A stretch of DNA of 64,000 nt from NCBI RefSeq assembly GCF_000972785.3, contig NZ_CP011253.3, positions 682,001 through 746,000 on the forward strand, given 5' to 3'. This DNA comes from Pandoraea oxalativorans (GTDB taxonomy: Bacteria; Pseudomonadota; Gammaproteobacteria; Burkholderiales; Burkholderiaceae). The notes under the pieces were generated by a model that was not told where the DNA came from, ran no database searches, and saw only the letters and a list, made by a program, of their open reading frames with translations. Numbering within the stretch: the stretch's first letter is position 1; every line of letters begins with the position of its first letter. Position numbers and translations under genes: made by a program. Positions 1 through 64,000 of the stretch are shown piece by piece.

Positions 1-695
1 TCGGTGGAGATCCACGCCATTTCGGCCGATTCTGCCAGCAACAGTTCGTAGTCCGCCTCGCTCGGCACGTCGTGCTGACGCGCAAACGCGCCCACGATCA
101 CCGGCAGCAGCGCCTGCGCGCTCTCAAGCGGCAGTGTGCCGTCGCGCTCCAGTTCCCACAACTGCCCGATGGCCGCTGGCGTCAGCGGGTCCTTCGAGGT
201 GCCGACGACGCGCGACACGGCTTGCTGGAACGTCTCCGAGAAACGCTCGGGGTGCAGTTCGCTCACGAAGAATTGCGAGATCTCGTCGGGGGCGTCTTCG
301 TGTGCGTAGGCGCGCCCCGTCATGCCGAGACGGTCCAGCGGATAGCGGCCGTTGAGCTTGAAACCGAGCGGACGCAGGATGCGCGTGAACGCCGCTTCGC
401 CCGGCGGCAGGGCGCCGTTCTGGTCCCAGCGCACGGTGCGCAGCGCGCCGTGATCGAAGTAGACCCCACCCCCGGCGGCAATCGCCTCCTCGGTGTAGGT
501 GCGCCCGTTTTGCGAGCGCGCGAGCAGCCCTTCGAACAGCGCCATATTCATGGCTTGCGCCAGTTCGGCGCGCGTGACGCGCCCCGGCTCGAAGTCGGCC
601 AGGATCGACGGCGAATTGAGCGTGGCGAAAAGCGCGTCGGTACGCGCCTCCCCGATCAGGGAAACCAGCAAGGACTGCACGTTGGCGTTGCGCAT
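1..695 (-). CDS. DUF1338 / 2-oxoadipate dioxygenase-decarboxylase-like protein (partial, 3' end off window)
   Basis: Translating the minus strand from ATG at 695 gives an open frame to the window edge, about 231 residues. It begins MRNANVQSLLVSLIGEAR, carries FDHGALRTV near residue 80 and reads MAWIST at the edge. The FDHGA(L/I)R motif holds the first metal-binding histidine of the DUF1338/YdcJ/HglS family (VOC-type fold). Characterised members convert 2-oxoadipate to 2-hydroxyglutarate in D-lysine catabolism. Family assignment is from recognised motifs; the exact substrate is inferred. The C-terminal half, with the remaining metal ligands, lies outside the window. The gene is divergent from the LysR gene at 866, which is a candidate regulator. 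The frame stays open a little upstream of 695 without a better start. Confidence 0.8.
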   Translation of the reverse strand, partial: MRNANVQSLLVSLIGEARTDALFATLNSPSILADFEPGRVTRAELAQAMNMALFEGLLARSQNGRTYTEEAIAAGGGVYFDHGALRTVRWDQNGALPPGEAAFTRILRPLGFKLNGRYPLDRLGMTGRAYAHEDAPDEISQFFVSELHPERFSETFQQAVSRVVGTSKDPLTPAAIGQLWELERDGTLPLESAQALLPVIVGAFARQHDVPSEADYELLLAESAEMAWIST

Positions 696-865
696 CAGGT
701 TGTCTCGCAGGGGGACGCCGTCTCGTGCGGCATCACAGGGTGAAGGTGTCAGGGCACGGCATGCGGCGCACCGTCATGCCTTCTTGCAGTGACTGCATTA
801 TTGGAACGGATGCGTCTCGCGTAAAGCGAGATAAAATTGCCACTTGATGCGTTTTTGGAATCAAC

Positions 866-1789
866 ATGCGCAAATTCAAGACGCCTGGCACGGCGGCGCT
901 GCTGGCGTTCGAGGCGGCCGCCCGGCACGAAAGCTTTACCCACGCGGCCCGCGAGCTGTTTCTGACCGAGAGCGCGGTGTCGCGTCAGATCGCCACGCTG
1001 GAGACGCAGTTGGGCGTGCGGCTGTTCGTACGCGCCAAGCAGCGCGTGGTGCTCACCCGCGCGGGACGGCTTTATGGCACGCAGGTGCGCCGTACGCTCG
1101 AACAACTGGATCGCGACACCCTGTCCATCATGGCCCACGGCAGCGGCGGCGGTTCGCTGGAATTGGCGGTGCTGCCGACGTTCGCGTCAGAGTGGTTGAT
1201 TCCGAGAATGAAGGACTTCGACGACCGGCATCCGGACGTTCGCGTGAACATGGGCGTTCACACCGACCTCTTCACGTTCGACGAGACGCACTTCGAGGCG
1301 GCGATTCACTTCGGGCAGCCGACGTGGCCGGGTACGTCGTCGGATTATCTGTTCGGGGAGGAAGTGGTGCCGGTATGCCGTCCGTCGATCCTGAAGGGAC
1401 CGGTGCGCACTGCGGCGGATTTGCTGACGTATCCGCTGTTGCACTCGACAACGCGTCCGAGCGCCTGGTCGCAGTGGTTTGCCGAGCAGCGCGTCGAGGA
1501 CCATCGGGCGTTGCAGGGCGTGCGCTACGAGCTTCACACCATGCTCATTGCGGGCGCGGCAGCAGGGTTGGGGATTGCGCTGGTGCCGAAGTTCTTCGTC
1601 GAAGGACAGTTGGCGACGCTCGGTCTCACGATTCCGTTCGACGTGAAGAGCGTGGCCGAGTCGGCCTACTACCTTGTCTACCCGACGGAACTGACACACG
1701 GGCAGCCACTCAGCGTTTTCCGCGAGTGGCTGCTCGATCAGGCGAAAGCGTATCGGCCGACGTACCGCCCGGACTATCGCCCCGCTTGA
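866..1789 (+). CDS. LysR-family transcriptional regulator (GcvA-like)
   Basis: 307 residues, the usual LysR length. The N-terminal winged HTH (about residues 9-68) contains FTHAARELFLTESAVSRQIA, followed by a LysR_substrate effector domain (about 95-300) with WLIPRMKDF and GIALVP. The RQIATLE...GVRLF arrangement is typical of the GcvA/AmpR subgroup. It is transcribed away from the DUF1338 gene starting at 695, with about 170 bp between them. The normal LysR arrangement of a regulator divergent from its target suggests control of that gene. The effector is unknown. Confidence 0.9.
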   Translation: MRKFKTPGTAALLAFEAAARHESFTHAARELFLTESAVSRQIATLETQLGVRLFVRAKQRVVLTRAGRLYGTQVRRTLEQLDRDTLSIMAHGSGGGSLELAVLPTFASEWLIPRMKDFDDRHPDVRVNMGVHTDLFTFDETHFEAAIHFGQPTWPGTSSDYLFGEEVVPVCRPSILKGPVRTAADLLTYPLLHSTTRPSAWSQWFAEQRVEDHRALQGVRYELHTMLIAGAAAGLGIALVPKFFVEGQLATLGLTIPFDVKSVAESAYYLVYPTELTHGQPLSVFREWLLDQAKAYRPTYRPDYRPA

Positions 1790-1845
1790 TGGCCATAAGT
1801 TGATGGCTAGACCCCACGTCCAGCCGGGATCGGGAAAAAGTTGAT

Positions 1846-2799
1846 TTAATCCAGCTGAATCTTGAGTTTGTCTTTGTAGATGCCCAGGCGCAACTCTGCT
1901 CGATCAATGAAATGACTATAAAAGAGCAATTCCGAATATAACTCCCCGTATCGTTTTCCAGTTTCCGGATCTTCGAGTGTTCCGGTGTGAAAGTAGCCTT
2001 TGGTGCTGGAGAATCGCTTCCACTCGGTTGGCATACGCGAGTGATTCAGCTTGTTTCCGATAAGGTAGCCGTAGAATTTTTTAATTCTGCCGTTGGATTT
2101 GGCTGCCAGTAATCGAGCATATTGTGTCAAGTCATTAATGTGATCTTGAATTTCAACGTCTGGGGCTTTGAATTCTATAATGATCGCAGCACCTTCCTGA
2201 TTGAAGAGGGCTATGTCGGGCCGTTTAGCACTATGTTCGGAGTTGTTTTCGGAAAATAGTGCTTCAAGGCTTGAATCGACATCTGACTCGAAGAGATTTT
2301 TGCCGTCTAGCCACTTCAAGGAATGTAATGGCTTGTCCGAGGCAATGTGTTCGAAATATTGATACTCCTCATTGAGGAGCCAGATGTCATGGTCTTTCGT
2401 GTCGGAGTTGTCTTTTCCCGTTGGGAAGAAGACGTTGTGAATAATACGCTCGTGGTCATTTCTCTTTCCATCGACGTGTTTCTGGCATTCTAATAGTTTT
2501 TCAACCGCATGCCGAAGAACCTCGATCATTGCTGTTCGACGGACAACCAATTGAGACAAGTTGGTCATATCCATCTTCTTGATAGTGCTTGTGTACTTCC
2601 ACGATAATTCGTTGACTTTGATGCGAAAATCGGGAGTTCTCGGGTCGAGCTTTAGCAGTTCGTCTTTAATTTTGAAGAGATTCGATGTGTCATCAACGAT
2701 GTCTTCCTGAAATCTTTTTAGAACGCGTTGAGCAATATTCTCTTCGGTGTCGCTGTACCGGATTTTGACGTTTGCTCCGGTAATGCCCCCGTTTTCCAC
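1846..2799 (-). pseudogene. C-terminal half of IS-split GHKL ATPase-nuclease gene (PD-(D/E)XK nuclease domain)
   Basis: A 317-codon frame. From residue 9 (GANVKIRYSD) onward it belongs to the gene continued at 3972-5181; the first eight codons come from the IS3 end. It contains RPDIALF (D195) followed by AIIIEFKAP (E209, K211), the D...ExK signature of PD-(D/E)XK nucleases. A helix with QYARLL follows, as is common in that fold. Codon usage is AT-rich compared with flanking genes, suggesting transfer. The IS end supplies an in-frame GTG at 2799, 16 bp past the orfB stop. A nuclease-only polypeptide could therefore be made by reinitiation, but that is speculative. No close named family is recognised for the region between the ATPase and the nuclease. 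Confidence 0.75.
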
Positions 2800-2817
2800 G
2801 GTCAGCAGAAGTAGAAA

Positions 2818-3618
2818 CTAAGCGACCATGGCAAGCCGCTGCTTCGGGGTAAAACCGCCCAATGCCATATTCGGGCGCTCGTGATTGTAAATCCACATCC
2901 AGTCGGCCGCCGCTTCGCGAACCTGCTCCAGGTCCTCCCACAGGTACTGCGACAGCCATTCGTATCGCGCAGTCCGGTTGAACCGTTCGATATACGCATT
3001 CTGCTGCGGCTTGCCCGGCTCGATGTATTCCAGCCGGATGCCTTGCTTCTGCGTCCATGTCACGATGGCCGCACTCAAATATTCCGGGCCGTTGTCGCAC
3101 CGGATGACCTTCGGCTTGCCTCGCCATTCCATATGCTGCTTCAGCGTGCGAATCACCCGCTCGGATGGCAACGAGAAATCCACCTCGATGCCCAGCGCCT
3201 CGCGGTTGAAATCATCAATCACGTTCAGCGTCCGGATACTGCGCCCGTCAACCAGTTGGTCATGCATGAAGTCCATCGACCACACTTCATTGATGGCCTC
3301 CGGTACCGATAGCGGCTGCGGCGTTTCGCGCACCAGCCGCTTTTTCGGCTTGATGCGCAGGTTCAGCTCCAGCTCCCGGTAAATCCGGTAAATGCGCTTG
3401 TGGTTCCAGCCGAATCCCTTCACATTACGCAGGTAGAAGTAGCACAGCAGAAAACCCCAGTTGCGATGGCAGCCCGTAATACGCAGTAGCCAGTCGGCAA
3501 TCTCTTCGTTCTCCGTGTTCAACTTCGCCGCGTACCGGTAGCACGACTCGCTGATGCCGAGCACCGCGCACGCCACACGAATTGACACGCGCCGCTGTTG
3601 CACAACTTGCTTTGCCAT
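2818..3618 (-). CDS. IS3-family transposase OrfB (DDE integrase catalytic domain)
   Basis: 266 residues from ATG at 3618 ([10 protein letters not shown]). An HTH_21-like N-terminal part is followed by an rve integrase core. Catalytic residues are visible as D in [11 protein letters not shown] in RCDNGPEYL and E in [10 protein letters not shown], the DDE triad. The active product is normally the OrfAB fusion. The orfB frame continues open upstream of its ATG to the A7G slippery run at 3645-3652, consistent with a -1 frameshift from orfA. It is transcribed with orfA at 3639-3905. Confidence 0.93.
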
Positions 3619-3638
3619 CTCGCGCCGACGAGATGGCT

Positions 3639-3905
3639 TCAGAACTTTTTTTGCAGGGCCTCCGAGGCAATCTCAGCCTTGAGCTTCTCCTCGATGCACA
3701 TCTTGCGAAGCCGGGTATTCTCCGCCTCCAGCTCCTTCATGCGCGACATCATCGACGCGTCCATGCCGCCGTACTTCGAGCGCCACTTATAAAACGTTGC
3801 CGAACTGATGCCCAGTTCTCGGCACAGCTCCGGCACCGCCAGCCCAGCCTCCGCGCGCTTGAGCGCCTCCAGTATCTGGCTGTCCGTGAATCTCGACTTC
3901 TTCAT
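3639..3905 (-). CDS. IS3-family transposase OrfA (HTH DNA-binding subunit)
   Basis: 88 residues starting [19 protein letters not shown], the typical HTH_Tnp_1 opening (Pfam transposase_8). An [15 protein letters not shown] recognition helix and a leucine-zipper-like [20 protein letters not shown] segment follow. It ends QKKF just past a run of seven A then G. A ribosome slipping -1 on A-AAA-AAG would bypass the stop and continue as [13 protein letters not shown] into OrfB. The upstream end of the IS is at 3971. Confidence 0.93.
3645..3652 (-). promoter_or_regulatory. Programmed -1 frameshift slippery site of IS3 element
   Basis: On the coding strand seven A residues are followed by G at the end of orfA (CAA AAA AAG TTC TGA). 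A -1 shift gives AAA GTT CTG AAG, which is the orfB frame and is open through the orfB ATG. This A6G-type heptamer is the usual IS3-family frameshift signal. Confidence 0.8.
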
Positions 3906-3966
3906 CTGCAGAACTCCCTCTTAACGAGAAAATTCTACTTCTCCTAGCGGTGGATTTCAGGGGGCA

Positions 3967-5181
3967 TTACCCTCCTTCGAGCATCTGCTGAGTGATGCCA
4001 AATTTCACCTCGGTGGCTCGGACCAAGGCGTCTCTGTCGAAGTCTTTGGGAGTAATAATCCCGTAGACATAATCTTCAAGAGAGTCAATCACATCGTCGA
4101 GCGAGAATTGTCCGTCTAGATCCTCGGTTGTACCGCACTCCGCAGGGATATCGAAACCGTCTCGCTGGAGATTTACCCGTTCCTCCAGGAGCGGGCTCTC
4201 CACCAGAATAAGTTCAAAATTGCCGTCAATCGGTTTGTGTCTATCTGAAGCTGATTTCAGGTATCGCTTCGTGAGTTGTTGCACGATGGCAGAGTTCGCG
4301 CAGAGGGCTACTTCGTGTTGAAAGCTCGGGAATTTGCTTGCTAGGAAACTGTAGCGAGTAATCTCCAACGTCGAGGTCGGTTGAGCGCCTTTGCCGTGCT
4401 CGCAAATCAGTGGTAGGGACAGCGTTTCCAGCGGAGTTGGGAGATCATTCCCGGCGATGGTGGCGGTCTCAGTTTTTCCTGAACACGTGGAAGCTATCTT
4501 GATCGTGAAATCACCGATCAAGCCTCTCAATACGATAAGGCGTTGGAGAAATGATGTGTACAGGTGGTCAGCAATGCCACCGCAAGAGAACGTGTCGGGA
4601 GTGGCTCCCCGTTCGGATCTCGCATCACCTATGCTTGCCGCGGTGCGTCGTCGTCGTAGGGTAACGGTCGTGTACAAATCGGCGCCCAACGCAGATTCCT
4701 CGGCAAACGACTCTCTAGATACTTCCCGGGTTGCACTTTCGATGTTGAGCGTCCTTCGACGAATGTCGTCCCCATGTCTAAAGACGCTATCAAGTGAGAG
4801 CCGCTCAAAATGATGGAAAAACTGGATGCGGCCCGCACCTTTGCATTTTCCAATTCCCTGAATCTTGAGGCGGTCCTTGTAAGTCGAGTCCTTCGTGATG
4901 AACGCTTTTACTTGCTCCTCTCCAAACCCCGCACCATTGTCGGTGCAGCAGATCTCCACATCAAAGCCATCGTCGAACAATGAGGTGCTGACGATCTCCA
5001 CCCGAATCTCCACCGAAAACGGTGGCGCTTCCTTTTCTGCGTTCTGGCGAATCAGATAGGAATCGATAGCGTTCGAGAGCATTTCTTCGAACACAATGTA
5101 GTCGCTAGTGTTGATTGCGGTGTTCTTAAGGCCGCCGTGGATATCGAGAGTCATTTTTCCGTCAGCATATGGTATTTGCAT
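3967..5181 (-). pseudogene. N-terminal half of IS-split GHKL ATPase-nuclease gene (GHKL ATPase domain)
   Basis: 404 residues from ATG at 5181 (MQIPYADGKMTLDIHGG); an alternative ATG at 5154 has a slightly better GACGGA ribosome site. The GHKL fold is clear: N-box VFEEMLSNAIDSYL (E33, N37), G1 motif CTDNGAGF (D81) and G2-like GIGKCKGAGRIQFF (about 109-122). These match the Hsp90/MutL/MORC type of ATP binding. The frame stops three bases into the IS end (LEGG then TAA). Joining at the duplicated CTCC gives LEGANVKIRY and continues into the fragment at 1846-2799 for 712 residues. The whole gene is AT-richer than its surroundings. A GHKL ATPase fused to a restriction-type nuclease suggests, by analogy with prokaryotic paraMORC proteins, a role in defence. 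No specific system is recognised. Confidence 0.8.
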
Positions 5182-5493
5182 GGATGGTACTGCATCACAA
5201 CAGGAGTGTGCGGACGTAGGACAGATGTTGGTTGGCACGACGGTGAGGGGCCATAGCCGCAAGACTTGGTCCGCATGCAGCTTTGATTATGAACGCCGCG
5301 GCCAAGCAGGCGTGTAAACGCCTGCGACCGAGGTTCCGCGAATAAGACTATTCGCAACGACGCGACGAGAAAAAAGCCGCTCATGACCGGTAGTTGCGGG
5401 CCGCTACAGTGGGGCCCAGACTTCCGTTCGCATTGCTGCTGTCTACAGTTTGATAGCGGCTTGGGCTTCGATATTGTTAAATGACGGGCGCGC
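5182..5493. other. Intergenic stretch upstream of the split GHKL gene
   Basis: About 310 bp with no convincing coding frame. It includes a perfect hairpin GCAGGCGT-GTAA-ACGCCTGC at 5306-5325 without an adjacent T run, so not a standard terminator. It presumably holds the promoter of the GHKL gene and the right edge of the AT-richer islet. No att site or tRNA is visible. Confidence 0.4.
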
Positions 5494-6141
5494 TCAGCGT
5501 CCCGTGTAACGTCCCGGCTTGTGCCACGCGACGACCATCGCGCTCATTGCGATGGCCGAGATGGCGGACCAGGCGACGCGTCCGGCCGGGATCGTGGCGA
5601 GCGACGCGATCAGAATCGTCGTGTCGATGCACACCTGCGTGATACCGGCATTGATGCCGCGCTTGCGTTGCAGCCACAGCGTGACGATGCCGGTGCCGCC
5701 CACGCCCGCTCCGTGCCGCGCCAGCGCCAGAATGCCCATGCCGCACAGCGTGCCGCCGACGAACGCGGCGAACAGCGGATTGACGAAGGCGATGTCGAAC
5801 GTTTGCGGCATGGCCGCGAGGGCGAAGGTAATGCCGAAGCTCGCGACCGTGGATTTGAGCGCAAAGCGCGCGCCCATCGTGAAGTACGCGAACAGGAAGA
5901 ACGGAATGTTCACCAGCGTAAAGATGGTGCCCACCGGCAGCGGAAAGACGTAAGAGGCGAGCAGTGCGATGCCAGCCACGCCGCCGGTAACCAACCCGGC
6001 AGCCTTGAGCAGCACCAGACCGACCACCACAAATGCCATGCCGATGACCATCGCATAGATGTCTTCGACCACGGAGTGCGGTACACCGATTGTGTCGGTT
6101 GCCGCAATGGCGCCGGATACAGCGCCCGTATCGTGTTTCAT
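5494..6141 (-). CDS. YitT-family membrane protein
   Basis: 215 residues with about five or six hydrophobic segments, for example AMVIGMAFVVVGLVLLKAAG, VAGIALLASYVFPLPVG and FVGGTLCGMGILALARHG. The LVTGGVAGIALL and GGTGIV motifs fit the YitT_membrane (DUF161) family. Members of this length lack the C-terminal DUF2179 domain of longer YitT proteins. It is a predicted inner-membrane protein; the biochemical role of the family is unknown. It lies 147 bp downstream of ilvE on the same strand and may share its transcript. Confidence 0.85.
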   Translation of the reverse strand: MKHDTGAVSGAIAATDTIGVPHSVVEDIYAMVIGMAFVVVGLVLLKAAGLVTGGVAGIALLASYVFPLPVGTIFTLVNIPFFLFAYFTMGARFALKSTVASFGITFALAAMPQTFDIAFVNPLFAAFVGGTLCGMGILALARHGAGVGGTGIVTLWLQRKRGINAGITQVCIDTTILIASLATIPAGRVAWSAISAIAMSAMVVAWHKPGRYTGR

Positions 6142-6288
6142 GATCAGTAAGTCAGGAACGACAAGACGGCGTGCCCGGCTCTCCTGATGCCGGAACGCGC
6201 CGCCGAAGATTTCCCGCGTCGCTGTCTCGGGCGACGCGCAGCTTCACAGCTTGTTATGTAGTTACCGTGTAACGGTGTTAACGCGCGA

Positions 6289-7386
6289 TTACGCGACGTG
6301 GTGGACCCACTGGAACGGATCGGCCACCTTGCCACGTTGAATGCCCGTGAGCTGATCGCGGATACGCTTGGTGACCGGGCCTTCGCCGCCGTCGGCGATG
6401 TTGAATTCGCCGTTGGCGTGACGCACCTGACCGATGGCCGTCACCACCGCCGCCGTGCCGCACGCAAACGTTTCCTTCACACGGCCGCTGGCTGCATCCG
6501 CCTGCCACTGTGCGAACTCGTACGGTGTCTCATTGACCGTCAGGCCTTCGCGGCGTGCCAGTTCGATGATCGACGCACGGGTGATGCCCGGCAGGATCGT
6601 GCCCGAGAGCGGCGGCGTCTGGAGCGAGCCGTCGTCCATCACGAAGAAGACGTTCATGCCGCCGAGTTCTTCGATCCAGCGATGTTGTGCGGCGTCGAGG
6701 AACACGACCTGATCGCAGCCCTTGGCGCTCGCTTCGGTTTGCGCAATCAGGCTGGCGGCGTAGTTGCCGCCGCACTTCGCTGCACCGGTACCGCCGGGTG
6801 CTGCGCGCGTGTACTGGTCCGAGACCCACACCGTCACCGCCGATTTGCCGGGCTTGAAATACGGGCCGACCGGGCAGGCGATCACGCAGAAGATGTATTC
6901 ATGCGCGGCGCGCACGCCCAGGAAGCTTTCCGAGGCGAACATGAACGGACGGATGTAGAGGCTGCTGCCTTCGGAGCCCGGGATCCATGCACGGTCGATG
7001 TCGACCAGCTTTTCCACGGCTTCGAGGAAGACGGCTTCCGGCAGATCGGCCATCGACATGCGCTGGGCCGACTCGCGAAAACGCTTGGCGTTGGCTTGCG
7101 GGCGGAACAGCGAAATCTTGCCGTCTTCACCGCGATAAGCCTTCATGCCTTCGAAGATTTCCTGCGCGTAGTGCAGCACGGCGCACGCCGGATCGATCTG
7201 GAACGGGCGGCGGGCTTCCACCTTTGCGTCATGCCAGCCGCGACCTTCGGTCCAGCGGATCGTGACCATGTGATCCGTGAATACGCGGCCGAATACCGGG
7301 TTCGCCAGTGCGGCGGTGATCTGGTCGGCGGGGGTGGGGTTGGCGTGCGGCTCCACGACAAAACGCAGTTGGTTATCGGCGCTCAT
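6289..7386 (-). CDS. ilvE: Branched-chain amino acid aminotransferase
   Basis: 365 residues, class IV PLP aminotransferase of the longer (BCAT group II) type. It catalyses reversible transamination between 2-oxoglutarate/glutamate and the oxo acids of valine, leucine and isoleucine in the cytosol. Visible motifs are YAQEIFEGMKAYRG (about 74-86), the PLP-lysine region GGTGAAKCGGNYAASL (Lys204) and MNVFFV...TPPLSGTILPGITRASI. The start MSADNQLRF at 7386 has only a weak GAAG ribosome site. The upstream region is long (390 bp), so it is likely the promoter-proximal gene of an ilvE-yitT unit. Confidence 0.95.
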   Translation of the reverse strand: MSADNQLRFVVEPHANPTPADQITAALANPVFGRVFTDHMVTIRWTEGRGWHDAKVEARRPFQIDPACAVLHYAQEIFEGMKAYRGEDGKISLFRPQANAKRFRESAQRMSMADLPEAVFLEAVEKLVDIDRAWIPGSEGSSLYIRPFMFASESFLGVRAAHEYIFCVIACPVGPYFKPGKSAVTVWVSDQYTRAAPGGTGAAKCGGNYAASLIAQTEASAKGCDQVVFLDAAQHRWIEELGGMNVFFVMDDGSLQTPPLSGTILPGITRASIIELARREGLTVNETPYEFAQWQADAASGRVKETFACGTAAVVTAIGQVRHANGEFNIADGGEGPVTKRIRDQLTGIQRGKVADPFQWVHHVA

Positions 7387-7776
7387 GTTTCTTCAAATGT
7401 CTCGGCAGAGGTGGCTTCAGTCGTCAGTGCCGTTAACGTAAACGGCAAGGTGCGTATTTTCCTCCTTTCGGGGCCTGCCTGTCGACTGAATTCACCGCTT
7501 CTCCCGTCACGATGGGCTTCTGGGGGATATGGCGCTGAAAAATATCGGAATTTGCGCGATTTTTGCAAGAAAAGTGCGTAATTTGCCGAAGGTCGCGTCG
7601 ACGTACGTCTGCCATGAAACCGATGCGGCGCAGGGTAACAGTGTGTAAAAAATCATTTCAGGTCGCGGGTCTGCCGACACTCGACATTTAATATCTAAGG
7701 CGCATGATGTCGGGAACGTCCTCGCAGGCGATGCGCGGACGTTCCGCCCGTAGATCAAGAGTGGGAGAGGAGACGG
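7387..7776. other. Intergenic region between divergent ilvE and small membrane-protein gene
   Basis: About 390 bp without a convincing gene. It contains an inverted repeat GCCGTT-N6-AACGGC at 7429-7446, about 45 bp upstream of ilvE, a possible protein-binding site. It also has AT-rich patches near 7540-7580 and 7645-7700 that may hold promoters for the two divergent genes. No leader peptide, T-box or riboswitch was recognised. Confidence 0.4.
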
Positions 7777-8148
7777 ATGAAGTCGACAACGATTCGAATG
7801 TTGCGCGCGTATCTGATCGTGGCCTCGCTGGGCGCTGTGTGCATCGACGCTTGCGTCGTCATCGCGATGCTCATCTTCGATGTGCCGGAGCGCGTCTTCA
7901 CCTCGGCCGACTTTCGCATTGCGATGGCGGCGTCTTTGCTGCTGCTGTTGCTCGCGTCGCGCTCCCTGGCGTGCGCCGCGTTTCAGGCGGCGCTCGCCAG
8001 TCGGCATGTCATGTTCGATGGCGTTGAACGTGCCGACGGTCGGCGCGGCACAGGCAGCGTCGCGTTGCGCGACGACTGCCCGAACCGTCTTCTGGTGCTG
8101 CTGCATATCCGTATCCACCGCCAGCAACTGGCGATGGTTGCTGCCTGA
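7777..8148 (+). CDS. Small hypothetical membrane protein
   Basis: 123 residues preceded by a good ribosome site (GAGAGGAGACGG before ATG). Two hydrophobic segments are visible: LIVASLGAVCIDACVVIAML (about 13-32) and a leucine-rich stretch from residue 48 (MAASLLLLLLASRSLACAAF). A charged C-terminal tail follows. No family is recognised. It is isolated, divergent from ilvE and convergent with the glutathione transferase gene. It is taken as real because of its ribosome site and membrane pattern; the tail overlaps no other supported gene. Confidence 0.5.
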   Translation: MKSTTIRMLRAYLIVASLGAVCIDACVVIAMLIFDVPERVFTSADFRIAMAASLLLLLLASRSLACAAFQAALASRHVMFDGVERADGRRGTGSVALRDDCPNRLLVLLHIRIHRQQLAMVAA

Positions 8149-8185
8149 GGACGAAGCGGCCCCCGTCAAGGCACATCGATACCCA

Positions 8186-8857
8186 CTAAGCGGCCTTACC
8201 GTCCACCAGGTCGCATTCGCGCGGCGGACGCGTCATCGCAATCCACTCCTGCACCGCCGGGCGCAGGAATTGACGGCGCGCGTATTCGGCCAGTGCAGGC
8301 GGGACGACGTCGTCGTTATAGACCAGACGGTTGAGCATGACCGCGAGGTCGACGTCGGCGATGCACCACTTGTCGAACAGCGACATGCGCCCGTCCGGCA
8401 GCAGGCTCTCGGCGATGGCGATCAGCTTGCTCGCCGCGGCGTAGCCCGCATCGGTCAGCGGGGCATCGGACGGGCCGTAAAAGATCACCTGCGTCGAACG
8501 ATCTTCGCGCAGTGCACCGAGATCGCTGCGCAGCCATGCCTGCACTTGCCGGGCACGCGCACGCTCGCGAACGTCGGCCGGATATACCGGCACGTCGGGG
8601 GCGATCGTTTCCAGATATTCGACGATGGCGGACGATTCGGACAACGTGAAATCGCCGTGCACGAGCGTCGGCACGCGACGCGTGATCGACAGGTCGGCAA
8701 AGCCGCTTTCGTGATGCGCGCCCTGATCGAGATCGACGGTGCGCAGATCGAACGCAATACCTTTCTCGCGCAGCGTGACGAAAACCGACAGCGCGTAAGG
8801 GCTGGTGAACTGGGCGTCGACGTAAAGCGTGAAAGAGGCGGGGGCAGCGGCTGACAC
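8186..8857 (-). CDS. yfcF: Glutathione S-transferase (YfcF-like)
   Basis: 223 residues. The N-terminal thioredoxin-fold domain (about 8-85) has SPYALSVFVTLREKGI, with serine in the usual activating position, and the cis-proline/glutathione-binding RRVPTLVHG...LSESSAIVEYL. A helical C-terminal domain follows (about 95-210). Length and sequence match YfcF, a stress-related transferase/peroxidase in Escherichia coli. Probably cytosolic. It is divergent from the LysR gene at 9049, with about 190 bp between them, so that regulator is a plausible controller. Confidence 0.88.
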   Translation of the reverse strand: MSAAAPASFTLYVDAQFTSPYALSVFVTLREKGIAFDLRTVDLDQGAHHESGFADLSITRRVPTLVHGDFTLSESSAIVEYLETIAPDVPVYPADVRERARARQVQAWLRSDLGALREDRSTQVIFYGPSDAPLTDAGYAAASKLIAIAESLLPDGRMSLFDKWCIADVDLAVMLNRLVYNDDVVPPALAEYARRQFLRPAVQEWIAMTRPPRECDLVDGKAA

Positions 8858-9048
8858 GGTGGGCTCCTGAAGGGAAGGTGCGAGGGGCGAAATTGCCCGC
8901 AGATGCTTATGTTGCCGTACGTCTGCGGTGATAAGCTACTGCACAAATCGCTGGCAAGATGTGAGCCAGATTCACAGCTTGCGGCGCACTTTCGCGCGCC
9001 GATCTGTCCCCAATATTTGCCCGCACGCCAACTCGACATCCCTGAACC

Positions 9049-9948
9049 ATGAACGCCGAACCTCGCGCCCGTCCGCCGCTGGCGAATCTGGAAACCGTCT
9101 GTCTCGTCGCCCGTCATGGCTCGTTCACGGCGGCCGCCGAAGCGAGCGGCCTCACGCATGGCGCGATCAGTCGCCGGGTCGGCGCCGTTGAAAACTGGCT
9201 CGGCTGTGCGTTGTTCGAGCGGCACGGGCGGGGGGTGAGCCTGACGTGCGACGGTCAGCGGTTTCTGGGCCGCATCGAACATGCCTTCGACGTGATCGAT
9301 GCGGCGGCCGATCAGTGGCATCAGGCGCGCAAGGCCCCGGCGGTGCGCCTGAGCGTGGTGCCGTCGTTCGCCAAGCTGTGGCTGCTCGAGCGCCTACAAT
9401 CGCTCGAAGCGGGCAAGCCGTTCATCGACATTCATGTGACGACCGAGCATCGCAACGCCGACGTGGGCGCGGGCGAAGTGGACATCGCCTTGCGCTACGG
9501 ACGTGGCGGGTGGGCGAGCGTCGATTCGGAGCCGTTGATGGGCGAAATGCTGTACCCGGTGGCCTCGCCCGAGATGGCCCAGCGTCTGAAGGGCGCGAGT
9601 GTGTCCGAGATGCTGGCGATGCCCTTGCTGCACGACTCCGATCTCACGGGCTGGCGCGCGTGGTGCGGCGCGCACGGCGTGTCGCTGCGACCGCGTGCGC
9701 GCGACCGTCGCTTCGAGGATTACACGGTGGTGCTTGCGGCGGCCGAAGCGGGGCTGGGCATTGCGCTTGTCCGTGCGCCGCTGGCGAGCGAGTGGATGGC
9801 GCGCAGCCGTCTCGTGCGACTGTCGGATACCGAAGTCGCTTGCCCGTTGCAGTACCACGTGGTGACGGCCAAGCGCGAAAAGCGCCCGGAAGTGCTCGAA
9901 GTGATCGCGCGTCTGCACGCGCTGGCGCGCGAGGATGCGCGCACGTAA
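9049..9948 (+). CDS. LysR-family transcriptional regulator
   Basis: 299 residues. The N-terminal HTH has GSFTAAAEASGLTHGAISRRVGAVENWLG (about 25-53), and the substrate domain carries VPSFAKLWLLERL and AAAEAGLGIALVR. The GcvA-like WLLERL signature places it near glycine-cleavage-type activators. It is transcribed divergently from the glutathione transferase gene. GC-rich hairpin sequence follows the stop near 9965-10000 but has no T tract. Confidence 0.9.
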   Translation: MNAEPRARPPLANLETVCLVARHGSFTAAAEASGLTHGAISRRVGAVENWLGCALFERHGRGVSLTCDGQRFLGRIEHAFDVIDAAADQWHQARKAPAVRLSVVPSFAKLWLLERLQSLEAGKPFIDIHVTTEHRNADVGAGEVDIALRYGRGGWASVDSEPLMGEMLYPVASPEMAQRLKGASVSEMLAMPLLHDSDLTGWRAWCGAHGVSLRPRARDRRFEDYTVVLAAAEAGLGIALVRAPLASEWMARSRLVRLSDTEVACPLQYHVVTAKREKRPEVLEVIARLHALAREDART

Positions 9949-10053
9949 ATACCATGAACGCAGCCGCGCGCAGCGCAGGGGTTTCCCGCACTGCGCGGGC
10001 TACTGCGGGTTGCCTAAAATGCGGGACGCTTCTTGCAGGACTGCCTGGCAGAG

Positions 10054-10974
10054 ATGAACTTACGCTCGCTCGATCTGAATCTGTTGCTCGTGTTCGAGTC
10101 GCTGTTGCGCACGCGCAGCACGACGGTCACGGCCGAGGAACTGAATCTCACGCAATCGGCGGTGAGCAACGCGCTCAAGCGTCTGCGGCTCGCCTTCGGC
10201 GACCCGTTGTTCGTCAAGACACCGCAGGGCATGCTGCCGACCGATCTCGCCGCATCGCTGGCTCCACCGATCACCGAGGGACTTGGCCTGATTCGCGGCG
10301 CCGTCGAAGCGCCGCAAGACTTCGTCCCGGCAAACGCGCAACGCACGTTCCGTCTTTACCTGAGCGACATCGGCCAGTTGATCTTCATGCCGAAGCTCAT
10401 GGCGACGCTTGCCGTCGAAGCGCCAGGTGTTCGCATCGTCACGGTCGACACGACGCCGCGCGAAGCGCAGAACGCGATGGCGATGGGCGACATCGATCTC
10501 ACGCTCGGCCTGTTCACCCGTTTCTCGTCGGGCTTCCATCAGCAGCGCCTGTTCCGCGAACACTATGTGGCCCTCGTGCGCGAAGGGCATCCGACGATTC
10601 GCGGCGAACTCACCGCCGAGACCTTCCTTCAGGCGGCGCACGCCGTCTATCGTCCCACGGCCGGTCATCACGACGTGTTCGAGACCGCCGTCGAGCACTG
10701 GTTCGCGCAGTCGGGGCAGCAGCGTCACGTGGCGCTGCGCATGGCGCACTCGATGGGACTCTCGGCGCTGATCGCGGCAAGCGATCTGGTCGTGTGCGTG
10801 CCGACGCGTCTGGGGCGCGCCCTCAAGGCCGCTGCCGACCTGCGCACTTACGCGCTCCCATTCGACGGCCCCGAGTTCGACATCTCGCAACTCTGGCACG
10901 AGCGCTTTCACACCGATGCAGGCCATCGCTGGCTGCGCAGCACCATCTTCCGCCTGTTCCACGGCGAAGACTGA
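10054..10974 (+). CDS. LysR-family regulator (NodD/LeuO/NahR-like)
   Basis: 306 residues from ATG at 10054 (MNLRSLDLNLLLVFESLL). An in-frame TTG at 10033 is less likely because MNLR.LDLNLL is the standard opening of the NodD/NahR/SyrM subgroup. The HTH has NLTQSAVSNALKRLRLAFGDPLFV. That subgroup often answers to aromatic inducers. It lies immediately upstream, in the same direction, of the dioxygenase-aldolase-transporter-porin cluster, making it the likely regulator of 11179-15554. Confidence 0.9.
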   Translation: MNLRSLDLNLLLVFESLLRTRSTTVTAEELNLTQSAVSNALKRLRLAFGDPLFVKTPQGMLPTDLAASLAPPITEGLGLIRGAVEAPQDFVPANAQRTFRLYLSDIGQLIFMPKLMATLAVEAPGVRIVTVDTTPREAQNAMAMGDIDLTLGLFTRFSSGFHQQRLFREHYVALVREGHPTIRGELTAETFLQAAHAVYRPTAGHHDVFETAVEHWFAQSGQQRHVALRMAHSMGLSALIAASDLVVCVPTRLGRALKAAADLRTYALPFDGPEFDISQLWHERFHTDAGHRWLRSTIFRLFHGED

Positions 10975-11005
10975 TCGTCCTCCTGTCTGGCGGTACATGC
11001 TCGCC

Positions 11006-11030
11006 GCGGGCGTGGCACCGCCACGCCCGC
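11006..11030 (+). terminator. Strong hairpin after the LysR gene, possible terminator
   Basis: Perfect 11-bp arms GCGGGCGTGGC / GCCACGCCCGC around the loop ACC, 32 bp past the LysR stop. No T run follows, so it may be a weak or factor-assisted terminator or an mRNA-stabilising stem. Confidence 0.4.
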
Positions 11031-11178
11031 ATGCTGCACCCCCAATTCACGACGTAAATACCGCGCATTTACGCAATTTGTTGGCGTCATGCGACGCCGG
11101 TCCTTATCGTATCCCTCACGACATTGAAGTCACCGGGCGCACGTCCGGGACACGAACAATATCCGCAGGAGACAAGCG

Positions 11179-12042
11179 GTGATCAATCTGCACGACATTC
11201 GTTACGTGCGGCTGGGGACGCGCGACCTCGAAGGTGCGACACGCTATGCGCGCACCATTCTCGGGTTGCAGGAAGTGCGGCGGGAAGCCGGTTTCGTATT
11301 CCTTCGCAGCGACAGCCGCGATCATTCGGTGTGCTACTTCGAGGGCGATCCCGCCGATCACACGGTGGCGTTCGACGTCGCCAGCGATGCGCATTTCGAC
11401 GCCGCAGCAGCGCAACTCGACGCCATGCACATCGAGTTTCGACGCGGTACGCGCGACGAGGCCGACCTGCGGCGCGTGGCCGATTTCCTCACGTTCCGCG
11501 ATCCCACCGGCAACCAGATCGAGCTGGTACTGCGCGCGGCGCAGACCGGACGCGGCTATCACGGCGAGCGCGACGCAGGCATCGATTCGTTTAGTCACGT
11601 CGGCTTGTGCACGACGGACGCGCGTCGCGACGAAGCCTTCTGGACCAGTGTGTGCAATGCGCGTGTGTCGGACCGTATCGGCGATGCGCCGCTGCTGCGT
11701 ATCGACGACGTCCACCACAAGATCGCGCTGTTCCCGGCCAAGCGTGCGGGCATTCAGCATGTGAACTTTCAGGTCAACGGCATCGACGACCTGATGCGCT
11801 CGTGGTACTTCCTGCGCGAGCAGGGCGTGCCGATTCGCTTCGGTCCGGGGCGTCACCCGACGTCGCACGCGATGTTCCTGTACTTCGCGGGGCCGGACGG
11901 CATGGTCTACGAATACTCCACGGGCGTGCGCAAGATCGCGCCGGAGGACGAAGCCACGTACGTGCCGCGTCAATTCCCGTTCGATCCGACCGGGTTCTGC
12001 ATGTGGGGCGCGAAGCCCGAGATTCCCGAGTTTTCGTCCTGA
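11179..12042 (+). CDS. Type I extradiol ring-cleavage dioxygenase (two-domain VOC protein)
   Basis: 287 residues from GTG at 11179, with GGAGACAAGC as ribosome site. Two VOC domains (about 5-120 and 135-250) match the 2,3-dihydroxybiphenyl/catechol 2,3-dioxygenase layout. The iron triad is visible: H140 (SFSHVGL), H194 (GIQHVNF) and E245 (MVYEYSTG). H230 in HPTSHAMFLYF is an expected second-sphere histidine. It should open a catechol-type ring next to the diol using O2. The exact substrate is not readable. It is the first gene of a run with the aldolase homologue (19 bp later), transporter and porin. Confidence 0.85.
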   Translation: MINLHDIRYVRLGTRDLEGATRYARTILGLQEVRREAGFVFLRSDSRDHSVCYFEGDPADHTVAFDVASDAHFDAAAAQLDAMHIEFRRGTRDEADLRRVADFLTFRDPTGNQIELVLRAAQTGRGYHGERDAGIDSFSHVGLCTTDARRDEAFWTSVCNARVSDRIGDAPLLRIDDVHHKIALFPAKRAGIQHVNFQVNGIDDLMRSWYFLREQGVPIRFGPGRHPTSHAMFLYFAGPDGMVYEYSTGVRKIAPEDEATYVPRQFPFDPTGFCMWGAKPEIPEFSS

Positions 12043-12061
12043 TCTGCCAGCCGGTATCCCC

Positions 12062-12817
12062 ATGACACAAGTTACATTCGATGCCGCACGTCACGACGGC
12101 ATGGCCGACATCGACCGCGCCGTGCGCGTGGCCGCCCGCACGCTGGCACGTGCCGGGCTGGCGCACGCATACGGGCATTGCAGCGCGCGTCTCGATGCGG
12201 ATCGCTTCGTCGTCTGCGCCGCCCGCCCGATGGGGCTCATCGGGGTTGGCGAGAAGGGCACCGTGGTGCCGATCGACGGCCCGCTACCCGACGGCGTGCT
12301 CGGCGAAGTCCGTCTGCATCAGCAGATCTATCGCACGCGTGCCGACATCGGCGCAATTGCGCGCTCCATGCCGCCCAAGACCATGTCGCTCTCTACGCTG
12401 CGCCGAACGCCGCGCGCGCTGCACGGGCCGGGCACCTACTTCGCCCCCGGCGTGCCGCTTTGGGACGACCCGCAACTGATTCGCTCCGACGAACAGGCCG
12501 CCGCCGTGATCGCCACGATGGGCACGAATGCTGCGGTCGTGATGCGCGGCAACGGGGCCGTCGTCGCGGCGGATACGCTCGAAGCGATGGTCGCGCTCAC
12601 GTGGTATCCCGAAGACGCCGCCCGCGTGGATCTCGACGTGCTCGCGCTCGACGCGTCGCTGCCCGCCGCCGTGCTGAGCGACGACGAATGCCGCGCACGC
12701 GCCACGCGCTCGGGCCGGATCATCGAGCGCATGTGGGAGTACCTGTCGGCGGGCGACCCGGAGTTGCCCGGCACAGTTGCGCTTTCATCTTCATCTTCTT
12801 CACACCACCGTTCTTGA
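12062..12817 (+). CDS. Class II aldolase/adducin-family protein lacking zinc ligands
   Basis: 251 residues. The family core is recognisable: AYGHCSARL (about 37-44), EVRLHQQIYRTRADIGAI (about 82-99) and DTLEAMVALTWY. In active class II aldolases the segment after GA(V/I) reads HTH and the later site reads RNHG. Here these are ARSMPP (101-105) and RGNG (162-165), so all three zinc-binding histidines appear absent. It may therefore not be a metal aldolase, or may act differently. The C terminus is a serine/histidine-rich tail (SSSSSSHHRS). Its position between a dioxygenase and an aromatic transporter implies a role in the same pathway. Confidence 0.75.
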   Translation: MTQVTFDAARHDGMADIDRAVRVAARTLARAGLAHAYGHCSARLDADRFVVCAARPMGLIGVGEKGTVVPIDGPLPDGVLGEVRLHQQIYRTRADIGAIARSMPPKTMSLSTLRRTPRALHGPGTYFAPGVPLWDDPQLIRSDEQAAAVIATMGTNAAVVMRGNGAVVAADTLEAMVALTWYPEDAARVDLDVLALDASLPAAVLSDDECRARATRSGRIIERMWEYLSAGDPELPGTVALSSSSSSHHRS

Positions 12818-12916
12818 TGTAATCGCCCCCAACCGGCAGCGAGCCCTTGCACAGAGCGTCGCCGACAGACGCCACGGCCCGCTGCTCTTGCGGTCATTGC
12901 CGCACAGGAGACAGAC

Positions 12917-14257
12917 ATGGAAATATCCGCTTTGATGAACCGCAGAGGCATCACGCCGTTTCAATGGCGCGTGATTGCCCTGTGCTTTCTGATCGTCACA
13001 CTGGACGGCTTCGACACGGCGGCCATCGGCTACCTCGCACCGGCCATCCGCAGCGAATGGGCGATGGCGACGACCAGCCTCGGCACGGTGTTCGGCGCGG
13101 GCCTCGGCGGCCTGATGCTCGGCTGCTTCGTGTTCGGGCCGCTCGCCGACCGCATCGGCCGCAAGCGCGTGCTGATCCTCTCCGTCATTCTGTTCTCACT
13201 CGGCAGCATCGCCTCGGCCTATGTGAATAGCCCGACGGAGCTCGCCGTACTGCGCTTCGTCACGGGGATCGGTCTGGGCGGTGCAATGCCCAACGCCATC
13301 ACGCTCAGTTCCGAGTATTGCGCCGAGCGCATGCGTTCGCTGCTCGTGACGGCCACCTTCTGCGGCTTCACGCTGGGCTTCGCCATCGGCGGCGAAATCG
13401 TCGCCCAGACGCTGCCGCACATCGGCTGGCGCGGTGTGTTGATCGCAGGCGGCGTGGTCCCGATTGCCTTCGTGCCGGTACTCATGCGCTGGTTGCCGGA
13501 GTCGATGCGCTACCTTGCAGCGCGCGGCGACCGTGCCGACCAACTGCTGGAAATCGCCCGTCACATCGACCCGCAGGTCACACGCATCGATCCGGAGGTA
13601 ACGCCTGTCGGGCAGACGAACTCGGCGGTGGGCGGCCTGTTCACGCGTCGATACATCATGGGCACGCTGCTGCTCTGGGCGACGTACTTCTGCACGCTTT
13701 GCGCGTTCTACCTGCTCACGAGCTGGCTGCCGCTGGTCGTGAAGGATTCCGGCTACACGCTCTCGGAAGCAGCGCGTATCGGTGCGATGTTGCCGCTCGG
13801 CGGCACGGTCGGTGCCGTGATGATCGGCTTCGCGATGGACCGCACGAGTCCGTACCGCGTGTTGGCGGCGTCTTACGTGATGGCCGGTATCGCGCTGTGC
13901 GTGCTGGGCGCTGTGACGCACCAGTCGGGCTGGCTCATGTTCGTCGTGTTCCTCGCGGGCTTCGGCATTGCGGGATCGCAGACCGGCGCGAACGCCCTGA
14001 CGGCGGCGTACTACCCGACCGCCTCCCGTGCGACGGGCGTGGCCTGGGCGCTTGGCGTCGGCCGTCTCGGCTCGATCCTCGGGTCGAGCCTGGGCGGTGT
14101 GCTGATCGCCTCGGCGTCGAGTACGGCGCAGGCGTTCCAGATCGTCGCGATCCCGGCGTTTCTTGCGGCGGCGCTCATGCTGGTGATGCGTCGTCGCGTC
14201 GGACGCGGCGGCTCGCTCGCCGCAGCGGCGACGCAGCCCGCACCGGGCACCGTTTGA
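12917..14257 (+). CDS. MFS transporter, aromatic acid:H+ symporter (AAHS) family
   Basis: 446 residues with the 12-helix MFS pattern. Diagnostic AAHS features are LDGFDTAAIGYLAPAI in helix 1, GLGGLMLGCFVFGPLADRIGRK (DxxGRK loop) and LRFVTGIGLGGAMPNAI. PcaK/BenK-type members import benzoates, protocatechuate or related acids with protons across the inner membrane. It shares the helix-1 signature with the AAHS gene at 23954-25297, suggesting paralogy. It follows the aldolase homologue by about 100 bp and precedes a porin, giving an uptake pair. Confidence 0.92.
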   Translation: MEISALMNRRGITPFQWRVIALCFLIVTLDGFDTAAIGYLAPAIRSEWAMATTSLGTVFGAGLGGLMLGCFVFGPLADRIGRKRVLILSVILFSLGSIASAYVNSPTELAVLRFVTGIGLGGAMPNAITLSSEYCAERMRSLLVTATFCGFTLGFAIGGEIVAQTLPHIGWRGVLIAGGVVPIAFVPVLMRWLPESMRYLAARGDRADQLLEIARHIDPQVTRIDPEVTPVGQTNSAVGGLFTRRYIMGTLLLWATYFCTLCAFYLLTSWLPLVVKDSGYTLSEAARIGAMLPLGGTVGAVMIGFAMDRTSPYRVLAASYVMAGIALCVLGAVTHQSGWLMFVVFLAGFGIAGSQTGANALTAAYYPTASRATGVAWALGVGRLGSILGSSLGGVLIASASSTAQAFQIVAIPAFLAAALMLVMRRRVGRGGSLAAAATQPAPGTV

Positions 14258-14411
14258 TCCTCGCCTGAGCGCATCAACGGATGCACGCCGAACCACCGAC
14301 GTGCGTCTGCGAAGTACCCACCGCAACCGCACGTCCCCCGACGGCGCTGCGGTGGCGCTGCAACTGACCGGCACAGGTCAGGCCACCACACGTATCCATG
14401 GAGACACCACC

Positions 14412-15554
14412 GTGATCCACAAGGGACTGCCTGCGCTCGCGCTGGCTGCCGGCCTCGCATTGGCCACCACTTTCGCTTCGGCCCAGAGCGTGACGCTCTA
14501 CGGCATTCTGGACACCGGCATCGAATACATCTCGCACGCCGGGCCCAACAACAGTTCGCTCGTACGCATGCCCGCCAACACCGGTTCGCTGCCGTCGCGC
14601 TGGGGCCTGCGCGGCGACGAAGATCTGGGCGGCGGTCTGCACGCGCTATTCATGCTGGAGAACGGCTTCAACGTGCGCGCAGGCGATCTGAATCAGGGCG
14701 GGCGGTTGTTCGGACGTCAGGCGTGGGCCGGGTTGTCGAATCGGTACGGCACGCTGTCGTTTGGGCGTCAATATTCGATGACGTTCTGGGTGATGAGCGA
14801 TGCCGACATTCTCGGCCCCGACCTGTACGGCAGCGGCTCGCTCGACAACTACATCCCCAACGCGCGCAGCGACAACACCGTCGCCTACAAGGGGGTATTC
14901 AGCGGCCTGACCGTTGGCGCGACCTACTCGTTCGGGCGGGACAGCGGCGGCACCGGCAACTCGCCGGGGCAAGGCACCTGTGCCGGTCAGACGCCCGGGC
15001 AGATGACCGCCTGTCGCCAGGTCTCCGCGATGTTGAAGTACGACACGGCATGGTTCGGCGTGGCCGGAGCGTGGGACGAGCAACGCGGCGGCGCAGGCGC
15101 TGCCGCGAGCTTCTTCAATGGCGCGGCGGCGGTGCCGCTGACCAGTTCGTCGGACAAGGACACCCGCTGGCAATTGAACGGCTATGTGAAGGGCGGCAAC
15201 TGGAAGGCGGGCGCGGGATGGCTCGGACGTCGCGTGCAGACCGCGTCGGCCGCCGTCGCCGATGTGAACTCCGACATGTTCTATGTCGGGGCGCTGTATC
15301 AGTTCTCACCGGCATTTGCGCTCGACGGCGAAGTCTTCCGCATGCTGAACGCCCGTCAGAACGCGCGTGCGACGATGGCCACGTTGCGCGGCACTTACTT
15401 CCTGTCGAAGCGCACCGCCGTGTACACGCAAGTCGCCTGGCTGGGCAACAGCGAGCATGCGGCCTACTCGGTCAGTTCCGGCGGGGCGGGGGGATCGCCC
15501 ACGGCGGGGACGAGTCAGTTGGGGGTGAACGTCGGCATGCGGCACACGTTCTGA
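14412..15554 (+). CDS. Gram-negative outer-membrane porin
   Basis: 380 residues from GTG at 14412 (GGAG eight bases upstream). A signal peptide is clear: hydrophobic LPALALAAGLALATTFASA with cleavage before QSVTLYG. The mature start QSVTLYGILDTGIEY, the RWGLRGDEDLGGGL loop and the C-terminal GVNVGMRHTF ending in phenylalanine are hallmarks of betaproteobacterial trimeric porins (Porin_4/OmpC type). It presumably admits the aromatic substrate of the cluster. A strong terminator follows at 15570. Confidence 0.93.
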   Translation: MIHKGLPALALAAGLALATTFASAQSVTLYGILDTGIEYISHAGPNNSSLVRMPANTGSLPSRWGLRGDEDLGGGLHALFMLENGFNVRAGDLNQGGRLFGRQAWAGLSNRYGTLSFGRQYSMTFWVMSDADILGPDLYGSGSLDNYIPNARSDNTVAYKGVFSGLTVGATYSFGRDSGGTGNSPGQGTCAGQTPGQMTACRQVSAMLKYDTAWFGVAGAWDEQRGGAGAAASFFNGAAAVPLTSSSDKDTRWQLNGYVKGGNWKAGAGWLGRRVQTASAAVADVNSDMFYVGALYQFSPAFALDGEVFRMLNARQNARATMATLRGTYFLSKRTAVYTQVAWLGNSEHAAYSVSSGGAGGSPTAGTSQLGVNVGMRHTF

Positions 15555-15569
15555 CCGCATGAAACACAG

Positions 15570-15597
15570 ACGGCGCACTGTGTTCTCAGTGCGCCGT
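15570..15597 (+). terminator. Rho-independent terminator after the porin gene
   Basis: Perfect 11-bp arms ACGGCGCACTG / CAGTGCGCCGT with loop TGTTCT, followed by a short TTTC tail, 15 bp past the porin stop. It also separates the convergent aldo/keto reductase gene. Confidence 0.8.
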
Positions 15598-15636
15598 TTC
15601 CCGTTCCGAACGCCGAAGACGTTCGGTGTCGATCGC

Positions 15637-16686
15637 TTACAGCAGGCCAGCTTCGGCGAGTTGCGCGCGACGCGGATCGCCCTGACGCGAGAGCATCCAG
15701 CCCGGGTACTCGCTGGGCAGCGCGCTCGCGGCGTTGATCGCCGACAGGTCGCGCTCGCTCAGCGTGACGCGCGTAGCGGCGATGTTGTCGTCGAGTTGAT
15801 CTGCGCGTTTGGCCCCGATGATGACCGTCGAGACGACCGGTTGCGCGAGCAGCCAGGCGAGCGCGATCTGCGCAACCGACACGCCTTTTTCCGTGGCGAT
15901 GCCGCGCATCATGTCGATCACGTCGTAAGCACGTTCGACATTCACCGGCGGGAAGTCGAAGCTCTGGCGGCGCGCGCCGTCTTCCGACTGACCGTCACGC
16001 GTGTACTTGCCCGAGAGCAGGCCACCTGCCAGCGGGCTCCACACCATCAGACCGACGTTCTCGCTGCGCAGCATCGGAACGATTTCGCGTTCGAGATCGC
16101 GTCCGGCGACGGTGTAATACGCCTGAAGCGAAGCAAAGCTCGCGAGGTTCAGGCGTGCCGAGATGCCTTGCGCCTTGGCGATCTGCCAGGCGGCCCAGTT
16201 CGAGACACCGATGTAGCGCACGTGGCCCTGACGCACCAGCGTGTCGAGCGCGCTGAGCGTCTCTTCGATGGGCGTGACCGGGTCGAAGCCGTGTACCTGA
16301 TACAGATCGATGTGATCGAGTTGCAGACGCTTCAGGCTGGCCTTGACGCCGTCCATGATGTGATAGCGCGACAGGCCGCGCGAGTTGCTGCCCTGTGCGC
16401 CGGTGACGCCGAAGACCTTCGTGGCGACGACCACGCTGTCGCGCGGCACGTTGAGGTTGCGCAGGGCTTGTCCGGTGAGCATCTCCGACTGCCCTTCCGA
16501 ATAGACGTCGGCGGTATCGATGAAGTTGATGCCCGCGTCGAGCGCACGACCGACGAGCGCGTCGACATCGTTCTGTTGCAATTGGCCGATCTTGCTCCAC
16601 ATGTCGCCCTGTCCGCCGAAGGTCATCGTGCCGAGGCACAGTTCCGAGACGAAGAGGCCGGTGTTGCCGAGTTTCCGTTGTCGCAT
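15637..16686 (-). CDS. Aldo/keto reductase
   Basis: 349 residues from ATG at 16686 (MRQRKLGNTGLFVSELCLGT) with CGGAG upstream. The AKR TIM-barrel tetrad is visible: D57 (FIDTAD), Y62 (DVYSEG), K90 (VVVATK) and H132 (YQVHGFD). NADPH-binding residues fall in the C-terminal TVIIGAKRADQLDDN region. It reduces carbonyls with NADPH; the substrate is not determinable. It is divergent from an AraC regulator resembling YqhC, which in E. coli activates aldehyde reductases, so aldehyde detoxification is plausible. Confidence 0.92.
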   Translation of the reverse strand: MRQRKLGNTGLFVSELCLGTMTFGGQGDMWSKIGQLQQNDVDALVGRALDAGINFIDTADVYSEGQSEMLTGQALRNLNVPRDSVVVATKVFGVTGAQGSNSRGLSRYHIMDGVKASLKRLQLDHIDLYQVHGFDPVTPIEETLSALDTLVRQGHVRYIGVSNWAAWQIAKAQGISARLNLASFASLQAYYTVAGRDLEREIVPMLRSENVGLMVWSPLAGGLLSGKYTRDGQSEDGARRQSFDFPPVNVERAYDVIDMMRGIATEKGVSVAQIALAWLLAQPVVSTVIIGAKRADQLDDNIAATRVTLSERDLSAINAASALPSEYPGWMLSRQGDPRRAQLAEAGLL

Positions 16687-17091
16687 TGCATCGCTCCGTT
16701 GAGTAGCTGCCCGTCGCAGGTGGCCGTCGGTGAGGGAGACGGTGTGCACGGGATGGGATGCATTATGCGTCGCGGGGCATCAGGCAAGCAGTACCTGTTT
16801 CTGCACATTTCCTGCCTGATTCTGCAATCGGACGCGATGGCGGGGTGTCGTCTGGACCGGCATGCAGCGGGAAAGCGTTGTCGAACATGGCGGTCAGGTG
16901 ACGGAGGACTGTCCGGGCCTGGGATCGGAGGATCGACGGTGCGTGTCGGATCTTGCCGGATTCTCCGGATTTCGTGCCTGAACGTGTGGATGTGACTCCG
17001 GAGGATCAGGCAATTTTTTATGACAGGCGTATGCTTCGGTTCATTGCGGCCGGGAATGTCGGAGACGGCCACCCTGAATCGAGGACTTGCC
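16687..17091. promoter_or_regulatory. Divergent promoter region, aldo/keto reductase / AraC regulator
   Basis: About 405 bp with no gene beyond possible N-terminal extensions of the AraC gene (in-frame ATGs at 17020 and 17056). It should hold both promoters. No operator could be assigned by eye. Confidence 0.4.
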
Positions 17092-18078
17092 ATGCATCTC
17101 GTCAAAACATCGCCACCGGCGTCGCTTCACGGCGCACCACCGCAAGACGGTCGCGCCGCCGATCCGTCGCACGCCGCCCGCGCGGAACTGGTGCGTTTGC
17201 TCGAACGCGCGACGCATGGGTTGGAAGGCACAGCGCCCACGGCGGTGGACGGTCTGATGGTGCATCGCATCCTGCATCCCGGTGGGCCGAAGCCTGCGTT
17301 GCAGCAACCTGCCTTCGCCGTGATTGCGCAAGGCGAGAAGCGTTTGCAGATCGGGGAGGCAAACTACGCGTACGACCCGATGCATTACATGGTCTCGTCG
17401 GTGCACTTGCCGGTGGTGGCGCAGGTGTCCGGGGCGAGCGAGCAATCGCCTTATCTGGGCATGCGTCTGAATCTGGTGGCGGAAGACGTCACGTCGCTCA
17501 TCGGCGACGAGCATCTGCCGCCACCGGCCCCGTCGCCGTGCGGGCGCGGGTTGTACGTCAACCGGCTCGACGCTGCGTTGCTGGACGCGGTGCTGCGCTT
17601 GCTGCGTCTGCTCGATGCCCCGCGCGACATCCCGATTCTTGCGCCGATGATCAAGCGCGAGATCATCTACCGGCTGCTGATGAACGGGCAGGGGGTATTG
17701 TTGCGTCAGATGGTGATGCAGGACAGCCAGATGAACCGGATCGCGAATGCGGTGCGGTGGTTGCGCGACCATTATGCGCAGCCGTTGCGCGTGGAGTCGC
17801 TGGCGCAAGAGGTGCACATGAGCGTGTCGTCGTTGCATCACCACTTCAAGCTGGTGACGGCGATGAGCCCGTTGCAGTATCAGAAGCAGTTGCGCCTGCA
17901 GGAAGCGCGTCGTTTGATCTTCGTGGCGGACGTTGCCGTGTCGTCTGCGGCACAGGCGGTGGGCTACGAAAGCGCATCGCAGTTCAGCCGCGAATACGCC
18001 CGCGTCTTCGGCGAAGCACCGCTACGGGATAAGCGCCGGTGGTTACAGGATGGGGATGTGGGGGCGTCGCGGGGGTGA
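17092..18078 (+). CDS. AraC-family transcriptional regulator (YqhC-like)
   Basis: 328 residues from ATG at 17092 (MHLVKTSPPASLHG), which has GAGGACTTGCC just upstream; earlier ATGs at 17020 and 17056 are possible. An N-terminal AraC_N cupin-like domain (about 50-200) includes PAFAVIAQGEKRLQIGE. The C-terminal double HTH (about 230-320) has RVESLAQEVHMSVSSLHHHF and SSAAQAVGYESASQFSREYARVFG. This combination matches YqhC-type aldehyde-responsive activators. It is divergent from the aldo/keto reductase and convergent with ligD, 2 bp apart. Confidence 0.9.
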   Translation: MHLVKTSPPASLHGAPPQDGRAADPSHAARAELVRLLERATHGLEGTAPTAVDGLMVHRILHPGGPKPALQQPAFAVIAQGEKRLQIGEANYAYDPMHYMVSSVHLPVVAQVSGASEQSPYLGMRLNLVAEDVTSLIGDEHLPPPAPSPCGRGLYVNRLDAALLDAVLRLLRLLDAPRDIPILAPMIKREIIYRLLMNGQGVLLRQMVMQDSQMNRIANAVRWLRDHYAQPLRVESLAQEVHMSVSSLHHHFKLVTAMSPLQYQKQLRLQEARRLIFVADVAVSSAAQAVGYESASQFSREYARVFGEAPLRDKRRWLQDGDVGASRG

Positions 18079-18080
18079 GT

Positions 18081-20579
18081 TCAATCCCCTAGCCGATCCA
18101 GCATCGTCTTCGTCACGCGTTGCTGCGACGCCTTATCGTAATCTGCCCACGGGTCTTCTTTCAGTGCGGTGAGGCGGTCTAGAGCGTTGCGCACGGTCCA
18201 GGCGTCGGCACCGGGCAAATCGGACAATTCCTCCCAATGGACCGGCACCGATACCGCCATGCCTTCTCTCGCCCGGGCCGAGTAGGCGCATACGGTCGTC
18301 GCCCCCCGGTAGTTGCGCAGATAGTCGATGAAACACTTCCCTACGCGATGCTTCGGTCCCATCGTCGCCGTGAACCGGTCGGGAAACACGCGCGCCATAT
18401 GCTTGGCAATGGCTTCTGCGAACGCCTTCGCGAAGTCCCATTCGTGACGCCTCGCCAAGGGGGTCACCACGTGCAGCCCCTTGCCGCCGCTCGTCTTCAC
18501 GAAAGCCGTCAGCCCCAATTCGTCCAGTAGCCCCCGAATGAGCTGCGCGCCTTCCACAATCTGCGCAAACGTCACCCCCTTGCCGGGGTCCAGATCGAAG
18601 ATCACGCGATCGGGACGCTCGATCAGATCGCTGCGCGCATTCCACGTGTGGAACTCCACCGACCCCATCTGCACGGCCCCGACGAGTGCGCGCGTATCGT
18701 CGATCTGCATCAGCGGTTCGTGGTCCGGATCGAGCGACGGGTCGAGCATGCGTACGCCGGTGATCGTCTTCGCTGCATGCTTCTGGAAGAACATCTCGCC
18801 GCCGATACCTTCCGGCGCACGCAGCACAGCCACCGGTCGGTCGGCGAGGTGCGGGAGCATCCATTGGCTGACGGCGTCGTAATACTCGGCGAGCTCGACC
18901 TTCGTCACGCCCGAGTGCGTGTCCATTACGCGTTCGCCGTGTGTGATCTTCACTGGAAGCGCGGATGATTGCGGCATGGGCGGTTTCTCCTTCGATGAGT
19001 TGACGGCACCGCTGCGGCGCGTCTCGCGGCGAATCTCCTTCGCCGGTTTGTCGGTGCGCATCGCGTGGAACGAGGCCTGACGCACATGGCCGTCGCGCGT
19101 CCACTCGGCGAAGCGGATTTCTGCGACCAGCGTCGGGCGCACCCAGTGCACACGCGCCTGCCCCCCCGGGCGCGGCGCAGGGGACAGTGCAGGGCGGGGC
19201 GTCTCAATCGCGTCGAGTTGCTTGCGCATGCGCAGCAACGCCTTGGCGTCGAAGCCAGTGCCGACCTTGCCCGCGTAGCGCAACGTCTTGCCGTCATCGT
19301 CGAAATAACCGAGCAGCAACGCGCCGAATCCCTGTCGCGAGCCGGCGGGTTCCGTGAACCCCAATACGACGAACTCCTGACGCTGCGAGCACTTGAGCTT
19401 GCGCCATGCGTCGCTGCGACCGTCGACATAGGTCGAGTCGTCGCGCTTGACGATGATGCCTTCGAGGCCCGCTTCGCACGCGCCGTGCCAGAGCGATCCG
19501 AGATCGCCTGCGACAGGTTGGAGCACGCGCACGGCATCCGTCTCTTTGCCTTCGAACATGCTTGATAGCCTTGCTTGTCGCTCGTGCAACGGCGCCTCGC
19601 GCAAATCCTCGCCGTTACACCATGGCAGATCGAAGACGTAGATGACGATGGCGCTCTGGGCGTCTTCGTCGAACGCACGTTGCAACGCCTGAAAGTCCGG
19701 TAACCCATGCTCGTTGGCGACGACCGCCTCGCCATCAAGCCACGCGTTGGGGAGACCGCGCTCACGCAAGGCGGTCACGGCGGGTTGGAAGCGGCGCGTC
19801 CAATCTTGCCCGGAGCGTGTGAAGACGCGAATGTCGTTGCCCGCAATGCGGATGAGGACGCGATATCCGTCGAGCTTCAACTCGGCGTGCCAGCCTTCGG
19901 ACGACGGTGCCTGATCGACGAGTGTCGCCAGCATCGGACGCATCTCGTCGGGTGGTTTCGTCGACGATCTGCGTGTCGTCGCAGGTTTCGACGTCGGCGG
20001 CTCGGTATGCGGTAATGCATGCCCGTCGTCATGCCGGTGAATCAACAACCATTGCGGTTGGCGCGCGGGTTTGTCGGTGCGCACCAACGTCCAGTGTCCG
20101 TTGAGTCGTTCGCCTTGTAATGTGAACGACAACTTGCCGTTCGCGTAATCGCGCGATGCGTTGCCGTCGGGTATCCAGATGCCTCGATCCCAGATGTCGA
20201 CGTGCCCCGCACCGTAGTTGCCTGCGGGAATGTCGCCTTCGAAGTCGGCGTAAGCGAGCGGATGGTCTTCGACCTGAACCGCCAGTCGCGGACGGCTGAC
20301 ATCCGGACTCGGTTGCTTCGGCAGCGCCCATGAACGCAGGGTGCCGTCGAGTTCCAGACGGAAGTCGTAATGGAGATGGCTGGCGTCATGCCGTTGGATG
20401 ACATACCGCAGCGCATGCTGGCGGGATGCACGCTTACCGCGCGGCTCTGGCGTCGCAGAGAAGTTGCGTTTCGCATCGTACGCCGCGAGTGGATCGGCGG
20501 ATGTGCGACGGCGACCCGGTTTCGCACTCGTCGCTTTGGTCGGCTTGTCTGAGGCGCGTCTTGGCATCGTCGCGCTCAC
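18081..20579 (-). CDS. ligD: Multifunctional non-homologous end-joining DNA ligase LigD
   Basis: 832 residues from GTG at 20579, overlapping the ku stop. Domains in order are a 3'-phosphoesterase (about 50-185, with RHDASHLHYDFRLELDG and EDHPLAYADFEG), an ATP-dependent ligase (about 213-500, nucleotidyl-lysine K235 in AELKLDGYR) and an archaeo-eukaryotic primase-type polymerase (about 545-825, acidic pair in IFDLDPGKG). It processes and seals Ku-bound double-strand breaks. PE-LIG-POL order is the usual arrangement in pseudomonads and Burkholderiales. The linker about 185-212 is basic and probably flexible. It is translationally coupled to ku. Confidence 0.97.
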   Translation of the reverse strand: MSATMPRRASDKPTKATSAKPGRRRTSADPLAAYDAKRNFSATPEPRGKRASRQHALRYVIQRHDASHLHYDFRLELDGTLRSWALPKQPSPDVSRPRLAVQVEDHPLAYADFEGDIPAGNYGAGHVDIWDRGIWIPDGNASRDYANGKLSFTLQGERLNGHWTLVRTDKPARQPQWLLIHRHDDGHALPHTEPPTSKPATTRRSSTKPPDEMRPMLATLVDQAPSSEGWHAELKLDGYRVLIRIAGNDIRVFTRSGQDWTRRFQPAVTALRERGLPNAWLDGEAVVANEHGLPDFQALQRAFDEDAQSAIVIYVFDLPWCNGEDLREAPLHERQARLSSMFEGKETDAVRVLQPVAGDLGSLWHGACEAGLEGIIVKRDDSTYVDGRSDAWRKLKCSQRQEFVVLGFTEPAGSRQGFGALLLGYFDDDGKTLRYAGKVGTGFDAKALLRMRKQLDAIETPRPALSPAPRPGGQARVHWVRPTLVAEIRFAEWTRDGHVRQASFHAMRTDKPAKEIRRETRRSGAVNSSKEKPPMPQSSALPVKITHGERVMDTHSGVTKVELAEYYDAVSQWMLPHLADRPVAVLRAPEGIGGEMFFQKHAAKTITGVRMLDPSLDPDHEPLMQIDDTRALVGAVQMGSVEFHTWNARSDLIERPDRVIFDLDPGKGVTFAQIVEGAQLIRGLLDELGLTAFVKTSGGKGLHVVTPLARRHEWDFAKAFAEAIAKHMARVFPDRFTATMGPKHRVGKCFIDYLRNYRGATTVCAYSARAREGMAVSVPVHWEELSDLPGADAWTVRNALDRLTALKEDPWADYDKASQQRVTKTMLDRLGD

Positions 20580-21553
20580 TTGGTTCTGGTGGATTTAGTC
20601 GACTTGGCGCGCTTGACCGATGCCTTCTTGGCCGCCGTCTTCTTAGTCGTCTTGCTGTCCGACGCTTTCGTCGACGATTTTTCCGAACTACGCGCCTTCA
20701 CAGGCTTCGCCTCGACGTCCTGCGCATCGACGGTCCCGGCATCGCGCTCGCCCTTCGTCCCGAGGCTCTGCTTGAGTAGCGCCATCAAATCGGTGACGCT
20801 GCCGCCGCTCGCCAGCTTCGGGGCGCTCGCTTCGATCTGTGCGACCTCGCGTGTCTGACCGGACGCGATCTTGCGGTCGATGAGCGCCTTGAGGTCGTCC
20901 TGAAACGTGTCGTGATAATCGCCGGGATGCCACGGCCCGGACATCTCGTCGATCAGCCGGATCGCCATGTCCAGTTCGCGCTCGCCGGGCGCGGCGAGTT
21001 TCTGCAACTTCTCCTTCGTCAACCCGACCTCGGCCGGATCGCGCATCTCGTCCTGCCATCTGAGGGTGTCGAGTACGAGCGCGTCGCCCGCTGGCGCGAG
21101 CACGGCGAGATGCGCGCGCGTGTGCATCACCACGCGCGCGATGCCCAGCTTGCCCGCCTTGATGAGCGCCGCGTGCAGCAGCGCGTAGGCCTTTGCGCCG
21201 CCACGCTCGGGCACGAGGTAGTAAGGCGTATCGAGATACATGAACGAGACGTCCGTGGCATCGACGAACGCCAGAATGTCGACGGTCTGCGTCGCCGTCG
21301 GATTGGCCGAGCGGATCTCGTCGTCGCTGAGCACGACATAGTTGCCTTTCTCGTACTCGTAGCCGTGCACGATCTGGTCGCGCGGCACTTCTTTGCCGTT
21401 CTCCTTGTTCACGCGCTTGTAGCCGACCGGCGACATGGTGCGCTTGTCGAGCCAGTCCAGATCGAGCTTGTGTGTCGTCGAGGCAGGAAACAGGGTGACG
21501 GGTACGTTGACCAGTCCGAAGCTGATGGCGCCCTTCCAGATTGCGCGAGCCAT
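20576..21553 (-). CDS. ku: Ku protein for non-homologous end joining
   Basis: 325 residues from ATG at 21553 (MARAIWKGAISFGLVNVPV), the conserved bacterial Ku opening. The Ku core (about 1-255) contains LDWLDKRTMSPVGYKRVNKE and VPERGGAKAYALL. The extreme C terminus is a Lys/Ser/Thr-rich tail, as seen in Ku proteins that bind DNA non-specifically and recruit LigD. Its TGA stop overlaps the ligD GTG (GTGA), so translation is coupled. Ku homodimers bind broken DNA ends in the nucleoid. Confidence 0.97.
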   Translation of the reverse strand: MARAIWKGAISFGLVNVPVTLFPASTTHKLDLDWLDKRTMSPVGYKRVNKENGKEVPRDQIVHGYEYEKGNYVVLSDDEIRSANPTATQTVDILAFVDATDVSFMYLDTPYYLVPERGGAKAYALLHAALIKAGKLGIARVVMHTRAHLAVLAPAGDALVLDTLRWQDEMRDPAEVGLTKEKLQKLAAPGERELDMAIRLIDEMSGPWHPGDYHDTFQDDLKALIDRKIASGQTREVAQIEASAPKLASGGSVTDLMALLKQSLGTKGERDAGTVDAQDVEAKPVKARSSEKSSTKASDSKTTKKTAAKKASVKRAKSTKSTRTK

Positions 21554-21830
21554 AGATGCTCCCAATGCTGTGACCGAATGTGGGGTTCCGGGAGTGCACG
21601 AAGCAGAGCAGCGCCGAACGTGCAGGAAATCCCGTATAGGCATCACCCGCGCGCTTGCATGCCGCATGGCCGCCCTATTACGTTGCGATTCATCCCGAGG
21701 CGTGCCGGTTCCCCTGCATTGATTTTCTCAATGCCGATGGCCATGTCATAAGGATTCCTTGATGAAACAAAGCGGCAAGACGCTCATCCCATTGGAATCG
21801 ATGCGTGACATCAGCAAGGGGAGATAGGCA

Positions 21831-22559
21831 ATGGCGATGATCGTGGCAGGGCGATTCACGACGTTCGATCAGGCGAATCTGGTGGCGAGCCGGTTATACG
21901 ACCGGTCCTTTCGACCGTCCGACGTGTCGGTGTTCTTTCTGAATCCCACCGGCCAGCACGCCAAGTTTGCGTTGGGCGGCGATGTGGATGCCGATGCTGC
22001 GGCGCGTCCGGCGAGCCGGGGCGCGGCGCAGGGCGTCATCGCGGGTGGGGCCTTCGGACTTGCGCTGGGCGCGTTGTTATACGTCGCGGTCTGGCGCTTC
22101 TGGCTCGTGCCTGTCGTCGGCATGATGGCGGGGGCCTATCTGGGCGCCTTCCTCGGCGCTTTGCGACGCATGCAGAGCCGCGAGCGCGTATCGGCAAAGC
22201 AGGCAGGTATGCGAGACGCTGGGGTGATACTAGCCACACACGTCAGCGAATCCACGGCGGGTACGGCGATTGCCGTGCTGCGCGATGCGGGCGCGGCGGA
22301 AATCGAGCAGGCGAATGGCGTGTGGGAAGGGGGCGAATGGCGCGACTTCGATCCGGTGCAGCACGCACATCATGCACAGCGCGCGTCCTCGGCGCGCGAC
22401 GCCGAGCCCCAAGCCGAGCCGACGATTGGCGTGGCGGCCAACGAGCACCGTACTCGCGAAGACCGTGAAGACCGCGAGGGCCGCGAAGGCGCTACCGATC
22501 ACACCCCGTCGACCCGCGACGAGACCCGCGAACGGCCCCGGCGCACCGACTGGCTGTAG
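21831..22559 (+). CDS. Hypothetical membrane protein with glycine-rich hydrophobic hairpin
   Basis: 242 residues. The N-terminal part (MAMIVAGRFTTFDQANLVASRLYDRSF) resembles proteins that modulate by residue-averaged loops. It is followed by a glycine-rich hydrophobic hairpin, AQGVIAGGAFGLALGALLYV and LVPVVGMMAGAYLGAFLGAL (about 65-110), and a second small domain (DAGVILATHVSESTAGTAIAVLRDAGA). The C-terminal 70 residues are highly charged and repetitive (REDREDREGREG). It is probably a membrane-associated stress protein of unknown function. It is divergent from ku across 277 bp. Confidence 0.65.
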   Translation: MAMIVAGRFTTFDQANLVASRLYDRSFRPSDVSVFFLNPTGQHAKFALGGDVDADAAARPASRGAAQGVIAGGAFGLALGALLYVAVWRFWLVPVVGMMAGAYLGAFLGALRRMQSRERVSAKQAGMRDAGVILATHVSESTAGTAIAVLRDAGAAEIEQANGVWEGGEWRDFDPVQHAHHAQRASSARDAEPQAEPTIGVAANEHRTREDREDREGREGATDHTPSTRDETRERPRRTDWL

Positions 22560-22598
22560 AACGATTGCGTTCCTTAATGACTGTTCAGGAGGCTGACA

Positions 22599-22850
22599 AT
22601 GCTGTCGATCCATACCGGTTTCGTCGTTTGCCCGACCTGCAAGGCCCGGTTCGCCGTGGCGGCCAGTGAGCCGAGCGTTCAGGCGCTGCACGACTATCTC
22701 CATTCGGAGGCCGAAGTGAAGTGCCCGACCTGCGATACCGTTTTCGCGACGTGCAACGCCAGGAGCAGCATCGAGTTCGAGCCCGTCAACGACGGCGAGA
22801 CGCTGTCGCCGTCTCCCGAACGAAGCATCGACGGGCTCGATAATCACTGA
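22599..22850 (+). CDS. Small zinc-ribbon-like protein
   Basis: 83 residues with two CPxC knuckles, CPTCKARF (residues 11-18) and CPTCDTVF (about 42-49), spaced as in a zinc ribbon. The C-terminal tail is acidic. It begins 39 bp after the preceding membrane-protein gene, with AGGAGGCTGACA as ribosome site. No function is recognised. It may be cotranscribed with 21831-22559. Confidence 0.65.
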   Translation: MLSIHTGFVVCPTCKARFAVAASEPSVQALHDYLHSEAEVKCPTCDTVFATCNARSSIEFEPVNDGETLSPSPERSIDGLDNH

Positions 22851-22892
22851 ATCGCGGCGTAATCGTCGCAAGCGTCAGCGGTTCACAGCGGC

Positions 22893-23840
22893 TTACAGTG
22901 GCGTCAGCACCGGTTCGCCCGCCTGATAGCGGCGGGTATTCTCCATGAACATCGAGAGGGTGGCCGCTTCCGCTTCTGGCGAACGGCCCGCCACGTGCGG
23001 GCTCAGCACGATGTTCTGCAAGTCGATGAGTGCGGCGGGCGGCGACGGCTCGCCTTCATAGACGTCCAGCCCCGCGCCAGCGATCACACCGTTGCGCAAT
23101 GCATCGGCAAGCGCTGCGGTGTCGACGACGCTGCCGCGCCCCAGATTGACGAGAAAGCCGTCTTTGCCGAGCGCGCGTAGCACGTCGGCATTGATCATGT
23201 GATGGGATTCCGCGCCGCCTGGCGCCGTCACCACCAGAATGTCGGCCCATTCGGCCAGTGCCGTCACGCTGTCGAAGTACTGATAGTGCGAAGGGAGGTC
23301 GTCGCGACGGTTCCGGTTTCGGTAGCCAATCTGCATATCGAAGCCTTCGCCGCGTTTGGCGAACTGGCGGCCCACCGCACCAAGGCCGACGACCCCGAGC
23401 TTCTTCCCGGCGACACCCGGTTGCATGGGCAGCGCGTCGCGCCAGATGCCCTTGCGGCATGCCGCGTCATATTCCGGAATGCGGCGAATGGCGGCGAGCA
23501 GCAGGGCGAAGCCCTGATCCGCCACGGTCGGGGCGTTGGCACCTGCGCCATGCACCACCACGACGTTGCGCGCGCGCATCGCCGGAATGTCCAGATTCTC
23601 GTAACCGGCGCCGAGTGCGCTGACCAGCTCGACGTTCGGCAACTGCGTCAGTTCGGCAGCGCTCATGCCACGCGAGCCGTTGGTGAGCACGAAACGCACG
23701 CGCTCACTTTCCGGTCCCCAGCCTTCCGGCGTCGGATGGTGGCTCGGGCGGTAAATCACTTCGAAACGGGTTTGCAGTTCGGACGACTGCTCGGGATGCA
23801 TCGGGATGATGACCAGCAAGGGGGGCAGCGACACCTTCAA
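22893..23840 (-). CDS. D-isomer-specific 2-hydroxyacid dehydrogenase
   Basis: 315 residues. The NAD(P)-binding domain has VVGLGAVGRQFAKRGEGF (about 150-167). Catalytic Arg lies in LVNLGRGSVVDT, Glu in YEGEPSPP and His in SPHVAGRSPEA. It is closest in style to glyoxylate/hydroxypyruvate reductases. It lies at the downstream end of the 3-hydroxybenzoate operon, 113 bp beyond the transporter gene. Pathway membership is therefore possible but not required by known gentisate chemistry. Confidence 0.9.
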   Translation of the reverse strand: MKVSLPPLLVIIPMHPEQSSELQTRFEVIYRPSHHPTPEGWGPESERVRFVLTNGSRGMSAAELTQLPNVELVSALGAGYENLDIPAMRARNVVVVHGAGANAPTVADQGFALLLAAIRRIPEYDAACRKGIWRDALPMQPGVAGKKLGVVGLGAVGRQFAKRGEGFDMQIGYRNRNRRDDLPSHYQYFDSVTALAEWADILVVTAPGGAESHHMINADVLRALGKDGFLVNLGRGSVVDTAALADALRNGVIAGAGLDVYEGEPSPPAALIDLQNIVLSPHVAGRSPEAEAATLSMFMENTRRYQAGEPVLTPL

Positions 23841-23953
23841 TCTCCGTCAGAGGAATTTGGACCGACGGCGACAGGTGGGCAGGCACCTCGATTCGCCGTC
23901 AGTCGACACTCTATCCCTATCCGCGACGGATTGCGCGGCGCATCAGCGCCGGA

Positions 23954-25297
23954 TCATGCCGCCGCTTCGACGGCGAGCGCGGCCTGGCGGTGGCGAATGC
24001 GGCCGAGCGTGAGCATCGTGAAACCGGCCAGCACCGCAGGCACGCCGATGGCGGCGAACAGCGCGGGCATCGACCATCCCATGGCGAGCATCGACGCACC
24101 GCCCACCGACCCGACCACCGAGCCCATGCGTCCGACACCGTTTGCCCAGCTTACGCCGGTCGCGCGGCAATCCGTCGGATAGAACTCGGCGGAGAGTGCG
24201 TTCGCGCCGACCTGACCGCCCGAGACGCAGAACCCGGCCCAGAACACGGCGACCGAAGCGAGCACCGGCGAACTGGCCAACGGGCCGACGGCGGCCACGC
24301 ACACGCCTGCCAGTACGTAGGCGGTTGCGAGCACGTAATGGGGATTGAAGCGGTCCATCAGCCAGCCGAGGACGATGGCCCCGAGCGTGCCGCCGACCTG
24401 GAACATCGCCGTGACGATGGCCGCGTTACGCAGTGTCAGGCCGTTCGTGCGAAGCAACGTCGGCAGCCAGCTCGAGAGCAGATAGATCACCAGCAGGCTC
24501 ATGAAGAACGTCACCCAGAAGAGCAGGGTGCCACGCAGCAATTCCGGCTTGAACAGATGCCGCACCGGCGACGTGGTCGACGGTTTCATCGCCACATTGA
24601 ACGTAGCACCGCGCAGATCCTCATGCGGCGCGATGCGTTGCAGCGACGCGGCCACGCGCTCCGGCGACTTGCCCGCCATCACCAGATAGCGCACGGATTC
24701 AGGCAACGCGCGGATCAGAATCACGCCGAGTACGACGGGCATCACACCACCGACGACCAGCACCGAACGCCAGCCGAACGCTTCGATCAGGCCTGCCGAG
24801 GCGAGACCGCCCAGGGCGGAGCCCAACGTGAAGCCGCAGAACATGGTGGTCACAAGAAACGAACGGCGCGAGTCGGGGCAGTATTCCGACGTCAGCGTGA
24901 TCGCGTTCGGCATCGCACCGCCGAGGCCGAGGCCCGTCAGGAAGCGCAGGGCGACGAGGTGCCACAGGTCCATCGACCAGGCCGACGCGAGACTCGCGAC
25001 GCCGAAGAACAGCACCGAGAAGATGAGGATGGTCTTGCGTCCGAACTTGTCGGCGAGCGGGCCAAACAGGAACGCACCGGCCATGAGACCGGCAAGTCCT
25101 GCGCCGAACAGCGGGGCGAGATGCGCGGGCGTGAGTGACCATTCGGCACGAATGGCGGGGGCGATGAAGCCGATGGCCGCGGTATCGAAACCGTCGATGG
25201 CGACGATCAGGAAGCATAGAACGACGATCATCATCTGAAACGGCGAGATGCGATGCCGGTCGATGAATGCCGTCACGTTGATGGGATTCGCTGGCAT
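23954..25297 (-). CDS. MFS transporter, AAHS family, likely 3-hydroxybenzoate/gentisate importer
   Basis: About 447 residues from the ATG near 25297 (MPANPINVTAFIDRHRIS), with GGAGACACCCC upstream; an in-frame GTG farther upstream lacks such a site. Helix-1 signature AIDGFDTAAIGFIAPAI, loop GPLADKFGRK and GLGLGGAMPNAITL identify the aromatic acid:H+ symporter family. It is in line with the 3-hydroxybenzoate 6-hydroxylase gene upstream, supporting uptake of 3-hydroxybenzoate or gentisate. It resembles the AAHS protein at 12917. Confidence 0.92.
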   Translation of the reverse strand: MPANPINVTAFIDRHRISPFQMMIVVLCFLIVAIDGFDTAAIGFIAPAIRAEWSLTPAHLAPLFGAGLAGLMAGAFLFGPLADKFGRKTILIFSVLFFGVASLASAWSMDLWHLVALRFLTGLGLGGAMPNAITLTSEYCPDSRRSFLVTTMFCGFTLGSALGGLASAGLIEAFGWRSVLVVGGVMPVVLGVILIRALPESVRYLVMAGKSPERVAASLQRIAPHEDLRGATFNVAMKPSTTSPVRHLFKPELLRGTLLFWVTFFMSLLVIYLLSSWLPTLLRTNGLTLRNAAIVTAMFQVGGTLGAIVLGWLMDRFNPHYVLATAYVLAGVCVAAVGPLASSPVLASVAVFWAGFCVSGGQVGANALSAEFYPTDCRATGVSWANGVGRMGSVVGSVGGASMLAMGWSMPALFAAIGVPAVLAGFTMLTLGRIRHRQAALAVEAAA

Positions 25298-25408
25298 GGG
25301 GTGTCTCCTCTGAGGTGCCAGAAGCCGCGCGAGCGCAGGTGAGCGGTCGCGCGACGGGTCCACGCGGTGGAATTTTTTTGTTCCGCGTGGGGTATTGCGG
25401 TTACCGCC

Positions 25409-26626
25409 TTATGCGTCGGCCAGCCACGGGGTTTGCGACAGGCAGTTCTCGGCGCGCCAGCCGTGCAGCCATTGCAGGGCGTCGTAGAACTGCGTCTGCG
25501 TGCGGCCCTTCCACAGCGAGTTGCGCACCCAGCGATCCACGCCCTTGGCGTGATAGACGCGGCCCATGTCGCGTGCGCCGTAAAGCACGCGCGCGGTGCG
25601 CGGGATGCGGGCGTATTCGTAACGACGGAAGGCCTCGGTGAAATCGCCGTTCGCTGCCGTGTAGGCCGCACCGAGCGTGACGGCGTCTTCGAGTGCCTGA
25701 CACGCGCCTTGCGCGATGTACTGGGTCATCGGATGTGCAGCGTCGCCGAGGATCGTCGCGCGGCCAAAGCTCCACTGCTCGACCGGGTCACGGTCGGCGG
25801 TGGCCCAGCGACGCCACGACGTCGGACGGTCGAGCATCTGATGCGGCAACGCGTCGATGCCTTCGAAGTACGACAGCACTTCTTCCTTGCTGCCGTCGCG
25901 CACGCCCCACACTTCCTGTTCGCGGCTGTGGAACGTGACGACGAGGTTGTATTGCTTGCCGCCGCGTAGCGGGTAGTGCACGAGGTGGCAGTTCGGACCG
26001 GCCCACACGACCGGCGCATTCACCTGCAAGTCCTTCGGCATGTTCTCGACATCGACCACCGCGCGGTAGACCACATGGCCCGTTACACGCGGCTCGTCGC
26101 CGATCAGTGCGGCGCGCACGGCGGACTTCACGCCATCGCAGCCGATCACGGCGTCGGCGGTGTGACGCTCGCCGTGCTGGTCGACGACGGTGACGCCATG
26201 CGCATCCTGTTCCAGCGACACGACGCGGGTGGCCGTGCGGAACTGGATTCTCGGATTGCGTTGCACGGCTTCGAGGATCGACAGATGAATATCAGCGCGA
26301 TGGATCACGGCGTACGGATTGCCGAAGCGCTCGCGATACGGCGCGCCAACGTCGACTTGCGCGATGATGCTGCGGTCGATGGCGTCGCGCAGCGTGATGT
26401 GATCGGTGAAGACCGAGCGTCCTCGCGCGGCCTCGCCGACACCGAGCGCATCGAGCGCGGCGAAGGCGTTGGCTGCCAACTGGATGCCCGCACCGATTTC
26501 GCCGATGGTCTCGGCCTGTTCCAGCAGCTCGATCTGCACGCCCTGATTGGCGAGCGCGAGCGCAGCGGCGAGGCCGCCGATGCCGCCGCCGACGACCAGC
26601 GCTTTGGGTTGATGGGGTTGCGTCAT
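25409..26626 (-). CDS. 3-hydroxybenzoate 6-monooxygenase (FAD-dependent)
   Basis: 405 residues from ATG at 26626 (MTQPHQPKALVVGGG) with GAGGAGACAAGC upstream. The FAD-binding Rossmann motif is VVGGGIGGLAAALALANQG (about 10-28), the GD motif is ATILGDAAHPMTQY, and the DG-type motif is ADAVIGCDGVKSAVR. These are class A flavoprotein hydroxylase features. The neighbouring gentisate dioxygenase, maleylpyruvate isomerase and fumarylpyruvate hydrolase point to para-hydroxylation of 3-hydroxybenzoate to gentisate with NADH and O2. Salicylate 5-hydroxylation is less likely because that uses multicomponent enzymes. Confidence 0.9.
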   Translation of the reverse strand: MTQPHQPKALVVGGGIGGLAAALALANQGVQIELLEQAETIGEIGAGIQLAANAFAALDALGVGEAARGRSVFTDHITLRDAIDRSIIAQVDVGAPYRERFGNPYAVIHRADIHLSILEAVQRNPRIQFRTATRVVSLEQDAHGVTVVDQHGERHTADAVIGCDGVKSAVRAALIGDEPRVTGHVVYRAVVDVENMPKDLQVNAPVVWAGPNCHLVHYPLRGGKQYNLVVTFHSREQEVWGVRDGSKEEVLSYFEGIDALPHQMLDRPTSWRRWATADRDPVEQWSFGRATILGDAAHPMTQYIAQGACQALEDAVTLGAAYTAANGDFTEAFRRYEYARIPRTARVLYGARDMGRVYHAKGVDRWVRNSLWKGRTQTQFYDALQWLHGWRAENCLSQTPWLADA

Positions 26627-26720
26627 GCTTGTCTCCTCGGGCATTGCCTGCCCTCCTGCTTTTTCGTTCACTTCCCGCGCATGCCGCCAGCGTCGTCTGA
26701 GAACGCTGGCGTGACTTCAC

Positions 26721-27362
26721 TCACGCCGAGTAGTCCGGTTGACGGCTGGGGGCCGCCGCGAGAAACGCCGGATGCGTTTGCGCCAGCGCGAACACCGCCA
26801 TCGCGCGCGGATATGCCGACAGATCGCAACCCATGCGCTGCGCGTTGGCGATCTGCGGGATCAGGCAGATGTCGGCGAGCGTGGGCGTGTCGCCGAAGCA
26901 CCATGCGCCGTGGCCGTACTTCACCAGCAGACGCTCCACGCCGGCCATGCCTTCTGCGACCCAATGGCGATACCACGCGTCCTTCTGCTCGGCCGACAAG
27001 CCGAGCGGCCCTTGCAGATACTTCAGGATGCGCAGGTTGTTCACCGGGTGGATGTCGCAACTGATGAGCATCGACAGTTCGAGCACACGCGCACGTGCTT
27101 CGATGTCCTGCGGCACCAGACGCGTCTGCGGATACTTCGCGTCGAGATAGTCGATGATGGCGAGCGATTGACCGAGCGAGACGTCGCCATCGACCAGCGC
27201 GGGCACGGTGGCCGACGCGTTCACTTCGTCGACATACGGCTGCGCGCGATGCTCACCGACGCGGATGTTCACCGGAATCGTGTCGAACGCAAGTCCCTTG
27301 AGCGCGAGGGCGATGCGTACGCGGTACGACGTCGAACTGTTGAAAAAGCTGTAGAGCTGCAT
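26721..27362 (-). CDS. nagL: Maleylpyruvate isomerase (zeta-class GST-like)
   Basis: 213 residues from ATG at 27362 (MQLYSFFNSSTSYRVRIALALKG). SSxSxRVRIALA is the glutathione-binding signature of zeta-class GST isomerases, with VPALVDG and LGQSLAIIDYLD completing the thioredoxin-like domain. It converts maleylpyruvate to fumarylpyruvate with glutathione as cofactor. It starts 10 bp after the fumarylpyruvate hydrolase stop, and gentisate dioxygenase is encoded upstream, so maleylpyruvate rather than maleylacetoacetate is the expected substrate. Confidence 0.92.
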   Translation of the reverse strand: MQLYSFFNSSTSYRVRIALALKGLAFDTIPVNIRVGEHRAQPYVDEVNASATVPALVDGDVSLGQSLAIIDYLDAKYPQTRLVPQDIEARARVLELSMLISCDIHPVNNLRILKYLQGPLGLSAEQKDAWYRHWVAEGMAGVERLLVKYGHGAWCFGDTPTLADICLIPQIANAQRMGCDLSAYPRAMAVFALAQTHPAFLAAAPSRQPDYSA

Positions 27363-27372
27363 GACCGTTGCC

Positions 27373-28071
27373 TCAGACCACGCGCACCGTGATCTCGCCG
27401 AGACCTTCGACGGCCGTGACCATCGTCTCGCCTGCCTTGACGGGGCCGACACCTTCCGGGGTCCCCGTGTAGATCAGGTCGCCCGGTTCCAGGCGGAAGA
27501 ATTGCGACAGGTAGGAGACCGTCTCGGCGACCGACCAGATCAGATGCGTGACGTCGCTCTTTTGCTTCTGCACGCCGTCCACCGTCAGCGAGATCGCGGC
27601 CTTTTCGACGTGACCGACGCTGGAGACCGGATGGATCGGACCGATCGGTGCCGACGCATCGAAGGCCTTGCCGATTTCCCACGGACGGCCCATCTCGCGC
27701 ATCTTCATTTGCAGATCGCGACGCGTCATGTCCAGACCGACGGCGTAACCCCAGACGTGTTCCAGGGCCTGATCGAGCGGAATGTCCGAACCGGCCTTGC
27801 CGATCACGGCGACCAGCTCGGCTTCGTAGTGGTAGTTGCTCGTCTGCGCCGGGTACTTCAGTTCCAGCGTGTCGCCGTAAGCGACCGGCAGCACGGCGTC
27901 GGCCGGCTTGCAGAAGAAGAACGGCGGTTCGCGGTCAGGATCGAAGCCCATTTCACGGGCATGGGCGGCGTAGTTGCGGCCCACGCAGTACACGCGACGC
28001 ACGGCGAACTGGTCGTTGCTGCCGACAACGGGAATGCCGACGACGGCGGGCGGGGTGAAGACGTAGGACAT
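27373..28071 (-). CDS. nagK: Fumarylpyruvate hydrolase (FAH family)
   Basis: 232 residues from ATG at 28071 (MSYVFTPPAVVGIPVVGS). FAH-family motifs are VGRNYAAHAREMG, metal-binding glutamates in YEAELVAVIG and the later YTGTPEGVGPVKAG. It is the length of NagK-type single-domain hydrolases. It cleaves fumarylpyruvate to fumarate and pyruvate, the final step of the glutathione-dependent gentisate route. It is in tight register with the isomerase gene. Confidence 0.92.
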   Translation of the reverse strand: MSYVFTPPAVVGIPVVGSNDQFAVRRVYCVGRNYAAHAREMGFDPDREPPFFFCKPADAVLPVAYGDTLELKYPAQTSNYHYEAELVAVIGKAGSDIPLDQALEHVWGYAVGLDMTRRDLQMKMREMGRPWEIGKAFDASAPIGPIHPVSSVGHVEKAAISLTVDGVQKQKSDVTHLIWSVAETVSYLSQFFRLEPGDLIYTGTPEGVGPVKAGETMVTAVEGLGEITVRVV

Positions 28072-28118
28072 GGTGATTGACTCAGCGAATAAGGTGAATG
28101 AAAGAGGGGGCTGGTGGC

Positions 28119-29156
28119 TCAGGTGCGGGACTCGCGCAGCAGGTTCAGCGCGGCGAGCACCGGGCGATCGGAGTAGCTGAACAGCACGGCGTCGTCGAGC
28201 GCGGCGAGTTGCACAGGTGCCCACGACGGCACCACGAAGTGATCGCGCGGTTCGAACTGGAACACGTCGTCTCCAATGCGCACCGTGCCGCGACCTTCGA
28301 CGACCGAGAACACGGTGGCATCGGTGCTGCGATAGGTCTTGCCCTGGAAGCCAGCCGGGAGGTATTGCATGAACGTCGCCATCGTCGGCATCGGCCAGCC
28401 GCCGGTCGCCGGATTGACGTAGCGCAGCTTGATGCCGTCCCACGGATCGAGTTCACCGTTGCGATACAACGTGTCGAGCGCTTCGCGCGAGCGGGCGTAC
28501 GGGTAGCTGAAGATCGGCGACGTCGGATCGCTGACCTTGTGATGCACCGGCAGCATGTTGAAACCGTAGCGCGCGAAGCTGTCGCCCTCGGGGCGCTGCA
28601 CGGGTTGCTGCGATTCGGGGTAGTTCTCGGCGAACCCGGCGTCGAAGTACTGCACGAGCGGGATGTCGAGGCCGTCGAGCCAAACGACCGGCTCGCCGTC
28701 GGACGGATTGCCGTGGTCGTGCCACGTCCACGACGGCGTGATGATGAAGTCGCCCGGGTGCATCGTCGTGCGCTCGCCGTTGACGGCCGTCCAGGCGCCG
28801 CTGCCTTCCACGATGAAGCGCAGCGCCGATTGCGTGTGGCGATGGCTCGGGGCGATTTCGCCCGGCAGGATCAGTTGCAGACCGGCGTAGAGCGAACCGG
28901 TAATGCTCGACGATCCCGGCGTGCCGGGGTTCTGCAGAATCAGCACGCGACGTACGGCTTCTTCGGCACTGATGACGCGGCCCGCTTCCATCACGAGCGG
29001 GCGCACTTCGTTGTATTTCCAGATGGCAGGCACGACGCGCGGGCGCGGCTGCGGCGGCACCAGGCTGTGCAGCGATTCCCACAGCGGGGCCATGTGGTTG
29101 TGACCGATGTGTTCGTAATAGGCAGCGCGTTCGGCGCTGGGGGCGCGGTCGGACAT
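28119..29156 (-). CDS. gtdA: Gentisate 1,2-dioxygenase (bicupin)
   Basis: 345 residues from ATG at 29156 ([19 protein letters not shown]), with GGAGACAAGC as ribosome site. Two cupin domains are visible. In the first, Fe(II) ligands H105 and H107 in [15 protein letters not shown] and a further histidine in WTWHDHGN are present. The second cupin includes [12 protein letters not shown]. It opens gentisate to maleylpyruvate. It is the first gene of the operon and divergent from a LysR gene. Confidence 0.95.
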
Positions 29157-29290
29157 GCTTGTCTCCATGTTGGAAAGGGCCCGGTTGGCTCGCCTGGCGG
29201 GTGTCGCAGACGGCGTTGCGTGGTGCTTTTCGGGTCTATAAATAGCGTTATACTCGGCGAGACATATTCTTTGAAATGAAAAAATCATCG

Positions 29291-29316
29291 GATCCATACG
29301 AAAAAACGTATGGATC
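29291..29316. promoter_or_regulatory. Perfect 10-bp inverted repeat (candidate operator) between gentisate operon and LysR gene
   Basis: Arms GATCCATACG and CGTATGGATC flank six A residues at 29301-29306. It sits 135 bp upstream of the gentisate dioxygenase start and 45 bp upstream of the LysR start. LysR regulators bind dyads in such positions, and the inner ATAC...GTAT is of that kind though not exactly T-N11-A. On the operon side a TATAAC-like -10 (in GAGTATAACG) lies 18 bp from TTTCAA, a possible promoter. Confidence 0.65.
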
Positions 29317-29360
29317 GAGGGATTTGAGCGGTGCCCGCCCGAGGTGCCCGGAGACAGCGC

Positions 29361-30311
29361 ATGGATTGGACGCAACGACTACGTCTGCGCAACTTGCAGA
29401 TGCTGCTGACCCTCGCGGAGACGGGCAACATGAGCCAGTCTGCCGCGCTGCTCAACACGACACAGCCCGGTTTGTCCAAGTGGCTCAAAGATCTGGAGGA
29501 CGACATCGGCCTGCCGCTGTTTGAGCGTCAGGCGCGCGGATTGCGGCCCACTTCGTACGGCGAGGCGCTGATTCAGCACGCGCGACGCATCGAAGCGCAG
29601 CTCGACACTGCGCGCGACGATCTCGACGCCATGCGGGAGGGCGGGAGCGGGCTGGTGGCGATCGGGACGTCGGGGGCGTCGTCGGCGGACACGGTGCCGC
29701 TCGCGGTGTTGCTGCTCCTGCAACGCATGCCCCGCGTGCAGGCGCGCGTTGTCGAAAATACGATGGACCGGCTGATGAATCAGTTGGCGCATAGCGAGAT
29801 CGACATCGTCGTCGGGCGCTCGGCTCCCGAGCTGCAGGACCGAAACGTGCGCACCGAAGCGCTGTATCTGGAGCCGCTGCACTTCGTCGCCCGCACGCGG
29901 CATCCGGTGTTTTCGCAATCGACGGTGGATTGGGCCGATATCCAGCGCTATCGCTGGGTCGTCTGGCCGCGAGGCACGCCGATTCGCAACGCGCTGGAAT
30001 CGGCGTTGGCCGAAGCGGGGTATCCGCTGCCGAACGACACCGTCGAATCGAACTCGACGATTCTTAATCTCACGCTACTCAACAACAGCGACATGATCGG
30101 TCTGGCGTCGCACCGCACGGCGAGCCGCTTGCAGGCGCTTGGGGCACTACGCATTGTGCCGCTGCGCCTGGCCGGGTTCGGCGGTGTCTCGATGTACTGG
30201 CGCGACGATGGTGCGAATCGCGCGGCCGTGGTCGAAGCGCTTGAATGCCTGCGGTCCGCAGCGAAGCGCTCTACCGGGGATTTGGTGGAGGGAGTTGGGG
30301 GAGAGGGGTGA
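29361..30311 (+). CDS. LysR-family regulator of the 3-hydroxybenzoate/gentisate operon
   Basis: 316 residues from ATG at 29361 ([20 protein letters not shown]). The HTH has [28 protein letters not shown], and the effector domain follows from about 95. The TQPGLSKWL pattern belongs to the CbbR/GalLR-like 'hydroxybenzoate-responsive' type seen beside gentisate genes. It is transcribed divergently from gentisate dioxygenase across a 204-bp region containing the palindrome at 29291-29316. Direct control of that operon is a strong inference. Confidence 0.9.
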
Positions 30312-30352
30312 AAAGTCAGGCGAGCCGCCGCATTGTGGCGGCGGCGTCGAGA

Positions 30353-30592
30353 TTATCTGGCTAGTTCGTGAACGGTCTCGCCCAGTCGTCTGAGAAAGCG
30401 AGAAAAATCACCGGTCAGCTTACGATCTATCGAGCGTTTTGTAGTACGAAGGGCTTGTGCGTCCGCCTCGTGGGCAATCGCATTGCGCCGCGCGACGATC
30501 TCTGTCAACGTTGAACGAACCGTCTCTTCGTCCTCTCCCATCGCCGTTGCGATGCGTTTCCATTTGCGGCTCTCGGGCCATATGTAGCTCAA
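30353..30592 (-). pseudogene. C-terminal fragment of a HEPN-domain protein
   Basis: 79 codons, opened only by a TTG and with an in-frame TAA two codons before it. It lies 21 bp downstream of the ParA-like gene. The peptide contains EIVARRNAIAHEAD, the R-N-x-(I/A)-A-H motif (Rx4H) of HEPN ribonucleases, and ends VHELAR. Full HEPN proteins are longer, so the N terminus has been lost and the gene is probably dead. HEPN domains are common in toxin and defence systems. Pairing with a ParA-like gene is seen in position only; function is not known. Confidence 0.5.
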
Positions 30593-30613
30593 TCCTTAAA
30601 TGAACTCAGGGCG

Positions 30614-31645
30614 TTAGGCATGATTCAGGAGCGAGACAAGTTGATCGGCGACGTTTTCAAGCTGTCCTCGGAGCTCATCTCGCTGTCGAATCCAGTCCCT
30701 CGTAGGGTCTGCAATCTGCCCGACGTGCGTGTCCGACAGCGCGAAAGCCGGGACGCCGACTTCGAGTGCTTTTGCCGTCAGAGTTTCCATCTCGCAGATC
30801 TCTTGAAGGCAATAGTCGTTTGCGTTAATCGAGTTGGCGTAGATGTTCGGAGAAAACGTCATACGCTGCTTCGCAATATGGGGAACAAAGTCACCGGAAA
30901 TTGCAGACCTGATCGTCGAGGCGATGTCTTGACGATGACGACGGGTCGTTCCCTTCCGAGGAGCATGCCGGTACATCAACACCCCGCCCAATTTGGGTGT
31001 CCCTTCACGCAGTGGGTATGACGACGAGGCCAGATCGTCCATCGAATGGAGCTTCCAGTTGAGCCATCGGGCGAGAACATATTTCAGCGTGTCCAATGCC
31101 TGAATCGCGAAGGGGTCGGGAATAACGGGGATAACAAAAACATCGCTGTGCATGAAGAGGTTGGCATTGATTCCTCCAAATCCGGTAGCGACGTTGATCA
31201 ACGTGAAATCGATGTCATATTTGCGCTCACAAAGGGAAATCAAGCGATTAAACGCGCCGGGCGTGCCCTGAAGGGAATCACGTTTGTCGTTCGCATCCTG
31301 TGCGAGCATCAGATAGAAATCGTACTCGGATAGATTGGCATGTCCTGGCAGTAAACGAAGATTGGGGGCTTCCGGGGCACAGGGGCAGTCGATTTCCCGA
31401 ATGCCAAGGGTGTCGAGTTCAAACGCCGCACTGGTCGCGTCTTTCAGGTTGTGCCGCCGGGTTCGTTCCTCCGAATAGTGTGCATCGAATCGGGCGCGAA
31501 GCATCAGCCCGGTCAGATCACATTTGGGGTCCGCGTCGACCAGCAATACGCGATATTTCTCCGCCATCAGCCAGCCGAGGTTGTAGATGGACATGGTGTT
31601 GCTCACGCCACCAGTGGAATTGAACAGCATCAAACGCTTCGCCAT
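30614..31645 (-). CDS. ParA/MinD-like ATPase with altered Walker A
   Basis: 343 residues from ATG at 31645 (MAKRLMLFNSTGGVSNT) with GCAGGAGC upstream. The fold is recognisable from LLVDADPKCDLTGL (Walker A'-like switch I), FTLINVATGFGGINANLF and VFVIPVIPDPFAIQAL. The expected deviant Walker A (K-G-G-x-G-K-T) reads STGGVSNT, without either conserved lysine. ATP hydrolysis as in true ParA is doubtful; decay or a non-hydrolysing role is possible. GC content is lower than that of flanking genes. No partner ParB or centromere-like repeat is seen; the only neighbour is the HEPN fragment downstream. Confidence 0.75.
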   Translation of the reverse strand: MAKRLMLFNSTGGVSNTMSIYNLGWLMAEKYRVLLVDADPKCDLTGLMLRARFDAHYSEERTRRHNLKDATSAAFELDTLGIREIDCPCAPEAPNLRLLPGHANLSEYDFYLMLAQDANDKRDSLQGTPGAFNRLISLCERKYDIDFTLINVATGFGGINANLFMHSDVFVIPVIPDPFAIQALDTLKYVLARWLNWKLHSMDDLASSSYPLREGTPKLGGVLMYRHAPRKGTTRRHRQDIASTIRSAISGDFVPHIAKQRMTFSPNIYANSINANDYCLQEICEMETLTAKALEVGVPAFALSDTHVGQIADPTRDWIRQRDELRGQLENVADQLVSLLNHA

Positions 31646-31997
31646 TTTTTGCTCCTGCGACGTTGAGGCGGGACGTGCGATGGGATGTCCGTCGAACGTA
31701 TCGGAATGGTGCTTGAGACATCGTGGACGGGAGGGATGGTGGATCACGGCGTAAAGACTCCTTCGAAAGGGACGCACAGTCTCGCAAGAATCGCCGTCGT
31801 CCATTGACACCCGAAAAGAAGCGGTTTCCCTACAAACGCATAGCTTTCAATGGCTTAGCGCCGACCCCGAGCGGGCACTTATCCGAACTTCCCCATGCCC
31901 CGCGTGCCATCTATGCAAACCCGACCCCCAAACCCCAAAGCGGCCCGGACGGTTTGCTAAACTTGCCGCCTGTCGAAGTCACTCTCTTGGGGCGTCA
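31646..31997. other. Intergenic region between divergent ParA-like gene and ruvA
   Basis: About 350 bp without a supported gene. It contains the promoter regions of both divergent genes and the edge of the lower-GC islet. No repeats or binding sites were recognised. Confidence 0.35.
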
Positions 31998-32579
31998 ATG
32001 ATTGGCCGCATCTCCGGCACGCTGCTGGAAAAGAATCCGCCGCACATCCTGGTCGATTGCCAGGGCGTGGGTTATGAAATCTCGGTGCCGATGAGCACCT
32101 TCTTCAACCTGCCGAACGTCGGTGAGCGTGTGACGTTGCTCACGCAGTTCATCGTGCGCGAAGACGCGCAACTGCTCTTCGGTTTCGGCTCGCCGGACGA
32201 GCGCAACACGTTTCGCGAACTGCTCAAGATTTCGGGCGTCGGTGCACGCACCGCACTCGCGATCCTCTCGGGTATGAGCGTGGCCGACATCGCGCAGGCC
32301 GTCACGTTGCAGGAGTCCGGACGTCTGACCAAGATCCCGGGTATCGGCAAGAAGACGGCCGAGCGTCTGCTGCTCGAACTCAAGGGCAAGCTCGGCGCGC
32401 AACTCGGCACCATCGCCGGGGCCGCTGCACCGCACGATCACAAGAGCGATGTCGTCAACGCGCTGCTCGCGCTGGGCTATTCCGACAAGGAAGCGCTTGC
32501 GGCGGTCAAGACCGTGCCCGACGGCACGAGCGTGTCGGACGGCATCAAACACGCGCTCAAGTCGCTGTCGAAGGCCTGA
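31998..32579 (+). CDS. ruvA: Holliday junction branch migration protein RuvA
   Basis: 193 residues starting [22 protein letters not shown]-terminal OB domain (1-64), tandem helix-hairpin-helix DNA-binding motifs ([18 protein letters not shown] and [19 protein letters not shown]) and C-terminal RuvB-contacting domain (about 145-193, [13 protein letters not shown]). It tetramerises on Holliday junctions and loads RuvB. Normally ruvA is next to ruvC and/or ruvB. Here a lower-GC islet lies upstream and a LysR gene follows at 32660, so its usual partners are not in this window. Confidence 0.97.
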
Positions 32580-32659
32580 GCGATTCGCCCGTGCGGGCGC
32601 GATTCGACTGATGCGCGCAAGGAAGTGGCACGGGAGTGGACGCAGAGTGAGGAGGCGGC

Positions 32660-33568
32660 ATGCAACTGCGATGGCTTGAAGACTTCGTCGAACTGGCACG
32701 CACGCGCAGCTTCACGCGGGCGGCGGAGAACCGATTCGTCACGCATCCGGCATTCGGTCGACGTATTCGCGCGCTCGAAGAATGGGTGGGCACGCGTCTC
32801 GTCGAGCGGAGCAAACCGCTCGAACTCACGGCTGCCGGTACCGTATTTCTCGACGCGGCCACCAACGCGCTCGACATCCTTCATAGCGCCCGCACACAAT
32901 TGCAGGACGCCGCGCCCACGCTTGAAAACAACCTGAAGATCGCTACCGGCCGCACATTGGCCGCGACGTTCTTCCCGGATTGGTACGACGAGACCGTCTC
33001 GCGCATCGGCTTCTTTACCGCAACCCTGTCCACTGGCGGCGCGGAGGAAGCCATCCTGAGGCTGGCTGCGGGGGAGGTCGACCTGCTGATCGTCTATTCC
33101 AGCGCGCACACGCGGCTGCTCATCGATCAGGACCGCTTCGACTGGCTGAGCGTAGCGCGTGAGGTGCTGGTGCCGGTCAGTGCGCTCGATGCGAAGGGAC
33201 GGGCGAAGTATCGGCTTGCGGCCGGGCCGTCGCCCATTCCGTGGCTGGCGTTCACGCGTACGCTGACGCTGCGTGCCGTGCTCGCGCGGCATCTCGCCGA
33301 GATGCCGAACCGTCCGACGCTCAAGCCGGTTTATCAGGCCGATTCCTACGAAGCGATTCTCGCCATGGCGCGGCGCGGTGCAGGCATCGCCTGGCTGCCG
33401 CAGCGTCTGGTGGCCGACGACGTCGCACGTGGCACGCTCGCCATCGTCGGCGGGAAAGACTGGCAGATCGGCTTCGACATCGCGCTCTACCGGCGTCGCC
33501 ATCAGCCACACCCCGTGCTCGACGCCATCTGGCAAAGCGCGCGCCTCGCCGCTGGCGAAGACGCCTGA
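32660..33568 (+). CDS. LysR-family regulator (HypT/YjiE-like)
   Basis: 302 residues. It opens MQLRWLEDFVELARTRSFTRAAENRFV, with THPAFGRRIRALEEWVGTRLVER as recognition helix. The substitution of the usual (T/S)QPA(V/L)S by HPAFGRRIRALE is typical of the HypT/YjiE subgroup, whose E. coli member responds to hypochlorite. The effector domain includes GAGIAWLPQRLV. It is 80 bp after ruvA, so some read-through is possible, but function is unrelated. The inducer is unknown here. Confidence 0.9.
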   Translation: MQLRWLEDFVELARTRSFTRAAENRFVTHPAFGRRIRALEEWVGTRLVERSKPLELTAAGTVFLDAATNALDILHSARTQLQDAAPTLENNLKIATGRTLAATFFPDWYDETVSRIGFFTATLSTGGAEEAILRLAAGEVDLLIVYSSAHTRLLIDQDRFDWLSVAREVLVPVSALDAKGRAKYRLAAGPSPIPWLAFTRTLTLRAVLARHLAEMPNRPTLKPVYQADSYEAILAMARRGAGIAWLPQRLVADDVARGTLAIVGGKDWQIGFDIALYRRRHQPHPVLDAIWQSARLAAGEDA

Positions 33569-33577
33569 CCTTCAGGC

Positions 33578-33952
33578 CTACCTCGCGCTCGTCGCCGCCG
33601 CAACACCCTGCTTCACATACTCCAGCAGGGGCATGTCGATGAAGGATCCTTCCATCAGTTCGGGTTCGAGACGATGCGCCTCACGGATCTTCATATGGGT
33701 GTCGGGATTGTCGCCCGCATACGAGCGGAAGTACGTCAGCCATTGACGCACGAGCGCCTGCACTTCCGGCGATTCGGGCGGCGCGCCAGCTTCCATTTGG
33801 TCGCGCAACGCCCCGATGAGGACGGGCCACTCGTCCGTATGGTTGAGGTAGTTGGCCGCGAGGAAGCGGTATTCCGCGTCGTCGAGATACTTTCGGTGAG
33901 CCGCATGGAAACTCCCGTGATCTTCTGGCGTGTGACAAGGCTGAAGCCTCAC
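33578..33952 (-). CDS. TipAS-like small-molecule-binding domain protein
   Basis: 124 residues from GTG at 33952. The central segment (EWPVLIGALRDQMEAGAPPESPEVQALVRQWL) has the W...L...G..P.SPEVQAL..RW pattern of the TipAS antibiotic-recognition domain. That domain is normally the C-terminal part of MerR-type TipAL regulators. No MerR HTH precedes it, so it is a stand-alone or decapitated form. It is convergent with the LysR gene, 9 bp apart. Role unknown; binding of a small hydrophobic ligand is inferred from the family. Confidence 0.6.
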   Translation of the reverse strand: MRLQPCHTPEDHGSFHAAHRKYLDDAEYRFLAANYLNHTDEWPVLIGALRDQMEAGAPPESPEVQALVRQWLTYFRSYAGDNPDTHMKIREAHRLEPELMEGSFIDMPLLEYVKQGVAAATSAR

Positions 33953-34054
33953 GCAACGTGAGGGTCAAGCGATTTTAAGCGGGATGTGGGGATGCGCGGC
34001 TTTCGCCGGAGGTCGGAGAATTCGAGGCGTTGCGCGTTTTTTGCAAAACGCAGG

Positions 34055-34089
34055 GCCGAAAAAAAGGAGGCGCAATATTGCGCCTCCTT
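34055..34089 (-). terminator. Rho-independent terminator of the MHS transporter gene
   Basis: On the minus strand perfect 13-bp arms (AAGGAGGCGCAAT / ATTGCGCCTCCTT, 34064-34089) run directly into a T tract (34057-34063 complement), 26 bp after the transporter stop at 34116. Confidence 0.85.
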
Positions 34090-34115
34090 CGTATTGCCGC
34101 TATATCAGCACACGA

Positions 34116-35435
34116 TCAATGCTCGTGGTGCAGATACTTCGCCTGACGCGGCAGGCGCAAGCTCACCACGAATGCCAGCACCATCATGCCGGTGACGTAC
34201 CAGTAGAACGTCGGCTCCATGCCCGCCTTCTTCAGACCCAGCGCCACGTACTCTGCCGAGCCGCCGAAGATCGCGTTGGCGACCGCGTAGGCCAGACCCA
34301 CGCCCAGTGCGCGCACTTCGATCGGGAACATCTCGGCCTTCACGATACCGCTGATCGACGTATAGAAGCTCACGATGGCGAGCGCCAGACAGATCAGAAC
34401 GCCCGCCGCGATCGGGCTTTGCACCGTCTTGAGTGCCGTCAGAATCGGCACCGTGGCAATCGCGCCGAGTGCACCGAACAGCAACATGTTGTTGCGACGA
34501 CCAATCTTGTCCGAGAGCATGCCGAAGATCGGCTGCATGCACATGTAGACGAACAGGCAGGCGGTCATGATGTAGCTCGCCGTCTTGATCGGCATACCCG
34601 CCGTGTTCACCAGATACTTCTGCATGTAAGTGGTGAACGTGTAGAAGATCAGCGAGCCGCCAGCCGTGTAACCCAGCACGGTGAAGAACGCCGCCTTGTG
34701 ATGACGGAACAGTCCGGCGATCGAACCCGCATCGCGGTTGTTGCGGCTCGCACTCGTCGACGTTTCGTGCAGCGTACGACGCAGCATCAGCGCTACCACC
34801 GCCGTGATCGCACCGACCACGAACGGAATACGCCAGCCCCATGCCTTGAGTTCGGCTTCGCTGAGCAACTGCTGAAGAATCACGACCACGAGCACAGCGA
34901 GCAACTGACCGCCGATGAGCGTCACGTACTGGAACGACGAGAAGAAGCCGCGACGGCCCTTGAGCGCCACTTCACTCATATACGTTGCCGTCGTGCCGTA
35001 TTCGCCGCCGACCGACAGCCCTTGCAGCAAACGCGCGAACAGCAGCAGCGCAGGCGCCCAATTGCCGATGCTGGCGTACGTGGGCAGCGCAGCGATCAGC
35101 AGCGAGCCGAGGCACATCATCATCACGGAGATGACCATCGAGTTCTTCCGGCCATTACGGTCGGCGATACGGCCGAAGATCCAGCCGCCGATGGGGCGCA
35201 TCAGGAAGCCGGCCGCGAACACGCCTGCCGTGTTGAGCAACTGGGCGGTCGGGTCCGAACTGGGGAAGAACGCCGGGGCGAAGTAGATCGCGCAGAAGGC
35301 GTAGATGTAAAAGTCGAACCACTCGACCAGATTCCCGGACGATGCCGCGACAATCGCGAACACGCGTTTGCGCACTTCTTCGGGGGTGGGCGGCTTGTTG
35401 TCGATTCCGGCGTTGGATGTAGCTGTGTCTCTCAT
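34116..35435 (-). CDS. MFS transporter, metabolite:H+ symporter (MHS) family, KgtP-like
   Basis: 439 residues from ATG at 35435 ([20 protein letters not shown]); an earlier in-frame ATG at 35456 is possible. Twelve helices are evident. MHS marks are [36 protein letters not shown] and [13 protein letters not shown]. The family carries dicarboxylates, tricarboxylates, 2-oxoglutarate, proline or shikimate with protons. KgtP-type 2-oxoacid uptake is a fair guess. It is monocistronic, with a strong terminator just downstream. Confidence 0.9.
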
Positions 35436-35957
35436 TTCTACTGACGATGGGGGCATCGCATTGATAACTACGTTTACAACATGACGCAGATCCGCTCGTT
35501 CGCCTCGATAACACTTCATACACTGCTTATACGAGGGAATGGGCCTATCGCGTCGCGGGGGCGGGCCAACTATAGCGGGTCACAGCGGGAACAGACAATG
35601 CCCGGACGCTGGATTGATTATTGTGAATATAGAAACAATCCGGTGAATTGTTGCGCCGCAGCATGGTGACGACGCCCACCGGGCGGACGTTTGCGCAGCG
35701 TGGTGAGCGTTTCGGTACACGGGACGAAGCCCCGAAAACCCGCAAAATATTTTTCTGAACGGGGCATGACCCGGGGCATCGGCGCTTCTCATCCGGCGAG
35801 ATTTCGCCTGAGCGACGCCTGTCGATCGTTCTTATGTCTCGCGCCGACGAGCATTCCCGTCGCGCCGTCATAAGCTATTCGATAACAAATGCTTAGTGGC
35901 GCAGGGCACGCCCGGTAGGATGAGCTGCCGCTTTCTCTTCCGAAGCCCCGACGTCCG
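35436..35957. other. Long intergenic region between divergent MHS transporter and GhrA-like genes
   Basis: About 520 bp with no supported coding frame; short ORFs here lack ribosome sites and family features. An inverted repeat TAAGC...GCTTA (35871-35875 and 35891-35895) sits about 65 bp before the GhrA-like start and could be a regulator site. The middle includes AT-rich patches (about 35610-35640 and 35740-35760) that could hold promoters. Confidence 0.35.
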
Positions 35958-36938
35958 ATGTACCGACGCGAGGCATCCTCCCCCGAAGTCATGCAAGGCG
36001 ACACGTTATTGATCAAGTCGGGCGGCGCTGCCGCACTGACCGAATGGCAACATCATTTCGCGCGGCTCATGCCGGGCCTGCGCGTGTACGGCTGGGACGA
36101 CCCGTTCGTCGATGCGCGCAACGTGAAGTACGCGCTCGTCTATCAGCCCGATCATGGACGTCTCGCCCACTACCCGCGTTTGCGACTGATCCTGAGCGCA
36201 GCGGCAGGCGTCGATCACATTCTGGCCGATCCGGCCTTGCCATCGGGCGTACCCATCGTGCGCATGGTGACGGAGGAAACGCGCGAGCGCATGAGCGACT
36301 TCGTCGCGTTCGCCGCACTGGCCATCGCGCGGGACGTACCGGCGCTGATCACCGCGCAGCGCGACGGACGCTGGGCTAACGAACTCACCGGACGTCTCGC
36401 ACGCGACACGCGCGTGAGTGTGCTGGGACTCGGCGAGCTGGGAAGTGCGGTCGCCACGCGTCTGCGCGCGAACGGCTTCCAGGTGAACGGTTGGGCGAGA
36501 ACGCCACGTTTGTTGGCGGGCGTGAACGTCTTTGCGGGCGAAGCGCAGCTCGACGCGTTGCTCGCCGAGACCGACATTCTCGTGAATCTGCTGCCCGACA
36601 CCCATGCCACGCGAGGCATTCTCGGACGCAAACTGTTTGCGCAACTCCCGGCCGGGGCCAGCCTGATTCAGGTCGGCCGAGGGGTGCATCTCGACCGGCA
36701 AGCATTGCTCGACGCGCTCGATAGCGGCCGTCTGCGCTCGGCGGTTGTCGATGTCTTCGATATCGAGCCATTGCCACCCGACGATGCCCTGCGCCATCAC
36801 CCGAAGGTTCTCGTCACGCCGCACATCGCGTCGACGGTGTCGTATGCGGCGAGGGCGCGTCAGGTGGCCGACGTGCTCGGCGCACATCTTCGCGGCGCAC
36901 CGTTGCCGTTCGTCTATGACGCGACAAGAGGGTACTGA
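35958..36938 (+). CDS. ghrA: Glyoxylate/hydroxypyruvate reductase A-type dehydrogenase
   Basis: 326 residues; a second in-frame ATG at 35991 (MQGDTLLIKSGG) may be the true start. The NADPH-binding motif is VLGLGELGSAVATRLRANGF. Catalytic Arg lies in IQVGRGVHLDR, Glu in FDIEPLPPDD and His in VTPHIASTVS. The HYPRLRLILSAAAGVDHIL and RMVTEETRERMSDFV segments are typical of GhrA. It reduces glyoxylate or hydroxypyruvate in the cytosol. It is followed after 5 bp by a GntR gene, which it may share a transcript with. Confidence 0.9.
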   Translation: MYRREASSPEVMQGDTLLIKSGGAAALTEWQHHFARLMPGLRVYGWDDPFVDARNVKYALVYQPDHGRLAHYPRLRLILSAAAGVDHILADPALPSGVPIVRMVTEETRERMSDFVAFAALAIARDVPALITAQRDGRWANELTGRLARDTRVSVLGLGELGSAVATRLRANGFQVNGWARTPRLLAGVNVFAGEAQLDALLAETDILVNLLPDTHATRGILGRKLFAQLPAGASLIQVGRGVHLDRQALLDALDSGRLRSAVVDVFDIEPLPPDDALRHHPKVLVTPHIASTVSYAARARQVADVLGAHLRGAPLPFVYDATRGY

Positions 36939-36943
36939 ACATC

Positions 36944-37675
36944 ATGGCTCCCGCCTCCCACGACACCGAAGACGCCGTTGCGATTGCGCGCGGCGACGAT
37001 GCCTATGAACGCATCCGGCACGACGTGCTGACTTGCGTCATCATGCCGGGCGCCATCGTCACCGAGGCGGAGCTGATGCGTCGCTACGACATTGCGCGCA
37101 CGAGTTGCCGGGTGGCACTGGTGCGTCTGGTCCACGAGGGATTCGCGCGCGCTATCCCGCGACAGGGGTATCGGATCTCGCCGGTCACGCTGGCGGACGT
37201 CGAGGAAATTTTCAACTTGCGAGGGCAACTCGAGCCGATGGCTGCGCGTCTGGCGTGCGGCAACGTCGACACCGAGCTCCTGCAACGACTCAACGAAGCG
37301 TGCGAAGTGCCCTTTGCGCATGAGCCCATCGACCATCAGATCGAGTGGTTCTTGCACACGAACCGAAAATTCCATCTGACGATTGCTGCGGCAAGCGGCA
37401 ACGCACGTCTGTACCGAACGCTGGCGGGTCTCATGGATGACATGGCCCGTCTCGTCTCGCTGGGTTTCGGAGTGCAGGGCATCCGGCCGCGTATCGAACA
37501 CGATCACGAGAGCATCATTGCCGCGCTCGTGACAGGCAATGCGCCGCGCGCGGAAGCGCTCGCACGGCAGCACATCGAGACCTTCCTCCAGCAGACGAAA
37601 GAGCACGTGTTCGCGAGCCTGTCGGCGTCCGGCACATGGTTGCCTTACCTGTCCATTGCCGATCTGCGTAAGTAG
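36944..37675 (+). CDS. GntR-family regulator (FCD/FadR subfamily)
   Basis: 243 residues. The N-terminal winged HTH (about 20-85) has RHDVLTCVIMPGAIVTEAELMRRYDIARTSCR. A helical FCD effector domain follows, with the metal-binding pattern E...H spaced around FHLTIAAASGNARLYRTL and the late HDHESIIAAL. It is coupled to the GhrA-like gene and convergent with the ABC-transporter array (17 bp to its last gene). It could regulate either; ligand unknown, probably a small carboxylate. Confidence 0.9.
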   Translation: MAPASHDTEDAVAIARGDDAYERIRHDVLTCVIMPGAIVTEAELMRRYDIARTSCRVALVRLVHEGFARAIPRQGYRISPVTLADVEEIFNLRGQLEPMAARLACGNVDTELLQRLNEACEVPFAHEPIDHQIEWFLHTNRKFHLTIAAASGNARLYRTLAGLMDDMARLVSLGFGVQGIRPRIEHDHESIIAALVTGNAPRAEALARQHIETFLQQTKEHVFASLSASGTWLPYLSIADLRK

Positions 37676-37691
37676 AGAGAGGCGTCGATCG

Positions 37692-39377
37692 TCAGGCGGC
37701 AGAGAGCGCTTGCGCATCATTGCGAAGTTCGCGATTGCGCCCGGGAATCGCGTCGAGCAGCGCACGTGTGTACGGGTGTGAAGGCGCACGGAAGATCGCC
37801 GTCGTATCGCCGTACTCGACCACGCTCCCCGACTTCATGACGGCGAGCGTGTCGCACAGTTGCGCGGCGATGCGCAGATCGTGCGTAATGAAAATCATCG
37901 ACAAACCCAGTTCGGCCTTCAGTCGCGCGAGCAGTCGCAGCACCTGGGCCTGCACGGAGACGTCGAGCGCCGAGACGGGTTCGTCCGCGACGAGTACCTT
38001 CGGACGCATCGCGAGCGCGCGCGCCAGCCCGATACGCTGTCGTTGACCGCCGGAGAACTCGTGAGGAAAGCGCTCGAGCGAGTCTGCGCTCAGACCGACG
38101 CGTTTGAACAGTTCGAGCGCGTGCGCATGCGCCTGACCCGGTGGCTCGCCGCGGGCGATAGGCCCCTGCGTGACGATGTCTCCGACGCGCCGGCGCGGAT
38201 TGAGCGAGCTGAAGGGGTCCTGAAATACCATCTGAATGTCCTGCGCGTCGCGACGTGACTGCGCATCGAGCGTCCCATTGGCAAGGTCGATGTCGCGATA
38301 GAGAATGCGTCCGGCATCGGGTGTCATCAGTCGAAGAATGGTGCGCGCGAGCGTCGACTTGCCTGAGCCGCTTTCTCCCACGATTCCCAGCGTCTTGCCG
38401 CTGCCGACATCGAGGCTGACGTCGCGCAACGCCGCCGTGTGGGCGTGCGTCTTCTTGCTGAGCCAGCTACGTTTCGCGTAGGTTTTCTGGACTTGCTCGA
38501 TGCGCAACACCGGCGGCGCGACAGGCGACGCTGCATCTTCCGATGTCGTCAACGTCACGCTCTCGCGCGCCGCAGTCGGTGCTGCCGATGGCAACGACGG
38601 CACCGCGGCGATGAGCGCACGCGTGTATGCGTGCGCCGGACGCGTCAGGATTATCTGCGCCTCACCCTGTTCAACGATCTCCCCATGACGCATGACGGCC
38701 ACGCGATCCGCGATTTCCGCCACCACGCCGAAGTCGTGCGTGATGAACAGTACGCCGGTTCCTTTACGCTGCTGCAAGTCGCGTATCAGCGTGAGGATCT
38801 GCGCCTGAGTCGTCACATCGAGCGCCGTTGTCGGTTCGTCGGCGATCAGGAGTTCGGGCTCCAGCGCGAGCGCCATCGCGATCATGGCCCGCTGTCGCTG
38901 GCCGCCGGACAACTCGTGAGGATAGCGTTTTGCGGTTTCGTTCGGCGACGGAATCTGCACGGCGTCGAGCCATTCCAGTGTGCGTGCACGAATGGCGCTG
39001 CCGGTCAGTCGCGTGTGCGTGCGATAGACCTCGCCGATCTGATCGCCAATGGTGCGCAGGGGATTGAGCGCCGTCATCGGTTCCTGAAAGATCATGCCGA
39101 TGCGCGAGCCGCGCCAGCGGCGGCGCTCGGCGTCGGGCAGCGCGAGCAGATTGCCTGCGCCTTCCCACGCGATGCTTCCGGCGCTCGGTTGCACGCCGGG
39201 GGGCAACAGGCCGAGCAGTGCGCTGGCGGTCATCGATTTGCCCGAACCGCTTTCCCCGACCATACAGAGGATCTCGCCACGTGCGAGCGAGAACGAAACG
39301 TCATGAAGCGCGTGCGCGCGATCGGCATTGGGCGGCAGATCGAGCGTGAGGTGTTCGACGTCGAGCAGGGTTGTCAT
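37692..39377 (-). CDS. Dipeptide/oligopeptide-type ABC transporter ATPase, two fused nucleotide-binding domains
   Basis: 561 residues from ATG at 39377 (MTTLLDVEHLTLDLPP). It carries two complete ATPase units: Walker A GESGSGKS in each, signatures LSGGQRQR and FSGGQRQR, Walker B LLIADEPTTALD and VLVADEPVSALD. This is the fused DppD-DppF arrangement (GsiA-like). It energises the importer made with the two permeases at 41854-43806 and the binding protein at 43828. It is the last gene of the leftward array, 74 bp after the SDR gene. Confidence 0.93.
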   Translation of the reverse strand: MTTLLDVEHLTLDLPPNADRAHALHDVSFSLARGEILCMVGESGSGKSMTASALLGLLPPGVQPSAGSIAWEGAGNLLALPDAERRRWRGSRIGMIFQEPMTALNPLRTIGDQIGEVYRTHTRLTGSAIRARTLEWLDAVQIPSPNETAKRYPHELSGGQRQRAMIAMALALEPELLIADEPTTALDVTTQAQILTLIRDLQQRKGTGVLFITHDFGVVAEIADRVAVMRHGEIVEQGEAQIILTRPAHAYTRALIAAVPSLPSAAPTAARESVTLTTSEDAASPVAPPVLRIEQVQKTYAKRSWLSKKTHAHTAALRDVSLDVGSGKTLGIVGESGSGKSTLARTILRLMTPDAGRILYRDIDLANGTLDAQSRRDAQDIQMVFQDPFSSLNPRRRVGDIVTQGPIARGEPPGQAHAHALELFKRVGLSADSLERFPHEFSGGQRQRIGLARALAMRPKVLVADEPVSALDVSVQAQVLRLLARLKAELGLSMIFITHDLRIAAQLCDTLAVMKSGSVVEYGDTTAIFRAPSHPYTRALLDAIPGRNRELRNDAQALSAA

Positions 39378-39451
39378 GGGACGTGTCCGGGCAGTAGGCG
39401 TCAGTTTGGGAGGGCGGCGGGCGTGGGGTGGACGTGCGGTGGCGATGGGCG

Positions 39452-40240
39452 TCAAAGACGCTGACCGCCGCTGGCATCGATGGCTTGTCCCGTCACCCAG
39501 CGGGCGGCGTCGCTGGCAAGAAAGGCCACGATGTCCGCGATGTCTCGGGGTTGTCCGACGCGTCCCAGCGCAACGGTCTGGGCGATGGCCTGACTGGCGA
39601 CGGGATCGCTCGCGCGCTGGTTCAGGTCGGTCGCCGTCGCGCCGGGCAGCACAGCGTTGACGGTGATGCCTCGCGACCCGAGATCGGCGGCCAGTGAAAG
39701 CGTCAGTGCTTCGAGTGCTGCCTTGGCGGGCGCATAGACGCTCATCTCCGGATAGGCCGCACGTGTGCCGATGGATGAGACGTTGACGATGCGCGCACCA
39801 TCCCTCAGGTGCTTCAGAGCATGCTGGATCAGGAAGAACGGCGACTTGAGGTTCACTTGCAGCACCCGGTCGAAGTCCTCCGGTGTCACGGCGTCGATGC
39901 GTGCCCGGAGCCCCACGCCAGCGTTATTCACGAGAATGTCCCATTGTGGCGGCAGGTCGTGCGACGCAAGGGCGCCGATGAAGCGTTCGACGAGGACGCG
40001 AGCGCCGTCCTGCGACGACAAGTCGGCCTGCACGGCAAACGCCCGGGCGCCGCTCGCACGCAGTTGACTGACGAGAGCGTCGGCATCGGCAGCCGCGGCG
40101 TTGTAGTGCACCGCAACGCTCGCCCCGCGAGCGGCCAGGGCGGTTGCAATGGCGCGGCCAATGCCGCGGCTCGCCCCGGTGACGAGGGCGACTTTGCCGT
40201 CGAGGCGAATCGGATCCTGAAGGTCGGACAGTTGCGTCAT
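39452..40240 (-). CDS. Short-chain dehydrogenase/reductase
   Basis: 262 residues from ATG at 40240 (MTQLSDLQDPIRLDG), overlapping the ligase stop by four bases (ATGA). Classical SDR motifs: TGASRGIGRAIA, NNAGVG, serine in VNVSSIG and YxxxK in YAPAKAALEAL, with PG after the active site. It is an NAD(P)-dependent oxidoreductase; substrate unknown. Coupled translation with the acyl-CoA ligase suggests they act on the same compound. Confidence 0.92.
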   Translation of the reverse strand: MTQLSDLQDPIRLDGKVALVTGASRGIGRAIATALAARGASVAVHYNAAAADADALVSQLRASGARAFAVQADLSSQDGARVLVERFIGALASHDLPPQWDILVNNAGVGLRARIDAVTPEDFDRVLQVNLKSPFFLIQHALKHLRDGARIVNVSSIGTRAAYPEMSVYAPAKAALEALTLSLAADLGSRGITVNAVLPGATATDLNQRASDPVASQAIAQTVALGRVGQPRDIADIVAFLASDAARWVTGQAIDASGGQRL

Positions 40241-41799
40241 GATGCGATGGCTCCGGTAAGCGGGGCTGAGTTCTGATGTTGGTCGCTCCATCCGTGCGTC
40301 GCTTCGAGTGCGCGCGCTTGTTGGAGCAGCGAATGACGGTCGACCTTGTTGGTCCCCGCCCACGGCAGCTCGGTGACGAACGCCACGCGACGCGGATGCT
40401 GATAGGCGGGGCCGTTCGCGAGCGCATGCTGCCTGAGTGCCTCGACGCTCAGCGTGCTGCCGGGCTGGCGCACCACGAAGGCGACCGGCACGGCGGCGCG
40501 CTCCTCGTCGGGCAGTGGCACCACGCTCGCCTGACGCACTTCGGGATGCGCTTCGAGCACTTTCTCCACCTCCACGGGATAGATGTTCTCGCCTGCGCAG
40601 ACGAACATGTCGTCTGCACGTCCTACGAAGTAGAAGAAGCCGTTGGCATCGCGTCGCATCACGTCGCCGCTGTAGTACCACCCGTCATTGAGCACTTGCG
40701 CCGATTTCTCGGGCAGACGGTGATACCCGTGCATGACCGCCGGGTTGCGCATGCACAGCACACCCTCGTTGGCGTCGGGACCGTCGACGAGCTTCACCGT
40801 ATTGGGAAAGAGCGGATAGCCCAGCGCCAGGGGCGGCAGGGGAATGCCATCCGGGTGCGGGCCAAAGATGCTCGGACCTGCTTCCGTCGTACCGTAGCCG
40901 TGGTGAATATGCGTGGTGGGAAACGCGGCCTGAATGCGGGCAAGCAGAGCGGTGCTCATCGGTGCGGAGCCGAGCATCAGGCGGGAGAGGGACGAGACGT
41001 CGCGCCCGGCGAGCGTCTGCGGATCTTTCACGATGCGCGCAAACATCGTCGGCACTGCGGCCAGCACGGTGATGCGGTAGCGCTCCAGCGCGTCGACGTA
41101 GGTCGCCACATCGAAAGACGGCAGGATCACCAGCGTGCCGTTCACGGAGAACGCACGCTTGGCCATGAACAGCCCGTTCATATGAAACAGTGGCTGCGCG
41201 AGCAGAAAGCGCTCCGTCGACGGATGTGACGGCTGGACGTACGTCGCGCCCAGCGCCCATAGCTGCCCGGCGTGCGTGAGCGGCACGCCCTTCGGTTTGC
41301 CCGTCGAGCCGGAGGTGTAGAGCATTTGTGCGACGTCGTCGTGCGCCGCACGGACGACATCGAACTCCGCAGGCCGAATTTGCGCGGCAAAGCCGTCCGG
41401 ACCCTCGTCGTCGAAGTCGATGACGGGCACGCGTGCGCACAGGGCGTCGCGACGCGGACCGTCGACGAATGCCAGCGAGACGCCCGCATCGTCGATGACG
41501 TAATCGAGGATCTCGCGCGATTGCTTGATGTTGATGGGCACCGCGACATAGCCGCCACGCATGATCCCGAAGTAGGCGATCAGATACTCCGCGCGGTTAA
41601 GCGACGCAATGGCGACGTGCGCGCCTTGCGGCAGGCCGCGCGCCCGCAGGGCCGTCGCCACGCCGTTCGCCAGGCGATCGATGTCGGTGTGCGTGTAGGT
41701 GCGTGGGTGGTCGCCGTCGCGCAAGTCGACGATGGCCGTCGCGTCGAGACTGAGGGATCGGTCGACGAGGTCGCCGAGGTTATACCAACGGTGCGTCAT
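40237..41799 (-). CDS. Acyl-CoA synthetase / AMP-dependent ligase
   Basis: 520 residues. ANL-superfamily motifs in order: A3 YTSGSTGKPKGVPLTH (about 162-177), A5 YGTTEAGPS, A7 YSGDVMRRD, A8 GENIYPVEVEKVL and catalytic lysine in GTNKVDR. It activates a carboxylic acid to its acyl-adenylate and thioester with CoA. The substrate is not evident, though the surrounding importer, thioesterase and reductases suggest a carboxylate taken up by the ABC system. Tightly coupled to the SDR gene. Confidence 0.92.
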   Translation of the reverse strand: MTHRWYNLGDLVDRSLSLDATAIVDLRDGDHPRTYTHTDIDRLANGVATALRARGLPQGAHVAIASLNRAEYLIAYFGIMRGGYVAVPINIKQSREILDYVIDDAGVSLAFVDGPRRDALCARVPVIDFDDEGPDGFAAQIRPAEFDVVRAAHDDVAQMLYTSGSTGKPKGVPLTHAGQLWALGATYVQPSHPSTERFLLAQPLFHMNGLFMAKRAFSVNGTLVILPSFDVATYVDALERYRITVLAAVPTMFARIVKDPQTLAGRDVSSLSRLMLGSAPMSTALLARIQAAFPTTHIHHGYGTTEAGPSIFGPHPDGIPLPPLALGYPLFPNTVKLVDGPDANEGVLCMRNPAVMHGYHRLPEKSAQVLNDGWYYSGDVMRRDANGFFYFVGRADDMFVCAGENIYPVEVEKVLEAHPEVRQASVVPLPDEERAAVPVAFVVRQPGSTLSVEALRQHALANGPAYQHPRRVAFVTELPWAGTNKVDRHSLLQQARALEATHGWSDQHQNSAPLTGAIAS

Positions 41800-41853
41800 A
41801 GCGTTTAGTGAAGCAATAGTGTTCTTGAGTGTTCGGTGGGATCAACCCGGCGA

Positions 41854-42774
41854 TTAGCGCTTGCGAAGCGCCGGATTCAGCGCGTCGTTCAAACCATCGC
41901 CGACTAGATTGAGCGCCAGCACGGCAAGCATGATGGCGATGCCGGGTTCGGCGCACAGGTACCAGGACGAGCGGATCAACGTGCGGCCTTCGCCGATCTG
42001 GCGTCCCCAACTGGCGATGTTCGGATCGCCGAGCCCCAGGAAGGACACGACCGACTCGTAGAGGATGGCGCCAGCGACGACCAGCGTGCCCATGACGAGT
42101 ACCGGTGGCAGCGCGTTCGGCAGTACCTCCCGCAGGGCGATGCGCCACGACGACAGTCCCACGGTGCGACACGCCTGTACGAATTCCCGCGACTTGAACG
42201 AGAGGCATTCGGCACGCGTGAGTCGGGCAATCGCAGGCCACGACACGAGCGCCACGGCAATCACCGTGTTCTCGATGCGCGGCCCGAGGATGGCGACGAC
42301 CGTCAGCACGAACACGACGTTCGGCACGATCTGGAACAGTTCGGTGAAGCGCATCAGCACCTCGTCGACCCATCCTCCCCACCATGCGGCGACGGCGCCT
42401 ATGGACACGCCGATGACCGTCGCGGCCACACTCGCGACGAGGCCGATGGCCAGCGTCGCCCGTGCGCCGTGCGCGAGCATGGCGGCGATGTCACGTCCCA
42501 ATGCGTCGGTGCCGAGCGGGTATTGCCACTGCTCGAACGGCCAGATTTCCGGTGTGGCCACGATGCGCAGCGGATCGCCGGGATACCACCAGCCCGCGCA
42601 CACGGCGACGATCACGATCAGCGCGAGCAGCACCGCGCCAGCGACGGCGCCGCCATGACGGGCGAATTGCTGCCAGGTGGCCGAGCGACGGCGTGGAGGG
42701 CGCGAGGGCGCGCACGATGCGCTTGCATCGTGCGTGTCGGGTGTCGGAAGAGCAGGTTCGGCGGAAGACGTCAT
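41854..42774 (-). CDS. ABC transporter permease (DppC/OppC-like)
   Basis: 306 residues with about six hydrophobic segments after a cytoplasmic N terminus rich in Ser/Pro/Arg. The BPD_transp_1 coupling motif is visible as RAECLSFKSREFVQACRTVGLS followed by VLPNALPPVLV. An OppC-type short N-terminal domain (WWYPGDPLRI and PLGTDALGRD) is present. Forms the inner-membrane channel with the DppB-like partner 39 bp upstream. Confidence 0.93.
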   Translation of the reverse strand: MTSSAEPALPTPDTHDASASCAPSRPPRRRSATWQQFARHGGAVAGAVLLALIVIVAVCAGWWYPGDPLRIVATPEIWPFEQWQYPLGTDALGRDIAAMLAHGARATLAIGLVASVAATVIGVSIGAVAAWWGGWVDEVLMRFTELFQIVPNVVFVLTVVAILGPRIENTVIAVALVSWPAIARLTRAECLSFKSREFVQACRTVGLSSWRIALREVLPNALPPVLVMGTLVVAGAILYESVVSFLGLGDPNIASWGRQIGEGRTLIRSSWYLCAEPGIAIMLAVLALNLVGDGLNDALNPALRKR

Positions 42775-42813
42775 GTTGCAGACCAGTTCATTACGGTAAG
42801 GTGAGACCAGGGA

Positions 42814-43806
42814 TCACGAGGCATGTGTGCGGATAGGAGGATCGAGGCGCGTATAGACGAGATCGACGGCGATATTCGCGACGATGACCAGCGCCGAGCT
42901 GAGCACGAGCAGTCCCAGCACGACCGGATAGTTGCGGCTCATCACGCTGTCGAACAGCACCCCGCCGATACCCGGCCAGCTGAAGACCGCTTCCACGACG
43001 ATGCTCCCGCCGAGGACGGTGCCGATTTGCAGTCCGAGCAGCGTGACGACCGGCAGCATCGCGTTGCGCACCATGTGACGGGTAATGATCGCGCGGCGCG
43101 TGAGTCCTTTCGCTTGCGCGGTGCGCACGTGATCCTGACGCGCCACCTCGAGCATCGACGCTCGCATGACGCGCGCATAGGTCGCGGCGTAGAACAGACC
43201 GAGCGTGAGCGCCGGCAGCGTGAGGTGGTGAAGCACGTCCAGCGAGGCGTGCCACGCGCTGGCAATCCCGGTGCCGTAGTCCATCCCGATGGTAGTCATG
43301 CCGCCCACCGGGAACCAGCCCAGCTTCACGGAGAACAGGATGATGAGCATGATTCCGAGCCAGAAGCTCGGCGCCGCGAAACAGACGACGGCCGCGATCG
43401 AGACGAGCGTGTCGCGCCATGTGTTGACGTTCACGGCTGCAACAACGCCAGCGCTCACGCCCACGATCACGGCGACGAGCAGGCTCGCCAGCATCAGCAC
43501 GAGCGTGGCGGGAAGATGCGCCATGATGACGTCGAACACTGGCAGGTTGTGCCGATACGAATAGCCGAGATCGAGGTGCGCCACGGCGTCGATGTAGTGA
43601 AGCAACTGCTGCCACAGCGGCTTGTCCATGCCGTACGTCACCCGCAGACGCTCGATGAGCGCGGGGTCGGTGACCTGCTGTTCGGCCGTCATCACGTCGA
43701 GCAACGTGCCGGGCACCGACTGGATCAGGCAGAAGTTCATGACGATCACGCCGAGCAGCAACGGAATGGCCTGAAGGACCCGGCGTAACAATAGACGCAT
43801 CACCAT
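42814..43806 (-). CDS. ABC transporter permease (DppB/OppB-like)
   Basis: 330 residues starting MVMRLLLRRVLQAIPLLLGV, with GAGGAGACCGCTGTC upstream. OppB/DppB features: the N-terminal helix, a periplasmic loop, PGTLLDVMTAEQQVTDPALI, and the coupling segment RQDHVRTAQAKGLTRRAIITRHMVRNAMLP. It is translated 21 bp after the binding-protein stop. Pairs with the DppC-like permease. Confidence 0.93.
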   Translation of the reverse strand: MVMRLLLRRVLQAIPLLLGVIVMNFCLIQSVPGTLLDVMTAEQQVTDPALIERLRVTYGMDKPLWQQLLHYIDAVAHLDLGYSYRHNLPVFDVIMAHLPATLVLMLASLLVAVIVGVSAGVVAAVNVNTWRDTLVSIAAVVCFAAPSFWLGIMLIILFSVKLGWFPVGGMTTIGMDYGTGIASAWHASLDVLHHLTLPALTLGLFYAATYARVMRASMLEVARQDHVRTAQAKGLTRRAIITRHMVRNAMLPVVTLLGLQIGTVLGGSIVVEAVFSWPGIGGVLFDSVMSRNYPVVLGLLVLSSALVIVANIAVDLVYTRLDPPIRTHAS

Positions 43807-43827
43807 GACAGCGGTCTCCTCACCCGA

Positions 43828-45501
43828 TTACGAGGCGAGCCAGACATCGGCCAGTGCGTCGCCCTGCACGTTGGCGCTTGTCGTCGCATTGCGCACGTTG
43901 GTGCGCGAGAGCGTGAACGATTCCATCTCGACGAGCGGCACGAGCGGTACTTCCGTGGCGGCCAGCCTGGCGAAGTCGTGCGCGAGTTTCTGACGCTTCG
44001 CGTTGTCGGTCTCCACGGTCAGGCGGTCGACGAGTGCGTCCATGGCCGGGTTCGAATAACCGGTGGCGTTGCGAAAGGCCGCGCCCTTGACGATGCCGTC
44101 CGTCGTGAACAACTGTGTGACCACCGGGACAAGTTCCAGCGGCGCGGTGAAGTTCGAGATGGCGATGTCGTAGTCGTAATCGCTGTAGATACGCTTGAGC
44201 GACGTGGCGCGGTCGAGCGAGTCGAGCTTGACGGTGATACCCACATCCTGAAGCGCCTGTTTGAGGTACTGCCCGAGCTTGGCGTTTTCCTCGAACCACG
44301 CCGCAGCCACGAGATTGACCGAGAAACGCGTGCCGTTCTTGCGCGGCAGACCGGCGGCGTCGAGCAGCGCGTTGGCCTTGGCGGGATCGAACGGATACTT
44401 CGGAACGTCGTCCGTGAAGAACAGCGCATTGGTGCGGAAGATCGGGGAGACGGCGGGCTTGCCGCGACCGAAGTAGATCGTGTCGATGATGAACTTGCGA
44501 TCGATGGCATGCAGGATCGCCTGACGGACTTCCCTGCGTTTGACGTGATCGCGGCGCTGGTTGAACTCGACGGTCACGGTCCACGCGGCATTTTCGTAAC
44601 CCCGCGTGTCGACGGCGATCTTGCCCGTCTTGACGAGGCGGTCGATATCGCGCGCCGGCACCGGGTTCGAGAAGGCAACGCCCAACTCGCCTGTCTCGAG
44701 TGCGGCCGAGCGCGAAGCGGGGTCGCCCCACCAGCGAACGACGAGCTTGTCGGGGTACGGCTGTGCGACGTTCCAGTATTGCTCGTTGCGTGTGTACGAG
44801 ACGTAGCTGCCGCGCACCCACTGGCCATACTTCCACGGACCGGTGCCCACCGGCGCATTGTTGAGCGGGTTGGTGATGATGTCCTTACCTGCGTAAAGAT
44901 GCTTCGGCACGACCACCTGATACTGACCGGCAAGGATCGACTTGAAGAAGAACTCCGGCACCGGCGTGGAGAATTCGAGTTTGACGGTGTGCGCATCGGG
45001 GGCGCTTACGCGCTTGAGCGCCTTGAGCGCGACACCGGCCGAGATGGGCTTCCAGTGCTCTTGCACGTTGTAGACGACATCGTCCGCGGTGAACGGTTTG
45101 CCGTCGTGCCAGAGCACGTTCTTGCGCAGGGCAACGGTGTATGTCCTGAAGTCGGCCGACGCTTTGACGTCCGTTGCGAGCACGGGCTGGAAAGCGAGTT
45201 TCTCGTCGATCTTGAGCAGACGTTCGAGAATCTTGGTCGACGTCATGAACGGGCTGGAGCCGCCGCCGCCCGGCACGAACAGCGCCTGCGGTTCCAGTCC
45301 GCCCCAACTGGCCACGAGCGTGCCGCCGCGACGCGGCGTGACGGCACTGGACGCATCCGCCGCAACGGCGCGCGTCGGTGAGACGAGCCAGCCGGTCGTT
45401 CCCGCGAGCGCAGCGGAGGTGGCGGCCAGCGCGCCGCCAGCGCTGCGATACAGGAACTGACGACGTGAACGGGAATGGGACGAACCCCGGAACTTACGCA
45501 T
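43828..45501 (-). CDS. ABC transporter substrate-binding protein (SBP_bac_5, peptide/nickel type), Tat-exported
   Basis: 557 residues. The N terminus SRRQFLYRSAGGALAATSAALAG is a twin-arginine signal, so it is exported folded. The mature domain matches the SBP_bac_5 family: WHDGKPFTADDVVYNVQEH, DAHTVKLEF and IDRKFIIDTIYFGRGKP. It delivers solute to the two permeases. The family includes dipeptide, glutathione and opine-binding proteins; true ligand unknown here. Confidence 0.93.
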   Translation of the reverse strand: MRKFRGSSHSRSRRQFLYRSAGGALAATSAALAGTTGWLVSPTRAVAADASSAVTPRRGGTLVASWGGLEPQALFVPGGGGSSPFMTSTKILERLLKIDEKLAFQPVLATDVKASADFRTYTVALRKNVLWHDGKPFTADDVVYNVQEHWKPISAGVALKALKRVSAPDAHTVKLEFSTPVPEFFFKSILAGQYQVVVPKHLYAGKDIITNPLNNAPVGTGPWKYGQWVRGSYVSYTRNEQYWNVAQPYPDKLVVRWWGDPASRSAALETGELGVAFSNPVPARDIDRLVKTGKIAVDTRGYENAAWTVTVEFNQRRDHVKRREVRQAILHAIDRKFIIDTIYFGRGKPAVSPIFRTNALFFTDDVPKYPFDPAKANALLDAAGLPRKNGTRFSVNLVAAAWFEENAKLGQYLKQALQDVGITVKLDSLDRATSLKRIYSDYDYDIAISNFTAPLELVPVVTQLFTTDGIVKGAAFRNATGYSNPAMDALVDRLTVETDNAKRQKLAHDFARLAATEVPLVPLVEMESFTLSRTNVRNATTSANVQGDALADVWLAS

Positions 45502-45612
45502 GATGAACTCCGAAAAACGCGACGCCGGTGCGATCTCGCCGACGTCTTCAATCTGATGATCTTCAATCAGCTAAGGGGTGGAAACGGGTGGTCGGCGCGA
45601 TGCCGACGTACG

Positions 45613-46044
45613 CTACGCAGGCGGCAACGTGGCATAACTCGCGCGACCGATGGCGACGAGCGCCCCTTGCGCGTTGACCAGATCGACGTCGGCTACACCG
45701 ATGCTCTTGCCGAGCCGTCGCACCCGGGCGATGGCGCGCAAATCGGTGTCGATGGCCGGGCGCAGGTAGTCGACGCGAAAGTTGACCGTCGGCAGTCCAC
45801 GGCCGACGAGCATGCCGACAGCGAAGTCACCGACCGTGTCGATCACGGCGGCAAGCGGGCCACCGTGCCACTGACGCGTACCGGCGCCGCGCTCGAATGC
45901 GTTCTGAAACGGGATGTCGACTTCGATGGTCTGCGCTTCGTGGTCGAGCGCCGTGACGCGCATCCCGAGCCATGCGATGAACGTCGAGTTGTCGAAGGCT
46001 TGCTGAACCTGCTCGACAGACAGGGTGCGGGGCGTCGTGCTCAT
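45613..46044 (-). CDS. PaaI-type hotdog thioesterase
   Basis: 143 residues from ATG at 46044 (MSTTPRTLSVEQVQQAF), overlapping the oxidoreductase stop by four bases. The hotdog motif QWHGGPLAAVIDTVGDFAVG with the catalytic aspartate/glycine helix and VNFRVDYLRPA are typical of PaaI/YdiI acyl-CoA thioesterases. It hydrolyses an acyl- or aryl-CoA. Its place beside an acyl-CoA ligase and SDR hints at CoA-thioester chemistry in the pathway. Confidence 0.9.
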   Translation of the reverse strand: MSTTPRTLSVEQVQQAFDNSTFIAWLGMRVTALDHEAQTIEVDIPFQNAFERGAGTRQWHGGPLAAVIDTVGDFAVGMLVGRGLPTVNFRVDYLRPAIDTDLRAIARVRRLGKSIGVADVDLVNAQGALVAIGRASYATLPPA

Positions 46045-47057
46045 GCGCCCACCAGGACCTTGCCGACGATCTGGCGGTTCTCTAGCGACGCGAGCGCCTG
46101 TGCGCCGTCTTCCAGCGGCCACTTCTTGTCGACCAGCACGCGCAGCTTGCCGCTGGCGATCAGTTCGAGCAGTTCGTGGAGGTCTTCGCGATCCCAGCCG
46201 TTCGAGCCGCGAATCTGCAACTCGAAGGTCCAGATGAAGCGCAGGTCTTCCTTCGGGTCGAAGCCCGCCGTCGCGCCGCACGTCAGCACGCGCCCGCCCT
46301 GGCGCAGGGTGCGCAGCGAGCGCGTCCACGTGTCGCCGCCGGTGACGTTCACGACAACGTCGACACCGCCGTTGTTGGCAGCACCGCGCCGACGCGCCGC
46401 CTTGCCGTAGCGCGCACGCACGACTTCGACGAAGTCTTCCTCGGTGTAATAGATGATGTCGTCCGCACCCAGCTCACGCAGGCGTTCGCCCTTTTCTCGC
46501 GACCCGGCACAGGCGATGACTTCGGCACCGGCGAGCTTGGCCAGTTGCACGGCGCATACGCCCACGCCGCCGCTCGCGCCGAGAATCAGCACGCGCTCCC
46601 CGGCCTTGATCTGACCGATACGCTGCATCATGCGCAGCGCGGTGCCGTAGGCGACCGGCAGCGCGGCGGCATCGTCGAACGACACGCCGTCGGGCAGGCG
46701 CACGAGTTGATGTTCGGGTACGCGGCACAGTTCGGCCAACCCGCCGTGGGTTGTCTCGCCGACGAGGCCGCCCGTCACCCGATTAATCGGGTCGACCAGC
46801 ACGCGATCGCCGACGGACCAGCCCTGCACACCGGGGCCGATGCTGGCGATCTCGCCCGCAACGTCCAGACCGATGATGACGGGAAACGGCAGCTTGATGC
46901 CGGGCATGCCGCGTCGGGTGAACACGTCGTGGTAGTTCAGCGACGACGCGCGCACGCGCAGCACGACTTCGCCTTCGCCCGCGACGGGGTCCGGGAAATC
47001 GGTTTCGAGTTTGAGTGCACTGTTGTCGCCGTGCTCGCGCAATACGATGGCTTTCAT
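46041..47057 (-). CDS. Zinc-containing alcohol dehydrogenase/quinone oxidoreductase superfamily protein
   Basis: 338 residues, MDR superfamily. GroES-like domain with LNYHDVFTRRGMPG and PVIIGLDVAGEI. Rossmann domain LILGASGGVGVCAVQLAKLAGAEV. The structural-zinc cysteine cluster is absent, fitting the quinone-oxidoreductase/enoyl reductase branch. It uses NADPH; substrate unknown. It is coupled (ATGA) to the thioesterase gene, implying a common pathway. Confidence 0.9.
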   Translation of the reverse strand: MKAIVLREHGDNSALKLETDFPDPVAGEGEVVLRVRASSLNYHDVFTRRGMPGIKLPFPVIIGLDVAGEIASIGPGVQGWSVGDRVLVDPINRVTGGLVGETTHGGLAELCRVPEHQLVRLPDGVSFDDAAALPVAYGTALRMMQRIGQIKAGERVLILGASGGVGVCAVQLAKLAGAEVIACAGSREKGERLRELGADDIIYYTEEDFVEVVRARYGKAARRRGAANNGGVDVVVNVTGGDTWTRSLRTLRQGGRVLTCGATAGFDPKEDLRFIWTFELQIRGSNGWDREDLHELLELIASGKLRVLVDKKWPLEDGAQALASLENRQIVGKVLVGA

Positions 47058-47180
47058 GCTGGGTCTTCGGTCGATTTCGGGATGAGCGAGCCCCTCGGGC
47101 CGCGCCGATCCTTGTTGATAAACGGAAAGAGGTGAGTGGCTTCGGGCGCTTACGCGTTCATACGCTCAGCACCGGTGCGC

Positions 47181-48287
47181 CTAGGCGGACGTCGCGAGGC
47201 CTTGCAGCGCCTGCGCCGTGATATGCAGCCCATGCGTGAGCACGCTGGTGCGCCACACCGACGAGACGGGCACGAAGGCGTCCAGCACGTCGGCGCGCAG
47301 CAGGCGGTCGCGTGCCGCGTCCGGATGGGCCTGCGCGCGTGAGCGCAGCCACTGATCGAGGCGGTTGGCGATACTTGCATTCGAGCCCCGCGTACCGAAT
47401 TCGACGACAGCGCCGATCACCGGGCGTCCCTTGGCGAACTGTTCGACGCCACGGAACACGAGGCCCTGATAGTCGGGACGCTGCAACCCGTGCGGGCGTT
47501 GATTCAGCACACGCTCGGCGCTCCACCAGCGGGCAGCCTCGCGTTGCGCGTCGCTACCCTCCGCGTTGAAGCACAGGAAGAACGGCTCACCGTATTCGCC
47601 GATGCCCGTGTGCCAGTCGATCAGGCCGATGCGCTGCGCTTGCGACAGTTCGCGCTCGACGATGGTCTGCAACGTGACGTTCGACCATTCGCGGGAACGT
47701 CCGCCGTAGATCAGGCCGTCGGCGTGCGTGTACTGACCGCTCGCGAGTGTGTTGAAAAGTGCGTCGGGGCCGTGCTCGGCGCGAAAGGCGTCGATGGCGC
47801 GCGCACTTTGCGCCAGTCCGTCGGACGTCCACTCGCGCGGAATCAGATGGTCGTGAAGCGACGCGTAATGCGCATTGACCGGATGTGGCTTGTCGTGGTC
47901 GATGAAATTGCGATTCAGATCGACGTTGTGTTCTGTCGTGCGCGTGGCGTGTGCGAAGCCGTACGGATTGATGGCGTGCACGAAGGTCACGGCGACGTCG
48001 GGCGGCAACGTCTGCGCCGCATGCGTCAGCCAGGCCGTCTGAACGGCCGATCCCGCACCGCCTTCCAGACCGTGTGTGCCGCTAATGGCAAGCAACTGAT
48101 GCGGTGCATGCGCCGGACCGAGCCGTGCGACGTCGACGCTCAGTTCGCTGCCGTCCGGGGCTGTGGCATCGGGGTGAACATAGGAGGTCAGGCTCGCGCC
48201 TGCGTGGTCGGCCGCGGTGCGAAAGCGTTGACGGGCGTCTGCATAGTCGACGCCGAACGCCTGCCACCAGGTTGGCTGAAGGCTCAT
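47181..48287 (-). CDS. DUF2817 / M14-family zinc carboxypeptidase-like hydrolase
   Basis: 368 residues. M14-type zinc ligands: HxxE in SGTHGLEG (about H70, E73) and later His in LIDWHTGIGEYG, with NVDLNRNF giving the substrate-binding Arg and VVEFGTRG the catalytic Glu. This matches DUF2817 proteins, predicted amidohydrolases or carboxypeptidases. Next to a peptide-type importer, it may release an amino acid or amine from an imported conjugate. It overlaps the VOC gene stop by four bases. Confidence 0.88.
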   Translation of the reverse strand: MSLQPTWWQAFGVDYADARQRFRTAADHAGASLTSYVHPDATAPDGSELSVDVARLGPAHAPHQLLAISGTHGLEGGAGSAVQTAWLTHAAQTLPPDVAVTFVHAINPYGFAHATRTTEHNVDLNRNFIDHDKPHPVNAHYASLHDHLIPREWTSDGLAQSARAIDAFRAEHGPDALFNTLASGQYTHADGLIYGGRSREWSNVTLQTIVERELSQAQRIGLIDWHTGIGEYGEPFFLCFNAEGSDAQREAARWWSAERVLNQRPHGLQRPDYQGLVFRGVEQFAKGRPVIGAVVEFGTRGSNASIANRLDQWLRSRAQAHPDAARDRLLRADVLDAFVPVSSVWRTSVLTHGLHITAQALQGLATSA

Positions 48288-49144
48288 GCTGCCTCCCCTT
48301 CGACGAATTGGAGCGCGACGTGGAAGCCGTCGGCGGCGGCCACGAGCACGGCGCCATCGTCGAGCGTCGTCCAGGGCACGCCGTTTTCGCGCAGCGTGGC
48401 CTGGGTCTGGGCAAGGGAGCGGGTGCGCAGGATCAGTGCGACGCTGCGCTCGCTGCCGTCGTCCGTCGTCTCGACTTTGCCGAAGCGTTGCGCCGCTTCC
48501 GCAGGTGTGACGAAGTGGACGCGGGCGCGCCCGGCGGTGAAGGTATACCCCTTGTCACCGGTGGCGCTCAGGATGCCCGGGCCGAAGACGCGGTCGTAAA
48601 GGGCCGCAGTGACTGCGGGATTCGGCGTCGAAACGACGTAGCCGACGATGTCGGTCACGCCATTTGGATGATCGCGCCATTCGTCGCGCCAGACATGCTC
48701 CGGTGTGAAGTGATGGCAGAAGAACGTGCGGCCGTTGCGAACCAGTTCGCTGGCAAGTCGCACCGTGCGAAAGCGAGCGTCTTGTGTCGTGCCGTCGGGC
48801 AGACGCACCGGGCGGAAGAATTCGGCCGGTGTCTCTACGCCGACACCGCGTTCCTGCAAGGCGGTGAACAGAGCGTGCGAGTCCTGCGTCTTGAAGACGA
48901 GGCCGGTCAGCCCGAGCGGGGCTTGCGTCACATCGGGTCGTGCGGTCGATTTGCCAGCCTCGAAGCCGAGCAGCTCAAGATAGTTTTCGCCGAAGATCGC
49001 CAGGTGATTGCTGGTGCCGAGCGAGTGATGACCACGCTCGGTCAGGGCGAAGCCCAGACGGCGATACGTGTCGACGGACGCTTCGAGTTCGCCCTTCACG
49101 TTGATGACGACGTGATCGAGTACCGGTGCGGGAATCTGGCTCAT
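48284..49144 (-). CDS. VOC-superfamily (glyoxalase-like) protein
   Basis: 286 residues from ATG at 49144 (MSQIPAPVLDHVVINVKG). Two VOC repeats: an N-terminal LDHVVINV...YLELLGFE module and a C-terminal half containing TFFCHHFTPEHVW and ALILRTR. It resembles Glyoxalase_3-type proteins; no full extradiol dioxygenase triad was assigned. It is the first gene of the ten-gene leftward array, coupled to the DUF2817 gene. Catalytic role unknown; an isomerase, hydrolase or dioxygenase is possible. Confidence 0.8.
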   Translation of the reverse strand: MSQIPAPVLDHVVINVKGELEASVDTYRRLGFALTERGHHSLGTSNHLAIFGENYLELLGFEAGKSTARPDVTQAPLGLTGLVFKTQDSHALFTALQERGVGVETPAEFFRPVRLPDGTTQDARFRTVRLASELVRNGRTFFCHHFTPEHVWRDEWRDHPNGVTDIVGYVVSTPNPAVTAALYDRVFGPGILSATGDKGYTFTAGRARVHFVTPAEAAQRFGKVETTDDGSERSVALILRTRSLAQTQATLRENGVPWTTLDDGAVLVAAADGFHVALQFVEGEAA

Positions 49145-49457
49145 GCCTGACCTCCGCTGCGTTGGAGGGAGAACGGGGCGAGGGAGGTAAACGAGATGGT
49201 GGGCACGAAGGCGGACAAACGGCCCCCCGGGACATAACGACTGGACACGACAGCTCCCGACAGAGAATGGACGACCTCCCCATTCTAAAAGCGTGCCGGT
49301 CTTAGCCCAACTGATGCTTTTTGCTTTGCTTAGTGCGCGGCGTGCGCTCGTGGGGGCCTCACGAGGCTGGCGTCGCATTGACGGGCGGTTCAGCCGTTCC
49401 TGGCGTTCGTTCTCGTCTTATGAGACGTGGCAGTTTGGACCGGATCGGCTGAAATTT
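49145..49457. promoter_or_regulatory. Upstream region of the leftward ABC/VOC array, cut by the ISL3 element
   Basis: About 310 bp with no convincing gene. It should hold the array promoter. A search by eye for the missing mhpB N-terminal codons (expected HxLSHSP and DHYNG motifs) or an mhpA end found none, so this flank is not the partner of the mhpB fragment on the other side of the IS. Confidence 0.45.
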
Positions 49458-50764
49458 GGTTCATCGCGCAATAGCGTGGAGGGATTTGACAAGTTTTCGT
49501 ACTCTTGATGGCAGGAATTTGCCATCAGGAGTGCGTGGAGATGCTGGATCGCAAGCTGCTGGAGTCGCTGGGAGGCTGGCAGGGCTATGCCGTCGAACGC
49601 GTGGAGTGGCCCGAGGGCACAGGGCGCACGCTGTCGATCTATTTGAAGCCAACCGCCAAGGTGATGCTGTGCGAGCAGTGCGGCGCACGATGTCGCCAGG
49701 TCCATGAGACCACGGTGCGCCGGGTGCGAGATCTGCCGTTATTTGAGTACCGGGTTGTTCTTCATGTTCCACGCCGGCGCTTGTTGTGTGAGCAATGCGG
49801 TGGCCCGCGCCTGGAGCGGCTTACTTGGCTGGGTCGCTACCAGCGGGTGACGGATCGGCTTGCGGCGGCCTGCAGCCAATTGCTGCAATCGAGCAACGTG
49901 CAGGCGGTGGCGAGGTTCTTCGAGCTGGGTTGGCATACCGTCAAGACGCTGGACAAGGCCCGGCTCCGAGCGTCAGTGCGCGAACCGGATTGGTCCAGGA
50001 TCGAGTATTTAGCGATGGACGAGTTCGCCCTGCATAAAGGGCATCGGTACGCGACGGTAGTCGTCGATCCGATCAGCAGGCAGGTGCTGTGGATCGGCCC
50101 AGGACGCTCACGCGAGACGGCTCGGGCGTTCTTCGAGCAATTGCCGCGTGGGGTCGCCCAACGCATCAAGGCCGTAGCCATCGACATGACTACGGCCTAC
50201 GAGTTAGAAATCCAGGCCCACTGCCCACGGGCGGAGATCGTCTATGACTTGTTCCATGTCGTGGCCAAGTACGGACGAGAGGTCATTGATCGGGTGCGCG
50301 TGGATCAGGCCAACCAACTGCGCCAGGACCGTCCCGCGCGCCGGGTCATCAAATCGAGCCGCTGGCTGTTATTGCGCAACCGCGACAAGCTAGACCGGCA
50401 GCAGGCCGTCCGGCTCGACGAATTGCTGCAAGCCAACCAGCCGCTGCTGACGGTCTATGTCCTGAGGGACGAACTCAAGCGGCTCTGGTTCTACCGAAGA
50501 CCTGCCTGGGCAAAACAAGCCTGGCACCACTGGTGCGAGCAGGCCGAGCAAAGCGGAATAGCCCCCTTGAACACCTTCGCTCAGCGTCTGAAAGGCTATC
50601 TGCATGGCATCCTGGCCAGATGCCGACATCGTCTAAACACCAGCATCGTTGAGGGCATTAACAACACTATCAAGGTCATTAAGCGGCGCGCCTACGGCTA
50701 CCGAGACCAGGAATACTTCTTCCTCAAAATCCGCGCCGCCTTCCCCGGTAATGCTCAATGAACC
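49458..50764 (+). mobile_element. ISL3-family insertion sequence
   Basis: 1307 bp bounded by 24-bp imperfect inverted repeats starting GGTTCAT (49458-49481; complement of 50741-50764; about 18 of 24 positions match). It encodes one transposase whose stop lies at the right repeat. The eight bases next to each end (49450-49457 and 50765-50772) do not match, so no target duplication. The element therefore probably arose with, or was followed by, a deletion or rearrangement. Confidence 0.85.
49541..50761 (+). CDS. ISL3-family transposase
   Basis: 406 residues from ATG at 49541 (MLDRKLLESLGGWQGYAVE). Zinc-ribbon cysteines at the N terminus (CEQCGARC and CEQCGGPR), an HTH (NVQAVARFFELGWHTVKTLDK) and the DDE catalytic domain follow: D in EYLAMDEFAL, D in VAIDMTTAY and E in IVEGINNTIKVIKRRAYGY. 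Length is within the ISL3 norm. It looks intact and potentially active. It reads toward the mhp remnant. Confidence 0.95.
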   Translation: MLDRKLLESLGGWQGYAVERVEWPEGTGRTLSIYLKPTAKVMLCEQCGARCRQVHETTVRRVRDLPLFEYRVVLHVPRRRLLCEQCGGPRLERLTWLGRYQRVTDRLAAACSQLLQSSNVQAVARFFELGWHTVKTLDKARLRASVREPDWSRIEYLAMDEFALHKGHRYATVVVDPISRQVLWIGPGRSRETARAFFEQLPRGVAQRIKAVAIDMTTAYELEIQAHCPRAEIVYDLFHVVAKYGREVIDRVRVDQANQLRQDRPARRVIKSSRWLLLRNRDKLDRQQAVRLDELLQANQPLLTVYVLRDELKRLWFYRRPAWAKQAWHHWCEQAEQSGIAPLNTFAQRLKGYLHGILARCRHRLNTSIVEGINNTIKVIKRRAYGYRDQEYFFLKIRAAFPGNAQ

Positions 50765-51556
50765 TTTTTTTACGACGTCATGCCCGCGTTCTGTATTGGC
50801 GCAAAGGCCACGGCTATCGGCGACTTCAAGAGCCTGGCAGGCCCGTTGCCTGTGCCGTCGAACATCGCGCATGCACTGACCGAGCACGTATTGTCGGTCG
50901 ATATCGACGTTGCGCTGTCCTACCGCATGCAAGTCGACCATGGCTTCGCCTACGCACTGGAAGTCCTGACGGGCCGTCTGGACGCGTACCCCGTCGTGCC
51001 GGTATTCATCAACTCGGTCGCGCCCCCGATGGCGACACTTCGCCGCTCACGGTTGCTTGGCGATGCGATCGGCCGCTTCTTCGCGCAAACGGACAAGCGC
51101 GTGCTCGTGATCGGCTCGGGCGGCATTTCGCACGAGCCTCCCGTTCCCGAGCTTATCGGCGCGACCGATGAAGTTGCCGAGCGTCTGATCGCCGGACGCA
51201 ATCCGTCGGCGCAATCTCGTGCCGCGCGTCAGGCGCGCACCGTTGCTGCGGCGAAGGCCTTCACGGCGGGCGACAGCCACATGCATCCGCTCAATCCGCA
51301 ATGGGACCGCGAATTCCTCCAAATCCTGACGGAGGGCGACTGGCGCGCCGTCGACGCGATGAGCAACGACACGATTACGCGACAAGGCGGCAAATCTGCG
51401 CACGAGATCCGCACGTGGGTTGCCGCGTTCGCGATGCTCGCGGCTTATGGCGAATACCACGCGAGTGTCGATTACTACCGTCCGATTCCCGAATGGATCG
51501 CGGGCTTTGCCGCGATGCACGCGGTGTCTCAACCGTCGCTGGCCGCTGCGGCCTGA
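50765..51556 (+). pseudogene. mhpB: 2,3-dihydroxyphenylpropionate 1,2-dioxygenase, N-terminally truncated
   Basis: From the IS end the frame reads FFYDVMPAFCIGAKATAIGDF and continues for 264 residues to a normal C terminus (YYRPIPEWIAGF). It matches E. coli MhpB (314 residues) from about position 58 on. The family's first 57 or so residues, including HxLSHSP and the DHYNG metal-binding histidines, are gone. The retained catalytic region includes MQVDHGF and SGGISHEPP. An in-frame ATG at 50780 exists, but without the missing iron ligands it should be inactive. Confidence 0.85.
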
Positions 51557-51590
51557 TCAAGAAGAGCGAGACGAACAAGAGGATTTTCCG

Positions 51591-52376
51591 ATGTCGAATG
51601 CCCAACTGATTCAAACGCTTGCCGACCGCCTTCGTGACGCGGAGGCGTCGCGTCAAACGATTGCGCCCGTGCGCGGCGAGATCGCGCTCGACGACATGGC
51701 GACCGCCTACGCCGTGCAGCAGCGCAATGTGGATGCGCGTGTGACCAGCGGCGAGCGCATCGTCGGTCGCAAGATCGGCCTGACGTCGCTTGCCGTGCAA
51801 AAGCAGCTCGGCGTGGACCAGCCCGACTTCGGCGCACTGTTCGCGAGCATGGCGTACGGCGATGCGCAACCGATGCCGCTTGCCCGCCTCATCCAGCCGA
51901 AGGTCGAAGCCGAAATCGCACTCGTGCTCGAACATGATCTGACGCACGAGAAGCACACATTTGCCGACATCCTTCGCGCGAGCGCCTACGCCGTGGCGGC
52001 CGTAGAGGTCGTCGATAGCCGTATCGAGCAGTGGAATATCCGCTTCGTCGATACCGTAGCCGACAACGCATCGAGCGCGCTATTCGTGCTTGGCAGCCGC
52101 CCCGTGAAACTCTCTGACGTAGATCTCGCCGACTGCGCGATGACGCTTTCGCGCGACGGCGAGGTGCTGTCGCGCGGCAACGGCGCGGCGTGCCTCGGCA
52201 ATCCTCTCAACGCGGCTGTCTGGCTGGCGGATCGCATGGCGCAACTTGGCACGCCGTTGCGTGCGGGCGATGTCGTGCTCACCGGTGCGCTCGGTCCGAT
52301 GGTGCCCGTCATGGAGGCTGGCACGTTCGTCACCGAGATCGGGGGACTGGGCAGCGTACGCGCCGTTTTTGCGTGA
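51591..52376 (+). CDS. mhpD: 2-keto-4-pentenoate hydratase
   Basis: 261 residues from ATG at 51591 (MSNAQLIQTLADRLRDAE), with AGAGGATT upstream. Hydratase motifs: GRKIGLTSLAVQKQLGVDQPDFG, the glutamate-rich metal site KVEAEIALVLEHDL and VVDSRIEQWNIRFVDTVADNASS. It adds water to 2-hydroxypenta-2,4-dienoate to give 4-hydroxy-2-oxovalerate. It lies 34 bp after the mhpB remnant. The enzyme looks intact although its usual upstream supplier in this cluster is broken. Confidence 0.93.
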   Translation: MSNAQLIQTLADRLRDAEASRQTIAPVRGEIALDDMATAYAVQQRNVDARVTSGERIVGRKIGLTSLAVQKQLGVDQPDFGALFASMAYGDAQPMPLARLIQPKVEAEIALVLEHDLTHEKHTFADILRASAYAVAAVEVVDSRIEQWNIRFVDTVADNASSALFVLGSRPVKLSDVDLADCAMTLSRDGEVLSRGNGAACLGNPLNAAVWLADRMAQLGTPLRAGDVVLTGALGPMVPVMEAGTFVTEIGGLGSVRAVFA

Positions 52377-52508
52377 GGCAGGTGGCGTCCGATATCCGAT
52401 CCCCCGGCGTTACAGGGCAACACCGGCGTCGCCCGCCATGGCGGTGATTTCGCCGTCGACAACATGACCGCCATCAAGAGCGGATCTCGTAAATCTGGAG
52501 ACTCAGCA

Positions 52509-53771
52509 ATGAACGCATCATCCCAGGGCGTCGCGCCCTCGAAGGGAAGCCTCGCGACGATCGGTTTGTGTCTGGCCATCGCACTGCTCGAAGGCCTCGA
52601 TCTGCAATCGGCTGGCGTGGCGGCACCACGCATCGCAAAGGAGTTCGGTCTGAGCGTGGCGCAGATGGGGTGGGCGTTCAGCGCCGGCGCCATTGGACTG
52701 CTGCCGGGTGCGGCGCTGGGCGGACGGCTGGCCGATCGCTGGGGCCGCAAACGCTTGCTGATGCTGTCCGTCGCGTTGTTCGGCGTCTTCTCGCTACTTA
52801 CGGCACACGTGTGGAGTTTCGAATCGCTGTTGACGGCACGGTTTCTCACCGGTCTGGGCCTCGGTGCTGCCATGCCTAACCTCATTGCGTTGTGTGCCGA
52901 AGCGGCGCCGCAAGGGCATCGCAACATTGCCGTGGGTGCAATGTACTGCGGCATGCCTTTCGGCGCGGCGCTCGCCGCCGTCATCGGCATCGTCAGCCCG
53001 AGCGAGGAGGGGTGGCGTCATGTGTTCTACGTCGGCGGCCTGGGGCCGTTGCTGATGGTGCCATTGCTTGGCCTGTGCCTGCGCGAGTCCGCGCAGTTCG
53101 TCGCAACGCGACTTGCGCGGACTTCGAATGCCGCATTGCCGAACGTGACACCCGGGGTAACGCACGCGCTGTGGAAAGAAGGCCGCACGCGCACGACCGT
53201 TGCGCTGTGGGTCAGCTATCTCGGCACGCTGATCGTGCTGTATTTCCTGATGAACTGGCTGCCGTCGATGGTCGTGGCCAACGGGCTGTCCCGCGAGCAG
53301 GCGGGCGTGGCAATCATGATGTTCAACATCGGTGGCGGCCTCGGCGCCATCGGAATTTCCAACGTGATGGACCGTTTTTCGCCGCGCCTGACGGTGATCG
53401 GCATGTATCTCGGCATTGCGCTGTCGCTGGCCGGGCTGTCGAGCGCTATCGGAGCGTTGACGATGGCTTGCGGTGCGTTCTTCTGCGGCTTGTTTCTCGT
53501 GGGCGGGCAGTCGGTGCTGTACTCGATGGCGGGACAGGCTTATCCCACCGAAATTCGCGGAACGGGTGTTGGCGCAGCGGTGGCGATCGGTCGGCTCGGT
53601 TCGATTCTCGGACCGCTGATTGCCGGGCAATTGTTTGCGCTGGGGCAGAGCGCGTCGATGCTCGTGTCGTCGAGCATTCCACTGATCCTGATCGCGGCCT
53701 TCGCCGCATTGACCGTCGTGGGCACATTCGCGCCGCGTGTCGTGGCGGGCGTAGTCCAGCCGGGACGTTGA
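52509..53771 (+). CDS. mhpT: 3-(3-hydroxyphenyl)propionate MFS transporter
   Basis: 420 residues from ATG at 52509 (MNASSQGVAPSKGSLATIGL), with GGAG ahead. AAHS-type MFS with the MhpT form of helix 1 (ALLEGLDLQSAGVAAPRIA), GGRLADRWGRKRLLM and GLGLGAAMPNLIAL. It imports 3-hydroxyphenylpropionate or cinnamate derivatives with protons. It stands between mhpD and mhpC as in mhp clusters. Twelve hydrophobic segments are complete. Confidence 0.92.
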   Translation: MNASSQGVAPSKGSLATIGLCLAIALLEGLDLQSAGVAAPRIAKEFGLSVAQMGWAFSAGAIGLLPGAALGGRLADRWGRKRLLMLSVALFGVFSLLTAHVWSFESLLTARFLTGLGLGAAMPNLIALCAEAAPQGHRNIAVGAMYCGMPFGAALAAVIGIVSPSEEGWRHVFYVGGLGPLLMVPLLGLCLRESAQFVATRLARTSNAALPNVTPGVTHALWKEGRTRTTVALWVSYLGTLIVLYFLMNWLPSMVVANGLSREQAGVAIMMFNIGGGLGAIGISNVMDRFSPRLTVIGMYLGIALSLAGLSSAIGALTMACGAFFCGLFLVGGQSVLYSMAGQAYPTEIRGTGVGAAVAIGRLGSILGPLIAGQLFALGQSASMLVSSSIPLILIAAFAALTVVGTFAPRVVAGVVQPGR

Positions 53772-53855
53772 ACATGCGCTTTTCGAAACGCTGAAATTTT
53801 TCGATTCTGAGTTCTTGAATCTCCGAGTCACCGATTCTGATTAGGGAAGGTCATC

Positions 53856-54713
53856 ATGACGGCAATCACTGAAGCGTCGACAAGTCGCTTCGTCACCATT
53901 CGCGACGCGGACACCGTGTTTCGCATCCACTACAACGACACCGGCAGCGGCACGCAGACGGTCGTGATGCTGCACGGGTCGGGGCCGGGTGCCACGGGCT
54001 GGGCCAATTTCAACCGAAACGTCGAACCGTTGGTCGACGCCGGATATCGCGTGTTGCTCGTCGACTGCCCCGGCTGGGGCAAAAGCGATCCCGTGGTCAA
54101 CACCGGATCGCGTTCGGAGCTTAATGCCCGTGTGCTCAAGGCGGTACTCGATGAACTCCATATCGAGCAAGTGCACATCATCGGCAATTCGATGGGCGGC
54201 CACAGCACGGTCGCCTTTGCGTTGTCGAACCCGTCGCGTGTCGGCAAGCTGATTCTGATGGGGGGCGGCACTGGCGGGCCTAGCCAGTTCGTGGCGATGC
54301 CCACCGAGGGCATCAAGCTGCTCAACGGGCTATACAAGGAGCCGACCATCGAGAATCTGAAGCGGATGATGAACGTGTTTGTCTTCGATGCCAGCGCGAT
54401 CACCGACGATCTGATGCAGGCGAGGCTCGACAACATGCTCGCGTCTCGCGAGCATCTCGACAATTTCGTGAAGAGCCTCGCGGCGAACCCGAAGCAGTTC
54501 ACGGACTACGGCGCCCGTCTTGGCGAAATCGCTGCGCCTACGTTAATCGTATGGGGGCGCGAGGACCGTTTCGTCCCGATGGACGTTGGTCTGCGCCTGC
54601 TTGCCGGGCTGCCCAACGCCCAACTGCACGTGTTCAATCGCTGCGGTCACTGGGTGCAGTGGGAGCACGCCGCGGCGTTCAATCGCATGGTCCTCGATTT
54701 TCTGGCGCATTGA
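53856..54713 (+). CDS. mhpC: 2-hydroxy-6-oxonona-2,4-dienedioate hydrolase
   Basis: 285 residues, alpha/beta hydrolase fold. Oxyanion motif [20 protein letters not shown], nucleophile serine in [10 protein letters not shown], acid in WGREDRFVP and histidine in [10 protein letters not shown]. This is the MhpC/BphD pattern. It cleaves the meta-ring-fission product to 2-hydroxypentadienoate and succinate. It should act after MhpB, which is truncated here, so it may be fed by a different dioxygenase or be a relic. Confidence 0.93.
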
Positions 54714-54743
54714 CATTCGGTCGGCCTTGTCCTGCGCTGAAAC

Positions 54744-55214
54744 TCAGGCGCGTCGGGTTTTCGATCCGGGGTGCAACGCAGTTCTCGTTGCACCTCTGCC
54801 TCCATGGTCGATCCCGATAGCATCCACCACCGACACCACGAACTGACGAAACCACTTTATCCCCTCGTCCGCGTCGAATGCCTGATGCCAGTGGACTGTC
54901 GACTCCGCTTCGGGCGCTTCAATCGGCAACGGGTAAATCGCAAACTTCCCTGAGGCATTCAGGATCTGCGCGACCCCCTTGGGTAATGTCGCAACCCGAT
55001 CTGTCCTCTCGAGGATCTCCGGCACGATCGTAAAGTGCGGCACGCTGATCGCCAGCCTGCGCTGCAAGCCTCCACCGTTGAGCGTCTCCTCGATCAGAAA
55101 ATGGCTTGAGTCCGTCGACGTCACTGCGATGTGCGACATCGCAAGAAACTGTTCTCGCGACAGCACGCGTGCGGGCAATCCCGGCCGCTTGCGGTTCGAG
55201 CCGTCTCCAGACGA
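54744..55214 (-). pseudogene. Remnant of a LysR-family regulator (C-terminal part only)
   Basis: The frame from about 55214 to 54744 gives LPARVLSREQFLAMSHIAVTS and continues with IEETLNGGGLQRRLAISVPHFTIVPEILERTDRVATLP and the PLPIEAP...WHQAFDADEGIKWFRQ ending. These are C-terminal substrate-domain features of LysR proteins of the PcpR/NahR type. An in-frame TGA lies just before it (about 55217), and no HTH is found in any frame upstream. It is a decayed regulator after mhpC. Confidence 0.65.
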
Positions 55215-55418
55215 TCACGGCCACAGTGGTCGCGCGACATTTGCTAACCCGACGGAATCCGGCCGGGCTCAGGCACCCTAAATCCGCCGAGAAGACACAT
55301 TCCTTGATCTATTCCCCTGTGATTCTGGTCCGGGGATATGGTGCTTTGACGCCGCGAATATTCCAAATCTCTGTTTTTCGACCGCAGTATTGCCGGTGCA
55401 CTTTGACTTCCATATATA

Positions 55419-55432
55419 ATACTATTTTGTAT
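55419..55432. promoter_or_regulatory. ATAC-N6-GTAT palindrome, possible GntR operator
   Basis: ATAC TATTTT GTAT within an unusually AT-rich stretch (about 55410-55440), 27 bp before the GntR start. FCD-type GntR proteins commonly bind short dyads near their own genes. Assignment is inferred. Confidence 0.4.
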
Positions 55433-55458
55433 AAAAAAATCTTTGCTAAGAGGATGCC

Positions 55459-56124
55459 GTGGCACTTCCAGAGCTTGACGGGGTCGACTTTCCCACTCAG
55501 ATCGCGTTGGAAACGCGAAAGCTGATCAATCGGGGCACGCTGGCTCCGGGCTTTCAACTGCGACAGTCCGATCTCGCCGATCGATTTGGCATCAGCCGGG
55601 TGCCGGTCCGGGAAGCACTCAAGCTACTTGCCGCTGAAGGCATCATTGAGCATGATCCGAATCGCGGCTACTTTGTCGCGCAGCTCTCCAGCGATGAGGC
55701 TCGCCAACTTTACCGGATGCGCCACCTGCTTGAAGCGGAGCTCTTGGCCAGCGTGGAGTGGCCTAAGCCGGCACAGCTCAAACAACTCAAAGCGATGCTC
55801 GCCGAACTCGACGATTTTTTGGCCCAGGGCAACCGCGATGGGTGGATTGAGCGTCACCGCGCCTTTCACGACTCGATCTTCGATCTCTCGGACAAAAAGG
55901 TTCTCAAGCGGGAGGTCCTGCGCCTGATGCGCCTGACGGATCGTTATCGGGCGCTTGCCGCCGATATCTCGTCACAGCGGGAACATCTCAACGCCAAAAT
56001 CGAAAAGCAACTGGTGAAGGCGCTGGAGACGAAGAACCGCGAATTGCTTCGGGAAACGTATGACAAGGGTCGAGCAATCGTGTTGGGCGGTCTGATGGCG
56101 GTGCTGGCTGCACGTGGTGCCTGA
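55459..56124 (+). CDS. GntR-family regulator (FCD/FadR subfamily)
   Basis: 221 residues from GTG at 55459, with AAGAGGATGCC upstream. HTH LRQSDLADRFGISRVPVREALKLLAAEGIIEHDPNRG is the conserved FadR-family recognition segment (about 37-71). The FCD effector domain follows, with histidines in RHRAFHDSIFDL as likely metal ligands. It is convergent with the porin that ends the leftward operon at 56232-63257, so it is a candidate regulator of that operon. Confidence 0.92.
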   Translation: MALPELDGVDFPTQIALETRKLINRGTLAPGFQLRQSDLADRFGISRVPVREALKLLAAEGIIEHDPNRGYFVAQLSSDEARQLYRMRHLLEAELLASVEWPKPAQLKQLKAMLAELDDFLAQGNRDGWIERHRAFHDSIFDLSDKKVLKREVLRLMRLTDRYRALAADISSQREHLNAKIEKQLVKALETKNRELLRETYDKGRAIVLGGLMAVLAARGA

Positions 56125-56231
56125 GCGCACTTGCAGACGTAATGCCGAACGGCGCATTGGATGAATTTGAGGCGTGATTCCCGCAGCAGCGATGACGAAA
56201 ATTGCCACCGCCGCCGCGAGTCAGACGCGCA

Positions 56232-57416
56232 TCAGAAGCGATGCATCATGCCCAGTTCGGCGACCGACTGGATGTTGCCGTTGGCGACAATATTGCCGAT
56301 TTCTGCGGCGTACGCGCCATTGGTGCGTTGAAATACGCCCACTGCATATACCGCTGTACGCTTCGAAATGGAGTAGGTGAGCTGAAGCGCGGCCTGGTTG
56401 ATCACCACGTTCTTCAACAGGTCATTCCCCTTTTCATACGTATAAGCTCCGCCGAGATTCCACGCGGGCGAGAAGTCGTACCCGACACCACCCGAGAGCG
56501 CGTAGATCTTTGCACCGGTGTAAGTGTTGCGTGCCTGACTGTATAGCCCTGCCACCGTGAATCCGGCGTATTTGGTACGCGCGCCTGCCAGCAGGTTGGC
56601 AATGCCACTATGTCCGCCGTTGACCGGCGCATAGTTCTGCTCGGTATAGACGACGGCGGCGCGCGTCTCGTCATGGCGAAAGCTGATCGCAGCGCTTTTT
56701 CCCGAGCCGTTGTTGAAGTCACCGGCAGTGCCGCCGAAGCTGTACATCACGCCGGCAGACAGCCCCGCATATTCATCGGAGACAACCTTCACCGCGTTCG
56801 ACATGCGCTTGCCGCCGACACGGTCCCAATTGATGGCGGCAAGACCCGAGATCGCACCATTTGTTGTGACGGGCGAATACGGCCCGCCTGCCACTGCACC
56901 GGCAATCTGCGCCGGGCCGGAAACACCCAGGAGATCCGCGCCGAAGCTCCCCGTTCGGAAGTTGAGCATGCCACCTGCCACACCCGTTGCGGGATCGATC
57001 CCACCGATCAGGTAATAGTCGAAGGCGAAATCGTTTTGCCGTCCGATGCGGAAACTGCCGATCCCGGTCTGACTTAGTCCGACCCATGACGAGTTCTCGA
57101 AGAGCGCGCCGCGCGATTGCGGATCGAGCGAGCCAGTGCTCAGGCTGATCATCGAGTCGAGGCTGAAGTTCGCCCTCAGTCCACCACCCATATCCTCGCT
57201 GCCACGGATGAAAAACTTGCTGGGGAAAATGGCTGAGTCCTGCATCTGGTACAGGCGGGCACCGCCTGAATCACGATACACGGCGACACCTTCGTCAAGG
57301 AATCCGCCTATCGTGACGCCGCTTTGCGCGAACGCTGGCGCAGCGCCTGAACACATCAATGCACATACCAACGGCAATGTGGATCGGTGTCTCCTTCCGA
57401 TCATTCGGGACTTCAT
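56232..57416 (-). CDS. Gram-negative outer-membrane porin
   Basis: 394 residues. Signal peptide with STLPLVCALMCSGAAPAFA and mature start QSGVTIGGFLDEGVAVY. Porin marks: KFFIRGSEDMGGGLRANFSLD, RGALFENSSWVGL, and terminal ELGMMHRF ending in phenylalanine. It is the last gene of the operon and probably admits its substrate. It differs markedly from the porin at 14412. Confidence 0.92.
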   Translation of the reverse strand: MKSRMIGRRHRSTLPLVCALMCSGAAPAFAQSGVTIGGFLDEGVAVYRDSGGARLYQMQDSAIFPSKFFIRGSEDMGGGLRANFSLDSMISLSTGSLDPQSRGALFENSSWVGLSQTGIGSFRIGRQNDFAFDYYLIGGIDPATGVAGGMLNFRTGSFGADLLGVSGPAQIAGAVAGGPYSPVTTNGAISGLAAINWDRVGGKRMSNAVKVVSDEYAGLSAGVMYSFGGTAGDFNNGSGKSAAISFRHDETRAAVVYTEQNYAPVNGGHSGIANLLAGARTKYAGFTVAGLYSQARNTYTGAKIYALSGGVGYDFSPAWNLGGAYTYEKGNDLLKNVVINQAALQLTYSISKRTAVYAVGVFQRTNGAYAAEIGNIVANGNIQSVAELGMMHRF

Positions 57417-57486
57417 GTGTGCTCCTCATTATTATTGGTGGGTTGTTACCCGACGGCTTAGTGAGTGAAGCGCAACTGCCTGTGGC

Positions 57487-58077
57487 TTATCTGATGGTGC
57501 CGGTCTCCTCCGTAAGTAATGTCGTATTCAATGTGTTCTCCGGGTCCCAGTTGGAGACCCAGAGCAGTTCGTGAATCGCGCGGGTGCCGGCAGGCGCGAG
57601 TTGCCCGTACGCGCCGCCCGAATAGAGCAGAGGACCGGCATCGGTCTGTCGAACCATGGTGCCGAGCACATCCGCGATGAAGACGTTGTGTGTGCCGGCC
57701 TCGACAATTTGGGAAATCCGGCACTCGAATGTGGCGAGCGCGCTGGTGAGCAGCGGTAATCCGGTGCTTCCGGTTTGCCAGTCGCCTTCAAGAAACTTTT
57801 GTTCGGGTGCGACAGGACTGGCGAAGTGATTCGCCAATCCCACACCAGACCAGGGCAGAACGTTCACGCAGAACTGTCCGGCCGCGAGAATGCTCTGACT
57901 CGACGCATTGGCGCGATTCACGCACACAAGCAACATCGGTGGTACGGCGCTGACTGAGCACACCGCGGTGGCTGTCAGGCCTGCGCGGCGCCCCTCGTCC
58001 GAACCCGTCGTTATCAGGCATACGTGTCCGGTCAGGCAGCGCATCGCTGCCTTAAACTGCGATTCCTGAGCGCTCAT
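57487..58077 (-). CDS. Flavin reductase-domain protein
   Basis: 196 residues. Flavin_Reduct family: FKAAMRCLTGHVCLITTGSDEGRRAGLTATAVCSVSAVPPMLLVCVN is the canonical FMN-binding opening, with FCVNVL and NHF(A)SP and HNVFIADVL later. It supplies reduced flavin to a two-component monooxygenase, but no partner oxygenase is seen in the window. Part of the leftward operon, 83 bp after the RraA-like gene. Confidence 0.9.
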   Translation of the reverse strand: MSAQESQFKAAMRCLTGHVCLITTGSDEGRRAGLTATAVCSVSAVPPMLLVCVNRANASSQSILAAGQFCVNVLPWSGVGLANHFASPVAPEQKFLEGDWQTGSTGLPLLTSALATFECRISQIVEAGTHNVFIADVLGTMVRQTDAGPLLYSGGAYGQLAPAGTRAIHELLWVSNWDPENTLNTTLLTEETGTIR

Positions 58078-58160
58078 TGGTTCCCTCGTGAAATGAGCGC
58101 GGATGTCGACTACCGCCAGTTCCCGGCTAACGACACCCGCTCAGCGCGCTGTGTACCCGG

Positions 58161-58835
58161 TTATTCCCACCCAAAAATGGCGAGCGTGGTTTCCCCGGCC
58201 TTCAGTCGGCGCAGCTGGTCCGCCTCTGCCGTTTCGCGGGCATGAGACGCCGCGATGACCGTTTCGACCGACGTGTGCGGGATGCAAACCACACCGTCTT
58301 CGTCACCGACGATCAAATCGCCCGGATGGACGGTGACGCCGCCCATCCGGGTGGGGGCATTGATCCAGCCGCGAGCGCCAAAGTCCTTTCCTGTGCCCTG
58401 GATTGCGAGACCGCGCGCAAAGACAGGAAAGCCAATGCCTTCGAGCAACCCGCCGTCGCGCACACAGGCGTCGATCACCAGACCGCCCAGCTGTCGGACG
58501 AGCGCCGCAGTCGACATCACCTCGCCCCAGTAGCCGTACTCGTATGCGTCTGCAACCGAGACCACCAGCACATCGCCAGGTGCTGCCGCGTAGATCGCGC
58601 GGTGAAGCCAAAGGTTGTCGCCGCCGGGCGCGTGCACCGGCACCGCCGATCCGCAAACCCGAAACGACGGCGCAGCAGGTTTAATGGCGGCCGGCAACGC
58701 ACCTACCTTTCCTGCCGCTTCATGCAACGTTGCGCTGGGGAGTTGGCGGGCTGCTTCGACGAGGGCCGGACTCAGTCTCCGGATGTCGAGTTGTGTGGTT
58801 TCGCGCGGATCGAACCGATCAATGTGTTCGCTCAC
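58161..58835 (-). CDS. RraA/CHA-aldolase-family protein 1
   Basis: 224 residues. Motif region WGEVMSTAALVRQLGGLVIDACVRDGG (about 103-129) carries the GxxG...R-D signature of 4-carboxy-4-hydroxy-2-oxoadipate (CHA) aldolase/oxaloacetate decarboxylases (LigK/ProA). INAPTRMGGVTVHPGDLIVGDEDGVVCIP is the family's second core. The likely reaction is divalent-metal-dependent retro-aldol cleavage to pyruvate. Most similar in pattern to true CHA aldolase. ATGA overlap with RraA 2. Confidence 0.88.
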   Translation of the reverse strand: MSEHIDRFDPRETTQLDIRRLSPALVEAARQLPSATLHEAAGKVGALPAAIKPAAPSFRVCGSAVPVHAPGGDNLWLHRAIYAAAPGDVLVVSVADAYEYGYWGEVMSTAALVRQLGGLVIDACVRDGGLLEGIGFPVFARGLAIQGTGKDFGARGWINAPTRMGGVTVHPGDLIVGDEDGVVCIPHTSVETVIAASHARETAEADQLRRLKAGETTLAIFGWE

Positions 58836-59515
58836 GATTTCGCCTCCGACGTCTGCGTCACACGGGTTTGCAACTGGTGGTACTTGAATTCGCGGCGGGC
58901 GTCGTCCAGGCGCATACCGGTCGCCACCGCAGCACGAATGGCGTTCTCCGCCTCTTCGATCTCCTCCGCAATCGCGAGAATCCGGTCTTCGTGCTCGTGC
59001 GGAATGGAGATCAGTCCGTCGGCATCGCCACGCAGCAGGTCACCCGGCGCGACGCGCACGTCGCCAATGTTTACCGGCACGTTCACGCCTTCAACCTGAA
59101 CACGGTCCTTGCCGGTGCGCATCCAGTTGTCACGTGAGTACACGGGATAACCCAATTCGAGACACAGCGACACGTCGCGATTGATGCCGTCGATCACCGT
59201 CGCAGCAATGCCGCGACGATGGGCGATCTCGGTCATGATGTCGCCCCACACCGTGGCATCGGTGCGCCCGCCGTTATCGAGCACGATCACAGCACCGGGC
59301 GGCACATCGTCGATGAAGTCGCCAACCGTTCCCGGCGGCGTCGCCGCCGGACCGTAAAGCACCGTGAAGGCGCGTCCCGCGAATCGAAAGCGAGCATCTC
59401 GCGGTTTGATGGCGCGACACTGACCGTTAATACCTGCGCGATCCATGGCATCGCTGAGCGTCGCCGTATCGAGGCGTGCGGCTCGTGCGACGTTATTGTC
59501 GATTTGCGTCGTCAT
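58832..59515 (-). CDS. RraA/CHA-aldolase-family protein 2
   Basis: 227 residues. The family core is visible as WGDIMTEIAHRRGIAATVIDGINRDV and VNIGDVRVAPGDLLRGDADGLISIP. The R-D pair is present but in a different local context (INRD) from its neighbours. It carries an extra C-terminal helix. Function may be aldolase, decarboxylase or tautomerase. It overlaps the first by four bases and starts 3 bp after the third gene's stop, so the three are cotranslated. Confidence 0.85.
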   Translation of the reverse strand: MTTQIDNNVARAARLDTATLSDAMDRAGINGQCRAIKPRDARFRFAGRAFTVLYGPAATPPGTVGDFIDDVPPGAVIVLDNGGRTDATVWGDIMTEIAHRRGIAATVIDGINRDVSLCLELGYPVYSRDNWMRTGKDRVQVEGVNVPVNIGDVRVAPGDLLRGDADGLISIPHEHEDRILAIAEEIEEAENAIRAAVATGMRLDDARREFKYHQLQTRVTQTSEAKS

Positions 59516-59518
59516 GAT

Positions 59519-60181
59519 TTAGTCCTTAAGCATGAATTCGTAGTTGCCGCCCATGACCTCACTCATGGGGACGCCGGCGAGCACGGCTTTGGCCATATGC
59601 GCTTCACGTGCGACGATGGCCTCGGCTGCCGTAAGCACGGTTTCGATGTCTGCCGCACGGATAAAAATCAGCGCGCTCCGATCCGCCGCGACGTAATCGC
59701 CCGGTTCAATCGCGACACCGAACGCCTCGATGGGCACATTCGTTCCCTTCTCAACGATCCGGCCGCGCGCCGTGCGTGCGGTCAACGCGCTGGTGAACAC
59801 GGGGAAACCCATCTCCCGGGCTTCATCGATATCGCGTACCGGACCGTCGGCGATGACCCCGGCGATGCCTTTCACTTTTGCACCGAGCGAAAGCAAACCC
59901 CCCCAACTACCCGCCTCAACGCCTGAGCGTTGCTCGACAACAATCACGTTGTCGCTCGTGCCCAGTTCTATCGCCGTGGTGCCAAGGTGACGTGGCGTGC
60001 CCGACGGCGGCGCGCCGGTACCGAGCTTGATCGTGACGATGCGCCCGGCAACGCGTTTGTCGCCGGCTTGTTGCGGCACGCCGGTGACCACGCTGCCGAG
60101 TCCGACTTTGTCGATGGCATCCGACAGCGCGCAGCAATCGAGCCGCCGCAGACGTCGCACGAAGTCCTTTTCCTGAGTCAT
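59519..60181 (-). CDS. RraA/CHA-aldolase-family protein 3
   Basis: 220 residues, starting at ATG 60181 (MTQEKDFVRRLRRLDCCAL), because TAAGGA lies at proper spacing; an ATG at 60190 is also in frame. Core WGGLLSLGAKVKGIAGVIADGPVRDIDEA keeps the R-D pair; VAIEPGDYVAADRSALIFI is the second core. Divergent from its two neighbours, implying distinct substrates or heteromer formation. The three consecutive paralogues are unusual. Confidence 0.85.
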   Translation of the reverse strand: MTQEKDFVRRLRRLDCCALSDAIDKVGLGSVVTGVPQQAGDKRVAGRIVTIKLGTGAPPSGTPRHLGTTAIELGTSDNVIVVEQRSGVEAGSWGGLLSLGAKVKGIAGVIADGPVRDIDEAREMGFPVFTSALTARTARGRIVEKGTNVPIEAFGVAIEPGDYVAADRSALIFIRAADIETVLTAAEAIVAREAHMAKAVLAGVPMSEVMGGNYEFMLKD

Positions 60182-60224
60182 AAATTCCATCCTTACTGTT
60201 TGCTGCGTTGTTGGCGGGGTGAGT

Positions 60225-61232
60225 TCAGGCGACGTTCTGAGGCGGGCGCCAGCACACGAAGCCCATCGCATTTCCGGTGCCTGCCTCGCTGCGATAGCAC
60301 GGCACGTAATCGATGACTTCCATGTCGAAACCAAGCTCGTCCATGGCCCCGGCCACCGGAATCCAGTTCTTGATTTCGGACGTCCCCGCCTGGAAGATCG
60401 CCTCGCCCAATGCCTCGACGGGGGCAAAGTCGTGTGCTTTCATTGCGTCGAGAATCAGGTGGTCTACGCGCTCGTCGATGACGAAGTGCGTGAGCCCGCC
60501 CGAGGCAATGATTGCCACACGCGCATCGCTGTCCCACGATTCGATCGCTCGGCCAAGCGCTCGACCGAACTCGTGGCAACGTCCGGCGGTAGGCTGATTC
60601 GGCGGATAGAAAGTGTTGATGAGGACCGGAACCGTGGGCACCACGCGATCCTTCATCAACTGGCGGAACACGAAACCGAACGCGTGCGGCGTTTCGGTTT
60701 CCGACAAACGCTTTAACGCCGCGACATCGAAACGTTCGGCCGTTGCACGTTCGATGATGTGCTTCGCCAGCGCGGGTACGCCCTCGTAGGTTGCCGTGTC
60801 GGGCATATATCCAGGCATCGCGTGGGCAACACCAGGAGGCAGTGCCGCGAGCTTGGCGTCGCTGATCATGTTGTTGACGATGGTCTCGCCCCACATCACG
60901 CTGAACGCGGGAATGCAGTCGTTGCCGAAGATCTCCATCTGATCGTTACCAACGATGACCACGACGTCGGGCCGGGCATCGGAGAGCATCTGCGACATGC
61001 GCTCGATGGCGTCCATGCACCGGACATGACGCGCACGCCACGCGTCAGGGGTGATCTGACTGGCCAGGTTCTCCGGCGCGCGATAGGCAACGAGTTCGTC
61101 GAATTGCCAGGTGCGGCCTTCGAAGTGATGCACGCTGCGCTTGTCGTCGGGAAGACGCGAACCCCAGGTATCCGGGGGCGTGACGAGCATTGGGCCGTGG
61201 GATGTCCCCATGCCCAGAACGATTTTCGCCAT
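60225..61232 (-). CDS. Class III extradiol dioxygenase (LigB-type) with non-canonical metal site
   Basis: 335 residues. LigB-fold marks: H12 in GTSHGPM and catalytic His249 in ASGGLTHF, with Glu near TSEIKNW. The second metal-binding histidine of LigB (DH in the NDH region) is replaced: here VVIVGNDQMEIF shows Q98. This fits an uncharacterised branch of LigB proteins seen beside aromatic genes. It probably cleaves a ring diol such as a gallate- or protocatechuate-like acid. Upstream of the RraA-like trio and downstream of the LigJ-like gene. Confidence 0.8.
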   Translation of the reverse strand: MAKIVLGMGTSHGPMLVTPPDTWGSRLPDDKRSVHHFEGRTWQFDELVAYRAPENLASQITPDAWRARHVRCMDAIERMSQMLSDARPDVVVIVGNDQMEIFGNDCIPAFSVMWGETIVNNMISDAKLAALPPGVAHAMPGYMPDTATYEGVPALAKHIIERATAERFDVAALKRLSETETPHAFGFVFRQLMKDRVVPTVPVLINTFYPPNQPTAGRCHEFGRALGRAIESWDSDARVAIIASGGLTHFVIDERVDHLILDAMKAHDFAPVEALGEAIFQAGTSEIKNWIPVAGAMDELGFDMEVIDYVPCYRSEAGTGNAMGFVCWRPPQNVA

Positions 61233-61254
61233 GAAATGACTCCGCGCAGAACGA

Positions 61255-62268
61255 TCAGCGGTAAGCCGACAGGTCGAGGTTGAAGAGATCTCGGGCGTTG
61301 CCGAAGAAAATCATGTCCTTCTCTTCCGGTGACAACCAGTCGAAGCCTTTGATAAAGGGTTTGATGTCGTCGAATGTGCGGCCGGTTGCAGGGTTGAGTG
61401 CCGAGCCGACGCCCGGGCACTCGGCACCGAAGAGGCAACGATCGGCGCCGACCGTCTTGATCAGCAGACGAAGTGACTCTTCCGAGTACAGCACGGTGTC
61501 GTAGTAGAGATTGCGCATGCCGGCCAGAAAGTCGCGACCGGCGCGCGCCGCACCGGACTGGAAACGGCCAATCTGGTAAGGGATGGATCCGCCGCCGTGC
61601 GAGACGAGAATCTTCAGGTTCGGGAAATCCTTGAACACGTCCGAATTGACCAGGCCGAACACGGCAATCGTCTCTTCATTGATGAAGTGAACGGTGTAAG
61701 GTGAGCGTGCGGAATGCGAGCCAGTGGCGTGGATGTGTGCCGGGATATCGAGTTCGCAAAGCTTTTCATACAGCGGATACCAGTAGCGATCGCCCAGAGG
61801 TGGCGCTTCGCTACCGCTGTTCTCGAACGGATCGGGGTTGAGCAGCACGCCGCGAAAACCCAGTTCCTTCACACAGCGCTCAAGCTCGGGCAAAACGACT
61901 TCGATCGGATCTCCGGCGACTTGCGGAAGGCCACCCACGCCGATGAACCGCTTCGGCAGCAGCTTCACCGTGCGCGCGATGATGTTGTTTGTCTCTTCCG
62001 TGAACCAGTGCACGAGCTTGCCCGGCTTCTGGCTATGCATCATCTGAAACGGGCGCGGTGAGAGCAGTTGCACCGTCGTGCCCGCGCGATCCAGCAGATC
62101 GATGTGACCGGCGGGCCCCATTTCCTTGCGATTCGCGTAATGCAGAATTTCTTCGTCGGTGACTTCGGGCATCTTCCGGCCGTGTTCACCGCGATGCGAA
62201 AGAATGTGGGCCTTATAGACCCAGAGTTCGGCGGGCGGGCTCACGTGACCATGGCAATCGATAATCAT
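61255..62268 (-). CDS. Amidohydrolase-family 4-oxalomesaconate hydratase-like protein
   Basis: 337 residues. Amidohydrolase motifs: DCHGHV (H6, H8), IHATGSHSARSPY, LVSHGGGSIPYQIGR and LFGAECPGVGSALNP. Length and pattern match LigJ, the OMA hydratase of the protocatechuate/gallate 4,5-cleavage route, where the residue equivalent to E in GAECP replaces the usual Asp. Alternative ACMSD-like decarboxylase. Its place beside a dioxygenase and CHA-aldolase-like genes supports LigJ function. Confidence 0.85.
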   Translation of the reverse strand: MIIDCHGHVSPPAELWVYKAHILSHRGEHGRKMPEVTDEEILHYANRKEMGPAGHIDLLDRAGTTVQLLSPRPFQMMHSQKPGKLVHWFTEETNNIIARTVKLLPKRFIGVGGLPQVAGDPIEVVLPELERCVKELGFRGVLLNPDPFENSGSEAPPLGDRYWYPLYEKLCELDIPAHIHATGSHSARSPYTVHFINEETIAVFGLVNSDVFKDFPNLKILVSHGGGSIPYQIGRFQSGAARAGRDFLAGMRNLYYDTVLYSEESLRLLIKTVGADRCLFGAECPGVGSALNPATGRTFDDIKPFIKGFDWLSPEEKDMIFFGNARDLFNLDLSAYR

Positions 62269-62294
62269 CAGATGTCTCCTTCGGGTAATGGAAC

Positions 62295-63257
62295 TTAAAG
62301 ATCGAGAACGAGGCGATCACCTTTGCAGCCGGAGCAGCAGATGATCATCGTTTCGTTGGCAGCTTTTTCAGGGTCGGAGAGGATTGCGTCCCGGTGGTCC
62401 GGACGGCCCTCGATGACGCGTGTCTCGCATGCGCCGCACACGCCTTGCTCGCAGGAATAGGGCACGTCCACGCCCGCATCGCGAACCACCTGCAGAATCG
62501 TTTGCCCAGGTGGGACCGACAGCGTCTTGTTGCTGCGCCTCAGTTCCACTGTGTAGCCGCCGTCGAGAGCGGCTTCCTGTTTGGCTGTGAAGTACTCGAC
62601 GTGTACCTGCTCGCGAGGCAGCGAGGCGGTGGCCTCTTCGAAAGCCGCAAGCATGGGGCCGGGACCGCAGCAGTAGAAGTGCGCACCGGCCGGGTGTTCT
62701 GCGACGATTTTCGCCATGTTCAAAACACCGCCGACTTCGGCGTCGACGTGTACAGGCACGTTGTCGTAGCGCGCCAGTTCGTCGGCGAATGCAACGTCGA
62801 CACGCTCACGGCACGAGTAATAAAGCGAGGCCGACCGGCCTAGCGACTTGAGTCGTCGCGCCATGCAAAGCACCGGTGTGATACCGATGCCGCCCCCAAT
62901 CAATACCGTATGTGCCGCGTCTTCGTGCAAAGGGAAGTTGTTGCGCGGCGCTTCGACCGACAGCACCGTGCCGCAACGCAATTCCTCGTGCATGAAGCGC
63001 GACCCACCGCGACTTTTCGCATCGCGCTTGACGCCTACCTGGTAGCTGCGCGGATTCGCATTGCCTTCGAGTAACGAGTACTGCCGCACGAGACCGTTCG
63101 GCAGATGCAAACCGATGTGCGCACCGGGCTCGGCCGCCGGCAACGGCGAGCCGTCGAGACTTTCGAATGCATAGGCGAGCGTGTCGCGAGCGAGATATTG
63201 AATCGATGCCAGGCGCATCTTCAACAGCGCGCCGGCGGGGGAATTGGGCTCGTTCAT
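62295..63257 (-). CDS. PDR/VanB-family oxygenase reductase
   Basis: 320 residues from ATG at 63257 (MNEPNSPAGALLKMRLAS), with AGGAG six bases upstream. FMN-binding RQYSLLEGN, NADH-binding GGGIGITPVLCMA, and a C-terminal [2Fe-2S] ferredoxin domain (CEQGVCGACETRV then CCSGCK). It passes electrons from NADH to an aromatic oxygenase, such as a Rieske demethylase or hydroxylase. No oxygenase partner lies in this window, so it must be elsewhere. First gene of the operon. Confidence 0.9.
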   Translation of the reverse strand: MNEPNSPAGALLKMRLASIQYLARDTLAYAFESLDGSPLPAAEPGAHIGLHLPNGLVRQYSLLEGNANPRSYQVGVKRDAKSRGGSRFMHEELRCGTVLSVEAPRNNFPLHEDAAHTVLIGGGIGITPVLCMARRLKSLGRSASLYYSCRERVDVAFADELARYDNVPVHVDAEVGGVLNMAKIVAEHPAGAHFYCCGPGPMLAAFEEATASLPREQVHVEYFTAKQEAALDGGYTVELRRSNKTLSVPPGQTILQVVRDAGVDVPYSCEQGVCGACETRVIEGRPDHRDAILSDPEKAANETMIICCSGCKGDRLVLDL

Positions 63258-63531
63258 GACCATCTCCTGATTTCCATTTTGTCCTTCGTTCTGGGTCTGC
63301 CAACACAACATCGCGCTACGCGCGCCTTCGAGTGACAACGTGCCGTCAACACGCGTCAGGCGCATTTCCCGAAAGATTGTTAGTTGACCCGTAATTCTTT
63401 TTTGCATATTATTTCGACTAACAAAAGAAAAGTCAAAGACTCTCGGTAAGGGTCATCCCGAGGTCAGGTCGCGGCGATGTCACCGCGTGGCGGGAGGGTC
63501 TTACTGGTGGAAATCCAACGGAGGGAAGAAA

Positions 63532-64000
63532 TTGATCGCGATCTTGTCTTGTAATGGCGGCACGGTGACCCATGGCGACGAGGCGGCAACGATGCTGCTC
63601 GTCGCCACATTGCGTGGCATGCATGTGTTCGAACGAGGCTCTGCAGGAGAGTCATGGCGACCCACACGCCGCGCGCTCGAACATCTGCACGTGAGCGCGC
63701 TGCTGTATGAGCCCAAGTCCGGCCTGCTCTTTGCCGGTGCGCACGGCAACGGCGGACTGTGGGTGAGTTCCGACCTCGGGCTTACGTGGGCGGCACGCGG
63801 CACCGGCATCGCAGGCGGTCATATCTACACGCTTGCGGCGCAGGAAACTAACGCGGGCGTCGTGCTTTATGCGGGCACCGAGCCATCGGCGCTGTATCGC
63901 AGCACGGACCTGGGTCTGTCGTGGGTGGAAATCAAGGAAATGATGACTGTCCCGGGACAGGAGAAATGGACCTTCCCACCGCCGCCGCACGTGGCGCATG
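63532..64000 (+). CDS. BNR/VPS10-type beta-propeller protein (partial, 3' end off window)
   Basis: The best start is TTG at 63532, preceded by GGAGG at seven bases; GTG at 63565 is an alternative. The open frame continues to the window edge (156 codons): MLLVATLRGMHVFERG, then LYEPKSGLLFAGAHGNGGLWVSSD and ALYRSTDLGLSWVEI. The repeated SxDxGxxW pattern marks BNR/Asp-box beta-propeller repeats, found in exo-sialidases and photosystem-II-stability-factor-like proteins. Function cannot be assigned from the part seen. Divergent from the VanB-like gene. Confidence 0.7.
   Translation, partial: MIAILSCNGGTVTHGDEAATMLLVATLRGMHVFERGSAGESWRPTRRALEHLHVSALLYEPKSGLLFAGAHGNGGLWVSSDLGLTWAARGTGIAGGHIYTLAAQETNAGVVLYAGTEPSALYRSTDLGLSWVEIKEMMTVPGQEKWTFPPPPHVAH

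Follow-up and report, generated by a model that had tools for sequence, protein, structure and literature searches.

Between two convergent neighbours in the genome of Pandoraea oxalativorans, two open fragments on the same strand are separated by an insertion sequence (IS). The locus raises the question of whether these fragments once formed one gene, what that gene encoded, and whether the loss of its product is reversible. The window, that is, the whole stretch of DNA analysed, comprises 64,000 nucleotides (contig NZ_CP011253.3, positions 682,001 to 746,000), and all coordinates below refer to it. Among the titles and abstract openings listed in literature searches, none dealt with this locus.

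Organization of the locus

The left neighbour encodes a GcvA-like LysR regulator (866..1789, plus strand) and the right neighbour, convergent with it, a YitT-family membrane protein (5494..6141, minus strand). The features between them lie on the minus strand. These include an N-terminal fragment of 393 codons (MTLDI...MLE; 3976..5154), an IS of 1,193 bp (2779..3971), and a C-terminal fragment of 309 codons plus stop (1846..2775). The IS is flanked by two copies of the target duplication CTCC (2775..2778 and 3972..3975). The IS ends, the duplication and both open fragments were present as originally predicted, and the ends are matched by 15 full-length copies in the genome. Elsewhere in the window, positions 18081-20579 encode LigD (3'-phosphoesterase, ligase, primase-polymerase), and the adjoining ORF at 20576-21667 may be a Ku candidate.

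One gene in two fragments

A search with the N-terminal ORF gave 483 homologues (E<=1e-3). Of those listed (120), 109 have lengths of 691-707 aa, ten have other lengths, and one (P0001; 100% identity) is the strain's own 395-aa product. Entered into the alignment as separate rows, the two fragments were contiguous on all 22 intact relatives, lying one column apart at the junction Gly. The aligned breakpoint in the two closest relatives, P0002 and P0003, reads MLEGANIKIHY. The N-terminal fragment shares 50-70% identity with the 22 relatives, and the C-terminal fragment 64-87%; the same pattern, with the N-terminal part less conserved, is seen among six relatives compared with each other. The identities of the two fragments correlate (Spearman 0.89), and P0002 is closest to both. 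An origin of the fragments from different proteins was rejected, since each of them finds the same set of relatives and their identities are correlated. The predicted single gene, cleanly split here and intact in relatives, is therefore confirmed. No second copy of it was found in the same genome.

Since all 22 relatives begin at the column of Met 5154, the intact length is 393 + 1 + 309 = 703 codons, a figure that is arithmetic on coordinates and not the length of a joined sequence. The four listed homologues most similar to it (P0002-P0005) have this length as well. The earlier estimate of 712 codons was right in assuming a single open protein and overstated its length because an upstream ATG at 5181 had been taken as the start. 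The 702 codons of the two fragments contain no internal stop.

Domain composition

The N-terminal fragment gave a weak match to HATPase_c (9.2e-4, below the Pfam cut-off). The GHKL ATP-binding motifs are present: E24 (5085-5083), N28 (5073-5071), N73, G74, G76 and most of G100-R109 are invariant in 30 rows, and D72 and the remainder of G100-R109 are nearly so. An S5/transducer domain follows the GHKL domain, and MutL and MORC folds match this ATPase module.

The C-terminal fragment consists of a helical linker and a PD-(D/E)XK nuclease domain, with a match to HSDR_N above the Pfam cut-off (5.2e-7). In the numbering of this fragment, the E-D-ExK set E136, D187 (2217-2215), E201 (2175-2173) and K203 (2169-2167) is invariant in 28 of 28 rows. 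Nuclease folds appear among the structure matches (VIA) of the nuclease half, where the top rows 5eqz and 9k85 span helices 21-95 only and the row for a designed protein, 9k86, spans 21-225. Foldseek gave no match for this half at E<=0.001, and a sequence search of solved structures gave none that was convincing. PADLOC returned one weak Cas4 match for the C-terminal fragment (E 0.041). DUF4263 was not matched by Pfam in three intact relatives at E<=1, nor in the window fragment at E<=0.1. We conclude that the intact product joins a GHKL-S5 ATPase to a PD-(D/E)XK nuclease, an architecture of the paraMORC3 type.

Acquisition of the gene

Positions 1-7500 of the window were compared with 27 congener loci by blastn. 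In 26 of these, matching sequence stops at 1758-1792 and begins again at 5482-5498; in the congener, the left and right matches overlap or are separated by no more than 144 bp. Because the flanking matches lie so close together, 1793..5482 represents an extra segment between the convergent lysR and yitT genes. The exception, L050, has a LysR of 73% identity and no match downstream. The regulator itself was found in 27 of 31 congeners at E<=1e-100; it shares 96% identity with that of P. communis and at most 79% with those of named members of other genera among the matches listed. An ancestral Pandoraea gene at this site was rejected, as it is lacking in 26 of the 27 loci compared, and the earlier wording "host gene" is misleading in this respect. 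The G+C content is 44% in 1793-2778 and 52% in 3972-5482, versus 64-65% in neighbouring genes, so that the fragments, described before as AT-rich, are so relative to their neighbours.

Elsewhere in the 31 congeners, only two weak N-terminal matches were obtained (E 1.7e-10 and 2.8e-4). Distant GHKL-like ORFs occur at other sites in two congeners (L021 in G027 and L022 in G019). As open frames they measure 689 and 733 aa; they are 32% and 38% identical along part of the ATPase and show, by eye, an ExK-type motif near the C-terminus. Their location at other sites indicates that the genus is polymorphic for the wider superfamily. The upstream 323 bp of the segment have no full-length match in congeners. 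Matches of 33 and 35 bp (86-88%; E 2.3e-4 and 4.4e-4) to window positions 5348-5382, which are positions 189-223 of this region, were seen in two congeners. Regarding the vehicle, no phage record matches the gene. Plasmid cargo was also rejected: 19 plasmid records match, four of them full-length at 42-45% identity and the other 15 at 19-24%.

The IS3-family element and its copies

All 12 bases of the perfect outer inverted repeats are complementary. The element carries orfA (3639..3905; 88 aa, HTH_Tnp_1) with an A7G run at its end, and orfB (2818..3618; 266 aa counted from the first ATG) with an rve integrase core, both on the minus strand. OrfB scored 226.5 bits against NCBIfam transpos_IS3 (cut-off 160); OrfA alone reached 47.4 bits, below the full-transposase cut-off. 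With rve and HTH_Tnp_1 both above their Pfam cut-offs, inverted repeats and 4-bp duplications, the element belongs to the IS3 family, whose target duplications are usually short (3-5 bp). An overlapping -1 frame follows orfA alongside the A7G run, which appears suited to -1 frameshifting and would thereby give OrfAB.

In this genome, the 1,193-bp unit is present in 15 full-length copies with identical ends. Across its five contigs, we counted at least 14 full-length copies, a further one spanning the contig C3 ends, and one that is interrupted; these are lower bounds, with 40 of 65 candidates scored. The 14 other full-length copies differ from the window copy by one to three bases, and perfect 4-bp duplications flank 12 of the 15. 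The flanks of the remaining three (L003, L005, L007) do not match, as expected after inter-copy recombination or rearrangement. Contig C3 ends inside an IS copy, and its two ends (L016/L017) form one complete copy with matching CAGG flanks; C3 is therefore probably a circular plasmid. In the interrupted 16th copy (L015/L018; C1:3640537-3643081), query positions 96-1193 and 1-103 lie about 1.34 kb apart and overlap by 8 bases, as expected if a second element had inserted there with an 8-bp duplication. Matches at E<=1e-100 were found in 8 of the 31 congeners, with one or two in each; no more than 13 candidates were scored per genome.

The insertion looks recent because the IS copies are near-identical, 12 of 15 have perfect duplications, and congener matches are few. 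The lack of stops in 702 codons together with the near-identity of the copies points to a recent disruption, as originally proposed for a gene that had been intact until then. The accompanying description of the IS as intact calls for one reservation: OrfA codon 70 (3698-3696) is TGC (Cys) in the window copy through a change at 3697 and TAC (Tyr) in the 14 other full-length genomic copies. The three congener copies read also have the base giving Tyr70; a fourth, L104, is unreadable at that position.

Relatives and their genomic neighbourhoods

When 398 genomes of the bacterial family were searched with a profile of the intact proteins (E<=1e-60), the window gene and a single further one were recovered. 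The proteins are well conserved and the family occurs in many proteobacteria; it was unrecognised by the defence and family libraries tried. Some relatives are decayed or incomplete (L083, residues 1-601; L088, 1-378; L096, 79-137), and a further one is divided between contigs (L072/L090). The short remnant L096 lies, by eye, near a transposase-like ORF.

Neighbour clustering at 46 loci, based on crude ORF calling, revealed no conserved operon partner. The most recurrent neighbour family occurs at 7 of the 46 loci, within 300 bp upstream in four, and is an integrase by Pfam where scanned. Several relatives appear solitary among ordinary genes by eye. With eight short or decayed loci set aside in advance, we scanned 91 of the 172 neighbours within length and distance limits (set A4); five carry phage-integrase domains and three ResIII. 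One listing in this test covered 25 of 394 matching models. Of ten neighbours hand-picked for likely hits, five match PADLOC models at E<=1e-20. These five are GajA (L092), type III restriction (L063), type I restriction (L080), RT UG5-nitrilase (L061), and a UvrD-type helicase scoring with both RTasHel and GajB (L064). This comparison had no random-gene control, and defence-type neighbours are suggestive at this level.

Predicted function

The intact gene probably encodes an anti-virus DNA-cutting enzyme. The main competing view, that the enzyme is a DNA-repair or genome-maintenance factor of the MutL type, appears distinctly less probable. The MutL and MORC folds of the ATPase module and the solitary appearance of several relatives fit such a role, and non-restriction roles are allowed for standalone paraMORC3 members by Iyer et al. 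(PMC2292703). Against it stand the sporadic distribution (2 of 398 family genomes), the location of the gene within an acquired segment, the integrase domains in 5 of the 91 neighbours scanned, and the anti-phage activity of a tested GHKL-nuclease protein, VcSduA (PMC12137116).

Effect of the insertion

The insertion point lies between the ATPase/transducer module and the linker-nuclease module. The N-terminal frame continues through the native Gly and one foreign residue to a stop inside the IS, giving 395 aa and no nuclease; the nuclease half is left with neither a start of its own nor the ATPase. Because the ATPase frame stops early and the nuclease half lacks both start and ATPase, the gene is, judged from its frames, very probably switched off by the insertion.

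It seems most improbable that the gene is split but working, with the 395-aa ATPase and a nuclease half starting at GTG 2797-2799 made separately and reassembling. Such an arrangement would profit from the shared frame of orfB and the C-terminal fragment, with TAG 2818-2820 as the only stop between them, from the position of the GTG in the same frame 18 nt after that stop, and from the location of the break, which separates the modelled ATPase/S5 module from the helical linker. However, no recognisable ribosome-binding site precedes the GTG by eye, no promoter-like site reads out of the IS end, and the covalent coupling of ATPase and nuclease is lost. Three promoter-like sites were found in all, versus 1.9 +/- 1.4 in shuffles, and the sole one on the minus strand (3960-3932) lies ahead of orfA. 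Reinitiation could in principle yield the nuclease half, though nothing found here speaks for it.

The original prediction also envisaged a reversible, phase-variation-like loss, with the IS excising precisely at a useful rate and a mixed population with and without working enzyme. This was not supported and is very unlikely. The perfect 4-bp duplication and the otherwise undamaged reading frame would permit restoration. Precise excision of an IS3-family member has been reported where an excision enhancer (IEE) is present: IEE-mediated excision of IS600 from lacZ in E. coli restores the gene, and IEE homologues are described in many species (PMC9397093). That case resembles ours in that an IS3-family element sits in a coding gene, but in E. 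coli the excision enhancer is known. On the other side, precise excision is described as rare in bacteria (PMC9397093), no excised site was seen in the one assembly, and the window copy has the private OrfA Cys70, though other copies could supply transposase. Copy-out/paste-in transposition, moreover, leaves the donor copy in place. IS3 elements transpose in this way, as described for the family member IS911 (PMC8944449). Unless excision activity is shown, we regard the loss as effectively permanent.

Proposed explanation

We propose that a Pandoraea lineage acquired one gene for a 703-aa protein between lysR and yitT. By analogy with VcSduA, its ATPase module would detect incoming foreign DNA or clamp onto it and thereby permit the nuclease to cut. 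An IS3-family element, recently multiplied in the genome, inserted between the modules with a 4-bp duplication; the ATPase frame now terminates one codon inside the element, and the nuclease half lacks its start and ATPase. The gene would very probably be inactive, and its loss effectively permanent unless excision activity is shown. We give this explanation as a whole (an acquired defence-type GHKL-S5/nuclease gene, recently and effectively permanently inactivated by IS3) a probability of about three in four. A far-fetched combination, to which we give little credence, is that the ~700-residue family is a branch, so far unlabelled, of the single-gene GHKL-Shedu-like defence nucleases, and that the IS3 element serves in this lineage as an on/off switch, through rare precise excision or through production of the two halves as separate proteins.

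Under the preferred explanation, a probable defence gene was captured as lone cargo between two core genes and lost during IS expansion. Capture followed by loss is the kind of turnover to be expected for defence genes that are costly to keep. The insertion itself is a routine event in a little-studied enzyme family. Since this family is conserved, present in many proteobacteria and unrecognised by the libraries tried, it makes a cheap, testable candidate.

Comparison with known systems

Sequence profiles do not connect the window family to the Shedu SduA nucleases (PDB 8ti9, 8ps5), whose N-terminal part is not known to be a GHKL ATPase. The paraMORC3 family described by Iyer, Abhiman and Aravind (2008; PMC2292703) combines GHKL and S5 domains with a C-terminal restriction-endonuclease-fold domain bearing E-D-ExK residues, as found here. 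Its members are reported as sporadic, laterally mobile and prevalent in proteobacteria, like the window family; this likeness is by architecture only.

VcSduA of Vibrio cholerae is a tested anti-phage GHKL-Shedu protein (PMC12137116). According to its description, by which it was compared, it is likewise a single protein with an N-terminal GHKL ATPase and a C-terminal PD-(D/E)XK nuclease, and its distribution is also sporadic (PMC12137116). The catalytic Glu is residue 27 in VcSduA and 24 here, and the catalytic Lys 557 and 597, respectively. Unlike the three relatives and the window fragment as judged by Pfam, VcSduA carries DUF4263 (PMC12137116), and the window gene, in contrast to it, is broken by an IS. 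Among the systems compared, the intact enzyme would work most like GHKL-Shedu proteins such as VcSduA.
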